Assembly: GCA_947447945.1 (NCBI GenBank)
Contig: CANFLR010000003.1
Coordinates: 1-64,000, forward strand
DNA: 64,000 nt
Reading direction: 5' to 3'
From: Burkholderiaceae bacterium
GTDB lineage: Bacteria; Pseudomonadota; Gammaproteobacteria; Burkholderiales; Burkholderiaceae
The translations under genes were made by a program, and so were the position numbers. Of the stretch, positions 1 through 64,000 are shown piece by piece (within the stretch, counting starts at the first letter, position 1; each line of letters starts with the position of its first letter). Below the pieces are notes generated by a model. The model was not told the origin of the DNA, did no database searches, and was given only the letters and a program-made list of their open reading frames with translations.

Positions 1-161
1 GACTGGCTGATACCGCGATAGCGGTAGTCATTAACTACAGTAACGTTGGCAGTGATTGGGCTGGCTTCAGGAGCATCTTCTGCAAATGCTGCTACAGACC
101 CAAGGCCACTCAACAATGCAACTGCGGCTGCAGAGATTGCTGTCTTTTGTAATGCTTTCAT
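1..161 (-). CDS. TorF family putative porin (TIGR02001-like), N-terminal part, runs off window
   Basis: Not in ORF track. Reverse-strand ATG at 161 gives MKALQKTAISAAAVALLSGLGSVAAFAEDAPEASPITANVTVVNDYRYRGISQS: signal peptide followed by the characteristic YRYRGISQ motif. Confidence 0.8.
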   Translation of the reverse strand, partial: MKALQKTAISAAAVALLSGLGSVAAFAEDAPEASPITANVTVVNDYRYRGISQ

Positions 162-273
162 GTATGACTCCTTGCTGGTTGTAATCAAAAAATGTACGAA
201 TGCTTATTGCATGGTGTGATCATGAAGCTTTGGCAATACCTCCCCTCAAAACGATGCACTCTGTTAAGGCTTT

Positions 274-290
274 AGCACCAAATAGGTGCT
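274..290. promoter_or_regulatory. NtrC-like palindrome AGCACC-N5-GGTGCT (alternatively a plus-strand terminator, followed by T-run)
   Basis: agcacc aaata ggtgct, matching the GCACC-N5-GGTGC NtrC half-site layout, about 120 nt upstream of the TorF-like start; T-run at 291-295. Confidence 0.4.
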
Positions 291-422
291 TTTTTATGCA
301 CCAAAATTGAGAAATTGCTCTTTTTTAGCTTTTTAAGAGGTTTTTGCAACAGAAATTACTTCCCAAATTAAAATGAAATTCGTGTCTTTTGTGCAACGCT
401 AACCCCACCAGAGAAACAAACC

Positions 423-689
423 ATGCAAAAACCAGGCGAAATCCTCGAACAAATCCAACGCATTGCCAGCGATATGCAAAATAAAGTGGGCGATGCCATT
501 CGGAATTCACCGGCCCAAGAGATTGAAAAGAATGTGCGCGCCATGATGAACCAAGGATTTCAGAAAATGGATTTGGTCACTCGCGAAGAATTCGAGTTGC
601 AATCCAAAGTTCTGGCAAAGACTCGAGAAAAACTAGAGGCGCTAGAAGAAAAAGTTGCAGCCCTTGAAAAATCTTCTACGGCACTTTAA
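423..689 (+). CDS. ubiK: Ubiquinone biosynthesis accessory factor UbiK (BMFP domain)
   Basis: Short coiled-coil protein with VTREEFELQSKVLAKTREKLEALEEKVAALE, typical of BMFP/UbiK. Confidence 0.85.
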   Translation: MQKPGEILEQIQRIASDMQNKVGDAIRNSPAQEIEKNVRAMMNQGFQKMDLVTREEFELQSKVLAKTREKLEALEEKVAALEKSSTAL

Positions 690-725
690 TTTTCCAAAGA
701 TTGCGACGCTCTAACGATCGGGTGA

Positions 726-1325
726 TTAATCCGGATGAAACTCATCGAAAAAATTGGCGCGCTCTTCCGCAGAAAAAAATGTTTTGACGTCAGGCTGAAT
801 TGATCCTGCATGCAAAATAGATAATTGGTAAAGCCACATGCCGCCATTTGGAGAAGATCTGGTGAGCCAACGAACCCGCATTGCTTGCTGAGTAGTGCCA
901 ACGGATTTAAATTCTAGAAAATAATCTTTACTCGGTAAGCGCTGATGATTGGCTGCTTGATAAAAGCCTTCTGAACTCAGTGCCGTTAATTGATCCACGC
1001 CAGCATTATGAAAAAGATTGCCCTCTAACTGGGCCAATAATTTTGGCAAAAGCTCAGTTTGTTGGCTGCTGAAATAAATAGAGCTAACGGAGTAAATATC
1101 GTCATCGATCTTGACTGCCTCTAAGGCTTGAAGAAGCTCCTGCCCCTGAAAGGGAACTTTTCTCTGAATCTTTTCAGGCTTAGCTGGAAATAATGCGGTA
1201 TATCCCTCCAGAGGGGATTGAACTACGCGCCAATCGAACTTTGGGCTACAGGCGGAGAGCAATAAAACCGATGCTATCAATAAGTAACATCTCAAAAAAG
1301 CTTTTCTAAACAAGGCCCGCCCCAT
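726..1325 (-). CDS. Hypothetical lipoprotein
   Basis: Lipobox-like LLLSAC after basic N-terminus. Start placed at the MGRALFRK Met (1325) instead of the ORF-track start 1514, which lies deep within lipA. Confidence 0.6.
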
Positions 1326-2316
1326 GTGCCTGCTGGTCAGCATGGTAGCTTGATCGCACCATCGCGCCAACTGCGGCATGAGAGAAGCCCATTGCGTTAG
1401 CCTTTTCTTCAAACATCTTGAAAATATCAGGATGCACATAGCGGCGCACAGGCAGATGATGCCCTGATGGCGCAAGATACTGACCAATGGTGAGCATATC
1501 GATATTGTGCTCACGCATATCGCGCATTACCTCTAGAATTTCTTCATCAGTTTCACCAAGACCCACCATCAAACCACTCTTTGTTGGGATATGAGGGAAG
1601 CGTTCTTTAAAGTCCTTCAATAGCTTCAAAGAGTGCAGATAATCCGCGCCTGGTCTTGCTTCTTTATATAAACGTGGGACCGTTTCAAGGTTGTGGTTCA
1701 TTACATCCGGCAAGCCTTTTGGTGCGTGCTCAGAAAAAATATCCAATGCCTTATCTAAACGACCACGAAAATCTGGGACTAGCACTTCAATTCGGGTATT
1801 GGGTGATGCAGCCCTAGATTGAGAAATGCAATCCACATAATGCATCGCACCGCCATCGCGTAAATCATCACGGTCTACACTAGTAATCACGACGTAATTT
1901 AACTTCAGAGCAGCAATCGTACGGGCTAGGTTGGCAGGCTCATTTTGATCTAGCGGATCTGGTCTGCCATGGCCAACGTCACAAAATGGGCAACGACGTG
2001 TGCACTTATCGCCCATGATCATGAAGGTGGCCGTACCCTTACCGAAGCACTCACCAATATTGGGGCAACTTGCTTCCTCGCAGACTGTAACCAATTCGTT
2101 TTCACGCAAAATCTTTTTAATTTCTGAAAAGCGTGAATTTCCAGATGCAGCCTTAACCCGAATCCAATCGGGCTTTTTAAGTACCTGTTCAAGCGGCACA
2201 ATTTTGATCGGAATACGTCCCGTCTTCTCGCCAGACTTTTGCTTGCGAGTTGCGTCGTAATTGAGATCTTGTCGAGGCTCAATAATGGTCTTGGTATCAG
2301 TCTTATTTGTGGTCAT
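1306..2316 (-). CDS. lipA: Lipoyl synthase
   Basis: [36 protein letters not shown] radical-SAM/auxiliary cluster motifs. Confidence 0.97.
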
Positions 2317-2956
2317 GTGACATCAGTTGCTTTTGTAAATGCTCCAAAAGCCTTTGGCTAATAGTGTCTATATTGTCCTTGATCCCAAGAGTTTGCATAT
2401 CCACCGTCTTTAAGCCCTGATATCCACAGGGGTGAATACGGCTAAAAGCCTCAAGATCGGTAGCCACATTGAGGGCTAAGCCATGATAGGAGCAACTTTT
2501 AGAGACCTTGAGGCCCAAGGCAGCGATCTTAGCCCCCATCCACTCTAAAGGCACGTTAGGCTGCTCTGAAACATATATTCCAGGGGCTCCTGCGTGTCTT
2601 TCGGTCTTTAAATTGTAGTCAGCGAGAGTATCAATGAGAGCTTGTTCGATATGAACGACTAGCTCTTTTACGAAGATACCTAAGCGCTTGAGATCCAGCA
2701 ATAGATAAACAACGGTCTGACCGGGACCGTGATAAGTAATCTCACCACCACGATCAACCTGTACCAAGGGTATTTGATTGCTAGGGGCATGCAAGTTACT
2801 TGGGTCTCCAGCCAACCCCAATGTAAAAACAGGGAGGTGCTCTAAGACCCAAATTTCATCTGGCGTATCAATCTTGCGTTGCTTTGTAAATTCCTGCATT
2901 GCTGTATAGGTAGATTGGTAATCTACCAATCCTAAGTGCTTGACTAAGATCGCCAT
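2303..2956 (-). CDS. lipB: Octanoyltransferase
   Basis: [12 protein letters not shown] and SYHGLALNV motifs; adjacent to lipA. Confidence 0.95.
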
Positions 2957-2964
2957 CAGCTAAG

Positions 2965-3231
2965 CTAAAGAACAATGCTCACTAGTGGATGCGTGGATAG
3001 GGTTCTATACAACTCATCTAACTGCTCGCGACTCGTTGCATTAATGGGCAAGGTAATCCCCAGATAATTTCCATCCTTCGAGGGTCTTTGCTCAACTTTG
3101 CTTTCATCAAAGATCGGATCAAATTGTTTGGCAATATGCACCATTGCAGGAAAATATTCGGGGGTAGCTTTCCCCATGACCTTCACTGGAAAAAGAGAGG
3201 GATACTCAATGAGAGATTTTTCTGCAGACAT
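2965..3231 (-). CDS. DUF493 (YbeD-like) protein
   Basis: MSAEKSLIEYPSLFPVKVMGK...; lipB-adjacent as in other proteobacteria. Start at 3231 preferred over 3336. Confidence 0.75.
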   Translation of the reverse strand: MSAEKSLIEYPSLFPVKVMGKATPEYFPAMVHIAKQFDPIFDESKVEQRPSKDGNYLGITLPINATSREQLDELYRTLSTHPLVSIVL

Positions 3232-3238
3232 ATCTTGA

Positions 3239-3952
3239 TTAGCTCCGGTGATCGGGCATGCCAAGCCAGGCGCCAGTAATGATATTGCGAATGCAATGCA
3301 GTCTACGATGAAAGAAATGGTCTGCGCCAGGAACAACTTGTACCGTTAACTCTTGTGGGCGTGCCCAATCTAGGACCGCGCCCAATGTAATGGTTTCATC
3401 AAGCTCCCCATGAATCACAATAGTATCTGCAGGAACTGGTGCTAACTCCCAGCGACCAGCAGCGCTGCCAATCATCACAAGTCGTTCTGCAGGCCTACCC
3501 AAGTCAATCAGTTTCTGAACTAAGTGGCTACCAACAAAACTGCCAAATGAAAAACCAGAAACTACCAAAGGCAAAGTATTTACAGAGTTTATCCAGTTGT
3601 GTTGTTGAGCAAAATCAAGGGCATTCCAGCTTGAGGGCGTCCGCATCCAATCGGTAATATGGAGTAAATCATCCAACTCACCCACACCATCGTCATGCAC
3701 TCCCACACTTCCGCCTACCCCACGAAAATTTGGCCGAACACTAACATAGCCTAATTGGTTAAAAGTCCTTGCCATCGTCTGTGCAACCTTGTTATCCATC
3801 GTGCCGCCCATCAAGGGGTGAGGATGGGCAACTAAAGCCAGCCCACGTACTGCAAACTCTGGATGATTTTTTAACTCATCAGGCAAATCAATGGATACTT
3901 CGATAGGGCCAACGACCCCTTCAATCTGTATTACTTTTGTACGGCCATTCAT
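3239..3952 (-). CDS. Alpha/beta hydrolase
   Basis: VAHPHPLMGGTMDNKV and GFSFGS nucleophile elbow. Confidence 0.85.
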   Translation of the reverse strand: MNGRTKVIQIEGVVGPIEVSIDLPDELKNHPEFAVRGLALVAHPHPLMGGTMDNKVAQTMARTFNQLGYVSVRPNFRGVGGSVGVHDDGVGELDDLLHITDWMRTPSSWNALDFAQQHNWINSVNTLPLVVSGFSFGSFVGSHLVQKLIDLGRPAERLVMIGSAAGRWELAPVPADTIVIHGELDETITLGAVLDWARPQELTVQVVPGADHFFHRRLHCIRNIITGAWLGMPDHRS

Positions 3953-3974
3953 GTAACTATCTTTCTAAGATCAA

Positions 3975-4286
3975 CTAAGCTAACTGCAAACGCTCAACCG
4001 GCTGCCCCTGGATCAAGTGCGATTGAATAATCTCTTCAATATCCTCGATATCTACGAATGTATACCAAATCCCAGCAGGATAAACGACCATTACAGGCCC
4101 ATCCGCACAACGATCTAAACAACCAGCTTTGTTCACGCGAACTTTTCCAGGTCCTGCAAGACCGAGCTCTTTCACGCGGCTCTTTGCATACTCAAAAAGA
4201 GCAAATGCATTATGTTGGTCACAACAATCTTCGCCATTCTTGCGTTGATTTAAACAAAAAAACAGGTGGTGTTGAAAACTCATCAA
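3975..4286 (-). CDS. Thioredoxin-like [2Fe-2S] ferredoxin
   Basis: C-x10-C...VNKAGCLDRCADGPVMVVYP motif. Confidence 0.85.
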   Translation of the reverse strand: MMSFQHHLFFCLNQRKNGEDCCDQHNAFALFEYAKSRVKELGLAGPGKVRVNKAGCLDRCADGPVMVVYPAGIWYTFVDIEDIEEIIQSHLIQGQPVERLQLA

Positions 4287-4294
4287 TAAATGTC

Positions 4295-5389
4295 TCAGCG
4301 TTGAAGGTTAATTTGGAGCCGATGATGTATTGCCCAGAACATCGCTAATGGTAGCCATGCTACTGATACCCACTGCATGAGCTCATTAAAGTGCAATAAC
4401 CTACCTTGGTACCAGTGCCGTAAATTTAGAATGAAATAGGGATTATCCGGTAAAAAGTTAATTGCAACCGTCGCCGTGAGCAAGCAAAGTAAAGATGCCC
4501 AAAATTTGCTATTGCTAGATAGATTTAAGCTCCAACGCAATATCACGCTGGCAATAATCATCCCCCAAATCGCACCTGCGGTGAGCCATAACAAACTCAA
4601 TTCAAGACCAAACTGCAATGCTGTAAATAAGGTCTTAATAAGTACTGTTATACAAAGCAAGCCAATTAATATATGCCATTGTTGTGCTTTACTACGCATT
4701 CCCAAAGAAAGTAATAATGCGGCTCCTAGCCAACACAATGCAGTAATTAAGGTTTCTTGAACAACTTGATTAATGACGGTGGTACCCCAATCAATAGAGC
4801 CAAAAATCGCATGACCCCATACCCCGGTTCCCAACCATGAACTTTGGGGGTAGATTTGCGACCATGGAAATAACAAAAATAAGCCGCAAGCAAACCAGTT
4901 AGAGCCAAACCACCCATCAAAACGTTTGTGAAGCACGCTACCAGATAACCATTGGGGGCCCAGTGGAATTGCCAAAAGTCCACCCAGAATCCCACCGAGC
5001 ACATTGGCCCACCAATCCATTTGGCTGGGTATGCGGGTTGGTAACCAGGTCTGAAGCGTCTCAACGCTAAATGCTAAGGCGGCGCTAAAGACAAGGGCAA
5101 TCGCCAGCGCAATATAGTTACGCCAACGGGGGTAAGCGGCGAAAACTAATAAGAATCCCAATGGAATGTACGCCAAAATATTCACGGAAACATCAAATAG
5201 CGTAATAAACCGAGGCAAGGGGGCGCTTACCCAAGCCCAAGCACCAATTCCATTATTAAAGTCAAAATCAAAGGGGTTTAAGCTCACATAAATGATCAAT
5301 AAGGCATAACTGAGACTAGAAACTCTAGCCAAAGGCATGGCCTGAAGTGGCCAAATAAACTTTCGGGGGCGTTGATCTTTGGAATGCAT
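4295..5389 (-). CDS. VanZ family membrane protein
   Basis: Multi-TM protein with DVSVNILAYIPLGFLL...ETLQTWLPTRIPSQMDWWANVLGGILG. Confidence 0.8.
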   Translation of the reverse strand: MHSKDQRPRKFIWPLQAMPLARVSSLSYALLIIYVSLNPFDFDFNNGIGAWAWVSAPLPRFITLFDVSVNILAYIPLGFLLVFAAYPRWRNYIALAIALVFSAALAFSVETLQTWLPTRIPSQMDWWANVLGGILGGLLAIPLGPQWLSGSVLHKRFDGWFGSNWFACGLFLLFPWSQIYPQSSWLGTGVWGHAIFGSIDWGTTVINQVVQETLITALCWLGAALLLSLGMRSKAQQWHILIGLLCITVLIKTLFTALQFGLELSLLWLTAGAIWGMIIASVILRWSLNLSSNSKFWASLLCLLTATVAINFLPDNPYFILNLRHWYQGRLLHFNELMQWVSVAWLPLAMFWAIHHRLQINLQR

Positions 5390-5426
5390 TCCACAATTCT
5401 AGGTCAGACCTTTCTACAATGGCGAA

Positions 5427-6227
5427 ATGACTTGGAATTGCATCCTTGAGCGCGTAGCTGAAACAAAATCGACAAATGACGATCTTTTGGCGCGCTGGCG
5501 CGCTGGCGAACTGATTGACCCTGTTGCCCGAATTGCCCAAAAACAAACAGCTGGAAAGGGTCGCGCAGGGAGATCATGGCTTGCAAACCCAGAAGACTCT
5601 CTGTGTTTCTCTTTGGCCTATCCCTTTCGTAGAAACCCTGCTGAACTCTCGGGATTAAGCTTATTAGTCGGTTTAGCGGTGATTGCAGGCATTGCTGGCG
5701 CACTTGAGATCCCTCAATCCAATCTCCATCAACAAGGCTTACGCCTCAAGTGGCCCAATGATCTCTTATTAAACAATGCCAAATTGGGCGGAATCTTGAT
5801 TGAAGGTGGGCAAACAAAAGTGGGCGCCCCAACTTGGATGATTATTGGTGTAGGCATTAACTTACGCAATAGCGCAGCCATTCAAACACGGCTCAAAAAT
5901 AAAAATTCTCTTGGCGTTACCAGTTTAGACCAGCTACTCCCTAACGGGAAAACACTTCCAGAGACTGAATTGCTTTGGCTTAAACTCCTCGAATCTTTTG
6001 GCCAACATCTGCAAGAGTTTGACCAAAAAGGATTTGATGTGTATCGGCAGCAGTGGATGCACTGGGATGCATTTCAGGATACCGAGGTTTGTATCACTGG
6101 CTCGGGCAACAATCCTATTATTGGCATTGCAACAGGAGTAGATGCTAGCGGTGCACTCCTTCTGTTACAAGAAAATAAAACTATCACTATTCATGCTGGT
6201 GATGTTTCATTGCGAGCTAAATCATGA
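5427..6227 (+). CDS. birA: Biotin--[acetyl-CoA-carboxylase] ligase
   Basis: QTAGKGRAGRSW and LKWPNDLLL motifs. Confidence 0.93.
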   Translation: MTWNCILERVAETKSTNDDLLARWRAGELIDPVARIAQKQTAGKGRAGRSWLANPEDSLCFSLAYPFRRNPAELSGLSLLVGLAVIAGIAGALEIPQSNLHQQGLRLKWPNDLLLNNAKLGGILIEGGQTKVGAPTWMIIGVGINLRNSAAIQTRLKNKNSLGVTSLDQLLPNGKTLPETELLWLKLLESFGQHLQEFDQKGFDVYRQQWMHWDAFQDTEVCITGSGNNPIIGIATGVDASGALLLLQENKTITIHAGDVSLRAKS

Positions 6228-7045
6228 GCCTGTATTTACTATTTGATGTCGGCAATACCAGGCTTAAATGGGCTGCGGTTGAGACCACACAAGCCCCCTC
6301 GGATCGTCATAAAAAATTATGGGCTTATTCAGGATCTATTAGCAGTAAATCATTGCAATCTCCTGAACATCGCTTAGAACTAGCTGATTACATCGCAAAA
6401 ACGATACCTAAACCAATTGCGATTGGATTTGCCTGCGTCGCTGGGGCTATTGCCATTGAAAATCTCAAATCACTATTTCCGCAATGGAGCGAGCTTGAAT
6501 GGCAGCAATTGAATGGTCATAGCCAATATGACGGTATTCGCACCTTATATGAAGATCCCTCTAAGCTTGGAGCGGATCGTTGGGCAGCCGTGATTGGAGC
6601 GCGGGCTTTATCAAATACAAATACCCTTATTATTAATGCTGGCACTGCTACCACTATTGATCTATTGGGAGGTAATGGCGTTCACTATGGCGGATGGATT
6701 CTTCCTGGCCTTACGCTGATGCATGAGAGCTTGCAGAGCAAGACTGCGCAACTGCCTCTAGCAACTCGCTCGGAAGATCAATTGGGATTTGGAATATCAA
6801 CCAACAATGCCATTACCAGTGGCTGTGATGCTGCTCAGATTGGCGCAATGATTTATGCAAGCCAATTAGCCAAGGAAATGCATCATCCTATTGAGCGTAT
6901 TTGGCTTGACGGCGGCCATGGTAAAGCATTGGCTGCTGAGATCAAAAAACGTCCTAATCTAAATCTACCGCCTTTAGAGACAATTGATGGCCTGGTGCTA
7001 CGAGGTATTTGGGCTTGGCTAAGGCAAACATCAAGGTCTAAATAA
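6224..7045 (+). CDS. coaX: Type III pantothenate kinase
   Basis: DVGNTRLKW, LGADRWAAVIGA, NAGTATTIDLL; ATGA overlap with birA. Confidence 0.93.
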   Translation: MSLYLLFDVGNTRLKWAAVETTQAPSDRHKKLWAYSGSISSKSLQSPEHRLELADYIAKTIPKPIAIGFACVAGAIAIENLKSLFPQWSELEWQQLNGHSQYDGIRTLYEDPSKLGADRWAAVIGARALSNTNTLIINAGTATTIDLLGGNGVHYGGWILPGLTLMHESLQSKTAQLPLATRSEDQLGFGISTNNAITSGCDAAQIGAMIYASQLAKEMHHPIERIWLDGGHGKALAAEIKKRPNLNLPPLETIDGLVLRGIWAWLRQTSRSK

Positions 7046-7051
7046 CGGTCT

Positions 7052-7540
7052 CTAGGAGCGAATTTTTCCCAACAAAGTCGTGGTGGAGCGCTCATAGATA
7101 AAAGGAATGGCCACTGACTTTCCACCCCAAGTTTTAACAACGCGAGTCTCTTCTAAAGTGTCTATTTCATAATCTCCGCCTTTGACATAAATGTCTGGGC
7201 GAATCTGTGCAATCAAATTTACTGGCGTCTGTTCAGTAAAAAGCACAACCAAATCTACACTAGCTAAAGCAGCTAATAGCGCTTGACGATCCGCTTCTGA
7301 ATTAATCGGTCGGTCATCGCCCTTTCCTAGTGTCTTTACAGAGGCATCTGAGTTCACCCCCACTACTAAACTCGCTCCCAACTCGCGAGCTTGGGCTAAA
7401 TAGCTGGCATGCCCACGGTGAAGAATATCGAAGACACCATTGGTAAATACCAATGGCCTCGGCAGTTGGCTAATCCGATCCTGTAAATCTGAAGATGGGC
7501 AGACTTTGGACTCAAAAGATGGTAGTGGCAAAGAACTCAT
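7052..7540 (-). CDS. rfaE2: D-glycero-beta-D-manno-heptose 1-phosphate adenylyltransferase
   Basis: FTNGVFDILHRGHASYLAQAR nucleotidyltransferase motif. Confidence 0.9.
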   Translation of the reverse strand: MSSLPLPSFESKVCPSSDLQDRISQLPRPLVFTNGVFDILHRGHASYLAQARELGASLVVGVNSDASVKTLGKGDDRPINSEADRQALLAALASVDLVVLFTEQTPVNLIAQIRPDIYVKGGDYEIDTLEETRVVKTWGGKSVAIPFIYERSTTTLLGKIRS

Positions 7541-7632
7541 AAGCTAATCTTAATGGCAATAGGCCATGACCAACAATATTGGCCAGAATGGCTTAGACTT
7601 GAAAGCTGACCACCCTTATTTGAAGACGCAAT

Positions 7633-8208
7633 ATGGCGAACCTGCTATCAACCTGGATTTTGGTCCTAATGCTATTCGTACCGAGCATTAGGCTGGCAGA
7701 AGCCGCACCAAGCAACTGTAGCCCATTGCTTTCTCATACTTTTCCCCGACTTCAAGATGAAGCACCCCAAAATCTTTGCCAATACCAAGGAAAGGTACTC
7801 CTGGTAGTCAACACTGCTAGTTTTTGTGGCTTTACTAGTCAATATGAAGGTCTTGAAAAGATTTACGCCCAATATAAAGACCAGGGTTTAGTCGTTCTAG
7901 GCTTTCCATCTAACGATTTTGGCCAACAAGAGCCTGGCAGCAACAAAGAGATTGCTGACTTTTGTGCCAACACTTATGACGTGAAATTTCCGATGCTTGC
8001 TAAGAGCTCTGTCAGTGGAAAGCAGGCTAACCCTCTTTTTAAAATGTTGATTGCCAAAACAGGCACGAGCCCTAAATGGAATTTCTATAAATACTTAATT
8101 GATCGTAATGGCAATGTGGTCGACTCGTTCGGCAGCATCACCAAGCCAACAAGCAGTAGCATTACCAGTGAAATCAATAAACTCTTGGCAGAAAAAATCC
8201 GTGAGTAA
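7633..8208 (+). CDS. Glutathione peroxidase with signal peptide
   Basis: VNTASFCGFTSQYEGL, GFPSNDFGQQEPG, WNFYKYL; N-terminal signal sequence ending AEA. Confidence 0.92.
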   Translation: MANLLSTWILVLMLFVPSIRLAEAAPSNCSPLLSHTFPRLQDEAPQNLCQYQGKVLLVVNTASFCGFTSQYEGLEKIYAQYKDQGLVVLGFPSNDFGQQEPGSNKEIADFCANTYDVKFPMLAKSSVSGKQANPLFKMLIAKTGTSPKWNFYKYLIDRNGNVVDSFGSITKPTSSSITSEINKLLAEKIRE

Positions 8209-9589
8209 ACATAAAATCGCCATTATTGGCGCTGGTATTTCGGGCTTAGGCTGCGCGTACGCCCTAAGACAACATCCTGACTTAGAAATAACAATCTATG
8301 AGGGCGGGAGTCATATTGGCGGCCACAGCAATACTGTGGATTTCTCATTAGAAACGCCTCAAGGGCACATCACTCATGGTGTGGATACTGGTTTTTTGGT
8401 ATTCAACCGCAAAACCTACCCACGCTTACTTCGCCTCTTCGAAGAAATTGAAGTTCCAATCGCGCCGTCAGAGATGTCTTTTTCGGTCTCAATTGATACA
8501 ACAAATCAACTCAAGCAAGTTAAAAAAATTGAATGGGCTGGTAATGACATTAATTCGCTGTTTGGCCAAAGGGCAAATTTATTATCGCCATCCTTTTGGC
8601 GCATGGTCTATGACATATTACGATTTAACCGCTTAGCTACCCAACTTGCTAAGAGCCAAATTGAATCTGAGCATGAATTTTCAGAGCCTGATGAAAGCAT
8701 AGCGGATTTTCTGAAACGAAATCGCTTTAGCCAAAGCTTTAGAGAAAACTATTTTCTACCAATGATTGGCGCAATCTGGTCTTGCTCAGTTGATCAAATG
8801 CTAGAGTTTCCGATTCAGACGATGGTTCGCTTTTGTCATAACCATGGTCTTTTACAAATACAAAATAGGCCCCAATGGCTTACTGTTCAAGGCGGTTCAC
8901 GAGAATACGTGAAGCGCCTAGTCAGCGCCTTAGAAAAAAACCGCGTTCAATTCGTACGTGAGTCGGTGGAACGCGTTAATGCGCCGCCAAATGAATCATC
9001 CCAGGTTGAAGTGATGAGTGTTTCAGGCTCTTCCTGGTTTGATGAGGTCATCATGGCTTGTCATAGTGACCAAAGTTTAGGGCTAGTACAAGGCATTTCC
9101 ATAGAGGCTCGCAACATTCTGGCGGCGATTCCCTATCAAAATAATCGTGCCATCTTACACACCGACCGACGCTTTTTGCCTGAAACAAAACGGTGTTGGG
9201 CTGCATGGAACTACACGGCTCACTCGGGGGCTCTACCTTCCTCGAGGCAACATGTCAGTGTCAATTATCTGATTAATCGCCTACAACCCCTGCCCAAGGG
9301 ACTCGAACATACCCCTATCATTGTTAGCTTGAATCCAGCTACCGAACCCGATCCAAAGTTAGTTCATGCTGAAATTCATTATGCGCATCCAGTCTTTGAT
9401 ATGCGAGCCATTCAGGCGCAAAAAGAACTACCACTGATCCAGGGCTTATCTTCAATCTGGTATTGCGGTGCCTGGACGGGATTTGGTTTTCATGAAGATG
9501 GCCTGCGATCAGGAGAACTCGTTGCGGAAGATTTACTAGAACGGCTACGCCATCAAATCAAAACTCACCCCGTGCACGACAGTGAGTAA
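8201..9589 (+). CDS. NAD(P)/FAD-dependent amine-oxidase-like oxidoreductase
   Basis: IAIIGAGISGLGCAYAL FAD-binding motif and C-terminal GAWTGFGFHEDGLRSGE. GTG start at 8201 overlaps gpx stop by 8 nt; in frame with ORF 8099..9589. Confidence 0.9.
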   Translation: MSKHKIAIIGAGISGLGCAYALRQHPDLEITIYEGGSHIGGHSNTVDFSLETPQGHITHGVDTGFLVFNRKTYPRLLRLFEEIEVPIAPSEMSFSVSIDTTNQLKQVKKIEWAGNDINSLFGQRANLLSPSFWRMVYDILRFNRLATQLAKSQIESEHEFSEPDESIADFLKRNRFSQSFRENYFLPMIGAIWSCSVDQMLEFPIQTMVRFCHNHGLLQIQNRPQWLTVQGGSREYVKRLVSALEKNRVQFVRESVERVNAPPNESSQVEVMSVSGSSWFDEVIMACHSDQSLGLVQGISIEARNILAAIPYQNNRAILHTDRRFLPETKRCWAAWNYTAHSGALPSSRQHVSVNYLINRLQPLPKGLEHTPIIVSLNPATEPDPKLVHAEIHYAHPVFDMRAIQAQKELPLIQGLSSIWYCGAWTGFGFHEDGLRSGELVAEDLLERLRHQIKTHPVHDSE

Positions 9590-10375
9590 ATGAAACAGCC
9601 AACAATCAACTTTGGAGTGGTCAAACATCGCCGCTTTCGCCCAGCCAAGAATGCCTTTGGCTACGGGGTATTCACGCTTTCTATCCCGATGCGCACTAGG
9701 GCGCAAGAGCCAGATCTTTTGCGTCAATATGGTTTAGGGGACAACTCAACTCGCTTATTTTCTTTTTACGATCAAGATCACGGCGCTGGAAATGGCAGTA
9801 GCCTTCAATGGATTGAGAGCATTCTTCATGAAAATCAGATCACCTCTGCCGATGGTGAAATTTGGTTACAGACCTTTCCTAGGGTTTTAGGTTACGTATT
9901 TAATCCAGTTAGCTTTTGGATCTGCACCCGGACAAATGGTCAGGTACAAGCAGTATTAGCCGAAGTGAACAATACTTTTGGAGAGCGGCATTGCTACTTG
10001 CTTCATAAAGAGTCTGGTGAACCCCTAAAATCTGGAGAAACTTTAAGCAGTAAAAAAGTATTTCATGTTTCTCCTTTTTGTGAAGTCCAGGGTGAATACC
10101 ATTTTCGTTTTTTGTTTACGCCCGATAGCGCATCAAAGCAACACTCGGTCTGCCGCATCGAATTACACGAAGAGGGCTCACCCCTGATTAACACTAGCAT
10201 TAGCGGACTGAGCCAAGCACTGACTAAATCTGCCCTATATCTTGCCTTTTTGCGCTACCCACTCATGAGCTTTGGAGTGATTTTTCGCATACACTGGCAA
10301 GCCTTAAAATTATGGGCAAAAGGTGTACCCTTTCATTCCAAACCCAAACCACCTGAATTTGAAGTGAGCAGATGA
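9590..10375 (+). CDS. DUF1365 family protein
   Basis: VKHRRFRPAKNAFGYGVFTL...LPRVLGYVFNPVSFW-type DUF1365 signature. Confidence 0.9.
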   Translation: MKQPTINFGVVKHRRFRPAKNAFGYGVFTLSIPMRTRAQEPDLLRQYGLGDNSTRLFSFYDQDHGAGNGSSLQWIESILHENQITSADGEIWLQTFPRVLGYVFNPVSFWICTRTNGQVQAVLAEVNNTFGERHCYLLHKESGEPLKSGETLSSKKVFHVSPFCEVQGEYHFRFLFTPDSASKQHSVCRIELHEEGSPLINTSISGLSQALTKSALYLAFLRYPLMSFGVIFRIHWQALKLWAKGVPFHSKPKPPEFEVSR

Positions 10376-11667
10376 ATCGTCCAGGCCAACCCCTACTCTC
10401 TAGGCTGAACTTCTTGCGGCCAGAAATGCAACGCAAGCAAATCCAGCAAGCTAGCCTCAGTAGCAAAACCTTAGTCAGGCTTTTAGTGCAACTACAAAGC
10501 GGCTTTCTGAGACTTACCCTCCCTGACGGGGAAGTAAAAGAATTCGGCAATCAACAAGACAGCCTGCATGCTGATATCCAAATTCTAGATTGGTCGGTAT
10601 TCAAACAAGTACTCTCTCGTGGTGATATTGGTTTTGCGGAAAGTTTTATTCGAGGGCAATGGAATACCTCTGATCTCAAAGCTATTCTTGAGCTGGCGGT
10701 TCGAAATCGGGTCATTCTAGAAAAGGCCATCTATGGAAAATGGTATGGCTCGCTGATTTACCGCTTTAAGCATTGGCTGAGAGATAACTCAAAATCTGGC
10801 AGTCGTAAAAATATCCATGCACACTATGACTTAGGCAATGCATTCTATGCTTTATGGCTAGACCCAAGCATGAGCTACTCAAGTGCTTACTTTTCTGAAG
10901 GTGACCGCCAAATACTTGCGGATGCACAAAAAGCAAAAATGGCCCGTATTTTGCAATCTATTGGCTGCCAGCCTGGTGATCGCCTACTAGAAATCGGTTG
11001 TGGGTGGGGCGGGTTCATGGAAGAGGCTTTGCGCTGCGGTCATAGCGTAACGGGTCTTACCCTATCAACTGAACAACAATCATTTGCACAAAATCGTCTG
11101 GAAAAAATTCAGCGAGAAAATGCCATAGTTAATGCTTTTGAAGTCCGACTTCAAGACTATCGAGATTGCCAAGAGCAATTTGATGGTATCGCCTCAATAG
11201 AAATGTTTGAAGCAGTTGGTGAAAAGCATTGGGCCGAATACTTTCAAATGATTGCAGCACGCTTAAAGCGTGGTGGTAAAGCCTGCATTCAAACTATTGT
11301 GATTGCGGAAGAGCTGTTTGAACGCTACCGCCATAACACCGACTTTATTCAGCAATATGTATTTCCAGGCGGCATGCTGCCATCGCGCGCTAGTTTCAAA
11401 GCATATGCCGCGTATGCCGGACTAAAAATTGAGTCTGAATTTGCATTTGGTCATGACTATGCAAAAACACTGGGTATTTGGCGAGATAGCTTCAATCAAA
11501 AGCTTCAAGATATTACCCGCCTCGGGTTTGATGAAGCCTTCATTCGCCTCTGGAATTTCTATTTAATGTACTGTGCCGCTGGATTTTCTGAGCGCAATAT
11601 TGATGTTGTGCAATTTACGCTCAGTCATCAAGCCATACCGGCATCTAATGATGCCCTGAGTTCATGA
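10372..11667 (+). CDS. Cyclopropane-fatty-acyl-phospholipid synthase family SAM methyltransferase
   Basis: HAHYDLGNAFYALWLDPSMSYSSAYF and LEIGCGWGGFMEEA. Confidence 0.92.
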   Translation: MNRPGQPLLSRLNFLRPEMQRKQIQQASLSSKTLVRLLVQLQSGFLRLTLPDGEVKEFGNQQDSLHADIQILDWSVFKQVLSRGDIGFAESFIRGQWNTSDLKAILELAVRNRVILEKAIYGKWYGSLIYRFKHWLRDNSKSGSRKNIHAHYDLGNAFYALWLDPSMSYSSAYFSEGDRQILADAQKAKMARILQSIGCQPGDRLLEIGCGWGGFMEEALRCGHSVTGLTLSTEQQSFAQNRLEKIQRENAIVNAFEVRLQDYRDCQEQFDGIASIEMFEAVGEKHWAEYFQMIAARLKRGGKACIQTIVIAEELFERYRHNTDFIQQYVFPGGMLPSRASFKAYAAYAGLKIESEFAFGHDYAKTLGIWRDSFNQKLQDITRLGFDEAFIRLWNFYLMYCAAGFSERNIDVVQFTLSHQAIPASNDALSS

Positions 11668-12440
11668 ACCAAAAAGGCATTGATACCTTTTCCGGAAAGC
11701 GGGTTTGGGTCATTGGCGCATCTAGTGGTATTGGGCATGCCTGTTCTTCAGCCTTGCTGACTGCCGGCGCCAAAGTGGCGATTTCTGGTCGACGTGTTGA
11801 GCAGCTCAATACCCTAGCAAGCAAAGTACCTCAAGACCAGGTATTAGTGTTACCCATTGATGTCACAAGTGAATCGCAAATTATCCAAGCGCATCAAAAG
11901 ATCTTGGAACATTGGGGCGGTCTAGATCTGCTCCTATTTGTATCTGGTATGTATGTGCCAATGCGAGCAGATGACTTTGACATTGCCCTGGCCGAAAAAA
12001 CCATCAATACTAATTTGCTTGGTCCAATGCGAGCCGTTGCAACAGTCTTGCCCGCAATGCTTAAAAAAGAAGCTGGTCATATTGCCATTGTGGGTAGCGT
12101 CGCTGGCTATAGTGGCTTGCCCAAAGCTTTGGCTTATGGGCCAAGTAAAGCAGCCATTATCAACTTCTGCGAAATCCTGTTTTACGACCTACTTCCTAAA
12201 GGGATTAGCGTCCACATGATTTCTCCAGGCTTTGTAGCCACCGAGGCAACGGCGCAAAATGATTTTGAGATGCCAGCCCTCATTTCAGCCGAAGTAGCTG
12301 CCACAGAAATTTTAGAGGGTATTCGGATAGGGGAATTTGATATTCACTTCCCCAAAAGATTCTCAAGCTTTCTGAAGTTTCTCAGGATCCTGCCTTATCC
12401 ACTCTACTTTTGGATCGTTCGCCACTTCGTCAAAATTTAA
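11664..12440 (+). CDS. Short-chain dehydrogenase/reductase
   Basis: GASSGIGHA and YGPSKAA motifs; ATGA overlap with CFA synthase. Confidence 0.92.
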   Translation: MNQKGIDTFSGKRVWVIGASSGIGHACSSALLTAGAKVAISGRRVEQLNTLASKVPQDQVLVLPIDVTSESQIIQAHQKILEHWGGLDLLLFVSGMYVPMRADDFDIALAEKTINTNLLGPMRAVATVLPAMLKKEAGHIAIVGSVAGYSGLPKALAYGPSKAAIINFCEILFYDLLPKGISVHMISPGFVATEATAQNDFEMPALISAEVAATEILEGIRIGEFDIHFPKRFSSFLKFLRILPYPLYFWIVRHFVKI

Positions 12441-12458
12441 GCGGCGCGTCCAAGTGAT

Positions 12459-13103
12459 TTACTTGTACTTATCCTTACGAATCTTCTCTTCCAAGAAATC
12501 CATCACAATCAGTGATTTACTCTTGGACCCAGCAATAGAAGGTGATGTTACATAACGGCCCTGCATCACAATCGTTGGCACTCCATCAATACGATAGTTC
12601 TCTGCCAACTGCTTCGCCGCACGCGCTTTAGAGACGATAGCAAAAGAGCGGTAAGTTGCCAAGAAGGTATTGCGATCAATGCCTTGAGAGGCAGCCCAAT
12701 CCGCAATCTCAGCTTCGGTTAACAGATGTTTATTTTCTTTATGAATGGCATACATCACCTTTTCGTTTAACGCATCACCCTTGCCGAGCGATTCAAGCGT
12801 ATAAAACAATTGGTTATGCGGCATAAAATCATCCCGAAATGCAACGGGTACCCTGCGGAATACCACATCCTTCGGTTGACGCTTTACCCAAGCGCTTAAC
12901 TCTGGCTCAAAGTCATAGCAATGCGGGCAACCATACCAAAAAAACTCGATCACCTCTACCTTACCCTTAGTCTCCACAGGCTGGGGCATGGCAAGAATGC
13001 GGTAATCAAGACCTTCTTCGATCTTAGGGCCTTGTGCACCCACTAGCCCACTAAGACAGAGTAATGCAAAAAAAGTGAAGAGTCTTTTATTAAATGAGAT
13101 CAT
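12459..13103 (-). CDS. dsbA: Thiol:disulfide interchange protein DsbA
   Basis: EFFWYGCPHCYDFEP CxxC motif, signal peptide. Confidence 0.93.
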   Translation of the reverse strand: MISFNKRLFTFFALLCLSGLVGAQGPKIEEGLDYRILAMPQPVETKGKVEVIEFFWYGCPHCYDFEPELSAWVKRQPKDVVFRRVPVAFRDDFMPHNQLFYTLESLGKGDALNEKVMYAIHKENKHLLTEAEIADWAASQGIDRNTFLATYRSFAIVSKARAAKQLAENYRIDGVPTIVMQGRYVTSPSIAGSKSKSLIVMDFLEEKIRKDKYK

Positions 13104-13699
13104 GATTTGCTAGATTTAATAGTGGTTGGTTTAACGCCCATATTACTTAATTTATCGCGCACTGGATTGCTTTCTTCAATACTATTGAAGGGGCCAACAC
13201 GGACACGCCAAACTGTGTTGCCATCACTACTTACCTCACTCAATTGAGATTGAATTCCTTGGATGGCTAAATTGGCTTTTTGCGCATCTGCGTCAGGACG
13301 CTTGGTAAAAACACCAACCTGCAGAAAATAAATGGCATCTGCTTTTGCTGCCGGGGCGGATAACTCAGCAGGCTTTTTACCATTCGCTAGATCTGCAATT
13401 GGATCTGGGGCTGAGGTTGCAGCAGCAGAACTCTTACCCTGCAGCGGCTTGTTTAAATCTAAAGGCGCAGCAGCCGGAGCGTCCTCACCTTCAGTTGGCG
13501 TGGCAGGCTTAATCGTTAACGGTAAATTAGGAGCTCTGAGGCCAGGTCTTTCTTGCGGGGTATTTTTAGAAAGATAAAAAGCAATCGCCAAAGCAATGAT
13601 TAAGCCTAGTCCAAGCCCGAAAATAAAACCCAAAATAGTACCGCCGTATTCGGCATCTTGCCGAGTGAAGCCAGTTTGTTGATTCGGTTTTCTCATCAT
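13100..13699 (-). CDS. SPOR domain-containing membrane protein
   Basis: N-terminal TM, Pro/Ala linker, C-terminal FLQVGVFTKRPDADAQKANL...WRVRVGPF. Confidence 0.88.
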   Translation of the reverse strand: MMRKPNQQTGFTRQDAEYGGTILGFIFGLGLGLIIALAIAFYLSKNTPQERPGLRAPNLPLTIKPATPTEGEDAPAAAPLDLNKPLQGKSSAAATSAPDPIADLANGKKPAELSAPAAKADAIYFLQVGVFTKRPDADAQKANLAIQGIQSQLSEVSSDGNTVWRVRVGPFNSIEESNPVRDKLSNMGVKPTTIKSSKS

Positions 13700-13734
13700 T
13701 TCCTCATCTTACATTGCACTTCATGAACAGCTTA

Positions 13735-15480
13735 TTACATCTTGGCTGGAGCCGATACCCCTAGTACTTTTAAGCCATTTTCCAAGACTTGGCGAGTAGC
13801 AGATAAGAGTGCGAGTCTAGCCAACTTCAAAGACTGATCATCTACCAGAACTCGATCTGCGTTGTAGAAGGTATGAAAATCTCCTGCTAAATCCCGCAAA
13901 TAGAAAGCCAGTGCATGTGGTGCCAATTCAGCTGCGGCATCACTTAATACTTCTGGGTACTCTGCCAAACGTCTCAATAGATGGTCTGAAGCCTTGCTTT
14001 GCAACAAGGATAAATCAGCAGATTTCAAATCAGAAGCTTGCCCACCCCACTGCTGCAAAATCGAGCAAATACGGGCATGCGCATATTGCACATAAAACAC
14101 GGGGTTTTCATCATTTTGCTGGAGCGCTAAATCAATATCAAAAACAAATTCAGTATCAGCCTTGCGAGAGATCAAGAAAAAACGTACTGCATCACGGCCG
14201 CGCTGCAATGCTAAATGCTTTTCTGCAAGAGTCATCTCTGCAGTGATACCGCCAGACCATTCCACCAAATCACGGACGGTGACGTAAGAGCCAGCGCGCT
14301 TTGAAATCTTCACCTCTTCACCGTTACGCATCACGGTTACCATCTTATGAAGTACATACTCTGGGTAAGTCTTGGGGATATCCCAACTGCGCTTTTGTGC
14401 AATCCCTTGCAAACCGGAGCGAACACGCGCAATGGTACCGTGATGATCACTGCCCTGCACATTAATGACCTTTGTAAAACCCCGTTGCCATTTACTGGTG
14501 TGATAAGCCACATCAGGCACAAAATAGGTATAGCTACCATCAGATTTTCGCATCACCCGATCTTTGTCATCGCCATCATCAGTGGTCCTTAACCAAAGCG
14601 CTCCTTCAGCTTCATAGGTCTTGCCGATGTCTTGTAAGTCCTGAACAATCTGCGCCACACTTCCATCGGTATACAAAGAAGATTCTAAGTAATAGCAGTC
14701 AAACTGAACGCCAAAAGTTTTTAAATCGATATCTTGCTCATTACGCAAATAGGCTACCGCAAACTGACGAATCGCCTCAATTTTTTCTGCTGCAGATAAG
14801 TCGGCGTGATTGGCTGAAGAGGCCTTAAAAGCGACTGCAATCTCCGCAATATATTCACCGTTATAAGCCTGCTCAGGCCAATTGACATCACCTGGCTTCA
14901 AGCCATTTAAGCGCGCCTCAACCGAAAGCGCCAAGTTAGCAATTTGCACACCAGCATCGTTGTAATAAAACTCGCGATGCACCTCAATACCCTGAGTTGC
15001 CAATAAGTTTGCAAGCGCATCACCCAAAGCTGCTTGACGACCATGGCCAACATGCAATGGCCCAGTAGGGTTAGCTGAAACAAACTCAATCATGGCTCTA
15101 GCTATGGGCTTAGAGCTTGGGGTTAATTCCCCAAACTTTGCAGCATTGCTGAGTACCTCTTGAACCACGGCGGTTTTAGCCTCATTACTAAGGCGAAAAT
15201 TAATAAATCCAGGGCCTGCAATTTCGCAAGAGGCAATCAATTCCCCAAAACCAGCTTGTTTTTGGAGTTGCTCTACCAAAGCTTGCGCTAGCTCCCGAGG
15301 ATTTAGCTTCCATGCCTTAGCAAGTTGCAGAGCGATATTGCATGCCACATCACCATGATCCACGGCTTTAGGGCGCTCTAAGCGAGGCTGCGGCGCCTCC
15401 TCTAATCCGCGCTCCTGAGCTAAGGCCTGCAAGGCAAGGCTTAGCATCTCAATTAAACGTTTTTTATTGATTAACAGCAT
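13735..15480 (-). CDS. argS: Arginyl-tRNA synthetase
   Basis: [26 protein letters not shown] (HIGH) and [13 protein letters not shown]. Confidence 0.97.
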
Positions 15481-15515
15481 AGAAGAGTGAGTTTATCAGG
15501 TGGTAAGCTATACGA

Positions 15516-15824
15516 ATGATCTATCAATTTCGCTCAAAAGCCGGTCCAGACGTCATCATGCTGGCGGATTTGACCGAGCGGATTTTCACTGTTTTGGGTC
15601 AACCTTTAGAGTCCAGAGGAATTCTGAGGGTTGAGAAGCTGCCAGCCCTGATTACCTCCCTTGAAACAGCCATCCTAAAGGACCTAGAAGAGCGCTCAAA
15701 AACAGGGGATGCGGCTAGCGAAACGCCTAAACGCGCCGATCGGCTTGGTCAACGTGCTTACCCCTTCCTAGAGCTCATGAAACAAGCCAAAGATAAGAGT
15801 GAGCCTATTCTATGGGGCGTTTAA
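15516..15824 (+). CDS. DUF1840 family protein
   Basis: [37 protein letters not shown]. Confidence 0.85.
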
Positions 15825-18562
15825 TCCAAGGAACTGGCTAGCTGCCTACGAATATCCTCAAGCGATACGCCACGACGCTGTGCCAAATCTGCAACTTGAT
15901 CAGCAGATACTTTACCCACATTGAAGTAACGCGCATCAGGATGGGCCAAATAGAAGCCACTGACACTAGATGCAGGATTCATGGCCATAGACTCAGTCAA
16001 AGTCATACCAATATCTTGTGAACCCAAAATCCGCAATAAATCTTCTTTTACTTCATGTGCGGGACATGCGGGATAGCCTGGCGCAGGACGAATGCCGCGG
16101 TACTCTTCATTGATCATCTGATCGTTTGTCAGAATTTCATCGGTAGCATAAGCCCAAAGATCAGTTCGGACGCGGTGATGCATTAATTCTGCAAATGCTT
16201 CTGCTAAACGATCAGCTAAAGCCTTCAACATAATCGCGCTGTAGTCATCATGTTTTGCTTGAAACTCAGCGACCTTTTTCTCAACGCCATGCCCAGTGGT
16301 TACCGCAAAACAGCCCAGATAGTCGGCCACCTGAGAATCTTTTGGTGCAACATAATCGGCTAAACAACGGTTCGGCCTGCGCACACCATTTATTACGGGA
16401 CGCTCTGCTTGTTGCCGTAGGTTATGCCAAACAAATAATGGATGCTCACGCGCTTCATCGCTATACAAGACAATGTCATCACCAACAGCATTGGCTGGAT
16501 AAAACGCAACTACGGCATCAGCTTGCAACCACCGGCCATGAATTAATTTTTCGAGCAGCACTTTGGCATCTTCATAGACCTTACGCGCCTCAACACCAAC
16601 AACCTCATCGTCTAAGATCGCTGGAAACTTACCAGCTAAATCCCAAGTTTGGAAAAATGGCGTCCAATCAATGTATTGAGCAATCTCAGCTAATGCAAAA
16701 TTCTTAAAAACCCGACGTCCGATAAACTTCGGCTTCTCAGGAACATAGCCAGTCCAGTTAATGAGCTCACGATTTTGCCGTGCCGCCTCCAATGAAATTG
16801 TTGGCGCCACCTTTCGATTAGCGTGCTGCTCACGAATACGCACATAGTCATCCCGTAAATCTTGAATAAATTTCTGAGCACTTTCGTCCGATAAAAGGCT
16901 GGATGCCACAGAAACTGAGCGAGATGCATCTGGCACATACACTACAGGACCATCGTAATGGGGCGCAATCTTGACAGCAGTATGGACGCGGGAAGTAGTG
17001 GCGCCACCAATCATCAAGGGTACCTGACGCTCACGGAAATAATCATCTCGTTGCATCTCTTGTGCAACATAAGTCATCTCCTCTAAAGACGGAGTAATCA
17101 AGCCAGAGAGGCCTACGATGTCAGCTTTCTCATCTTTGGCTTTTTGCAAGATCTGAGCGCAAGGAATCATCACGCCCATATTAACGACTTCAAAGTTATT
17201 ACATTGCAGCACCACTGTCACAATATTTTTACCGATGTCGTGAACGTCGCCTTTAACAGTTGCCATGACAATTTTGCCCTTGGCTTTAGCTTCGCCACCA
17301 GCAGCAATATGTTGACGCTTCTCTTCTTCAATATACGGAATCAATAAAGCAACTGCTTGTTTCATGACACGTGCGCTCTTAACCACTTGAGGCAAAAACA
17401 TTTTTCCAGCCCCAAACAAATCACCGACTACATTCATGCCATCCATGAGCGGGCCTTCAATCACTTCAATTGGCCTACCGCCTGCACCCATAATTTGGGC
17501 GCGCAATTCTTCCGTATCCTCTTCGATAAAAATAGTGATGCCATGGACTAATGCGTGAGTTAAGCGTTCACGCACAGGAGCCTCACGCCATACCAAGTTT
17601 TCAACTTGCTTAGCACCGCCACCCTTAAATTGATCAGCAATATCGAGCAAGCGTTCAGTTGGCGTCTTGCCCTCTTTCTCCTTGAAGCGATTGAGCACAA
17701 CATCCTCAACCCGCTCACGTAACTCTGAATCCAAGTCAGCGTAAACGCCTAACTGACCAGCATTGACAATCCCCATATCCATGCCAGCTTGGACTGCGTG
17801 ATACAAGAAGACTGTATGAATGGCTTCGCGAACACGGTCATTGCCACGGAATGAAAAGCTTACATTTGAAACACCACCACTGACTTTTGCGCCAGGTAGA
17901 TTTTCTTTAATCCAACGGGTGGCATTAATAAAATCTACCGCATAATTATCATGCTCTTCAATGCCAGTAGCGATTGCAAAGATATTGGGATCAAAAATAA
18001 TGTCTTCCGCAGGAAAACCAATTTCATTTACCAGGATTTGATAACACCGTTTGCAAATTTCAGTCTTGCGCAGAAAAGTATCAGCCTGACCCAATTCATC
18101 AAAGGCCATCACCACACTAGCGGCACCATAACGACGAATTAAGCGCGCCTGATTTCTAAATGAATCTTCCCCTTCCTTGAGGGAGATTGAATTCACAATC
18201 GGCTTACCCTGAATACATTTCAAGCCTGCCTCAATCACACTCCACTTCGATGAATCAATCATGATGGGAACGCGTGCAATATCAGGCTCTGAGGCAATCA
18301 GATTCAAGAAGCGGACCATTGCTGCCTCCGAATCTAACATCGCCTCATCCATATTGATGTCAATGACTTGCGCACCGTTTTCAACTTGCTGCCTAGCTAC
18401 CGCAAGCGCTTCATCAAACTGATTATTTAAAATCATGCGAGAAAAAGCCTTGGAACCTGTCACATTAGTACGCTCACCAATATTGACAAAGCCGATATCA
18501 GCGGTCACATTAAATGGCTCTAAGCCTGATAACTTCATCGCGGGCATCACTGGTTTACTCAT
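15821..18562 (-). CDS. metH: Methionine synthase, C-terminal polypeptide (pterin-, B12-binding and reactivation domains)
   Basis: [21 protein letters not shown] (B12 DxHxxG), reactivation domain [18 protein letters not shown]. Confidence 0.96.
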
Positions 18563-19623
18563 ACTGCAGCCCCAGCATCTTCACGATAAAAAGCCCTTGG
18601 TCTGCGCTTTGCAACTGCATTGGCAATCGCACGGATATGATCCGGGGTAGTTCCACAACAACCACCGACCAAATTTACCAAACCATCTTTTGCAAAACCA
18701 TCAACTAAGCTTGAAGTAATTTCAGGTGTCTCGTCAAAGCCCGTATCACTCATCGGATTAGGTAAACCCGCATTAGGGTAACAAGATACCGCTGCATCAC
18801 ATATTCGGGCAAGCTCCGCAATATAGGGCCGCATTAATGCAGCCCCCAAAGCACAATTCAAACCAAAAGTGAGTGGCTTAATGTGCCGTAAGCTATTCCA
18901 GAAGGCCTCAACCGTTTGTCCAGACAAAATTCGTCCAGATGCATCAGTCACCGTTCCTGAAATCATTACCGGCAAGAGCTCACCGGTCTCTTCAAAGAAT
19001 TCATCTAAAGCAAATAAAGCCGCTTTGGCATTAAGTGTATCGAAAATGGTTTCAACCAAAAATAAATCGACGCCACCTTCAAAAAGTCCTTCGATCTGCT
19101 CACGATAAGAAGCGCGTAAAGCATCAAAGGTAATGTTGCGCGCACCCGGGTCATTCACATCAGGAGAGATGCTCGCAGTCTTAGGGGTTGGCCCAATTGC
19201 ACCTGCGGCAAAACGGGGTTTATCTGGGGTGCTGTACTTGACACATGCTACCCGTGCTAATTGGGCCGAGACCACATTCATCTCACGTGCAAGACCGGCC
19301 AGCTTGTAATCCTCTTGAGCTACAGAGGTAGCGCCAAAGGTATTGGTTTCAATAATGTCAGCGCCTGCATCCAAGTACTGCTCATGAATTTTGCTAATAA
19401 TAGCGGGCTGGGTCAAAACCAATAATTCGTTATTGCCTTTGATATCACCGGGATGATCTGCAAATCGGGTATTACCTGGCAATCCACGGTAATCTCCTTC
19501 AGACAGTTTGTACTGCTGAATCATGGTACCCATTGCACCATCCAAAATGAGAATGCGCTGCTTTAAAAGCTCAGGGAGGGCCTGACCGCGTGTATAGGGC
19601 TGGGATAAACCATTAAATTGCAT
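18559..19623 (-). CDS. metH: Methionine synthase, N-terminal polypeptide (homocysteine S-methyltransferase domain)
   Basis: [10 protein letters not shown] and [16 protein letters not shown] motifs; ATGA overlap with the second polypeptide. Confidence 0.95.
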
Positions 19624-19674
19624 TGCTTAACCGGGAATAATCTCTAGAATCCCTTATTCTATTGGTAAAGCAAT
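19622..19674. repeat. Nested inverted repeat in the divergent metH/phaM intergenic region
   Basis: Outer arms ATTGCTTAACC (19622-19632) / GGTAAAGCAAT (19664-19674), 10 of 11 paired; inner arms GAATAA (19635-19640) / TTATTC (19654-19659). Confidence 0.7.
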
Positions 19675-19698
19675 CTTTTTATCTAACCTGGGATCTAT

Positions 19699-20151
19699 AT
19701 GTTCGGAGCAATGCCAGAATTCAATCAAAGCCTAGAAATGCTCAAAACCATGTGGGGGCAGACTGGAGTAGGCCAAATGCCTGGCCAATTCCCCTTTACT
19801 AGCGATAGCGCTAAAGCCGCTGGAGGCTTTGGGGCAGCTTTCCCGGGCATAGATATTGATGAGCTTGAAAAACGGATTAAAGACTTAAAGAGCGTCGAAA
19901 ACTGGCTTAATCTTAATCTCAATATTCTCAAATCCACTATTCAGGGCCTCGAAGTACAACATGCGACGATGATGGCCCTTAAATCTTTTGGGGATGCTGT
20001 ATCCGCATCTGCAGCTGCGGCAACCGGCAATAGTGAAGAGAGTAAGCCCAAGAAAACGGCTGCTAAACCACGCAAAACCGCAACACGCCGTCGTCGCAAA
20101 GCTGGCGACTCAACTTACCTCGACGAAGTAGGTAATTCAGATGAGCAATAG
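19699..20151 (+). CDS. phaM: PHA granule-associated protein PhaM-like
   Basis: LEMLKTMWG...INDLEKRI-type start and basic C-terminal tail KKTAAKPRKTATRRRRKA. Confidence 0.75.
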   Translation: MFGAMPEFNQSLEMLKTMWGQTGVGQMPGQFPFTSDSAKAAGGFGAAFPGIDIDELEKRIKDLKSVENWLNLNLNILKSTIQGLEVQHATMMALKSFGDAVSASAAAATGNSEESKPKKTAAKPRKTATRRRRKAGDSTYLDEVGNSDEQ

Positions 20152-21148
20152 TCTCGCCCATCGCAAATGTCATTTGGTGAAGATCTAATTCACGCTTAAA
20201 TAAAACCGGCACGATCTCTCGAGCGTGCACGGGTTTCTGACATGCCCCTAAGGTCTCGGCTAAGCGGTCATCATGATGGGCCTTGAGCTGGGCGATCCGT
20301 GGCTTCATTCCAGTAAAAGGCTTGCCATGTGAGGGCAGGACCAGAGTGTCATTAGGCAGCGGCAAGTATTTATCTAATGAGCTTAAGTAGAGCCCCAAAG
20401 GGTCTGCATCAGGATCTGCGTCGTAAACGCTGACATTTGTTGAAATCCGCGGCAACAACATATCCCCCGAAATCATCACTCCAAGTGGCTTGCAAAATAA
20501 CGAAGCGTGCTCTGGTGCATGACCATAACCCATAATGACTTGCCACTCATGCCCACCAATCAAAATCATCTCACCCTCAATGATGCGACGATATTGGCGG
20601 GGAACTCCTGGAACCATACTGCTGTAATAGTTTGCGCGGGCCCGAATTTTTTCCAAGTCTTCCGGAGTGTTTAGACCGTGCTTTTGAAAATGGTCTGCGG
20701 CTCCACCTCCGCCAACTAGGGCCCCAACCGCAGCTCCCCCCTCCCGATGGCTCAACCATTGGGCAGTTAAATAGTCAGTCATGGAGATCCATAAAGGCGC
20801 CTTCCAGTGTTGACATAGCCACTGGGATAAACCGATGTGATCGGGATGCATATGGGTCACCAGAACTCGCAATACCGGCAAGCCCTGGAGCTGCGTTGCA
20901 AATATCTGCTCCCACGATGCCCGCGTCTCTTCATTGGAGATGCCGCAATCTACGATTGTCCAACCCTGAGCACCTTCAAACTCATCACGCAAAAGCCATA
21001 AGTTGATATGGTCCAAAGCAAAAGGTAGACGCATTCTGAGCCAATACACGCCTGGCGCCACCTCTATCGTGGCGCCATTTTCTGGCAAATCATCCCCCAA
21101 GGGATAATGGATAGCGTTTTCTAAACTAGATTGATTCTTAGTATTCAT
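20063..21148 (-). CDS. MBL fold metallo-hydrolase
   Basis: VTHMHPDHIGLSQWL, GHAPEHASLF, and C-terminal winged-helix-like HLNYLLRRGKLSR. Confidence 0.92.
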   Translation of the reverse strand: MNTKNQSSLENAIHYPLGDDLPENGATIEVAPGVYWLRMRLPFALDHINLWLLRDEFEGAQGWTIVDCGISNEETRASWEQIFATQLQGLPVLRVLVTHMHPDHIGLSQWLCQHWKAPLWISMTDYLTAQWLSHREGGAAVGALVGGGGAADHFQKHGLNTPEDLEKIRARANYYSSMVPGVPRQYRRIIEGEMILIGGHEWQVIMGYGHAPEHASLFCKPLGVMISGDMLLPRISTNVSVYDADPDADPLGLYLSSLDKYLPLPNDTLVLPSHGKPFTGMKPRIAQLKAHHDDRLAETLGACQKPVHAREIVPVLFKRELDLHQMTFAMGETIAHLNYLLRRGKLSRQLCDDGVLRFCVV

Positions 21149-21218
21149 TAATATTGATTCTTCTATTGATAGGCATGCTTTGACAACCGTTCCATCACCC
21201 TGTATTAATTGGTGCGAT

Positions 21219-21356
21219 ATGAATCCAGAAAATGGGTATTGTCGTGGCTGTTATCGCACCCTCACTGAAATTGCCAACTGGTCAGGGCTGACAGATTCCG
21301 AAAAGCGCTTGATTTGCGAACAACTTGCAGCACGCAAACCACAGCAAACTCAATAA
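21219..21356 (+). CDS. DUF1289 small protein (45 aa)
   Basis: Missed by ORF track: MNPENGYCRGCYRTLTEIANWSGLTDSEKRLICEQLAARKPQQTQ, with CxGCxRTLxEI.W..L...EKR signature. Confidence 0.88.
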   Translation: MNPENGYCRGCYRTLTEIANWSGLTDSEKRLICEQLAARKPQQTQ

Positions 21357-21380
21357 GTTATCCGTATTTATCACCGAAGT

Positions 21381-22364
21381 TTATTGATTCACATCGACAA
21401 TCAGGCGCCCACGAACATTGCCAGCAATCAATTCAGCAGCATAGGGAATCGACTGCTCTAAACTAATCTCATGAGAAATCTCATCTAAGGTTTTGAGGTC
21501 CACCAATTGACTCAATTGCTCATAAGCAGCGATGCGTTTTGCACGTGGCACCGTTACGCTATTGACCCCATATAAAGTGACACCCCGCAAAATAAAGGGG
21601 GCAACAGTCGATGGAAAATCCATGCCTTGCGCCAAGCCACATGCCGCAACCGCACCATCACTCTTTGTTTGGGCGCAAGCATTCGCCAGGGTGTGGCTAC
21701 CAACACTATCGACTACCGCCGCCCAACGCTCTTTTGCTAAAGGCTTACCTGGCGAGGCTAGGATGGTACGATCAATAACTTCTGTTGCACCCAATGACTT
21801 GAGGTATTCCGCCTCGGACATGCGGCCGGTACTTGCCACTACCGTAAAGCCCAGCTTGCTTAATAAGGCAATGGCAAAGCTGCCAACCCCACCAGCAGCC
21901 CCTGTTACAAGGACCTCGCCATCACTAGGCTTCAAGCCGTGCCGCTGTAAAGCCATAACACATAGCATCGCTGTATAGCCTGCAGTACCAATTGCTAGAG
22001 CTTGTTTTGGGGTAAAGCCTTTTGGCAGAGGAATAAGCCAATCGGCCTTAACACGAGCCATTTGGGCTAATCCGCCCCAATGGCCTTCTCCCACGCCCCA
22101 GCCATTAAGGAGCACCTGATCGCCCACCCTAAAGTCTGGATTAGCGCTTTCCAGCACTTCCCCCGCGAAATCAATCCCTGGCACCATTGGGAAGGCGCGA
22201 ACAACCGGGCCCTTGCCCGTAATAGCCAAGCCATCCTTGTAATTAAGGGTGGAATAGAGGACCCTTACCGTAACGTCCCCAGCCGGCAGGTCGGCTTCAT
22301 TAATCTCCGTCAGCTGGGCACGGTATCCCTGATCGTCTTTATTGACCAAAATCGCTTTAAACAT
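21381..22364 (-). CDS. acuI: Acrylyl-CoA reductase-like quinone oxidoreductase (YhdH/AcuI family MDR)
   Basis: LNYKDGLAITGKGPVVRAFPMVPGIDFAGEV and VLVTGAAGGVGSFAI. Confidence 0.88.
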   Translation of the reverse strand: MFKAILVNKDDQGYRAQLTEINEADLPAGDVTVRVLYSTLNYKDGLAITGKGPVVRAFPMVPGIDFAGEVLESANPDFRVGDQVLLNGWGVGEGHWGGLAQMARVKADWLIPLPKGFTPKQALAIGTAGYTAMLCVMALQRHGLKPSDGEVLVTGAAGGVGSFAIALLSKLGFTVVASTGRMSEAEYLKSLGATEVIDRTILASPGKPLAKERWAAVVDSVGSHTLANACAQTKSDGAVAACGLAQGMDFPSTVAPFILRGVTLYGVNSVTVPRAKRIAAYEQLSQLVDLKTLDEISHEISLEQSIPYAAELIAGNVRGRLIVDVNQ

Positions 22365-22451
22365 ATCTCTTCCTTTTTAAGCAGAGCAATTCTCCACAAC
22401 AAATCTCTAAAGGGTTTATTCTTACGAGCATTATTGATTATGGAGGTTTCC

Positions 22452-22748
22452 ATGAAAAAAATTCTACTATTAACTGCACTTTCTGGCTCTTTACTGTCTG
22501 GCTGCTATTCGACCCAGATCAATATGTCTATGGGTAATATGCGTCTCATCACCTCGAGCGCTAACCCTCAAGAAGTGATGGATTTTGCAACAAAAGCTTG
22601 TCAGGGTGATTTTTATCAAGGCGCGAGCTTCCTCTCTAAGGCGGGTAAAGAATATCGTTTCAAATGCGTAAAAGCCCAAGAGAATGAAGTGTTGATTCCC
22701 ATTCCGGGAACAACACTTGGGCCCGATAAAAAAGATGACGCTAAATAA
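22452..22748 (+). CDS. Hypothetical lipoprotein
   Basis: MKKILLLTALSGSLLSGCYS lipobox. Confidence 0.65.
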   Translation: MKKILLLTALSGSLLSGCYSTQINMSMGNMRLITSSANPQEVMDFATKACQGDFYQGASFLSKAGKEYRFKCVKAQENEVLIPIPGTTLGPDKKDDAK

Positions 22749-22759
22749 GCAAATTATTA

Positions 22760-23260
22760 ATGGCCCCATTTACCTCGCAAGAACTCCGCACTGGATTTGC
22801 ATCATTTGCAACTGGGGTCACAGTCATCACCTGCTTGGATGTTGATGGGCAAGCGCATGGCATCACTATCAGTTCATTTAATACCGTCTCTTTAGAGCCG
22901 CCACTCATTTTGTGGAGTTTAAATAAGCGCTCCCGGCTGATGCCCTATTTTGAAGTGGGCCATCCACAATTGATTCATGTGCTCGAGCGTTCTCAGGAAG
23001 ACTTGGCAATGCACTTTGCCAAAGTAAAAGAGAACCAATTTGATGGCGTATCACACCAAGCGATTGCTAGCGGTCTCGAGCAGATCAATGGTTGCGTTGC
23101 TTACTATGAATGTGAGACTGTTTCTGTGCATACAGGTGGTGATCACAATATCATTGTTGCCAAAGTCTTAAGTCTAAAAAATGATCCAGATCGTGAGCCT
23201 CTCATTTTTGCGCGTAGCAAATTTCTTGGGCTAGATTTGGCTGAAATCAAAACCATTTAA
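22760..23260 (+). CDS. Flavin reductase family protein
   Basis: RTGFASFATGVTVITCLD...GITISSFNTVSLEPPLILWSL. Confidence 0.9.
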   Translation: MAPFTSQELRTGFASFATGVTVITCLDVDGQAHGITISSFNTVSLEPPLILWSLNKRSRLMPYFEVGHPQLIHVLERSQEDLAMHFAKVKENQFDGVSHQAIASGLEQINGCVAYYECETVSVHTGGDHNIIVAKVLSLKNDPDREPLIFARSKFLGLDLAEIKTI

Positions 23261-23274
23261 GTAAAGGAAATATT

Positions 23275-23937
23275 GTGATGCGTTTATGGGGCAGGAAAAG
23301 TTCTATCAATGTACAAAAAGTTTTATGGTGCCTTGCCGAGTTGGGTCTTAAAGAAAGCAAAGACTTTGAGCGAATTGATGCAGGCCTTCACTTTGGCCTC
23401 AATCGAACGCCTGAGTTCTTAAAACTTAATCCAAACGGTCTAGTTCCAACCCTAGAAGATGGTGATATTACTCTTTGGGAGTCCAATACTATCCTGCGCT
23501 ACCTAGCTCGGCAGCATGATCAAAAAAACCGCTTTCCTACAGATATTGCCAGTCAGTATGGCTCTGAAAAGTGGCTTGATTGGCAACTAGGCACGATGTG
23601 GCCCTCATTGCGTACCCCTTTCTTGGGCCTGACCCGAACCCCTGAGGCCGAGCGTAATTACACCGCCATTCAAAAAGCCTATCAAGATACCAATAAGCTG
23701 TTAAGTCTGCTTGATCAGACTTTAGCAAACCAAAAATACTGCTCTGGTGATCGCTTTCATATTGGCGACATTCCATTGGCTCTATGCATAGGTCGCTGGA
23801 TTCTACTTCATCAATCTTTCCCTGAAAAAACAGGCCCTCGTGCAGAACTTAAAAATATTGACGCCTGGTTAAAGCGCTTAGAAACCGAAACTCAATATAG
23901 TGAAATTGCAGAAAAAGAACTCAATATCATCAAGTAA
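23275..23937 (+). CDS. Glutathione S-transferase
   Basis: GRKSSINVQKVLWCLAELGL, LNPNGLVPTLEDGDITLWESNTILRYLA. Confidence 0.92.
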   Translation: MMRLWGRKSSINVQKVLWCLAELGLKESKDFERIDAGLHFGLNRTPEFLKLNPNGLVPTLEDGDITLWESNTILRYLARQHDQKNRFPTDIASQYGSEKWLDWQLGTMWPSLRTPFLGLTRTPEAERNYTAIQKAYQDTNKLLSLLDQTLANQKYCSGDRFHIGDIPLALCIGRWILLHQSFPEKTGPRAELKNIDAWLKRLETETQYSEIAEKELNIIK

Positions 23938-23980
23938 TTCGTATAGCGTTCTGCTATAGCATTCGTGAGACGTAGAATAA

Positions 23981-24009
23981 AAAAGGGTGAACATTGTTTT
24001 CACCCTTTT
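23981..24009. terminator. Bidirectional rho-independent terminator between convergent GST and RND genes
   Basis: aaaagggtgaa (23981-23991) / ttcaccctttt (23999-24009), 7-nt loop, A/T tracts on both sides. Confidence 0.88.
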
Positions 24010-24033
24010 TGTTTTTCATCAAAGTGAGTTCGT

Positions 24034-27000
24034 TTATTGTTGATTGAACTTTTTTTCGTGATGATCGGCACCCATAAACAGATACATAGCGGGCACAACA
24101 AACAAGGTAAACATAGTGCCAATTGAAAGGCCCGTGAAAATCACAATGCCCATCGATTGACGTCCTGCAGCACCCGCGCCAGAGGCAACTACCAGTGGCA
24201 CCACGCCCAATACCATTGCGGCGGTGGTCATCAAAATTGGTCTAAGACGCACACTACATGCTTCGATAATGGCTTCCAGTTTGCTAAGTCCCGTTGCCTG
24301 TAGTTCATTGGCAAACTCCACAATCAAAATACCGTGCTTACTAATCAGCCCCATTAACGTCACCAATCCTACCTGCGTATAGACGTTGAGCGTTGTAAAT
24401 CCAAGATTAATAAAGATTAATGCGCCGAACAAAGCCAGCGGCACAGAAACTAAAATCACAATAGGATCGCGGAAGCTTTCAAACTGTGCCGCCAAAACAA
24501 GGAACACGATCAAAATTGCAAAGAACATGGTGACCAAAAATCCGCCGGACTCTTGCATAAATTGACGGGAAGGGCCAGCATAGTCCATAGCGTAACCATT
24601 GGGGGCGACTTCTTTTAAGGTCTGACGCATGTACTCTAATAAATCTGCCTGAGAAATGAATGGCGTACTCACACCCGAGATGGTGGCGGAATTTAATTGC
24701 TGAAAGTGGTTGATGGACTCGGGAACAATTCGCTGCTTAATCGATGCAATAGTGCGCGCCTGAATCATTGCACCACTTGGGGTGCGAATGTAGTAATCCA
24801 AGACTTGATCAGGATTTAAGCGATCAATCTGTTTCACTTGGGGAATGACTTTATAGGAGCGCCCTGCAACTGAGAAGTAATTAACATAACCGCCACCAAG
24901 CGCAGCGGATAGGGCTGCGCCAACTTGTTGCTGGGTCATGCCTAGTGCGGCCACCTTTTCTCTATCAATGACCAATAGATCCTGAGGTTTATCAATTTTG
25001 AGATCGGTATCCACAAAGAAGAAATTTCCACTGCGACGCGCCTTATCAAGTACCGCTTGAGAGATCTCATTAAGCTGGTCATAGGGTTCAGTAGTCGTAA
25101 TCACAACCTGAACAGGAAGTCCTTGGGCTCCTGGCAAAGCAGGAAATTGAAATGCTGCAACTCGTGCGCCAGCAATTGAATTCCACTTATTTTGCATATC
25201 CGCTTGGAACTTAGTGGCTGAACGTTTCCGCTGATCCCAGTCCTTTAGTAGGATCCCGCCAAAACTCGAGTTTGGACTCGTGATCTGAAAAGCCTGCTCA
25301 TACTCGGGCTCAACACTGGCAATCTGGTAGATCTGATCGGCATAGGTCTGCATCTGGGCGACGGTACTATTCGCTGGGCCAGTAGCCTGCATCAAGACAA
25401 TACCTTGATCTTCTGTAGGCGCTAACTCTGCACGAGAAGTTGCATATAAGTAAGCGACTCCACCAAGCAAAATAGCGCCCATCACAATAATCACCTGCCA
25501 AGTTGACAGTAGACTGCGAAGAGCACTTTGATACCCATGATGTACTTTGTCAAAGATACGATCAATCTTTTGCACAAAAGAAGATGCCTCTTGCGCTTCG
25601 GTGAAGATGCGTGAACACATCATCGGCGAGAGTGTTAGCGCAATCAAACCTGATACCGCAACAGCGCTAGCCAAAGTAAAAGCAAACTCCGTAAAGAGCG
25701 CCCCTGTTAAGCCGCCTTGGAAACCGATTGGAATATAGACAGCAATCAGTACAACCGTCATTGCCAAAATAGGACTACCTAATTCACGGGCTGCGATTAA
25801 AGATGCCTCCAGTGGAGATTTACCCTCTTTCATATGGCGATCGACGTTCTCCACCACAATAATCGCATCATCTACCACCAAACCAATTGCCAAAACTAGT
25901 GCAAGCAAGGTCAACAGATTAATGGAGTAGCCTAAGATTTGCATCAAAAAGAAAGTGCCAATTAAGGAAAGTGGCATGGCAATTACAGGAATAAGAACAG
26001 CGCGATAGCTACCTAAGAATAGATAAATCACAACCGTCACAATGACGAGCGCCTCAAGCAGAGTCTTCACCACCTCACTAATGGAGGTCGTAATAAATTG
26101 AGTTGAATCGTAGACCACCTTACCCGTTAAGCCAACAGGTAACTGCTTCTGAACACCAGGCAAAACCGCCCTGACTCGCTGAGCAACATCCAGTAAGTTG
26201 GCCTGAGGTGCCACTTTAATACCAATAAATACAGATTGCTTTCCACTAAAAGCAACATTGGTGTTGTAATCCTCGGATCCGAGGGTAACAGTGGCTACTT
26301 GGTCTAAATAGACAATATTGACGCCATTACTCTTTACAACAAGCTTACGAAACCCCTCAAGTGAGTGTAGGTCTGTCCCAGCAACCAAGTCTACGGAGAC
26401 CATATCTCCTTTGGTGCTGCCAACCGCTGATAAATAATTATTGGCTGCCATTGCGTTATAAACATCATCCGCCCCAACGCCCAGACCAGCCATTCTTTCT
26501 CGATCAAGCCACGCCCTCAGTGCAAATTTTCGCCCGCCAATAATTTCTGCTGTTTGTACACCATCAATAGAATCAAATTTAGGCTTTACTACGCGCAGCA
26601 AATAATCTGTCGTTGCATTATTTTCAATCTCATCACTATAAAAACCCATGTACATAGCATCGGTTGTTTGGCCAATTTGTACGGTTAAAACAGGTTGCTG
26701 GGCTTGCGGAGGAAGCTGATTCTTGACTGCACTAATTTGTGTCTGAATCTGCGTTAACGCTGCATTCGAGTCATAGTTCAACTTTAAAGTAGCAATAATC
26801 GTCGACGTACCGCTAACGCTTGTGGATGAGAGGTAGTCAATTCCCTGCGCTTGGGCAATAGAGGCTTCCAATGGTTGCGTAATAAACCCAGCAATCGTAT
26901 CGGGATCTGCGCCATAGTAAGAGGTCGTAATGGTCACAATTGCATTTTGAGTTTGAGGGTATTGATTGACCGGCAAAGAGCCAATCGCCTTCAAACCAAA

Positions 27001-27069
27001 TACCAATACGAGCGCACTCACCACCAGCGATAACACCGGCTTACGAATAAAGGTATCAGTCCAATTCAT
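24034..27069 (-). CDS. RND efflux transporter permease (HAE1-like)
   Basis: 1011 aa; LALVLAIGLVVDDAIIVVENVDRHM and VTLMGLISKHGILIVEFAN. Confidence 0.95.
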   Translation of the reverse strand: MNWTDTFIRKPVLSLVVSALVLVFGLKAIGSLPVNQYPQTQNAIVTITTSYYGADPDTIAGFITQPLEASIAQAQGIDYLSSTSVSGTSTIIATLKLNYDSNAALTQIQTQISAVKNQLPPQAQQPVLTVQIGQTTDAMYMGFYSDEIENNATTDYLLRVVKPKFDSIDGVQTAEIIGGRKFALRAWLDRERMAGLGVGADDVYNAMAANNYLSAVGSTKGDMVSVDLVAGTDLHSLEGFRKLVVKSNGVNIVYLDQVATVTLGSEDYNTNVAFSGKQSVFIGIKVAPQANLLDVAQRVRAVLPGVQKQLPVGLTGKVVYDSTQFITTSISEVVKTLLEALVIVTVVIYLFLGSYRAVLIPVIAMPLSLIGTFFLMQILGYSINLLTLLALVLAIGLVVDDAIIVVENVDRHMKEGKSPLEASLIAARELGSPILAMTVVLIAVYIPIGFQGGLTGALFTEFAFTLASAVAVSGLIALTLSPMMCSRIFTEAQEASSFVQKIDRIFDKVHHGYQSALRSLLSTWQVIIVMGAILLGGVAYLYATSRAELAPTEDQGIVLMQATGPANSTVAQMQTYADQIYQIASVEPEYEQAFQITSPNSSFGGILLKDWDQRKRSATKFQADMQNKWNSIAGARVAAFQFPALPGAQGLPVQVVITTTEPYDQLNEISQAVLDKARRSGNFFFVDTDLKIDKPQDLLVIDREKVAALGMTQQQVGAALSAALGGGYVNYFSVAGRSYKVIPQVKQIDRLNPDQVLDYYIRTPSGAMIQARTIASIKQRIVPESINHFQQLNSATISGVSTPFISQADLLEYMRQTLKEVAPNGYAMDYAGPSRQFMQESGGFLVTMFFAILIVFLVLAAQFESFRDPIVILVSVPLALFGALIFINLGFTTLNVYTQVGLVTLMGLISKHGILIVEFANELQATGLSKLEAIIEACSVRLRPILMTTAAMVLGVVPLVVASGAGAAGRQSMGIVIFTGLSIGTMFTLFVVPAMYLFMGADHHEKKFNQQ

Positions 27070-27076
27070 CTACTAC

Positions 27077-28393
27077 TCATTCCTGCGGCTTAGGATCGGG
27101 GAAATTGGCAGGCTGCACCTTATTATTAATAATGAGCGGCGTGCCATTCTTCAGCTTTAACTGGCCGCTAGTCACAACTACTGCACCTTCCTCAACCCCC
27201 TTGAGAATAGCCACCTGATCACCACGTGTTTGACCGGTCGTAATGAAGACTTGCTGCGCCTCTAGACCAGGCTTACCTTGCTTATCTAATTTACCCGTAG
27301 GCTTGGCAATAAATACTGTGGATCCATAAGGGTTATAGGTCACAGCCGTTTGAGGCAAAGTTAATAACTTCACCTCACTACCAATATTGATATTCACATT
27401 GGCAAACATGCCTGGCAAGACCTTCTTATCAGGATTGGCGATCTGGGCTTCGATCTGAATATTGCGGGTATTGCTATCGATCTTTGGACTAATAGCGGTA
27501 ATCTTGCCTTTAAAGCTAGCATCTTTAAATGCATCCGTAGTCACAGAAACTTCCTGACCGACCTGAACTTGTTCAGCATTACTTTGCGGTAAATTGAAAT
27601 CGACAAAGATGGGATCTAAAGTTTGCAAGGTCAGCAACTTGTCCCCTGGATTAACATACTGACCGGGGTTAATTGCCACAATACCCACACGCCCACTAAA
27701 TGGTGCCTTCAGATTCTTTTTCGCCACTAAAGCAATCTGTTGATCTACTTGAGCTTGCTTCGACTTAGCGTCCGCCTTGCTAGTATCAAAGACATTCTTA
27801 CTAATCGCTTGAATCGCCAATTGCTGTTTGTCCCGCTCATTTAATACCTTGGCCAGCTCTGCCAAGGCCTTCAATGAATTTAACTGAGCAACATCAGAGG
27901 CGTCATTCAGCTTAATAAGTAACTCGCCTTCCTTAACATCGCTACCCGATTTAATCGGTACAAGCTGAACTAAGCCGCCGATCTCTGTGCTTAGATCAAC
28001 ACCTCTAAAAGCACGCACATTGCCAACGCTAGATAGTTTGGGTTGCCACTGCTCTGCAGTAATCACCATGGTTGAAACCGTTGCAGGGGGTAAGCCCGCG
28101 CCCGCAATGAAATACTTAATCATGAAAGTTTTGAGTTGATTAAAGCCAAAAATCAACCCTAACAACAGAAATACGCTGCACAACATAATGACCATGCGAC
28201 GACGTAGGGGTGTCATTGCCTGTAGCTTGGCATACGCCTTAGTTTTCATGAAGCGTTCACGCGGACGCAATGCTTGCGCAATGCGAGCCCCTATGGCTTT
28301 TACTTTCTCCCAAAGGTTAATACCCTTGTCGCGCAGTTTCCACTGCGCAACTTTAGCCGCTATCTTGGTTTTAATTGTTTCCAGAAGTTTCAT
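27077..28393 (-). CDS. RND efflux periplasmic adaptor (MFP) with long N-terminal extension
   Basis: Adaptor features LSSVGNVRAFRGVDLSTEIGGLV, APFSGRVGIV; upstream of RND permease. Confidence 0.9.
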   Translation of the reverse strand: MKLLETIKTKIAAKVAQWKLRDKGINLWEKVKAIGARIAQALRPRERFMKTKAYAKLQAMTPLRRRMVIMLCSVFLLLGLIFGFNQLKTFMIKYFIAGAGLPPATVSTMVITAEQWQPKLSSVGNVRAFRGVDLSTEIGGLVQLVPIKSGSDVKEGELLIKLNDASDVAQLNSLKALAELAKVLNERDKQQLAIQAISKNVFDTSKADAKSKQAQVDQQIALVAKKNLKAPFSGRVGIVAINPGQYVNPGDKLLTLQTLDPIFVDFNLPQSNAEQVQVGQEVSVTTDAFKDASFKGKITAISPKIDSNTRNIQIEAQIANPDKKVLPGMFANVNINIGSEVKLLTLPQTAVTYNPYGSTVFIAKPTGKLDKQGKPGLEAQQVFITTGQTRGDQVAILKGVEEGAVVVTSGQLKLKNGTPLIINNKVQPANFPDPKPQE

Positions 28394-29954
28394 TTTGATC
28401 TTTGTTCGCTATGTCTTTTGGTTGAAAGGCTGGGCCCGTGCGGTTCCACCAGCCCCCGCCTAATGCTGCAAATAAAGCCGCCGTATCTGCAAAGCGTGTA
28501 GCCTGGGCAGAAACAGATTTCACTTTTGCCTGCTGATACTGATTTTGGTAATACAAAACGGATAAATAACTCGCCGTTCCAAACTTGTACTGTTGCTCTA
28601 CTAAATTAAGGGTTTCATAAGCATAGCGTTCTGCATCAGAGGCGGACCTCAACACCTGAGCACCTATCTCTAAGGCACGCAGCGCATTAGCAACATCCTG
28701 AAAAGCCGTTAATACCGTTGCCTGATATTGATAAACAGCTTGCTCATAATTTGCAATGGCGCCTCGGCGTTGTGCCAGCAGTTGACCACCCTGGAATAAG
28801 GGCTGAAAAACCCCTCCGGCAACTGACCATAAGGCTGCGCCCGGTCCAAATAAAGCGCCTGTAGTTAAGGCTTCAGAGCCAACACTGCCCGTTAAATTAA
28901 TCTGTGGCAATAAATTAGCAGTTGCTACCCCAACCAATGCATTGGTAGATTTAAGTAAGGCCTCTGCAGCCCTCACATCGGGACGCTGACGAACCAAACT
29001 AGACGGCACAGAAAGTGGGAGCTTTTCAGGGAGATGTAATGTACTCAAATTAAAGTTTGCAATACTGGCATTGCTTGGTAATTCACCCGTGTATACCGCT
29101 AATTGATTGCGGGCAAAAGTCAGATTACGCTGGTAGTTAAATAGATCAACCTGTGAGCTAGAAACCAAAGACTGTTGAGAAGACACATCCACTTTAGATA
29201 CGGTACCAATAGCCAGTTGCTTCTCGGTCACATCAGCAAGATCGGTCTGTGCTTTTAATATTTCTGTTGTCGCCTGCACCTGCGCCCTAAGCGCAGCCTC
29301 CTGAATTGCAGTGGTCACAATATTAGTGGTCAAAGAAAGATATGCACCTTCAAGCTGGAATTGTTGATACTCAGCCTGTGCACGCGCACTCTCCACTGTT
29401 CTGCGTGCACCTCCAAATGCATCTAAGCGGTAATTGACATTAATGGAGGTGTTGTAGAGGTTGTAGATATTGCTCCCGCCGCCCGACTGACCGAAGGCTG
29501 CATTTGGCACCTGCTGTCGGCTAGCATTCCCCCCTAGACCAATCGAGGGAAAATATTGCCCACCAATTTGAGCGTTTACATTTTCTTGCGCTGAGCGCAG
29601 TGCAGCGTCAGCAGCACCTAAGTTGGGATTTCGCTCAAGCGCTTTCTTAATCAGCAAATCAAGCTCGGGGGACTTATACAGTTCCCACCAACCAGCCTGA
29701 ATATCGGCACCCTCTTCAAGCTCTTGTTCGGTGCCTCCAGGCACACCAGGAGCAGTAGCTAGTTTCTTGGATACTGAAGTTTCGGTGTAAGAAGAGACTT
29801 TAGGCGCTGGTGGTTGCTTAAAATCAGGGCCAACTGCACATGCAGAAAGACAGCTTGCAAAAACCAATGCAAGCCAACGAAATTGGTAAAGACTCTTGTA
29901 GATAAACATGAATTGCAACAAATATCCTCTTTTACAGGACTTATTTGAACACAA
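28371..29954 (-). CDS. RND efflux outer membrane lipoprotein (NodT/OprM-like)
   Basis: LSACAVGPDFKQPPAP lipobox plus GPDF motif, two OEP repeats. Start probably 29909 (MFIYKSLYQF). Confidence 0.93.
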   Translation of the reverse strand: MCSNKSCKRGYLLQFMFIYKSLYQFRWLALVFASCLSACAVGPDFKQPPAPKVSSYTETSVSKKLATAPGVPGGTEQELEEGADIQAGWWELYKSPELDLLIKKALERNPNLGAADAALRSAQENVNAQIGGQYFPSIGLGGNASRQQVPNAAFGQSGGGSNIYNLYNTSINVNYRLDAFGGARRTVESARAQAEYQQFQLEGAYLSLTTNIVTTAIQEAALRAQVQATTEILKAQTDLADVTEKQLAIGTVSKVDVSSQQSLVSSSQVDLFNYQRNLTFARNQLAVYTGELPSNASIANFNLSTLHLPEKLPLSVPSSLVRQRPDVRAAEALLKSTNALVGVATANLLPQINLTGSVGSEALTTGALFGPGAALWSVAGGVFQPLFQGGQLLAQRRGAIANYEQAVYQYQATVLTAFQDVANALRALEIGAQVLRSASDAERYAYETLNLVEQQYKFGTASYLSVLYYQNQYQQAKVKSVSAQATRFADTAALFAALGGGWWNRTGPAFQPKDIANKDQNETSGNN

Positions 29955-30037
29955 ATTGGCAGAATGGTTGTGTAAAGCGCTGATTTAATTACTAAAATTT
30001 GTCCACAACTTGCATGGGAAGTCAACTTGAAAAAGAG

Positions 30038-31870
30038 CTACTCTACCGTAACACTCTTGGCTAAGTTGCGCGGCTTATCGACATCAGTACCGCGCGCGCA
30101 AGCAGTGTGATAAGCCAACAACTGCAGAGGCACCACATGCAAAATAGGTGACAGGTTGCCATAGTGCTCAGGCAAGCGAATCACGTGAATGCCTTCGCTG
30201 CTGACAATCTCTGTATCTTGATCAGCAAAAACGTAAAGCCTGCCGCCACGCGCTTTCACTTCCTGCATATTAGATTTGAGTTTTTCCAATAAAGCATCAT
30301 TTGGTGCAACGGTGACTACAGGCATCTTCTCCGTCACCAAAGCGAGTGGGCCATGTTTTAGCTCACCAGCTGGATAAGCTTCAGCATGAATATAGGAAAT
30401 CTCTTTCAGCTTGAGGGCGCCCTCTAAGGCGATTGGGTAATGTAAGCCTCGCCCTAAGAACAAAGCATTTTCACATTTAGCAAAAGCCTCGCTCCAAGCA
30501 ATAATCTGTGGCTCGAGCGCCAATACAGCGTGGATTGCTTTAGGCAAATGACGCAACTCGCGCAATAAGTCTTTTTCTTTTTCAGTCGAGATTTTGCCTG
30601 CGCGCTTAGCAATGGAAACTGCTAAGAGATACAGCGCTAGTAACTGCGTAGTGAAGGCCTTAGTTGAAGCAACGCCAATCTCAGCCCCCGCCTTCGTTAA
30701 AAAGTGCCAATCAGTTTCACGAACCATGGCGCTACTGGCAACATTGCAGATTGCCAATGTGAAGCAATGGCCCAAACTCTTGGCATGGCGTAAGGCGGCC
30801 AAGGTATCAGCAGTCTCGCCAGACTGAGAAACCACAACGATCAATGTGCTTGGATTTGAAATGGTATTGCGATAACGGTATTCGCTCGCAATCTCAACTT
30901 GAGTCGGAATACCGGCAATATCTTCAAGCCAATACTTAGCAACACATGCCGAGTAGTAACTGGTACCGCAAGCCAAAATTAAAATCTGATTAAATAGTTT
31001 CCAACTCTCAGGATTCGCTCCAAAGAGTTCGGGACCAAACTGCACGATATTGGCAAGCGTGTCGCCAATCGCTCTTGGTTGCTCAAAAATTTCTTTTTGC
31101 ATGTAATGCTGGTAAGGGCCCAGATCCACTGCCTCTGATTGAGCTGGCATAGGCTTACTATCCCGCTGCACAGTCTTACCGGCTTGATCCACAATATTGA
31201 CTGAATCAGCCCTCAGAATGGCGATATCGCCTTCTTCTAAATACATCATGGCATCTGCCCGACCAGCCAAAGCAAGGGCATCGGAAGCTAAGAAATTTTC
31301 ATGTTTACCTAGAGCGACAACCAAAGGCGAGCCAGCGCGTGCGCCAATCAATACCTCTGGTTGATCTTGCGCAATGACACCAATGGCATAGGCGCCATGT
31401 AGCCTAGGAAGTACCAGCCTAATAGAATCCGCCAAATCTTTTTTGCCACTACCTACATATTGCTGATGCACCAAATGTGCAATGACTTCAGTATCAGTCT
31501 CAGATGTAAAAACATATCCCGCTGACTTCAACCCTGCACGAAGAGATTCGTAATTCTCAATAATGCCGTTGTGAACCACCGCAATCAGGTTATTAGAAAT
31601 ATGGGGATGTGCATTTTGAGTATCGGGCTTGCCATGCGTAGCCCAGCGGGTATGGGCAATGCCAAGAGTTCCGGAGAAATCTTTGCCTTGCTCAGCTAAC
31701 TCCGCAACGCGTGCTGTCGTGCGGGCTCTTGCAATTGGATGATGCGCATCTGCACTATTAATAACAGCAAAACCACAAGAGTCATAACCACGGTACTCAA
31801 GTCGGCGCAAGCCCTCAACTAAGACATCAACAATATTGTGATGTGAAACTGCGCCAACGATTCCGCACAT
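30038..31870 (-). CDS. glmS: Glutamine--fructose-6-phosphate aminotransferase
   Basis: [10 protein letters not shown]-terminal Ntn nucleophile, [26 protein letters not shown] terminus. Confidence 0.98.
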
Positions 31871-33330
31871 TATTGCTTACCCTTTGCGGACTTCTTAGTA
31901 ACCGTCTTTTTAATCGCTACTTTTTTCTCGGCCTTTACAGGACGCTGCCACTGCAAGGAAATTTGTTTCGTCCTGGAAACTGTCAACTGATTGGCAGGCG
32001 CATCCTTTGTCAAGGTAGTACCAGCACCCAAGGTTGCGCCACGCCCTACGCGAACTGGGGCAACTAACTGAGTATCGGAACCAATAAAGACATCGTCTTC
32101 AATGATGGTCTGATGTTTATTGACGCCATCATAATTACAAGTAATCGTTCCGGCGCCAATGTTCACACGGGATCCCACGATAGAGTCGCCAACATAAGAT
32201 AAATGATTGGCTTTGCTATTAGCCGCAATCTTGCTGTTCTTCACTTCAACAAAGTTGCCGATATGAACATCATTTGCTAAATCAGCGCCTGGGCGAAGAC
32301 GAGCGTAAGGACCAATCAGCGATTGCTTACCAACCTTTGCTCCATCAACATGACTGAAGGCATGAATAGTAACGTTTTGACCAATCACACTATTTCGAAT
32401 AAAGCAGTATGGGCCAAGTTTAGTACCGGAATCCAGGCTAACGCAACCTTCAAATACACAGCCCACATCAATAAAAACATCCGTACCGCACTCAAGCGTG
32501 CCACGCACATCAATCCTTATGGGGTCAGCCAAAGATACGCCATCATCCATGAGTTGCTTAGCAATCTGAAGTTGATGGACACGCTCGAGGCTAGCAAGTT
32601 GCTCACGACTGTTCACGCCGATAACTTCAAACTCATCATCTGCCTGAGTAGTACGAATGGGCACACCTTCTTTTACCGCCATCGCAATCACATCCGTTAG
32701 ATAATATTCGCCTTGGGCATTATTGGCACGCAAGGCTTTCAACCACTTCTTTAAAGCATTGGTAGGCAACACCATGATGCCGGTATTGATCTCGGGAATC
32801 CGCTTTTGAGCAGGAGTGGCGTCCTTTTCTTCCACAATCTCTCGTACTGAGCCATCAGCATCACGCACAATACGACCGTAACCCGTCGGGTTAGCAAAAT
32901 TTTGAGTCAACAAAGCCAATGCAGAATCTTGGCCATGGACGCCATCGGCTAACTTTGCTAGCTTAGCTAAAGTTTTCTTGCTAGTGAGAGGGACATCCCC
33001 ATAAAGAACTAGAGTGGGTGCTTGCACATCCAATTTAGGCAAAGCCTGCAAAAGAGCATGGCCAGTACCTTTTTGCTCTGCCTGGAGCGCAGTCAGCACC
33101 TTGTTATAACTTGGATCTTCTTTGCTAGCTAAAGCCAGAAACTCTTTGACATCGGCAGCACCATGCCCAACAACAACGATGGGGCCTGTTTTAACTTGCT
33201 TACCCTGTAAAGATAACGCCGTGCTCAAGACATGCTGTAGAAGGGGTTTCCCAGCCAAAGTTTGAAGCACTTTGGGCAAAGCGGACTTCATTCGCTTTCC
33301 TTGCCCCGCAGCCAAAATGACAATGTTCAT
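31870..33330 (-). CDS. glmU: Bifunctional UDP-GlcNAc pyrophosphorylase / GlcN-1-P acetyltransferase
   Basis: [20 protein letters not shown] and left-handed beta-helix hexapeptides. Confidence 0.98.
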
Positions 33331-34235
33331 AATGATGGATTATAAATCTCTTGAATCACCGTTCCACAAGCCAATTCGTCCAAATCAGCCTCATCAATTA
33401 CCTTATCCCCAGAAGATCTAGCAGCGATCCCAGATAGCTCCGTAGCAATTTCTAAATGCTGGAAATCAAAGGCTTCGCCATCCATGAGGTGTGAGGGTAC
33501 GATATGGTGCATTGAGCGAAAGAGATTTTCTACTCGGCCTGGATGCTTCTTTTCCCATTCACGCAACATTTCTTTCATGGCACCCCTTTGCAAATTAGGC
33601 TGACTGCCACACAAGTCACAAGGAATGATGGGGAAATTCATATCGGCTGCATAACGTTCAAGCAACTTCTCAGGCACGTAAGCAAGGGGACGAATAACAA
33701 TATGCTTACCATCATCGGAGCGCAATTTAGGAGGCATACCTTTTAACTTGCCCGCATAAAACATATTCAAGAGCAGTGTTTCTAAAATGTCGTCACGGTG
33801 ATGACCTAAGGCAATTTTAGTTGCTCCCAATTCATCGGCTACTCTATACAAAATTCCACGCCGTAAACGAGAGCACAAGCCACAGGTCGTTTTACCCTCC
33901 GGAATAACCCGCTTCACAATGCTGTATGTATCTTGGTTCTCAATATGAAACTGAACTCCAAGAGCCTTCAAGTAGTTAGGCAAAATTTCTGCAGGAAAGT
34001 TAGGCTGCTTTTGATCCAAGTTCACGGCAATGATTTCAAAATGGATAGGGGCCCGCTCCCGCAACTTCAACAGAATATCGAGCATGGAATAACTATCTTT
34101 TCCGCCAGAAACACAGACCATGACTTTATCGCCATCTTCAATCATGCCAAAATCGCCAATCGCCTGACCAACCAAGCGGCATAACTTCTTCTCGAGCTTA
34201 TTTTCTTCGAAGATGGCTTTACGAATATCAGTCAT
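33327..34235 (-). CDS. ttcA: tRNA 2-thiocytidine(32) synthetase
   Basis: [12 protein letters not shown]-loop and [12 protein letters not shown]. Confidence 0.96.
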
Positions 34236-34240
34236 TGCAA

Positions 34241-34636
34241 TTAAATTTTCTTCATCCTAAATACTTCGACTCCGACTGCCAAACAATCGGGGTATACATC
34301 TGGCTTAGCAGTGCTTACTCGTGCAGCCAATACTTTTGGGTGTGCCAACATGGCTGATACGATGTCGTCACAAAAGGTTTCTTGCAAATGAATATGCTCC
34401 TGCGAAGCCCGCTCCTTAATAGTTTCACGCATAAAGTCATAGTCAACCACTTCATTTAACTGATCTTGCTTTGGTGTATTCATTGCCAATGGAATATATA
34501 AATCAACATTTAAAATCACGCGTTGTTCTGCCTTCTTCTCAAAATCATGAACGCCAATATTGATATAAATCTCATAGTCACGCAAGAATAAGCGGCGACA
34601 GTCAACGAGAGCAGGATGAGAGAGAATGGCATGCAT
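34241..34636 (-). CDS. folB: Dihydroneopterin aldolase
   Basis: [34 protein letters not shown]. Confidence 0.9.
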
Positions 34637-34647
34637 AAATATTTGCT

Positions 34648-35478
34648 TTATAAATTGGTTTTAAACATCACATCACGTGATGAAGGTAAAAGATGCTGCC
34701 CGCCATCGACATATAAAGTAGTGCCAGTAATTGCACTGGACTCCGCTAGAAATACGGCGGCCTTGGCAACATCTGCAGGGGTGGATGATTTACCCAATGG
34801 CGTCATCTGATGTGCTTTTGCAAAACCCTCTTCAGTTTGGTCACCCGATGGCAAAGAAATACCTGGCGCTAAGCCAAGCACCCTTAAGTACGGGGCAAAA
34901 TCCATTGCCAAGACTTCAACAGATGTCATTAATGCAGCCTTGGATAAGGTGTAAGACAAATAATCTGGATTTAGGTTAATCAATTTTTGATCAAGTAATT
35001 GAATCACTGCTGGCACGAATAAGTCTTCATCATCAGCTTCATGATTTTTTGTGCTCTTTTTTTGCTCTTCAAACATCCGCTGCGCCAACAAAATGGGTGC
35101 AAGTAAATTGACTTGCATATGCTCTTGCAAGCTTTTACCTGTCAGGGGCGTATTGGAGTGAGCGCGGTCATATTCAAAAAGAGATGCGCTATTCACTAAA
35201 CATTGCAGGCCCTGAAACTGGCTTAATACGGCAGAAAAGAGGGTATCGATTTCTGCTTCATTCGCCAAATTAGCCTGAAAAGCTTGAGCTTTTCGCCCCA
35301 GATCCTTAATCTTTGCAACAGTCTCTTGGGCCTCTATCTCAGATCGCCCATAATGAACAGCTACATCCCAGCCCTGATGGGCAAATTGCAAAGCAATTTC
35401 ACGACCTAGACGCTTGGCAGCGCCGGTCACTAGAACAGCTTTGTTGTGCAAGGATGGAGCGGTTGAACTAGGGTTCAA
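34648..35478 (-). CDS. SDR oxidoreductase, probable pteridine/dihydromonapterin reductase (FolM-like)
   Basis: VTGAAKRLGREIALQFAHQGWDVAVHYGRS (Arg after GAAKR as in PTR1/FolM); next to folB. Confidence 0.8.
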   Translation of the reverse strand: MNPSSTAPSLHNKAVLVTGAAKRLGREIALQFAHQGWDVAVHYGRSEIEAQETVAKIKDLGRKAQAFQANLANEAEIDTLFSAVLSQFQGLQCLVNSASLFEYDRAHSNTPLTGKSLQEHMQVNLLAPILLAQRMFEEQKKSTKNHEADDEDLFVPAVIQLLDQKLINLNPDYLSYTLSKAALMTSVEVLAMDFAPYLRVLGLAPGISLPSGDQTEEGFAKAHQMTPLGKSSTPADVAKAAVFLAESSAITGTTLYVDGGQHLLPSSRDVMFKTNL

Positions 35479-35503
35479 TTAAATTCTCTTAGACTAGCGA
35501 GCT

Positions 35504-36673
35504 ATGGATATTACCTTGACCAGCCTTGAAACGGAGCATAGTGAACTCCTATGCAGCAAAATTGCCACTGAAATCGCCTCCCAGGGGGGCTGGATCCCCT
35601 TTTCCCGTTACATGGAAATGGCCCTATATCAACCCGGAATGGGCTATTACAGCGCTGGCGCCCATAAATTAGGGCGTGATGGTGATTTCACTACCGCCCC
35701 AGAAATAAGCCCCCTATTTGGGGCTGCCATCGTTTCCACCCTTTTGCCAGTGCTAGAGGGGCTCAAGTCTCAAGGTCTCCCAAGCAAAATTTTGGAATTT
35801 GGCGCTGGTACCGGTAAATTGGCTGAATCGATTCTAAATCGCCTCAATACACTCGGTTTCCAGTTGGATAGTTACGACATCATTGAGATCTCGCCTGAGC
35901 TTGCGCAAAGACAGCAAGAACGTCTCAATGCCCAAACAACACGCTGCTCCTGGCTAAGCTCCTTACCCCAACACTTCCAAGGCATCATTCTCGCCAATGA
36001 AGTCATTGACGCCATACCTTGTGAGGCGATCATTTATCACAATGGATTTTGGTATTGGCACGGTGTCAGTATGACTGATCATCAATTAACGTGGAAGCTA
36101 GGCAAGCCAGTAGAACAAGCCTTATTACCCGATGCACTGTTGACTGGCAATTTTTCAGAAGGCTACCTTACAGAATTGCCTATCCAAGCAAATGCGTGGA
36201 TTCGTCATATTGCCAAGAGCTTAGACTTGGGACTATTCCTCACTTTTGATTATGGCTTTCCGGAAAGCGAGTATTACCATCCACAAAGAAGCGAAGGCAC
36301 CTTGATGGCGCACCATCGTCATCATGCCATTCAAGATCCCTTTTATTTTCCAGGTTTATGTGACCTAACCTGTCACGTAGAGTGGACAAATATTGGGCGC
36401 AATGCTTTGGCGGAAAAGGTAGATGATGTGCATTTAAGCAATCAAGCTGCTTTTCTGCTGGATGCGGGGATCGGTGATATTGCCTTGGAGCTTGGTGACC
36501 CGAGCAACCCGCAGACTTTTTTACCGATCTCTCATTCCTTGCAGAAATTACTTTCTGAGGCCGAGATGGGAGAACTCTTTAAGGCTTTTGCTTTTTCAAA
36601 GAATCTCAATCGGCTTCTACCGGGGAGCTCCCTTGAAGATCTTCCGGGCCTCAGAAGTAGAAATCGGCTTTAA
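35504..36673 (+). CDS. Class I SAM-dependent methyltransferase, MidA/NDUFAF7 family (DUF185)
   Basis: [54 protein letters not shown]. Confidence 0.93.
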
Positions 36674-37797
36674 ATAAGCGCTGTAGTGATCGCGGTAAGT
36701 CTTGAGGCCTCAACCGCACTGCGAATTCTTTCGCCATTGGAACGATCTGCAGCAGGCACCCCCGCAATAATATCTGCCGGTTGAAGCGCCTGGGCTTGCT
36801 GCATCGCTTGAATCAAAACCGAAACCTGCAGACCAATGCGCCGTGCAAGATCCAGCAGGCTTTGAGCGCGATCCGGCTTACGCCATACATCGGCACGATT
36901 AAACCAAGAGAGTACATCGGTTGCCTGATATACCCCATCAATATTTTTGGCGACGAGTCTGTTGAGATCGCTAAAAATCTCGCTAAAGTCACGTACCTCA
37001 ATTGGCATACGGACATACTCCGACCAAGAACGAATTTCAGTGGCAGGCAGATCCATAAGCACAACAGCGCAACAACTCTCCAGTTGTCTAGGCGTAGCGT
37101 GTAAGTGCCTGCCTAACACATCCCGCCCAGAGTCTTGAGAAAGACTTGTAAGCAATGTTGCCGGAAGAATTGTTTTAGCAGCACCAGTGTCCAATAAAAC
37201 CTGAAACATTCGCAGAGGCTTATTCGCCACCAATCCTCTAGCCAACTCCTGCCAAATACGTTCTGGTGATAAAGCATTTAATTCGCCAGATGCCACAATG
37301 GCTCTTAATGCAGTCATAGTTTCATCAGCGACAGTAAATTCAGGGAAGCGCGCAGCAAAGCGCGCAATCCGAAGTAAACGTAGTGGGTCTTCAGAAAAAG
37401 CAACAGACACATGACGAAAGACTTTTTCGGCAAGATCTCTTTGACCGTTATAAGGATCGATCACAGGGCCGATCCATTCTCCGTTCTCTGATATTTCTTG
37501 AGCCATCGCATTAATTGTTAAGTCGCGACGCTCCAAGTCTTCCTCCAAGGTTACCGAAGGATCAGCATGAAACAAAAAGCCTTTATAACCTTTGCCGGTT
37601 TTTCGCTCTGTACGAGCCAAGGCATACTCAGCCTGAGTCTGCGGATGTAAAAACACCGGGAAGTCCTTACCCACTGGCCGAAAGCCCTTGCTAAGCATCT
37701 CCTCGACGCTAGAGCCAACCACAACATAGTCGACATCATTCATCGGCAAACCCATGAGGGTATCCCGAATCGCTCCACCGACAGCATAAATTTTCAT
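36670..37797 (-). CDS. cca: CCA-adding tRNA nucleotidyltransferase
   Basis: [24 protein letters not shown] and [10 protein letters not shown]. Confidence 0.94.
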
Positions 37798-38705
37798 TAC
37801 CGCATGGCCTCTAGCGAACGACGGCTCATGCCAAAGACTTTTGGTAAAGCATCTACCGAGTTGAGAGGCAATATATTTGGAACTTGCATAGAAGCAATAT
37901 TGTCACGCGACATTAAAGTTGGTATCGGCAAATACTCAAATGCTAAGGCCTGCAAATATCCCACAAATGCTGGCATTGGAATAATGGCGCAGGTAGTTTT
38001 TGCCCTATGCGCTGAAAGAGTCACAATCTCTTTCATGGTGAACACCGTGGGCCCAACCAAATCATATGACTGGTGAATGGTTTGCGGCATCTCAAAAGAT
38101 TTGATAAATGCCTCAGCAACGTCCTGAACGCTGACCGGCTGAAACTTCGCCTGATCATTCGCTAGCGGTAAAACCGGAAACCAGGTAGTTAACTTAGAAA
38201 ACAAATTAATGAATTGGTCTTGTTCACCAAAAATCACTGAGGGTCTAAAAATAGTCCAATCCAAACCACTTTCTTTAACGGCGAGTTCGCCGTCCCCCTT
38301 GCTACGTTGATACATGGAAGAACCATTTACATCCGCCCCTAAAGCGCTCATATGCAAGTAGCGTCTTAAACCAGACATCTGCATTGCGGTAATGATATTT
38401 TTAGGCAAATCAACATGAGCCGCTTTAAAGACTTTGCCATATGGGCTAGCTGGCTTATCGTGCAAAACACCTACTAAATTGATCACCGCTCCATGCGACT
38501 TAACGCGGGAGCACAAATGTTGCAACTCATCAAAATCATGCACATCCGCATCTTCTAGATGTACTTTTGGCAAAATTCGTAGCTCACGAGCAGCAGCCAA
38601 ATGGCTCGTCGGTAGTAATACCGAATATCCCAATACCTGCAATTTCGCGGCAAGCACTCGACCTACAAATCCATTGCCTCCAATAAGAAGAATGTCATAT
38701 TTCAT
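37797..38705 (-). CDS. NAD-dependent epimerase-like protein, complex I NDUFA9 subunit family
   Basis: [17 protein letters not shown] and [29 protein letters not shown]. Confidence 0.85.
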
Positions 38706-38727
38706 AGTGTCCGATATTAAATGATGA

Positions 38728-40692
38728 TTAAGGTAATTCTGATTGGGATGCCACTTTGGGTGATATCACACCTAGGCGCTGCTTCAGGGACTGCACTTGT
38801 CCCTGTATTACCGATGAATAGTAGTTCGCATTGGATAAAACATTCTTCACATAAGTGCGAGTCTCATTAAATGGAATCGTCTCTGCATAAATTGCACCTT
38901 CAGTTGGGCTGGTTAATTTCTCGCGCCATTGCTTGGAACGCGATGGGCCGGCGTTATAGGCTGCAGATGCCAAAACCCAGGAACCATCCAAATCAATCAA
39001 AACCATATTAAGGTAGTTACTGCCCAAAGTGAGATTGGTATTGGTATTACTTAACTGATCATTGGTGTAATTGCTCATACCAATCTTTTTGGCGACATAC
39101 TTTGCAGTATTAGGCATGACTTGCATCAACCCAGAGGCACCAACAGAAGATGAGGCATTAATAATAAAACGAGATTCTTGGCGAATCAGTCCATACGCCC
39201 AAGCTAGATTTAAATCAATTTGACGGGCGATGGGTGCGAGCTCATCGCGATATGGCGTTGGATAACGTAAACTAAAATCATGCTCTTGTTTTGTACGATC
39301 AGCAGTATTCACGACGCGATCATATAGGCCGATCCGTTTGGCATACTCAGCAGCCGCCAATAATTGCTTATCTGTCATATTGCGTAATTCCCAGTTCCAC
39401 TCGCGATTGCCTTCAAAGCGTAAATTCATTGTGTAAAGACGATCGCCTCTAATAAAGCCAATGCGGCTTGCCATTGCATCAACATCCTGCTCGCTCACTT
39501 TGGTTCTGACTGGGGGATGGTTAGGTTTTCCCAACTCTTCACGAGCCAATTGGCCATAAAAGTTGTACTGATCGGCAATTAATTCATAGCTCTCGCGTGC
39601 TTTAGCATCTTGCCCCTCTGCTTTCAAAGCACGGCCATACCAATAAGTCCACGCAGGGTCGCGGCTTCGTACTGCTGGGTTCATGCCCTCTATAGCATTT
39701 TTGACAAGCGGCCAATCTTTAGCGCGCAAGCCTGCACGCACTTTCCATTCTTGAGTTTCGGTCGAAAGCAATTCGTTATAGCCTAGCTCTTGCTGGAGTC
39801 GATAAGCATCATCTGCATTGGGATCTAGTTTTTTGGCCAAGAATTGCCCGATTACCCCCCAAGCGACCGCTTGATTCTCTTTGCTATACCGTGAGGCATT
39901 TTGTGAAAAATCTTTAAACGTCCTTAGCGGTTCTGCTTTAGCCATTCTCACCACATCTGCAATAGGATCTTCACCACCAATGCGGCGCGACATCGTATCA
40001 AAACCCATTTCACTAGCCCCACGGCCTACCGCTTTGGCCTCACTCGGCGTCATTCCGCCAGCGGCAACCAAGGCAGGTACCAACTCTTGGCAAGCCGAAC
40101 CGAAATAGGCGGGATTAATTAATATCGCACGGGCATCAATGCTTAACTTAGTAGGATTTTCACCTTGCGCTAACTTTGACTGCAAGGCATAGCATTTCAC
40201 TTGAGTATCGTCATCCAAAACAAACTTGGCGTATTCAGTATCAAAGCTCGCCCAATCTTTGCGTTTTCCCAAAACCAACAGCCAATCATTGCGCATACGA
40301 TCTGCTAAAGCAGATCCTTCATATTGCCTTAGAAAGCTATATACCTGCGCATCAGCACTGGTATCAGCTCGGGCACCGCCAGCACTATCAAACAACTGGG
40401 GCTTAATCCGAAAATACGCCACATAGTCATCGTAAGGATAATTTGAGAGGTTTGCTGCCAATTGTTGAGTACGAAATACGTCGTTCTTTTTAGCTGCCTC
40501 GCGCAAATCAATGAAGATACGATCAGCATCGCTAATTTCAGCTGGCAGCGCTTTGCTTGCATAAGATTTTGGTAAATTTGGCTTCTTGATTTTTTCAGCA
40601 AAACCATTTGGCGCAAAGAAAATTAAACTGGCAAATAGCATGCCAGCAATCTCATTGCACTTCATTACTCGAATCCCAAGCTTCTTTTTCAC
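38728..40692 (-). CDS. Soluble lytic murein transglycosylase (Slt-like)
   Basis: WAYGLIRQESRFIINASSSVGASGLMQVMPNTAKYVAKKIG. Confidence 0.92.
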   Translation of the reverse strand: MKKKLGIRVMKCNEIAGMLFASLIFFAPNGFAEKIKKPNLPKSYASKALPAEISDADRIFIDLREAAKKNDVFRTQQLAANLSNYPYDDYVAYFRIKPQLFDSAGGARADTSADAQVYSFLRQYEGSALADRMRNDWLLVLGKRKDWASFDTEYAKFVLDDDTQVKCYALQSKLAQGENPTKLSIDARAILINPAYFGSACQELVPALVAAGGMTPSEAKAVGRGASEMGFDTMSRRIGGEDPIADVVRMAKAEPLRTFKDFSQNASRYSKENQAVAWGVIGQFLAKKLDPNADDAYRLQQELGYNELLSTETQEWKVRAGLRAKDWPLVKNAIEGMNPAVRSRDPAWTYWYGRALKAEGQDAKARESYELIADQYNFYGQLAREELGKPNHPPVRTKVSEQDVDAMASRIGFIRGDRLYTMNLRFEGNREWNWELRNMTDKQLLAAAEYAKRIGLYDRVVNTADRTKQEHDFSLRYPTPYRDELAPIARQIDLNLAWAYGLIRQESRFIINASSSVGASGLMQVMPNTAKYVAKKIGMSNYTNDQLSNTNTNLTLGSNYLNMVLIDLDGSWVLASAAYNAGPSRSKQWREKLTSPTEGAIYAETIPFNETRTYVKNVLSNANYYSSVIQGQVQSLKQRLGVISPKVASQSELP

Positions 40693-40748
40693 TATCCAAC
40701 CTTATACATAATGAGTGATTTACTATATCTTCTAATTTTCGCCTGATA

Positions 40749-41363
40749 ATGCTTGGTATGCACGGTAATTCGCTAAAAACTTTACGCCAAGATCTGCTAA
40801 TGCAAAGAACGCGGTTTGCTGCGAGCGCAGGCTATCTGGAAAGCCTGAACACGCTCAATGCAGAACTAAATCTATTTTTGGCCCAGAAAAATCCGTCTCT
40901 CATTGCTCTGTACATTCCCATTCAAAATGAACCTGACCTGCGTCCAGGGCTCTTATCCTGGGTTTCTGAGAAGAGTGGGCGCCGACTAGCGCTCCCTTTT
41001 GCGCGCCCTGATAAACATCTGGATTTCTATGAGTGGGCCGAGGGTGATGTACTCATCGCAAGCAAATACGGAGTTCCTGAGCCCGATCCAAAAGGAAGTG
41101 AATTGATCGCTCCTGATTGCATCCTCCTGCCCTGCGTAGGCTGGACTGAATCAATAGCTGGAGAGAAACATCGCTATTGGCGACTAGGCTATGGGGGGGG
41201 ATACTTTGACCGTACTCTTGCCCAGCTCCGTATGACTAACCCTAATTTGCTTTGTATTGGTGTAGGGTTTGATTGGCAAAAACTAGACGGCACCCAATGG
41301 CAGGCTCAAGTACACGATGAGCCCTTAGATTTTATGCTGACAGAATCGGGTCTTAAAAAATAG
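40749..41363 (+). CDS. 5-formyltetrahydrofolate cyclo-ligase
   Basis: YRLGYGGGYFDRTLAQLR; QRTRFAASAG N-term. Confidence 0.9.
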   Translation: MLGMHGNSLKTLRQDLLMQRTRFAASAGYLESLNTLNAELNLFLAQKNPSLIALYIPIQNEPDLRPGLLSWVSEKSGRRLALPFARPDKHLDFYEWAEGDVLIASKYGVPEPDPKGSELIAPDCILLPCVGWTESIAGEKHRYWRLGYGGGYFDRTLAQLRMTNPNLLCIGVGFDWQKLDGTQWQAQVHDEPLDFMLTESGLKK

Positions 41364-41364
41364 A

Positions 41365-42195
41365 TTATTTAGCCAAACCTAGATTATCTGAAATAGCTAA
41401 TACAGCATCGGCATGATTCAAGGAATAGAAATGTAAACCTGGAGCTCCTGCTGTTAAGAGCTGGTCACATAAATCTGTAACAACCTCTTCTCCAAAAGCG
41501 CGGATCGAAGCAATGTCGTCTCCGTAAGACTGTAAGCGCAAACGAATCCAACGTGGAATCTCTGCACCACAGGCATCTGAGAAACGCAACAATTGGCTAC
41601 TGTTAGTAATCGGCATGATACCGGCAATGATGGGCTGGGTTACGCCCAAATCATAAGCCTCATCAACAAAGCGGAAATAAGCATCGCTGTTGTAAAAATA
41701 TTGAGTAACTGCAGAGTTAGCACCGGCTTTCATCTTTTGCACAAAAAAATCAATATCACTCGCAGGCGACTTGGCTTGTGGATGTGTTTCTGGATATGCA
41801 GCTACATCTATGTGGAACCAATCACCCGTCTCTGTGCGGATAAATTCCACTAACTCGTTAGCATGATGAAACTCGCCATACTGACCCATGCCTGATGGTA
41901 AATCGCCGCGCAAGGCTACGATACGCTTAACCCCCAAGGCCTGATATTGCTTAAGCATCTCACGCACACTTTCGCGCGAACTGCCAACACAAGACAAGTG
42001 CGGGGCCACAGCTGAGCCCGCAGCATGGATATCACTAACCACCTTCAATGTACCAGACTGCGTCGAACCACCGGCACCAAAAGTCACGGAAAAAAATGCG
42101 GGCTTGAGTGATTCACTCAAGCGCTCACGCACTAGCTGCAGCTTATTCTCACCTTCAGGTGTTTTGGGAGGAAAGAATTCGACGCTGAGTTCCAT
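41365..42195 (-). CDS. metF: Methylenetetrahydrofolate reductase
   Basis: VEFFPPKTPEGENKL, VTFGAGGSTQSGTL. Confidence 0.97.
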   Translation of the reverse strand: MELSVEFFPPKTPEGENKLQLVRERLSESLKPAFFSVTFGAGGSTQSGTLKVVSDIHAAGSAVAPHLSCVGSSRESVREMLKQYQALGVKRIVALRGDLPSGMGQYGEFHHANELVEFIRTETGDWFHIDVAAYPETHPQAKSPASDIDFFVQKMKAGANSAVTQYFYNSDAYFRFVDEAYDLGVTQPIIAGIMPITNSSQLLRFSDACGAEIPRWIRLRLQSYGDDIASIRAFGEEVVTDLCDQLLTAGAPGLHFYSLNHADAVLAISDNLGLAK

Positions 42196-42228
42196 GATTT
42201 TGGGCCTAGGTATCTTGAAGTAATTGGA

Positions 42229-43680
42229 TTAATAACGATAGTGGTCAGCCTTATAAGGGCCTTCCTTCGTTACGCCAATATATGCAGCTTGTTGATCAGA
42301 CAATACGGTTAACTCTGCATTGAGCGTTTTGAGCTGTAAACGAGCAACCTTCTCATCTAAATGTTTAGGCAAAGTGTATACACCAATTGGGTATTTGTTT
42401 GTGCCAACGGCATTCCACAACTCAATTTGCGCGATCACTTGGTTTGCAAAGGAGGAGCTCATCACATAGGATGGATGACCTGTACCGCAACCTAAATTCA
42501 CTAAACGTCCCTTAGCCAAAATGATGATGCGCTTTTCAGGATTACCATTCGCAGCTGGGAAAATCACATGGTCAACTTGAGGCTTAATTTCTTCCCACCG
42601 GTATTTTTCAATCCCTGCAACATCAATCTCATTGTCAAAGTGGCCGATATTACAAACGATCGCTTGATTTTTCATCTTCACCATATGGTCATGAGTGATC
42701 ACATGGTAGTTGCCTGTTGCTGAAACAAAGATATCAGCCTTATCAGCAGCGTAATCCATGGTGACAACACGATAACCTTCCATCGCAGCCTGTAAAGCAC
42801 AAATTGGATCTACCTCAGTAACCCAAACTTGAGCTGATAAAGCACGCAATGCTTGTGCAGAACCTTTACCCACATCGCCGTAACCACACACGACTGCAAC
42901 CTTACCAGCAACCATCACATCGGTAGCGCGCTTAATTGCGTCCACTAAAGATTCACGGCAACCATACAGGTTGTCAAACTTACTCTTAGTAACAGAATCA
43001 TTGACGTTAATCGCTGGGAACTTCAAGTCGCCCTTAGCAAACATTTGATACAAGCGGTGAACACCTGTAGTGGTTTCTTCAGTAACGCCTTTGACTTTTT
43101 CTAAACGAGTTGAGTACCACGTTGGATCTTGTGCTAATTTTTTCTTAATGGCAGAAAATAAAATTGTTTCTTCTTCGCTGGTCGGGTGATTTAAGCAAGC
43201 TTGATCTTTTTGGGCGCGTGCACCAAGGTGCAATAACAAAGTAGCATCTCCACCGTCATCCAAAATCATATTAGTAAAGCCGCCATCAGCCCACTCAAAA
43301 ATACGATGTGTAAAGTCCCAGTATTGCTCAAGAGTCTCACCCTTAATTGCGTATACAGGTGTGCCATTCGCAGCAATTGCAGCAGCAGCATGATCTTGAG
43401 TGGAGAAAATATTGCAAGAGGCCCATTGCACTTCTGCCCCAAGCGCTTCTAGTGTCTCAATCAACACCGCAGTTTGAATGGTCATATGCAAAGAACCAGT
43501 AATGCGTGCGCCTCGCAGTGGCTGCCCTGCAGCAAACTCATCACGAATGGCGATGAGACCTGGCATCTCGGTTTCGGCAATGGCAATTTCTTTGCGGCCA
43601 AAATCGGCCAAAGAAATGTCAGCAATCGCACAGTGGCTTGCTACAAAGTCTTGTAAGTTGAAATCAGAAACGGTATTCAT
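42229..43680 (-). CDS. ahcY: Adenosylhomocysteinase
   Basis: [33 protein letters not shown]; start at 43680 ([12 protein letters not shown]), not 43740, with GGAG SD. Confidence 0.96.
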
Positions 43681-43720
43681 GAATGCTCCAGCTAAATACG
43701 ATCCAATGCTGGAGTAGATA

Positions 43721-43751
43721 CTCGCTAGCCATTGAATCATGGGTTAGCGAG
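43721..43751 (-). promoter_or_regulatory. Putative anti-P4 hairpin of SAH riboswitch expression platform
   Basis: Minus strand CUCGCUA (43751-43745) pairs with UAGCGAG (43727-43721), overlapping the P4 3' strand CGCUC. Confidence 0.55.
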
Positions 43752-43846
43752 CGCAGTTGCAATTAGTAAACCCCGTTTAAGAGCTCGCTCCCTTCAAGCC
43801 TGGGGAAATACTGGTTCTCAGCATTCCTTGCAACGCTCCTTGAAGG
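43746..43846 (-). ncRNA. S-adenosylhomocysteine (SAH) riboswitch upstream of ahcY
   Basis: Minus strand CCUUCAAG-GAGCGUUGCAA-[GGAAUGCUG..CAGUAUUUCC hairpin]-CCAGG-CUUGAAGG...GCGCUC: P1 8 bp, conserved GAGCG(Y)UGCAA and CCAGGCU, 3' P4 strand. Confidence 0.9.
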
Positions 43847-43914
43847 TATGGGGAAATTGTAATCAATTTCGCCATATTTCGCTTCAATACAACTACATTC
43901 TGCTTATTTACTGC

Positions 43915-45081
43915 TTACAGGCCTGCTGCCGCACGTAAAGCAGGCGCTTTATCACACTGTTCCCAGGTAAATTCTGGCTCTTCACGACCAAAGTGGCCAT
44001 AAGCCGCCGTCTTACGATAGATTGGGCGCAATAGGTTCAAGGTCTTAATGATGCCCTTTGGACGAAGATCAAAATGCTCAGAAACCAATTGGGAAATCTT
44101 TTCATCAGAAATCTTACCGGTTCCATAGGTGCTCACCATAACTGATGTTGGCTTGGCCACACCAATTGCATATGACACCTGGACCAAGCATTTCGTAGCC
44201 AAACCTGCGGCCACGACATTCTTGGCAACATAGCGCGCAGCATATGCAGCGGAGCGGTCAACTTTAGAGGGATCCTTACCCGAGAACGCACCGCCACCGT
44301 GAGGGGCAGAGCCGCCGTAGGTATCCACCACGATTTTCCGACCAGTTAAGCCGCAATCACCTTGTGGGCCGCCAATGACAAATCGACCGGTTGGGTTTAC
44401 TAAATAATTGATTGCGCCTTTAACCAAGTGCTTTGGCAACACTGGCTTAATAATTTCTTCAATTACTGCTTCACGCAATTTTTCGAGAGAAATATCTTCA
44501 TCATGTTGAGTGGATAGCACTACGGTATCAATCGCATCAGGCTTACCATCTACGTAACGCAGGGTAACTTGAGACTTGGCATCAGGGCGCAACCAGCTTA
44601 AACGGCCATCACGTCTAAGCTGAGACTGGCGCTCTACCAAGCGATGGGACAAGTGAATTGGCAATGGCATTAGTTCGGCCGTCTCATCACAAGCGTAACC
44701 AAACATTAGACCTTGGTCACCAGCACCCAGCTCTAATTCATCATCGTGCGCATGATTAACGCCTTGGGCAATATCGGGACTTTGCTTGTCATAGGCAACC
44801 AATACTGCACAGCCCTTGTAATCAATACCATAGGCAGTATTGTCGTAGCCAATTTCACGCAAAGTATTGCGGGCTACCTGAATGTAATCGACGTTTGCAT
44901 TTGTGGTGATCTCACCAGCCAATACCACCAAGCCGGTATTACACAAAGTTTCCGCGCCGACGCGTGCCGTTGGGTCTTGGGCCAAGATGGCATCCAAAAC
45001 TGCATCAGAGATCTGATCTGAAACTTTATCGGGGTGACCTTCAGAAACAGACTCTGAGGTAAAGAAGTAATCATTTGCCAT
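43915..45081 (-). CDS. metK: S-adenosylmethionine synthetase
   Basis: [60 protein letters not shown]. Confidence 0.98.
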
Positions 45082-45115
45082 TGCATATTCCTTTAAAAAT
45101 TAACACGATCTGTGG

Positions 45116-45186
45116 GACAACTCGACGTGCCAGGAACTACAACGGCGACGCTTTAGCAGAATTTTTGAATCGCCCTGCAAGTTGTC
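45116..45186 (-). ncRNA. Candidate structured metK 5' leader (possible cis-regulatory RNA)
   Basis: 9-bp closing helix GACAACUUG (45186-45178) / CGAGUUGUC (45124-45116), inner GGCGA/UCGCC and CAG(G)/CCUG helices; competing upstream CGAGUU/AACUUG hairpin. Confidence 0.45.
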
Positions 45187-45205
45187 TTAACTCGGCGATA
45201 GATTG

Positions 45206-45235
45206 ATTTTATCTGAAAAAGTGCAAATTGATCAA
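45206..45235 (-). promoter_or_regulatory. Putative sigma70 promoter for metK
   Basis: Minus strand TTGATC - 18 nt - TAAAAT. Confidence 0.45.
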
Positions 45236-45284
45236 GTCGCCACTTAAATTTGTCGCTACCGGCTGCATTGAATATCATTGAAGG

Positions 45285-46148
45285 GTGCAAAAACAACTAC
45301 TCCAGCTCAGCCTGAATGCGATTGCCATGCTCCCTCTTGCAGTGGTGCAATGCATTGGGGCTTTTTTAGGCCTATTGGCCTACCTTGGCTCGGTTCAATA
45401 TCGCACTTTATTTCGCAACCAATATCAGGCAGTTGTTATGAGCCAACAGCTCCCCTTTACTCCATGGGCTGCTGCTGCAGAGTCTGGAAAGCTTTTCTCG
45501 GATAGTCTGTGGATCTGGAAAAATCCTCAAAAAGCCCTCAAACTGGTTGAAGTGCGAGATTGGGATCTTGTTAAGGCAGCCATTGATGAAGGGCATGGCT
45601 TAGTCATGCTAACCCCCCACTTGGGTGGCTTTGAAATCATTCCGCGCGTATTGGCACAGCATTTTCCAGCAACGATTCTGTATCGCCCCTCTCGACAAGC
45701 ATGGCTAAACGAGCTTGTAGAAGCAGGAAGAGCCTATCCCAATATGCAGTTTGTACCAACCAATTTAAATGGTGTGCGCCAAATGACGCGCGCACTCACA
45801 CGTGGTGAGGCGATTGGCATTCTTCCAGATCAAGTGCCTAGTGGTGGCGAAGGCGTTTGGGTCCCCTTCTTTGGGCGGCCCGCATACACCACACCACTAC
45901 CTGCAAGATTAGCGAACCGCAATAACACTCCCGTTGTCATGTTTACCGCTAAACGAAAATCGCTCGGTCAGGGCTGGCTCATGCAGGCAACTCGACTTGA
46001 GCCACTTTCAGCGGATTCATTGCTTGCGGCCAGCGAGCTGAATCAGGCTCTAGAACAGGCTATTCTGAAAGCTCCCGAGCAGTTTATTTGGGCCTATAAC
46101 CGCTACAAGCATCCAACCGGTGCAGAACTGCCGCCAAGCAATACATAA
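45285..46148 (+). CDS. Lysophospholipid/lipid A acyltransferase (LpxL/HtrB family), GTG start
   Basis: TPHLGGFEIIPR (HX4E), LPDQVPSGGEGVWVPFFGRPAYT. Confidence 0.9.
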   Translation: MQKQLLQLSLNAIAMLPLAVVQCIGAFLGLLAYLGSVQYRTLFRNQYQAVVMSQQLPFTPWAAAAESGKLFSDSLWIWKNPQKALKLVEVRDWDLVKAAIDEGHGLVMLTPHLGGFEIIPRVLAQHFPATILYRPSRQAWLNELVEAGRAYPNMQFVPTNLNGVRQMTRALTRGEAIGILPDQVPSGGEGVWVPFFGRPAYTTPLPARLANRNNTPVVMFTAKRKSLGQGWLMQATRLEPLSADSLLAASELNQALEQAILKAPEQFIWAYNRYKHPTGAELPPSNT

Positions 46149-46161
46149 GCGGTTTCTCAAG

Positions 46162-47058
46162 ATGACTTGGTTACAAAACCTCTTCAACTTTCTAGCGCTG
46201 AACCTGCTGCGCCTTTTTGCTTATCTACCTTATAAGCTAACAATTTACGTTGGCTATACCCTTGGATGGATTGCTGCGCACATTCCTAACGAACGCGCAA
46301 AAGTTGTTAAAACCAATTTACGTTTGTGTTTTCCAAATCTTTCCGAACGGCAATTAGATGCACTAGCACTTGAGCACTGGAAATTATTTGGGCGCAGCGT
46401 CATTGAAAGAAGTCGCATTTGGCTCGGCAGTGGCAAACAGATTACCGATATCGTGACCATTCAATCTGCCATTACTTTGGGAGATCGCAAACCACGCCTA
46501 TTAATCAATCCTCATTTTGTCGGGCTTGAAGGCGGCTTCATGGCGCTCTCTGTTCTGGCAAGCCAGCATCTCTGGCCCAGGGGTGCTGGACTTTACCAAA
46601 ACATGAAGAACCCCTTCTTTAATCAAAAAATGATTGAATGGAGAAATCGTTTTGGCGGAAAGTCCATTGAAAGACAAAGCCGTTTGCGTGACCTCATTCG
46701 AGAAATCCAAACGGGGAACTTTATTTTCATTGCTCCCGATATTGACCTTGGCCCAAGAGACTCTATTTTTGTGCCCTTCTTTGGTATCCAAACCAATACT
46801 ATTACTTCGGTCTCGCGCCTAGCAAGACTAAGTGGAGCAGAAGTCTGCTTCATGACTACCACCCTTAATCAAGATGGCAGAGGCTATACCTGCAAGATTG
46901 GCGAACCCTTGCCGAATTTTCCCAGTGATAATGTTGAGGCAGATACTGCCAAGCTAAACCAATACATCGAAGTACTTGTTCGCGAAAGACCGGCAGAGTA
47001 CTATTGGGTACACAAACGCTTTAAACATAGGCCGCCTGGCGAGCCAAGCTTATATTAA
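46162..47058 (+). CDS. Second LpxL/HtrB family lipid A acyltransferase
   Basis: NPHFVGLEGG (HX4E), APDIDLGPRDSIFVPFFG, VHKRFKHRPPGEPSLY. Confidence 0.9.
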   Translation: MTWLQNLFNFLALNLLRLFAYLPYKLTIYVGYTLGWIAAHIPNERAKVVKTNLRLCFPNLSERQLDALALEHWKLFGRSVIERSRIWLGSGKQITDIVTIQSAITLGDRKPRLLINPHFVGLEGGFMALSVLASQHLWPRGAGLYQNMKNPFFNQKMIEWRNRFGGKSIERQSRLRDLIREIQTGNFIFIAPDIDLGPRDSIFVPFFGIQTNTITSVSRLARLSGAEVCFMTTTLNQDGRGYTCKIGEPLPNFPSDNVEADTAKLNQYIEVLVRERPAEYYWVHKRFKHRPPGEPSLY

Positions 47059-47089
47059 TTTGTAACATTCATTTCACATAGGAAAGCTT

Positions 47090-47983
47090 TTGAGCACATC
47101 AGTACGCAAACTTCGCTTTACTAAAATGCATGGTGCTGGCAATGACTTCATTGTGCTCAATGGCATTAATCAAGACCTGGGTGGTATTACTCGTGAGCAA
47201 TGGCAAAAGCTAGCTCATCGTCAATTTGGTATTGGCGCAGATCAAATTCTCTTAGTTGAAAAAGCAAGGCGTCCGGATGCCGATTTTCGGTACCGGATTT
47301 TTAATGCTGATGGTGGAGAAGTAGAGCAGTGTGGTAATGGTTCGCGCTGCTTTGTACGCTTTGTATTAGATCAAGGTCTCTCCACTAAGAATCCTTTACG
47401 TGTTGAAGTTGCCCATATGGTTCTGACATTGAGGTCCCATCCCGATGGGCAGATTGAGGTCGACATGGGTGCGCCTATTTTTGAGCACTCGCAAATCCCC
47501 TTCAAGGCAGATGGCTTAGCAAGCAAACAAGAATTTCATGAAATGCTCTATGCGTTACCGATTAGCAAAAATCCTGGCGCACATGACGATTGGATCGGGG
47601 TGCTATCGATGGGTAACCCACACGCAGTTCAAGTGGTGGGTGATTTGAGTAGCGCCCCAGTCACAACAGAAGGACCCCTCATTGAAAAGCATCCCGCCTT
47701 TCCAAAGGGCGTAAATGCAGGTTATATGCAAATCCTCAATCGACATGAAATCAAACTCCGGGTCTTTGAGCGTGGCGCTGGGGAAACCCTTGCATGCGGA
47801 ACTGGTGCTTGCGCTGCAGTTGTTTCAGGTATTCGTCGCGGCATGTTGGATACTCCCGTCAAAGTGCGTACACGCGGAGGGGAGTTACACATCGCCTGGG
47901 GTGGCATCGTCAATGATGTCGCTCAATCCGTCATCATGACCGGACCAGCCACTACCGTGTTTGAAGGTGAAACAGAGATCTAA
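47090..47983 (+). CDS. dapF: Diaminopimelate epimerase, TTG start
   Basis: [31 protein letters not shown]. Confidence 0.96.
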
Positions 47984-47993
47984 GGCGCCTAGC

Positions 47994-48662
47994 CTAGATC
48001 CCGTATTTTTCGCGGTAGGCTTTTACTGCTGGCAAATAATGCGTTAGCTCGGTAGCGCTAGATGCCGTTAAAAAAGCCATTAGGTCAGCCAGATTTGCAA
48101 TCGCGATCACCGGTAAACCAAACTCTTTTTCAACTGCTTGCACTGCTGATTGATCGCCAATCTCAACCGCGGTGCCCGACCTCTCCATGCGATCCAAGGC
48201 AATCAACACCGCAGCCGGCTCTGCTCCAGCTTTGCGAATGAGCTCAACCGACTCCCGCACTGACGTTCCAGCAGAAATCACGTCATCGATGATCACCACC
48301 CTACCTTTGACCGGAGCACCAACCAGTGTGCCACCCTCACCGTGATCTTTGGCTTCTTTACGGTTGTAGGCATAAGGCACATTACGACCTCCATCAGCCA
48401 AAGCAATTGCTGTAGCAGCAGCCAAAGTAATGCCCTTATAGGCCGGGCCATACAGCATGTCAAACCCAATTTTCGACTCTTGCAAGGCTTTGGCGTAATA
48501 ACGACCCAAGGCGCTTAAGCGTGCCCCATCATTAAAACCACCCGCATTGAAAAAATAAGGGGAAAGTCTGCCTGCTTTGGTTTTAAACTCCCCGAACGAC
48601 AAAACCTTTGCCTCAAGGGCAAAACGAATAAAGTTAACTTGATTAGAATTTTCAGAGCTCAT
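47994..48662 (-). CDS. pyrE: Orotate phosphoribosyltransferase
   Basis: GRLSPYFFNAGGFNDG, VVIIDDVISAGTSVRESVELI. Confidence 0.96.
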   Translation of the reverse strand: MSSENSNQVNFIRFALEAKVLSFGEFKTKAGRLSPYFFNAGGFNDGARLSALGRYYAKALQESKIGFDMLYGPAYKGITLAAATAIALADGGRNVPYAYNRKEAKDHGEGGTLVGAPVKGRVVIIDDVISAGTSVRESVELIRKAGAEPAAVLIALDRMERSGTAVEIGDQSAVQAVEKEFGLPVIAIANLADLMAFLTASSATELTHYLPAVKAYREKYGI

Positions 48663-48670
48663 AGGACTAC

Positions 48671-49453
48671 ATGTTACGCATCATTTCAGCCAATCTCAAC
48701 GGTATCCGTTCCGCAGTCAAAAAAGGCTTTCTGCCATGGGCTGTCAGTCAAAAAGCTGACTTTATTTGCATGCAAGAGCTCAAGGCCCAGCGCGATGACT
48801 TAGAGGATGAGATTCTTAATCCAGATGGCCTACATGGTTACTTTCATCATGCTGAGAAAAAAGGCTACAGTGGCTGCGGTATCTATACACCCCACAAGCC
48901 AGATAATGTGCTCTATGGCTATGGCAATGAAGAGTTTGATGCTGAGGGTCGATATGTAGAGGTTCGCTTCAAACAGCTCTCTGTAATCTCAGTCTATATG
49001 CCCTCTGGGTCTAGCTCCCCAGAACGGCAAGAAGCCAAGTACCGCTATCTCGATAGTTTCTTACCCCATCTTATTGCACTCAAAAAATCCGGTGGAGAAA
49101 TCGTTCTTTGCGGCGACGTCAATATTGCTCACCATGAGATCGATCTCAAAAACTGGAAAGGCAATGTCAAGAACTCCGGATTTTTACCCGAAGAGCGCGC
49201 TTGGCTCACGCAACTCTTTAATGAAATCGGGTATGTAGACGTCTACAGGTCAATTGAGCCTGAGGCTGGAGAGGGCTGCTATACCTGGTGGAGCAATCGT
49301 GGCCAAGCCTATGCCAAGAATGTGGGTTGGCGTATTGACTATCAGATCGCCACCCCCGGAATTGCCGCTAGCGCCAAGAAGACCTCTGTTTATAAAGATG
49401 AACGCTTTTCAGACCACGCGCCCTTAATCATCGACTATGACTGGTCTACTTAA
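48671..49453 (+). CDS. xth: Exodeoxyribonuclease III
   Basis: SANLNGIRSAVKKGF, CMQELKAQ, GDVNIAH, SDHAPLIIDY. Confidence 0.93.
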   Translation: MLRIISANLNGIRSAVKKGFLPWAVSQKADFICMQELKAQRDDLEDEILNPDGLHGYFHHAEKKGYSGCGIYTPHKPDNVLYGYGNEEFDAEGRYVEVRFKQLSVISVYMPSGSSSPERQEAKYRYLDSFLPHLIALKKSGGEIVLCGDVNIAHHEIDLKNWKGNVKNSGFLPEERAWLTQLFNEIGYVDVYRSIEPEAGEGCYTWWSNRGQAYAKNVGWRIDYQIATPGIAASAKKTSVYKDERFSDHAPLIIDYDWST

Positions 49454-50714
49454 GTTCACTGGAGATATCAGTCTCTGCAGTTTCATTCCAAGGCGCAATT
49501 TTCATCAATAAGAGCATGCCTGGAATAGCGAGGACAAAACACAGTATGAAGAAATCAAACCAGCCGAGCGCCTCAACGATATAACCCGTTATGGCATTAA
49601 TAAATGTACGAGGCACTGCAGCAAGACTCGTGAATAAGGCAAATTGGGTTGCTGTGTACCGAGGATCTGTTGTCTGAGCAATATAGGCGGTGAAAGCTGC
49701 GGTGCCCAAACCAACTGCAAAGGCTTCAAAACCAATCACCCATGCCAATACCCAAGGACTCAGTCCAACCTTAGCCAAGATAGCAAAACCTAAAATTGCT
49801 ACCGCTTGCAATACCCCAAAAATCCACAGTCCACGCGCAATAGTCATCTTCTGTAGCCAATAAGCACCCAGTAAGCCCCCGCCTAAGCTTGCCCACAAGC
49901 CTGCATTCTTAGCAACTAAGCCAATCTGAGTACGAGTAAAGCCAAGATCCATATAAAAAGGCGTAGCTAAAGCAGTTGCCATCGAGTCCCCGAGCTTATA
50001 TAGAAATATAAAAGCCAAAATAAGCAGCGCAAATTTCCAGCCACGCCGATGAATAAATTCCTTGAATGGCTCAATCACTGCAGCACGCAATGTTTGCGGT
50101 GGCGTGCCGCGCAAAGAAGGCTCGGGAAGCAGGAGTGTTGTCAAAATGCCAACCGAAATAAATGCGCCCGTGATCATAAAAACTGTTGACCATGGCATAA
50201 AGTCTGACAGGATGAGTGAAAGTGATCCTGGTACCAATGTCGACAACTTATAGGCATTTACAAACACTGCGGTACCAGAACCTAATTGTGAATCTGCAAG
50301 CCACTCTCGGCGATAGGCATCAATCACAATATCTTGGCTTGCTGAGAAAAAAGCAATGATGGCTGCAAGCCATACGACAATCCAAATATCCGTTACGGGA
50401 TTAAAACAACCCATCACCATGACTGCTGCCATCGTGATCACTTGTGTAATGAGCATCCAGCCACGACGTCTTCCCAAGAGTGGAATCGGATAACGATCCA
50501 AAAAAGGTGACCATAAAAATTTCCAGGTATAGGGAAAACCTACCAAAGCGAATAAACCAATCGCCTTTAAATCAACGCCTTCTGATCTCAACCATGCCGA
50601 TAGTAAGTTGTATAGAATGAATAAAGGAAGCCCGCTAGTAAAGCCCAAGAAGGCGCAAGCTACTAAAGCCTTGGTATTGCTCGGGGTTTTAGGTGTTGAA
50701 GTGTTGTCGCTCAT
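49446..50714 (-). CDS. AmpG-like MFS transporter
   Basis: GFTSGLPLFILYNLLSAWLRSEGVDLKAIGLFALVGFPYTWKFLWSPFLDR. Confidence 0.9.
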   Translation of the reverse strand: MSDNTSTPKTPSNTKALVACAFLGFTSGLPLFILYNLLSAWLRSEGVDLKAIGLFALVGFPYTWKFLWSPFLDRYPIPLLGRRRGWMLITQVITMAAVMVMGCFNPVTDIWIVVWLAAIIAFFSASQDIVIDAYRREWLADSQLGSGTAVFVNAYKLSTLVPGSLSLILSDFMPWSTVFMITGAFISVGILTTLLLPEPSLRGTPPQTLRAAVIEPFKEFIHRRGWKFALLILAFIFLYKLGDSMATALATPFYMDLGFTRTQIGLVAKNAGLWASLGGGLLGAYWLQKMTIARGLWIFGVLQAVAILGFAILAKVGLSPWVLAWVIGFEAFAVGLGTAAFTAYIAQTTDPRYTATQFALFTSLAAVPRTFINAITGYIVEALGWFDFFILCFVLAIPGMLLLMKIAPWNETAETDISSELK

Positions 50715-50725
50715 GCCCAGTAGGC

Positions 50726-51307
50726 TTATGCACGACGAACGCGGAATAAAGCAAGGCTACCAAATAGATTTGGCAATAAAGTAACCTCGCGACCTTCGTG
50801 CAAGATGCAACGATCAACGATCTTTAATCCCAGACTGGAAGCCAGCCTTTCAAAATCAGCCACTGTCAGTACGCGCACATTCGGCGTGTTGTACCACTGA
50901 TAGGGAAGACTCTTAGACACCGGCATATGACCAAATCCCACTGCCAAGCGATGTGACCAATGACCAAAGTTTGGAAAAGAGACCACTGATTCCTTGCCAA
51001 CCCGAACCACCTCACGCAAAATCTTTTCAGTTTGATGAATGGTTTGCAAGGTTTGAGACAAAACAACCGTGTCAAAACTATTGTTCTCAAATAAGGCTAG
51101 GCCTCCCTCGAGATTTTGCTGAATCACATTTAAACTTTTTTGAACGCAGGACAGCACGCGCGCATCATCAATTTCAACACCATAGGCATGCACCGGTTTT
51201 TGTTTTTGCAAAAACTCTAAAAAGCTACCATCCCCACAACCCAGATCCAAGACCTGGCTATTAGGCTCTATCCATTTAGAGATGGCTACAAAGTCTGCGC
51301 GCTTCAT
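50726..51307 (-). CDS. metW: Methionine biosynthesis protein MetW
   Basis: [19 protein letters not shown] overlap with metX. Confidence 0.93.
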
Positions 51308-52443
51308 TTAAGGGCCTCACGCATTGTTCCAAAGTAAGCACGAATGAGGTTGTGATAACGCGGGTCATCTAACAAAAAAGCATCGTGTCCATGGGGAGCA
51401 TCAATCTCCGCGTAACTGACTTCACTCTTATTACTCAGTAAAGACTCCACAATTTCGCGACTACGATTTGGCGGGAAGCGCCAATCGGTTGAAAAACTGA
51501 CGACCAAAAACTTAGCCTGCACTTCTGCTAGCGCCCGATTCAAGCTACCTTCATAACGACGTGAAGGATCAAAGTAATCTAAAGCACGAGTAATCAACAG
51601 ATAGGTGTTGGCGTCAAAATAAGTGGAAAACTTATCACCCTGATGGCGTAAGTAACTTTCCACTTCAAACTCGACGTCAAAGCTAAAACGATAATCGTTT
51701 GACTCACCATTGGGTCGTTGTAATTCACGGCCAAATTTTTCAGCCATGTCATCATCCGACAAATAGGTGATATGACCGACCATACGCGCCAATCTCAATC
51801 CGCGCTTAGGCACTACATCAAACTCATAGTAGTTCCCCCCATGAAAATCAGGGTCGGACAGGATGGCATTACGAGCAACTTCGTTAAACGCAATATTCTG
51901 GGCACTCAATTTGGGGGTCGAAGCAATTACCACACAGTGATCTAGGCGCTTAGGAAACTGAATTGACCAGGCCATCGCCTGCATACCACCAAGGCTACCC
52001 CCCATCACCGCAGCAAACTTTCGAATACCCAGCTTATCAGCTAGGCGTGCTTGGGTGTTCACCCAATCTTCCACGGTCACTACGGGAAAATCTGCGCCGT
52101 AAGGCTTGCTAGTTGCTGGATTGATACTCATCGGCCCAGTAGACCCAAAACAAGAACCTAAATTATTCACACCAATCACGAAAAAATGGTCGGTATCAAC
52201 TGGCTTGCCAGGGCCAATCATACTATCCCACCAGCCAATGTCTTCAGCATCTTCTGGGGCAGGTCCCGCAACATGATGAGAAGCATTTAAGGCATGACAA
52301 ATCAGAACGGCATTACTTTTATCAGCGTTTAACTTGCCGTAAGTTTCAATGACTAAGTCATAGCCCGATAACATGGCGCCACTCTGCAAAGGCAAGGGCT
52401 CGGCAAAGTGGATAGTATTTCTAGAGAGGTGTAGCTCGCTCAT
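51304..52443 (-). CDS. metX: Homoserine O-acyltransferase MetX
   Basis: [34 protein letters not shown]. Confidence 0.95.
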
Positions 52444-53096
52444 TCGGAGAGAAGAATGCGAAGGCTAATATCAGATGCATCCGTGGGTAACTTCTTAAAA
52501 CCACTGCGTGCAAAACGATGCCAGCGACCCAAAACAAAACTCATCAACATCGCCGCCCGAATGCTAACTTCCTCTTGCCCTATCTGTGCCCATGTACCGC
52601 CTTGAGTTTGGGCAATCCGCAAAGCCTGCTTTAAAGAAGCCTCGACACGATCTAAGACTTGAGTAATTCGCTCCTGCAAGCGATCATCTTCTTGCAATAA
52701 CGCATCGCCCAACAATACGCGGGTCATACCAGGATTTTTTTCTGCGAAGAAAAGTAGCATCTGCAAAATACCGCGTGCTTGTGCAAGCCCAGACTCTTCT
52801 TTTTGATTGATCTGGTTTATCAAACCAAAAACGGTTTGCTCAATAAAGGCAATCAAGCCCTCAAACATTTGCGCTTTGCTGGCAAAGTGACGGTATAGAG
52901 CAGCTTCAGAAACTTGAATTTGGGCAGCTAATGCCGCAGTGGTAACGCGCTCACCCTTAGGGTGTTGCAACATCTCAGCAAGCACTTGCAAAATCTGTAA
53001 ACGACGCTCACCGGGGCGGGGACGCTTGCGTACCTTGCCAGCCTCTCCATTAATGGTTTCGATCTCTGACGGCTCTAAAGAATCACGCATGATCAT
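52440..53096 (-). CDS. slmA: Nucleoid occlusion factor SlmA (TetR fold)
   Basis: [38 protein letters not shown]. Confidence 0.9.
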
Positions 53097-53112
53097 ATCT
53101 CTTGTCTATAGC

Positions 53113-54521
<1,409 letters not shown>

Positions 54522-54623
54522 TTCATTCTTTCCGAGGATTTGAAGCATTATTGCCTCATTCTGCCAAAGTTTTACGACCTTTTATCAATATTGACCGTGG
54601 CGGCAGATTGTATCCGAACCTGC

Positions 54624-55664
54624 CTAAGCTAAACACCCCTCGAGCCCAGCCATTAGGGTGTCCTTGGGTAAATCAATGCCGATAAATACCATCCGGGTCT
54701 GCTTGGGCTCAACCCCCCATAAACCAGCCAAATCACTACCCATCATCTGGTGAACCCCCTGCAATACCACTTTTCGGTTACTTCCCTTCACATAGAGGAC
54801 ACCCTTATAGCGCAGCATCTTCTCCCCAAATACCTCCAAAATGCCCCCCAAGAAGTCTTCCAATTTTTGATGATCAAAGGGTTTATCACTACGAAAAACA
54901 AAGGATTGGATCCGGTCTGTGTGTCCTGCATGGTCATGATGATGGTCATGGCCGTGGTGATCGTGGCTATGGTCATGACCGCAATTGCTGTGATCATGGT
55001 CATCTTGCCCCAAGAAATGGGGGTCAATATCCAACTTAGCATTCAAATTAAAGCCCTTGAGGTCCAAAACCGCCTCCAATGGCACTACCCCTTTAGAAAT
55101 CCCGGTAATGGGCGCTCTGGGGTTCATATGCATCAGGCGGGCACGCAATGCCTCCACGTCGGCAGGGCTTACTAGGTCAGTCTTGGTAATAAAAATTTGA
55201 TCTGCAAAACCGACTTGACGCTGGGCTTCTTCATGTTCGGTAAGCTGATGCTGGCCATGCTTAGCGTCTACGAGAGTCACCACAGCATCCAAAACATAGT
55301 GATCAGCTACATCGTCATCCATAAAAAAGGTTTGGGCTACAGGGCCTGGATTAGCAACCCCAGTGGTCTCAATGACCACCCGATCAAAGCTAATCTTCTT
55401 TTCTTTACGCTGCTCCCAAAGCGCGTTCAGGGCATCGACTAGGTCCCCACGAATCGTGCAGCAAATACAACCATTACTCATCTGCACAATATTCTCTTCA
55501 CTGTCCTGAACCAAAATATCGTTATCGATATTCTCTTCGCCAAACTCATTTTCGATCACGGCAATTTTCTTGCCATGCTGCTCAGTCAGGATGTGTTTCA
55601 ACAGAGTCGTTTTACCGCTCCCCAAAAAACCTGTGAGAATCGTTACTGGTATTAATGCCATCAT
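54624..55664 (-). CDS. COG0523 (CobW/ZNG1-like) G3E GTPase with His-rich loop
   Basis: [22 protein letters not shown], His-rich stretch [28 protein letters not shown]. Confidence 0.94.
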
Positions 55665-55729
55665 GGCTCCATTTAAATTCTAGGAATAGATCATCCCCAA
55701 CGGGGAAACCTTGTATCTTACCGAGTTAT

Positions 55730-56743
55730 TCAACCTTTACCAGCCTTTGCTCGCGGATGCGCTTTGTCATAGGCCTGCGCTAGGTGCTGAAAATCCAGAG
55801 AAGTGTAAATTTGGGTGCTGGCGATGCTGGCATGCCCCAACATCTCCTGCACGGCACGTAGGTCCTGGGAAGATTGCAATACGTGACTTGCAAAACTGTG
55901 GCGCATCATATGGGGATGAACATGGGTTGGCAGGCCGGCACGCATGGCTAGGGTACGTAAACGCGCCTGAACCGTTCTAGGTGACAAGCGTGCACCGGTC
56001 GCAGAGATAAATAATGCAGGGGATTGCTGGGCATACTCGGCGCTATCACGCAATTCTCGCCAGGTCTGCAAAGCCTGCATGGCTGGGACGCCCACCGGCA
56101 CAGAGCGACGCTTACCCCCTTTACCCAAAACCGTCACCTCAGCGGCATCCCAATCAAGCCATCCCGCGGACTCGTATTGGCGGTCTTTGCTTTGCATGAC
56201 ATCAATCCCTAAGAGCTCTGAAAGACGCAATCCGGAGGAGTAGAGCAAATCCACAATGGCCGCATCACGAATCGACTCGAGATCTCGCTTTTCTTGTGCC
56301 TCGCGTAATACCTGATGAACAAGTGCTAAAGCCTGCTCGACTGAGAGGGCTTTAGGTAAAGATTTCAATCGTTTAGGGGCTTTGACATCATCTACTGGAT
56401 TGGCGCTCAATGTAGTCCTCACGCTGCCAGACAAAGCATCTCGACGCGCGCCTTTTTCAGTAATCCAGTCATACCAGCCACGCCAAGCGGACAATCCTCT
56501 TGCAATCGTTCTGGAGGACTTGCCCTTTGCATGCCATCTTCCAGCCCAGCGACGCACATGACTATTGCTGACCTTTAATAACTCAACGGAATCGGCAGTA
56601 GCAAAATTTTGTAACTCGGTTAAATCCATACGATACGCTTTGAGCGTATGCGCAGATAGTTGACGCAACACATGTAGCTCATGCAGGTATTCCTGCACAA
56701 GGGGATGCAGTTCAGTCGACTGCGGCTTCATAGGCTTGGACAC
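55730..56743 (-). CDS. xerC: Tyrosine recombinase XerC
   Basis: YSSGLRLSELLGID, HMMRHSFASHVLQSSQDLRAVQEMLGHASIASTQIYTSLDF. Confidence 0.95.
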   Translation of the reverse strand: MSKPMKPQSTELHPLVQEYLHELHVLRQLSAHTLKAYRMDLTELQNFATADSVELLKVSNSHVRRWAGRWHAKGKSSRTIARGLSAWRGWYDWITEKGARRDALSGSVRTTLSANPVDDVKAPKRLKSLPKALSVEQALALVHQVLREAQEKRDLESIRDAAIVDLLYSSGLRLSELLGIDVMQSKDRQYESAGWLDWDAAEVTVLGKGGKRRSVPVGVPAMQALQTWRELRDSAEYAQQSPALFISATGARLSPRTVQARLRTLAMRAGLPTHVHPHMMRHSFASHVLQSSQDLRAVQEMLGHASIASTQIYTSLDFQHLAQAYDKAHPRAKAGKG

Positions 56744-57392
56744 GATCCAAAGCTGCAGCAGTTAATTCAGCAATTTGGCGCAAATAGAATGCACCCATAT
56801 CAGCAGTAAAACGAGACTCATCCTTGCTTGCCAACAACAACACGGCTGGAGCTTGTTTGGCAGCTTTACCGCTTTTTCCTAAGGGTAGACCAACTGCCAC
56901 CATACTTTGCCATTCTGTATCGATCTTGATTGCCGTTGCCAATAGATCAACGCTAGCCGCTGCTAACTCTCTCGCAGATCCACAGAGAGGAGTGTCAATC
57001 CAAGGGCCGAAAGCATTGTTTGGGGGCAAAATATGTGCGGCATCTACCTCAAACACTTCTGCTAAACCCGTAGTAACGGCAGCTTCTACATCCGCTTTCG
57101 TGTTGGCACTCATCAAACGTAATAACCATGCAACCAAACCTTGCTGTGTTTTATCGTTACGACTACCAAAATGAAGCATCTCATTCAAGCGACGATTGAG
57201 CTCTTGATTTTGTGAGCGCAAAATAGTCATTTGACGCTCTTGGAGTGAGATCGCACGATCCTCGTGTGGATGCTTCAAGCGAATCTCATTTAAAAGACTG
57301 GCGTAACGCTCAAAAAAGCCCGGGGTTGCGCGCAACCACTCGGCCACTAACTCTTCTTGCTCTTCCTGTTTTGGATCAATTGCGCTCATCAA
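56712..57392 (-). CDS. DUF484 family protein
   Basis: Directly upstream of xerC; WLRATPGFFERYASLLNEIRLKHPHEDRAISLQERQMTILR. Confidence 0.92.
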   Translation of the reverse strand: MMSAIDPKQEEQEELVAEWLRATPGFFERYASLLNEIRLKHPHEDRAISLQERQMTILRSQNQELNRRLNEMLHFGSRNDKTQQGLVAWLLRLMSANTKADVEAAVTTGLAEVFEVDAAHILPPNNAFGPWIDTPLCGSARELAAASVDLLATAIKIDTEWQSMVAVGLPLGKSGKAAKQAPAVLLLASKDESRFTADMGAFYLRQIAELTAAALDRVQAYEAAVD

Positions 57393-57426
57393 TTTCTTTC
57401 TTTGTCATTCGTTTGCATTGGTTGAT

Positions 57427-58899
57427 TTAGCCAAGTTTTTTGCGGAGCAATTCATTCACTTGACCAGGATTCGCTTTGCCTTGTGAGGCCTTCATAATTT
57501 GACCAACCAACGCGTTAAAGGCTTTTTCTTTGCCAGAGCGGAACTCTTCAACAGACTTTTCATTGGCCGCCAACACCTGATCAATCATAGCCTCTAACTC
57601 CCCGCTATCGCTAATCTGCTTTAGTCCTTTGGCATCAATGATGTGATCAACGGTGCTAATGGTCTTTCCTGACAGAGCTTCTTCCCACAGCATGGCAAAA
57701 ATATCTTTAGCAATTTTGTTGGAGATCGTGCCATCTGCAGTCCGGGTTAATAATGGCGCCAAATGCTCGGCTTTTAAGGGGGCGTCGGCTACGGCCATTC
57801 CTACTCGATTGACTGCTGAAGCAAATTCTCCTGCGATCAAGTTGGCAGCAGCCTTTGCCAAGGGCTTACCCACAAGCGTCAACAAGTCTTCAAAGACTTT
57901 GGCAGTATCGCGATCTTGCGTTAGTAACTGGGCGTCGTAAGCACTCAGACCAAAGTCATCTTGCCACTGCTTTCGCAATTGCGCTGGCAAGGTGGGCATC
58001 TTGCTGCGTACCTGAGCTATCCATGCGTCATCAATAATCACAGGTAGCAAATCTGGATCTGGAAAATAACGGTAGTCGTTGGCGTCTTCTTTACTGCGCA
58101 TGCTACGCGTTTCTTGGCGGTCCGGATCATACAGACGCGTTTCCTGCACAACGGTACCGCCATCTTCAATCAACTCAATTTGGCGACGCACTTCATACTG
58201 AATTGCCTCTTCCAAAAAACGGAATGAGTTCAAATTTTTAATCTCACAACGCGTGCCAAATTCAGCCTGACCTTTGGGGCGCACAGAAACGTTGGCATCA
58301 CAACGGAAAGATCCTTCTTGCATATTGCCGTCGCAAACACCCAACCAAACGACTAGTCCATGCAATGCTTTTGCATAAGCCACAGCCTCCGCCGCACTAC
58401 GCATAACAGGCTCGGTAACGATTTCCAGCAATGGCGTACCAGCACGATTTAAATCAATACCACTCGATACTTCTCCATGAGGGCCAATAAAACCTTCCTC
58501 ATGAACCGACTTGCCAGCATCTTCTTCCATGTGCGCGCGAGTTAACTCAACTACTTTGACCTCATCGCCGACCAGAATTTCAAGATGACCGCCAATCACA
58601 ACTGGGATCTCAAACTGACTAATCTGGTAACCCTTAGGTAGGTCTGGATAAAAATAATTCTTACGCGCAAAAATGCTCGCTGGCGAAATCTTTGCCCCAA
58701 CCGCTAAGCCAAAACGAATCGCATGCTCTACCGCCTGACGATTCAGTACTGGCAAGACTCCAGGCAAAGCCAAATCCACTGGGCAAGCTTGTGTATTGGG
58801 CTCGGCGCCAAAACGGGTGCTGGCACCACTAAAAATCTTCGATTGCGTTTGCAATTGCGCATGGGTTTCTAAACCAATAACCACTTCCCATTGCATCAT
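57427..58899 (-). CDS. gatB: Asp/Glu-tRNA amidotransferase subunit B
   Basis: [35 protein letters not shown]. Confidence 0.98.
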
Positions 58900-60413
58900 G
58901 CCACCTCGCTAGCTTGTCGCAAATGCCAATCACTGGCTTGCTGATATTGATGTGCCACTTGTAATAAGCGCGCCTCAGAAAAGTAATTGCCGATCAATTG
59001 CATGCCAATTGGAAGATTGTTTATATTAAATCCGCATGGCACGCTCATAGCAGGTAAGCCTGCTAAGTTAGTAGAAAGCGTATAAATATCTTCTAAATAC
59101 ATTTGTACAGGGTCTTTTGATTTCTCACCCAAACGCCAAGCAACATCAGGAGCCACGGGCCCGAGTATCACATCACACTGCTTAAACGCAGCCTGAAAAT
59201 CAGCGGCAATGATGCGACGAATCTTCTGCGCCTGTAAATAGTAGGCATCGTAGTAGCCATGACAAAGTACATAAGTGCCAATCAAAATACGGCGCCTTAC
59301 TTCAGCACCAAAACCCTCAGTACGTGACTTCTGGTACATATCACCTAGATCGCGATATTCATTGGCACGATGGCCGTAACGTACGCCATCAAAGCGACTC
59401 AAATTACTAGACGCCTCTGCTGGCGCTAAAACGTAATACACCGGAATAGAAAGTTTGGTTTTAGGCAAACTCACATCAACTAGACTGGCGCCTAAATTTT
59501 CCAAGGCCTTGGCTGCAGCATTGACTGACTTGGCAACATCTTCTGCCAAACCTTCAGCAAAAAACTCTTTGGGCAAACCAACCCGCAAACCTTGCAAAGG
59601 TTTCGCAGGATTAGCCTTGCCTTCGCCCCAGGATTGATGGAGATAGCGGCCATAATCCTCTCCAGAATCAGCCAAAGAAGTAGAGTCGCGCGGATCATGT
59701 GAAGACATCGCCGTTAGTAATAAAGCACAATCTTCAGCCGTCTTACCCATAGGGCCGGCCTGATCCAAGGAAGAGGCGTAAGCGATCATTCCGTAGCGTG
59801 AGACACGGCCGTAACTAGGTTTAATCCCAGTCAAGCCACAAAAGGCGGATGGCTGACGGATTGACCCGCCGGTATCTGTTCCCGTTGCGATTGGGGCCAA
59901 GCCAGCTGCTACAGCTGCAGCAGAGCCACCAGAGGATCCACCTGCAACATACTCAGAATTCCAAGGGTTTAAAACGGGTCCATAGGCTGAATTCTCGCTA
60001 GATGAGCCCATTGCAAATTCATCCATATTGGTCTTGCCCAAGCAAACCATGCCAGCTCCATTGGGGTTGTCTGCGCTCGGCATTCCTAGGTTAGCAACTA
60101 CCGTTGCATCAAAGGGACTGAGATAGCCCTCAAGCATTTTGGATGCTGCCGTTGACTTCCAGCCCCTCGTTACAAACACATCTTTATGGGCAATCGGGAT
60201 ACCAGTCAACTTACCAGCCTTACCAGAGGAAATTAAGGAGTCTGCTTTAGATGCTTGCTCTAAACTTAAGTGAGTATTCACATCTAAATAAGCATTCCAG
60301 TGTTTTCCAGCCTCGATGCGGGCCAAAAAGTACTGTGTTAGCTCAGTGCTAGAGACCTCTTTTGCGGCTAAGGCTTTCGCCATTAAAGTGATCGGGGTTT
60401 TGTGCCAACTCAT
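58896..60413 (-). CDS. gatA: Asp/Glu-tRNA amidotransferase subunit A
   Basis: [37 protein letters not shown] amidase signature. Confidence 0.98.
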
Positions 60414-60703
60414 TCAATCACCCTTGGGACTAAAAAGTAACCATCCTGTAAAGCTGGTGCCGACTGCATATTTTCCGAGCGGTGATCAGCCTCAGTCACT
60501 TGGTCAACCCTTAAAGGTTGCGCTAGCTCGCGCAAAAAGAGGATCGGGTGAGCTAGAGGCTCAAGGCCGCTTGTATCAACAGCCTGCATCTCTTCCACCA
60601 AAGAAAAAACTGCCTGCAATTGAGGCAATACTGCCTCGGCTTCTGCCTGGCTTAACTCAAGCCTGGATAGGTGCGCAATGCGCTGAACATCATCAAGTTT
60701 CAT
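60410..60703 (-). CDS. gatC: Asp/Glu-tRNA amidotransferase subunit C
   Basis: [15 protein letters not shown]...[15 protein letters not shown] overlap with gatA. Confidence 0.96.
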
Positions 60704-60740
60704 GGGGCGCTAGAGTATCATTCCTATATAAATTTATTAA

Positions 60741-61808
<1,068 letters not shown>

Positions 61809-61832
61809 TCGACCTACACGTCGACCAGGGCA

Positions 61833-62765
61833 TTGCAACATAGCGCTCCTCCTCTTTTCAGACAAGGCGTTCCTGCTTTAGTCAAACTGATTGTCTGTCT
61901 ATCGATCAGCATCGCATTGATGTTGATCGATTTTCGCTTCAAGACTCTCAACCCCATCCGCGACAATGTCAACTGGCTTTTGCGACCGCTTGAATATGTC
62001 ATGCTGATGCCTCGTAACGCATTCGAAGCTACAACAGAATATTTCACGACGCGCGGAACTCTTGATATCGAAAATCAGGCAATGAGGGCTCGTCAAGCAG
62101 AACTCTCCTTGCTGGCCAATCAAACAGAATTTCTCTTGGTAGAGAATCAAAATCTGCGGCAACTGATGGATTTACAAAAACAAATTCCATTTAAAACTCT
62201 GCCAGTAGAAATTCTTTTTAACCCACCTAATCCCATCTCACAACGCATTGTCATCAACCGCGGCAGTCATGATGGTCTTAAGCAAGGAAATCCGATTGCT
62301 AATGATGCCGGCATCTTAGGACAGGTTGTGCGCCTTTATGAACGCTCTGCAGAAGTGTCGTTACTTGAAGATCGCGACTTTGCAGTACCTGTTCAGGTGG
62401 CTCGTAATGGTCTGCGCGCAGCAGTATTCGGGGCAGGGCGCGGCAACCCCCTAGAGTTACGATACCTGCCTGTTGCCAGCGATCTTGAGGTTGGCGATGT
62501 CCTGATCACTTCTGGCATTGACGGAGTCTATCCTCCCGGTTTTGCCGTGGCTGTTATCAGCCGTATTGAGCGCAATGTTGATAAGAATTCATCAAATGTT
62601 TTTTGCGTCCCTGCTGCAGCCGTTAACCGCTATCGCCAAGCATTGGCGATACTGTACGACCCTCAGTTTGACGCCAAGCCCAGTGCCGTCACTAAATCTG
62701 GCTCTGCTGGTCCTGGAGCAATGGCACCAGGTCGTCGTCAAACTCGTGCAAGGGGCATGCAATGA
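61833..62765 (+). CDS. mreC: Rod shape-determining protein MreC, TTG start
   Basis: Downstream of mreB; LLANQTEFLLVENQNLRQLMDLQ coiled coil and IVINRGSHDGLKQGNPIANDAGILGQV. Confidence 0.95.
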   Translation: MQHSAPPLFRQGVPALVKLIVCLSISIALMLIDFRFKTLNPIRDNVNWLLRPLEYVMLMPRNAFEATTEYFTTRGTLDIENQAMRARQAELSLLANQTEFLLVENQNLRQLMDLQKQIPFKTLPVEILFNPPNPISQRIVINRGSHDGLKQGNPIANDAGILGQVVRLYERSAEVSLLEDRDFAVPVQVARNGLRAAVFGAGRGNPLELRYLPVASDLEVGDVLITSGIDGVYPPGFAVAVISRIERNVDKNSSNVFCVPAAAVNRYRQALAILYDPQFDAKPSAVTKSGSAGPGAMAPGRRQTRARGMQ

Positions 62766-63286
62766 TTGACTTCCAAAGTGGCTATATTCTGCGGCCGGTT
62801 AATCGCCTCTTTATTTACTTCAGCTTGCTAGCTGCATTGCTACTCAATCTTTTGCCGATTGGTAACTTCGGCTGGGTGCCTGACTGGCTCATCATCTGTA
62901 TCGTTTTCTGGAATATTCATCAACATCGCTATGTCGGCGTGATGATCGCCTTCGCCTTTGGCTTGGTAATGGATGTGCATAACTCTGATCTACTGGGATT
63001 GCACGCTTTTAGTTACTCGCTTGTTGCCTACCTTGCGATTTCTTGGCATAGACGCATCATCGCCTTGAACGTATTTACTCAAGCCCTGCACCTTCTACCC
63101 ATCTTTTTGCTCGTCTCTCTATTCCCATTTTTAACGCATTGGATGCTTAGCGGGCAAATCTACTGGTGGGCTTTAACGGGCTCGGTTCAGGCTGTCATAG
63201 AGGCAATACTATGGCCGGTGGCTACCCGCATTTTGCTGGCGCCTCAACGTCGACCGATTGACGTTGACCATAATCGACCCATCTAA
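62762..63286 (+). CDS. mreD: Rod shape-determining protein MreD
   Basis: Multi-TM protein in mreBCD context, FGLVMDVHNSDLLGLHAFSYSLVAYLA. Confidence 0.94.
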   Translation: MIDFQSGYILRPVNRLFIYFSLLAALLLNLLPIGNFGWVPDWLIICIVFWNIHQHRYVGVMIAFAFGLVMDVHNSDLLGLHAFSYSLVAYLAISWHRRIIALNVFTQALHLLPIFLLVSLFPFLTHWMLSGQIYWWALTGSVQAVIEAILWPVATRILLAPQRRPIDVDHNRPI

Positions 63287-63294
63287 GCGGTTGT

Positions 63295-64000
63295 ATGGTT
63301 TCTTTTAAAAAACCCGACCTAAACTCTTTTCAAGAGCGCATTCATATTGCGACCATCTTCGTTACTATTTGTTTTTTAATTCTGGTTACCCGCCTACTTT
63401 GGTTGCAAATTATTAGCCATGGTAAATATTCATTGCTTGCGGAAAGCAACCGCATTGCACTCGTACCGGCCCCAGCAAACCGCGGCCTCATAATTGATCG
63501 AAACGGCGTTGTCATAGGCAGAAACTATTCGGCCTTGACACTCGACATCAATGCGGAAGAGGTCAAGGGCAATGTTGATGATCTAATCAGTGATTTATCC
63601 CAAATTGTGCTGATTTCGCCTCGAGATCGTCGAAATTTCAAGCGATCCCTAGAGGATTCCCGAAAAATGGGCACTTTTCCGCTTCGCTCAATGCTGACAG
63701 AGGCAGAAACAGCTCGCTTTATGGCGAATCGCTACCGCTTTCCCGGGGTGGAAATCCGGGCCCGCAGCTTTCGCGAGTACCCCTATAACGAACTAGCCTC
63801 GCATTTAATTGGCTATATCGGGCGCGTTTCTCAGAAAGATAAAGAGCGCATGCAAGCTGAAATTGAGAGCGCAAAAGCAGATGATCCTGAGGCATTACAA
63901 ACGTCTTTTTTGCCAGGCATTCAGTACGTCGGGAAAATTGGTTTAGAACAAAAATATGAATCCGTCTTACGGGGTGTTCCAGGATACGATCAAGTAGAAA
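63295..64000 (+). CDS. mrdA: Penicillin-binding protein 2 (partial, runs off window)
   Basis: Not in ORF track. MVSFKKPDLNSFQERIHIATIFVTICFLILVTRLLWLQ...ESNRIALVPAPANRGLIIDRNGVVI...REYPYNELASHLIGYIGRVS. Confidence 0.95.
   Translation, partial: MVSFKKPDLNSFQERIHIATIFVTICFLILVTRLLWLQIISHGKYSLLAESNRIALVPAPANRGLIIDRNGVVIGRNYSALTLDINAEEVKGNVDDLISDLSQIVLISPRDRRNFKRSLEDSRKMGTFPLRSMLTEAETARFMANRYRFPGVEIRARSFREYPYNELASHLIGYIGRVSQKDKERMQAEIESAKADDPEALQTSFLPGIQYVGKIGLEQKYESVLRGVPGYDQVE

Follow-up and report, generated by a model that had tools for sequence, protein, structure and literature searches.

SAH riboswitches are reportedly ON switches, a logic said to have been described by Wang et al. in 2008. 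The closest known system to the leader analysed here is the SAH riboswitch upstream of ahcY in beta- and gamma-proteobacteria (Rfam RF01057), with which it shares aptamer sequence and structure, gene context and the expected ON logic. The aptamer class, its ahcY target and the ON sign are already known, and ahcY and metF form the core regulon of this riboswitch (PMC4239095). In E. coli btuB, the Shine-Dalgarno (SD) sequence is freed by a helix that captures the anti-SD strand (PMC11162775). Expression platforms generally vary too much to be analysed by covariation (PMC13273304, a paper that does not treat SAH riboswitches).

We analysed the ahcY leader in a 64,000-nt stretch of DNA from a Burkholderiaceae bacterium (the window), together with the leaders of its congeners. 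Folding and covariation point to a riboswitch in which four helices that each share sequence with the next (P4, H1, H3 and H2) probably form a relay switching ahcY translation ON.

The aptamer and its locus

The aptamer sits on the minus strand between metK (43915–45081) and ahcY (42229–43680), and a metF-type gene lies downstream; the riboswitch thus precedes a gene of the SAM cycle (gene names from NCBIfam). From its AUG at 43680, ahcY encodes an adenosylhomocysteinase of 483 aa (TIGR00936, 578.9 bits; cut-off 497.6). A preliminary description had proposed an SAH riboswitch of ahcY, which this gene match and a cmscan search bear out: RF01057 matches at 43847–43742 (minus strand) over its full length (model positions 1–78 of 78), with 49.8 bits against a gathering score of 37 (E = 3.4e-6). 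Sequence and model alignment place P1 at CCUUCAAG (43846–43839) and CUUGAAGG (43798–43791), P2, by model alignment, at about 43827–43803, and the P4 pseudoknot at GAGCG (43838–43834) and CGCUC (43753–43749). The conserved elements GAGCGyUGCAA and CCAGG are present, with GAGCGUUGCAA and CCAGG both found in the window aptamer. P1, the conserved elements and the P4 3' strand GCGCUC (43754–43749) had been read correctly in the preliminary description; its statement that the arm CUCGCUA contains the P4 3' strand does not hold, as GCGCUC and CUCGCUA overlap by CUC only. By its sequence, the leader is a member of the known SAH aptamer class upstream of ahcY, and would be expected to bind SAH. The full leader (z = -2.53) and the platform alone (z = -3.61) fold more stably than chance.

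The aptamer was found in 177 of the 186 genomes of the genus, which is probably Polynucleobacter or a near relation, and in most other sampled families of the order. One complete congener (G033) gave no riboswitch match and also no AhcY, MetK or MetF-type protein match; the block is probably masked or missing from this genome rather than the riboswitch lost. Another congener carries a second SAH riboswitch upstream of metH (L046; genome G015, contig 86, 22063–22156), with a six-codon frame, MKRVAN*, between SD and metH AUG and loops that also pair with each other. In another family (G046), a single leader carries two SAH aptamer matches (L006 and L067) spaced by about 150 nt, and a U-rich stretch follows the hairpin located after the first.

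Upstream of the aptamer, the congener alignment shows a -10-like hexamer, TACAAT (43861–43856, minus strand), whose counterpart in other congeners is TATAAT and whose spacing from P1 is nearly constant. A generic promoter scan gave no match; the sequence and position of the box make it a probable promoter of a separate riboswitch-ahcY transcript. The box is overlapped by an inverted repeat, AUGGCGAAAUUG-AUUA-CAAUUUCcCCAU (43875–43848, minus strand), which has 12-bp arms and adjoins the aptamer. The arms change together in congeners (ATAGAG/CTCTAT, ATGACG/CGTCAT, ATGCAG/CTGCAT, ATGCCG/CGGCAT), with 23 double-change cells against 8.5 in shuffled data (0/500), and the genome holds a single exact copy of the 14-bp centre. 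The repeat may be a DNA operator, an RNA hairpin in metK read-through or a by-product of template switching.

Two exclusive folds of the platform

Two hairpins separate P4 from the start codon. The anti-P4 hairpin H1 (43751–43721, minus strand) pairs CUCGCUA (43751–43745) with UAGCGAG (43727–43721), exact complements across a 17-nt gap, extended by an inner CCAU/AUGG. The 7-bp hairpin H2 (43714–43686, minus strand) pairs the anti-SD arm CUCCAGC (43714–43708) exactly with GCUGGAG (43692–43686) and thereby hides the SD of ahcY, GGAG (43689–43686), 5 nt before the AUG at 43680–43678. Both hairpins, assigned to the OFF state by folding and pair counts, are as the preliminary description had drawn them. 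That description had also proposed a helix, GAGU-AUCU-ACUC, for the ON state.

Leaders of 95 congeners show conservation all the way from P4 to the SD, both hairpin loops included. A GAGU/ACUC helix does not need this conservation of the loops. The two loops are complementary, AUGAUUCAAUG in H1 to CAUUGGAUCGU in H2. When the P4 3' strand is left out, the leader folds into a single long third hairpin, H3 (43748–43691, minus strand, roughly 58 nt), an assignment that also draws on covariation and loop shuffles. From outside to inside, it consists of the base GCUAA/UUAGC (43748–43744/43695–43691), the 11-bp core AUGAUUCAAUG/CAUUGGAUCGU (43740–43730/43708–43698), the pairs CU/AG (43728–43727/43710–43709) and the tip GAGU/ACUC (43723–43720/43715–43712). 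H3 opens at the base that follows P4 and closes one base short of GGAG. Since H3 contains the anti-SD arm, H2 and H3 exclude each other, as do H1 and H3.

Predicted energies and order of folding

Opening the SD in the window leader costs 6.1 kcal/mol when the P4 3' strand is present and 0.3 kcal/mol when it is deleted, a deletion that imitates the bound state in folding free of SAH, Mg2+ and the SAH-P4 pseudoknot. In silico, the SD is thus hidden without ligand and free when P4 is held, the behaviour of a translational ON switch. This agrees with the platform logic of the preliminary description, OFF by default through the anti-P4 and SD hairpins, and with its predicted direction, in which bound SAH raises AhcY. 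When both loops were shuffled and the H1 and H2 stems and GAGU/ACUC kept, the cost was 6.68 ± 1.88 kcal/mol, and 0 of 500 shuffled leaders came as low as 0.29. Breaking H3 in silico from either side closed the SD, and the double change opened it again.

H3 has a predicted energy of -20.3 kcal/mol (minimum, -21.1), against -19.2 for residual H1 together with H2, in which the SD is hidden. At equilibrium H3 is ahead by just 1–2 kcal/mol, a margin at which the ON state may be partial. Adding 15 nt of coding sequence hid the SD again through other pairings in some relatives (P_on 0.05–0.3 in several). Because the SD lies flush against a strong hairpin, ribosome loading may also be less good than the opening cost suggests.

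Folding at increasing lengths, which gives the equilibrium at each length and not the kinetics, forms the tip of H3, then its core and then its base, all before the SD is synthesised. Without ligand, H1 keeps a value of 0.98 up to base 55 and exceeds 0.9 as far as base 61 in the same stepwise folding.

A relay would work as follows. Without SAH, the P4 3' strand would be taken by H1, which would form immediately on its transcription. H1 would lock the 5' half of H3, leaving the anti-SD arm CUCCAGC to pair later with GCUGGAG in H2, and the SD would be hidden. With SAH, P4 would be held in the aptamer and the outer pairs of H1 lost, and H3 could grow from its GAGU/ACUC tip through the core to the GCUAA/UUAGC base ahead of SD transcription. 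In absorbing the anti-SD arm, H3 would block H2 and leave GGAG free just outside, and the increased AhcY would then clear SAH. The aptamer match, the exclusive pairings, the predicted energies and the covariation of H3 come from the analysis itself; SAH binding, P4 as the ligand-gated step, the intracellular folding order and the translational outcome are inferred.

Covariation of H3

The preliminary description had suggested looking for covariation in the anti-P4 and SD hairpins. In the window clade these are uninformative, H1 and H2 being 97% paired each and nearly invariant; the helix it had overlooked, H3, does show compensatory changes. In an alignment of 26 distinct platforms, the H3 core is 95% paired, falling to 20–47% when slid, and holds nine double-change cells against 2.6 expected (0/500 shuffles), in a control that ignores relatedness, so that these shuffle figures are not probabilities. 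Nine divergent members of the clade are 96% paired, and in four pairs both sides have changed; GAGU/ACUC is paired in 94% of cells. An alignment-free test, in which each H1 loop was set against its own and other species' H2 side in 20,000 permutations, gave -9.8 kcal/mol for own partners and -6.2 for those of others in the window clade (p about 5e-5, the permutation floor).

Several lineages have H3 helices of their own: AUAAUCCAAUG/CAUUGGGUUGU in L091, AACG/CGUU in L099, CAGUUCA/UGAACUG in L090 and GAAUGCUGGCGG/CCGCUGGCGUUC in L072. Such different helices in separate lineages are a stronger argument for H3 than the shuffle counts.

Alternative explanations

The complementarity of the loops could also be read as a loop-loop contact, in which AUGAUUCAAUG pairs with CAUUGGAUCGU while H1 and H2 stay intact and the OFF state is strengthened. 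The core pairs are located in both loops and the same covariation would be expected, but in L072, L076 and L077 the helix also takes in the 3' arm of H1 and the anti-SD arm, an arrangement incompatible with H1 and H2. The GCUAA/UUAGC base clashes with both hairpins too, as do lengthened tips, for example GCGAGUU/AACUUGC in L080, and a 15-nt H2 loop has little room for an 11-bp contact, which makes such a contact unlikely. We consider very unlikely the earlier proposal that freed UAGCGAGU forms only GAGU-AUCU-ACUC, a helix that would release the SD by invading the anti-SD arm. GAGU/ACUC is a real element of the predicted ON state, widely paired in the clade and the earliest part to form in the bound state, where it is the nucleating tip of H3. 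Alone, it cannot open the SD hairpin: residual H1 with this helix reaches only -10.6 kcal/mol, against -19.2 for residual H1 with H2, and the shuffled-loop leaders retain the helix yet stay closed. On these energies and shuffles we rejected GAGU/ACUC alone as the ON state, which would also leave the covariation of the loops unexplained.

Two further readings concern what the conserved stretch is for. H1 might be a transcription terminator and P4 its antiterminator, with H2 and H3 secondary; six to eight U follow H1 in the congeners L035, L073 and L107, and L010 and L027 from other families are similar. In the window, however, H1 is followed by UAUCUACUCC, a scan limited to loops of 3–8 nt found no terminator-like site, and the entire window clade is built for SD switching, so that an intrinsic terminator at H1 is highly improbable here. 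Rho-dependent termination after failed translation is possible in the window leader. That the stretch encodes an N-terminal extension of AhcY, begun at an in-frame AUG at 43740, is the hardest to credit and can be given almost no weight. In its favour, the window frame runs open into AhcY (503 aa), as does that of the first AUG in 44 of 95 congeners. In 28 others that AUG lies in another frame or its frame meets a stop, and 23 lack it; L040 shows a UAG in frame, and the variable codon between the arms changes freely among F, I, P, L, S and T. As a true start, this AUG, 60 nt before that of ahcY, was rejected for want of an SD upstream and of conservation among the 95 congeners. Automatic gene callers may nevertheless pick it (503 aa; extra stretch 43740–43681, minus strand).

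Platform variants within the genus

The predicted four-helix relay extends throughout the window clade. All 43 of its distinct platforms behave alike, the mean SD cost falling from 6.5 to 0.47 kcal/mol without the P4 3' strand; with the H1 loop alone shuffled, the mean is 4.4 against 0.47 (Wilcoxon p = 2e-13, on related sequences). In the other set of 26 platforms, the cost goes from 7.0 to 2.7 kcal/mol irrespective of the H1 loop. The loop-pairing test indicates some H1-loop pairing in this set as well (group B, p 0.0002 to 0.003), which does not yield predicted SD opening. Several of its leaders have six to eight U directly after H1 and the look of intrinsic terminators. They are absent from the terminator scan output because of its loop limit of 8 nt, which misses the layout of a 12-nt-loop hairpin followed by U in L035 and L073.

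In an AhcY tree the relay clade forms one group (93/94, slightly short of the starred level), with two U-tract leaders outside it; built from one gene and with few firm forks, this tree leaves the direction of change unproven, and a change from termination to the translational relay is the simplest reading. Tentatively, then, one genus may have kept the aptamer and the anti-P4 hairpin while a probable intrinsic terminator gave way to control by a translational relay, a new hairpin arising from the loops of two older ones.

Comparison with known riboswitches

The aptamer is known and the platform variant is new, although a similar relay may possibly appear for another species in the original SAH riboswitch papers. 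Rfam RF01057 models the aptamer only, whereas the window platform adds the predicted four-helix relay with its covarying ON-state hairpin. About 70 distinct platforms in one genus gave covariation for this hairpin and a precise model of strand exchange that makes predictions for single helices. Unlike the window, other families of the order have the SD right after P4 or a U-tract following H1. In L021 (G059, family f24, outside the genus), GAGCGCCG/CGGCGCUC joins the 3' arm of the anti-P4 hairpin to the anti-SD side, a pairing that, from its sequence, could possibly be a second relay.

The likeness to E. coli btuB lies in the anti-SD/anti-anti-SD scheme. There, the ligand turns expression OFF; in the window it is predicted to do the reverse, and a separate anti-aptamer hairpin conceals the anti-anti-SD. 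The U-tract SAH riboswitches (L035, L073 and L107; L010 and L027 in other families) have the same aptamer as the window and the anti-P4 hairpin in the same position, but a probable intrinsic terminator replaces the H3 relay, and SD opening in that set is independent of the H1 loop. With these natural sister variants, the shift of one aptamer between transcriptional and translational control becomes testable inside a single genus.
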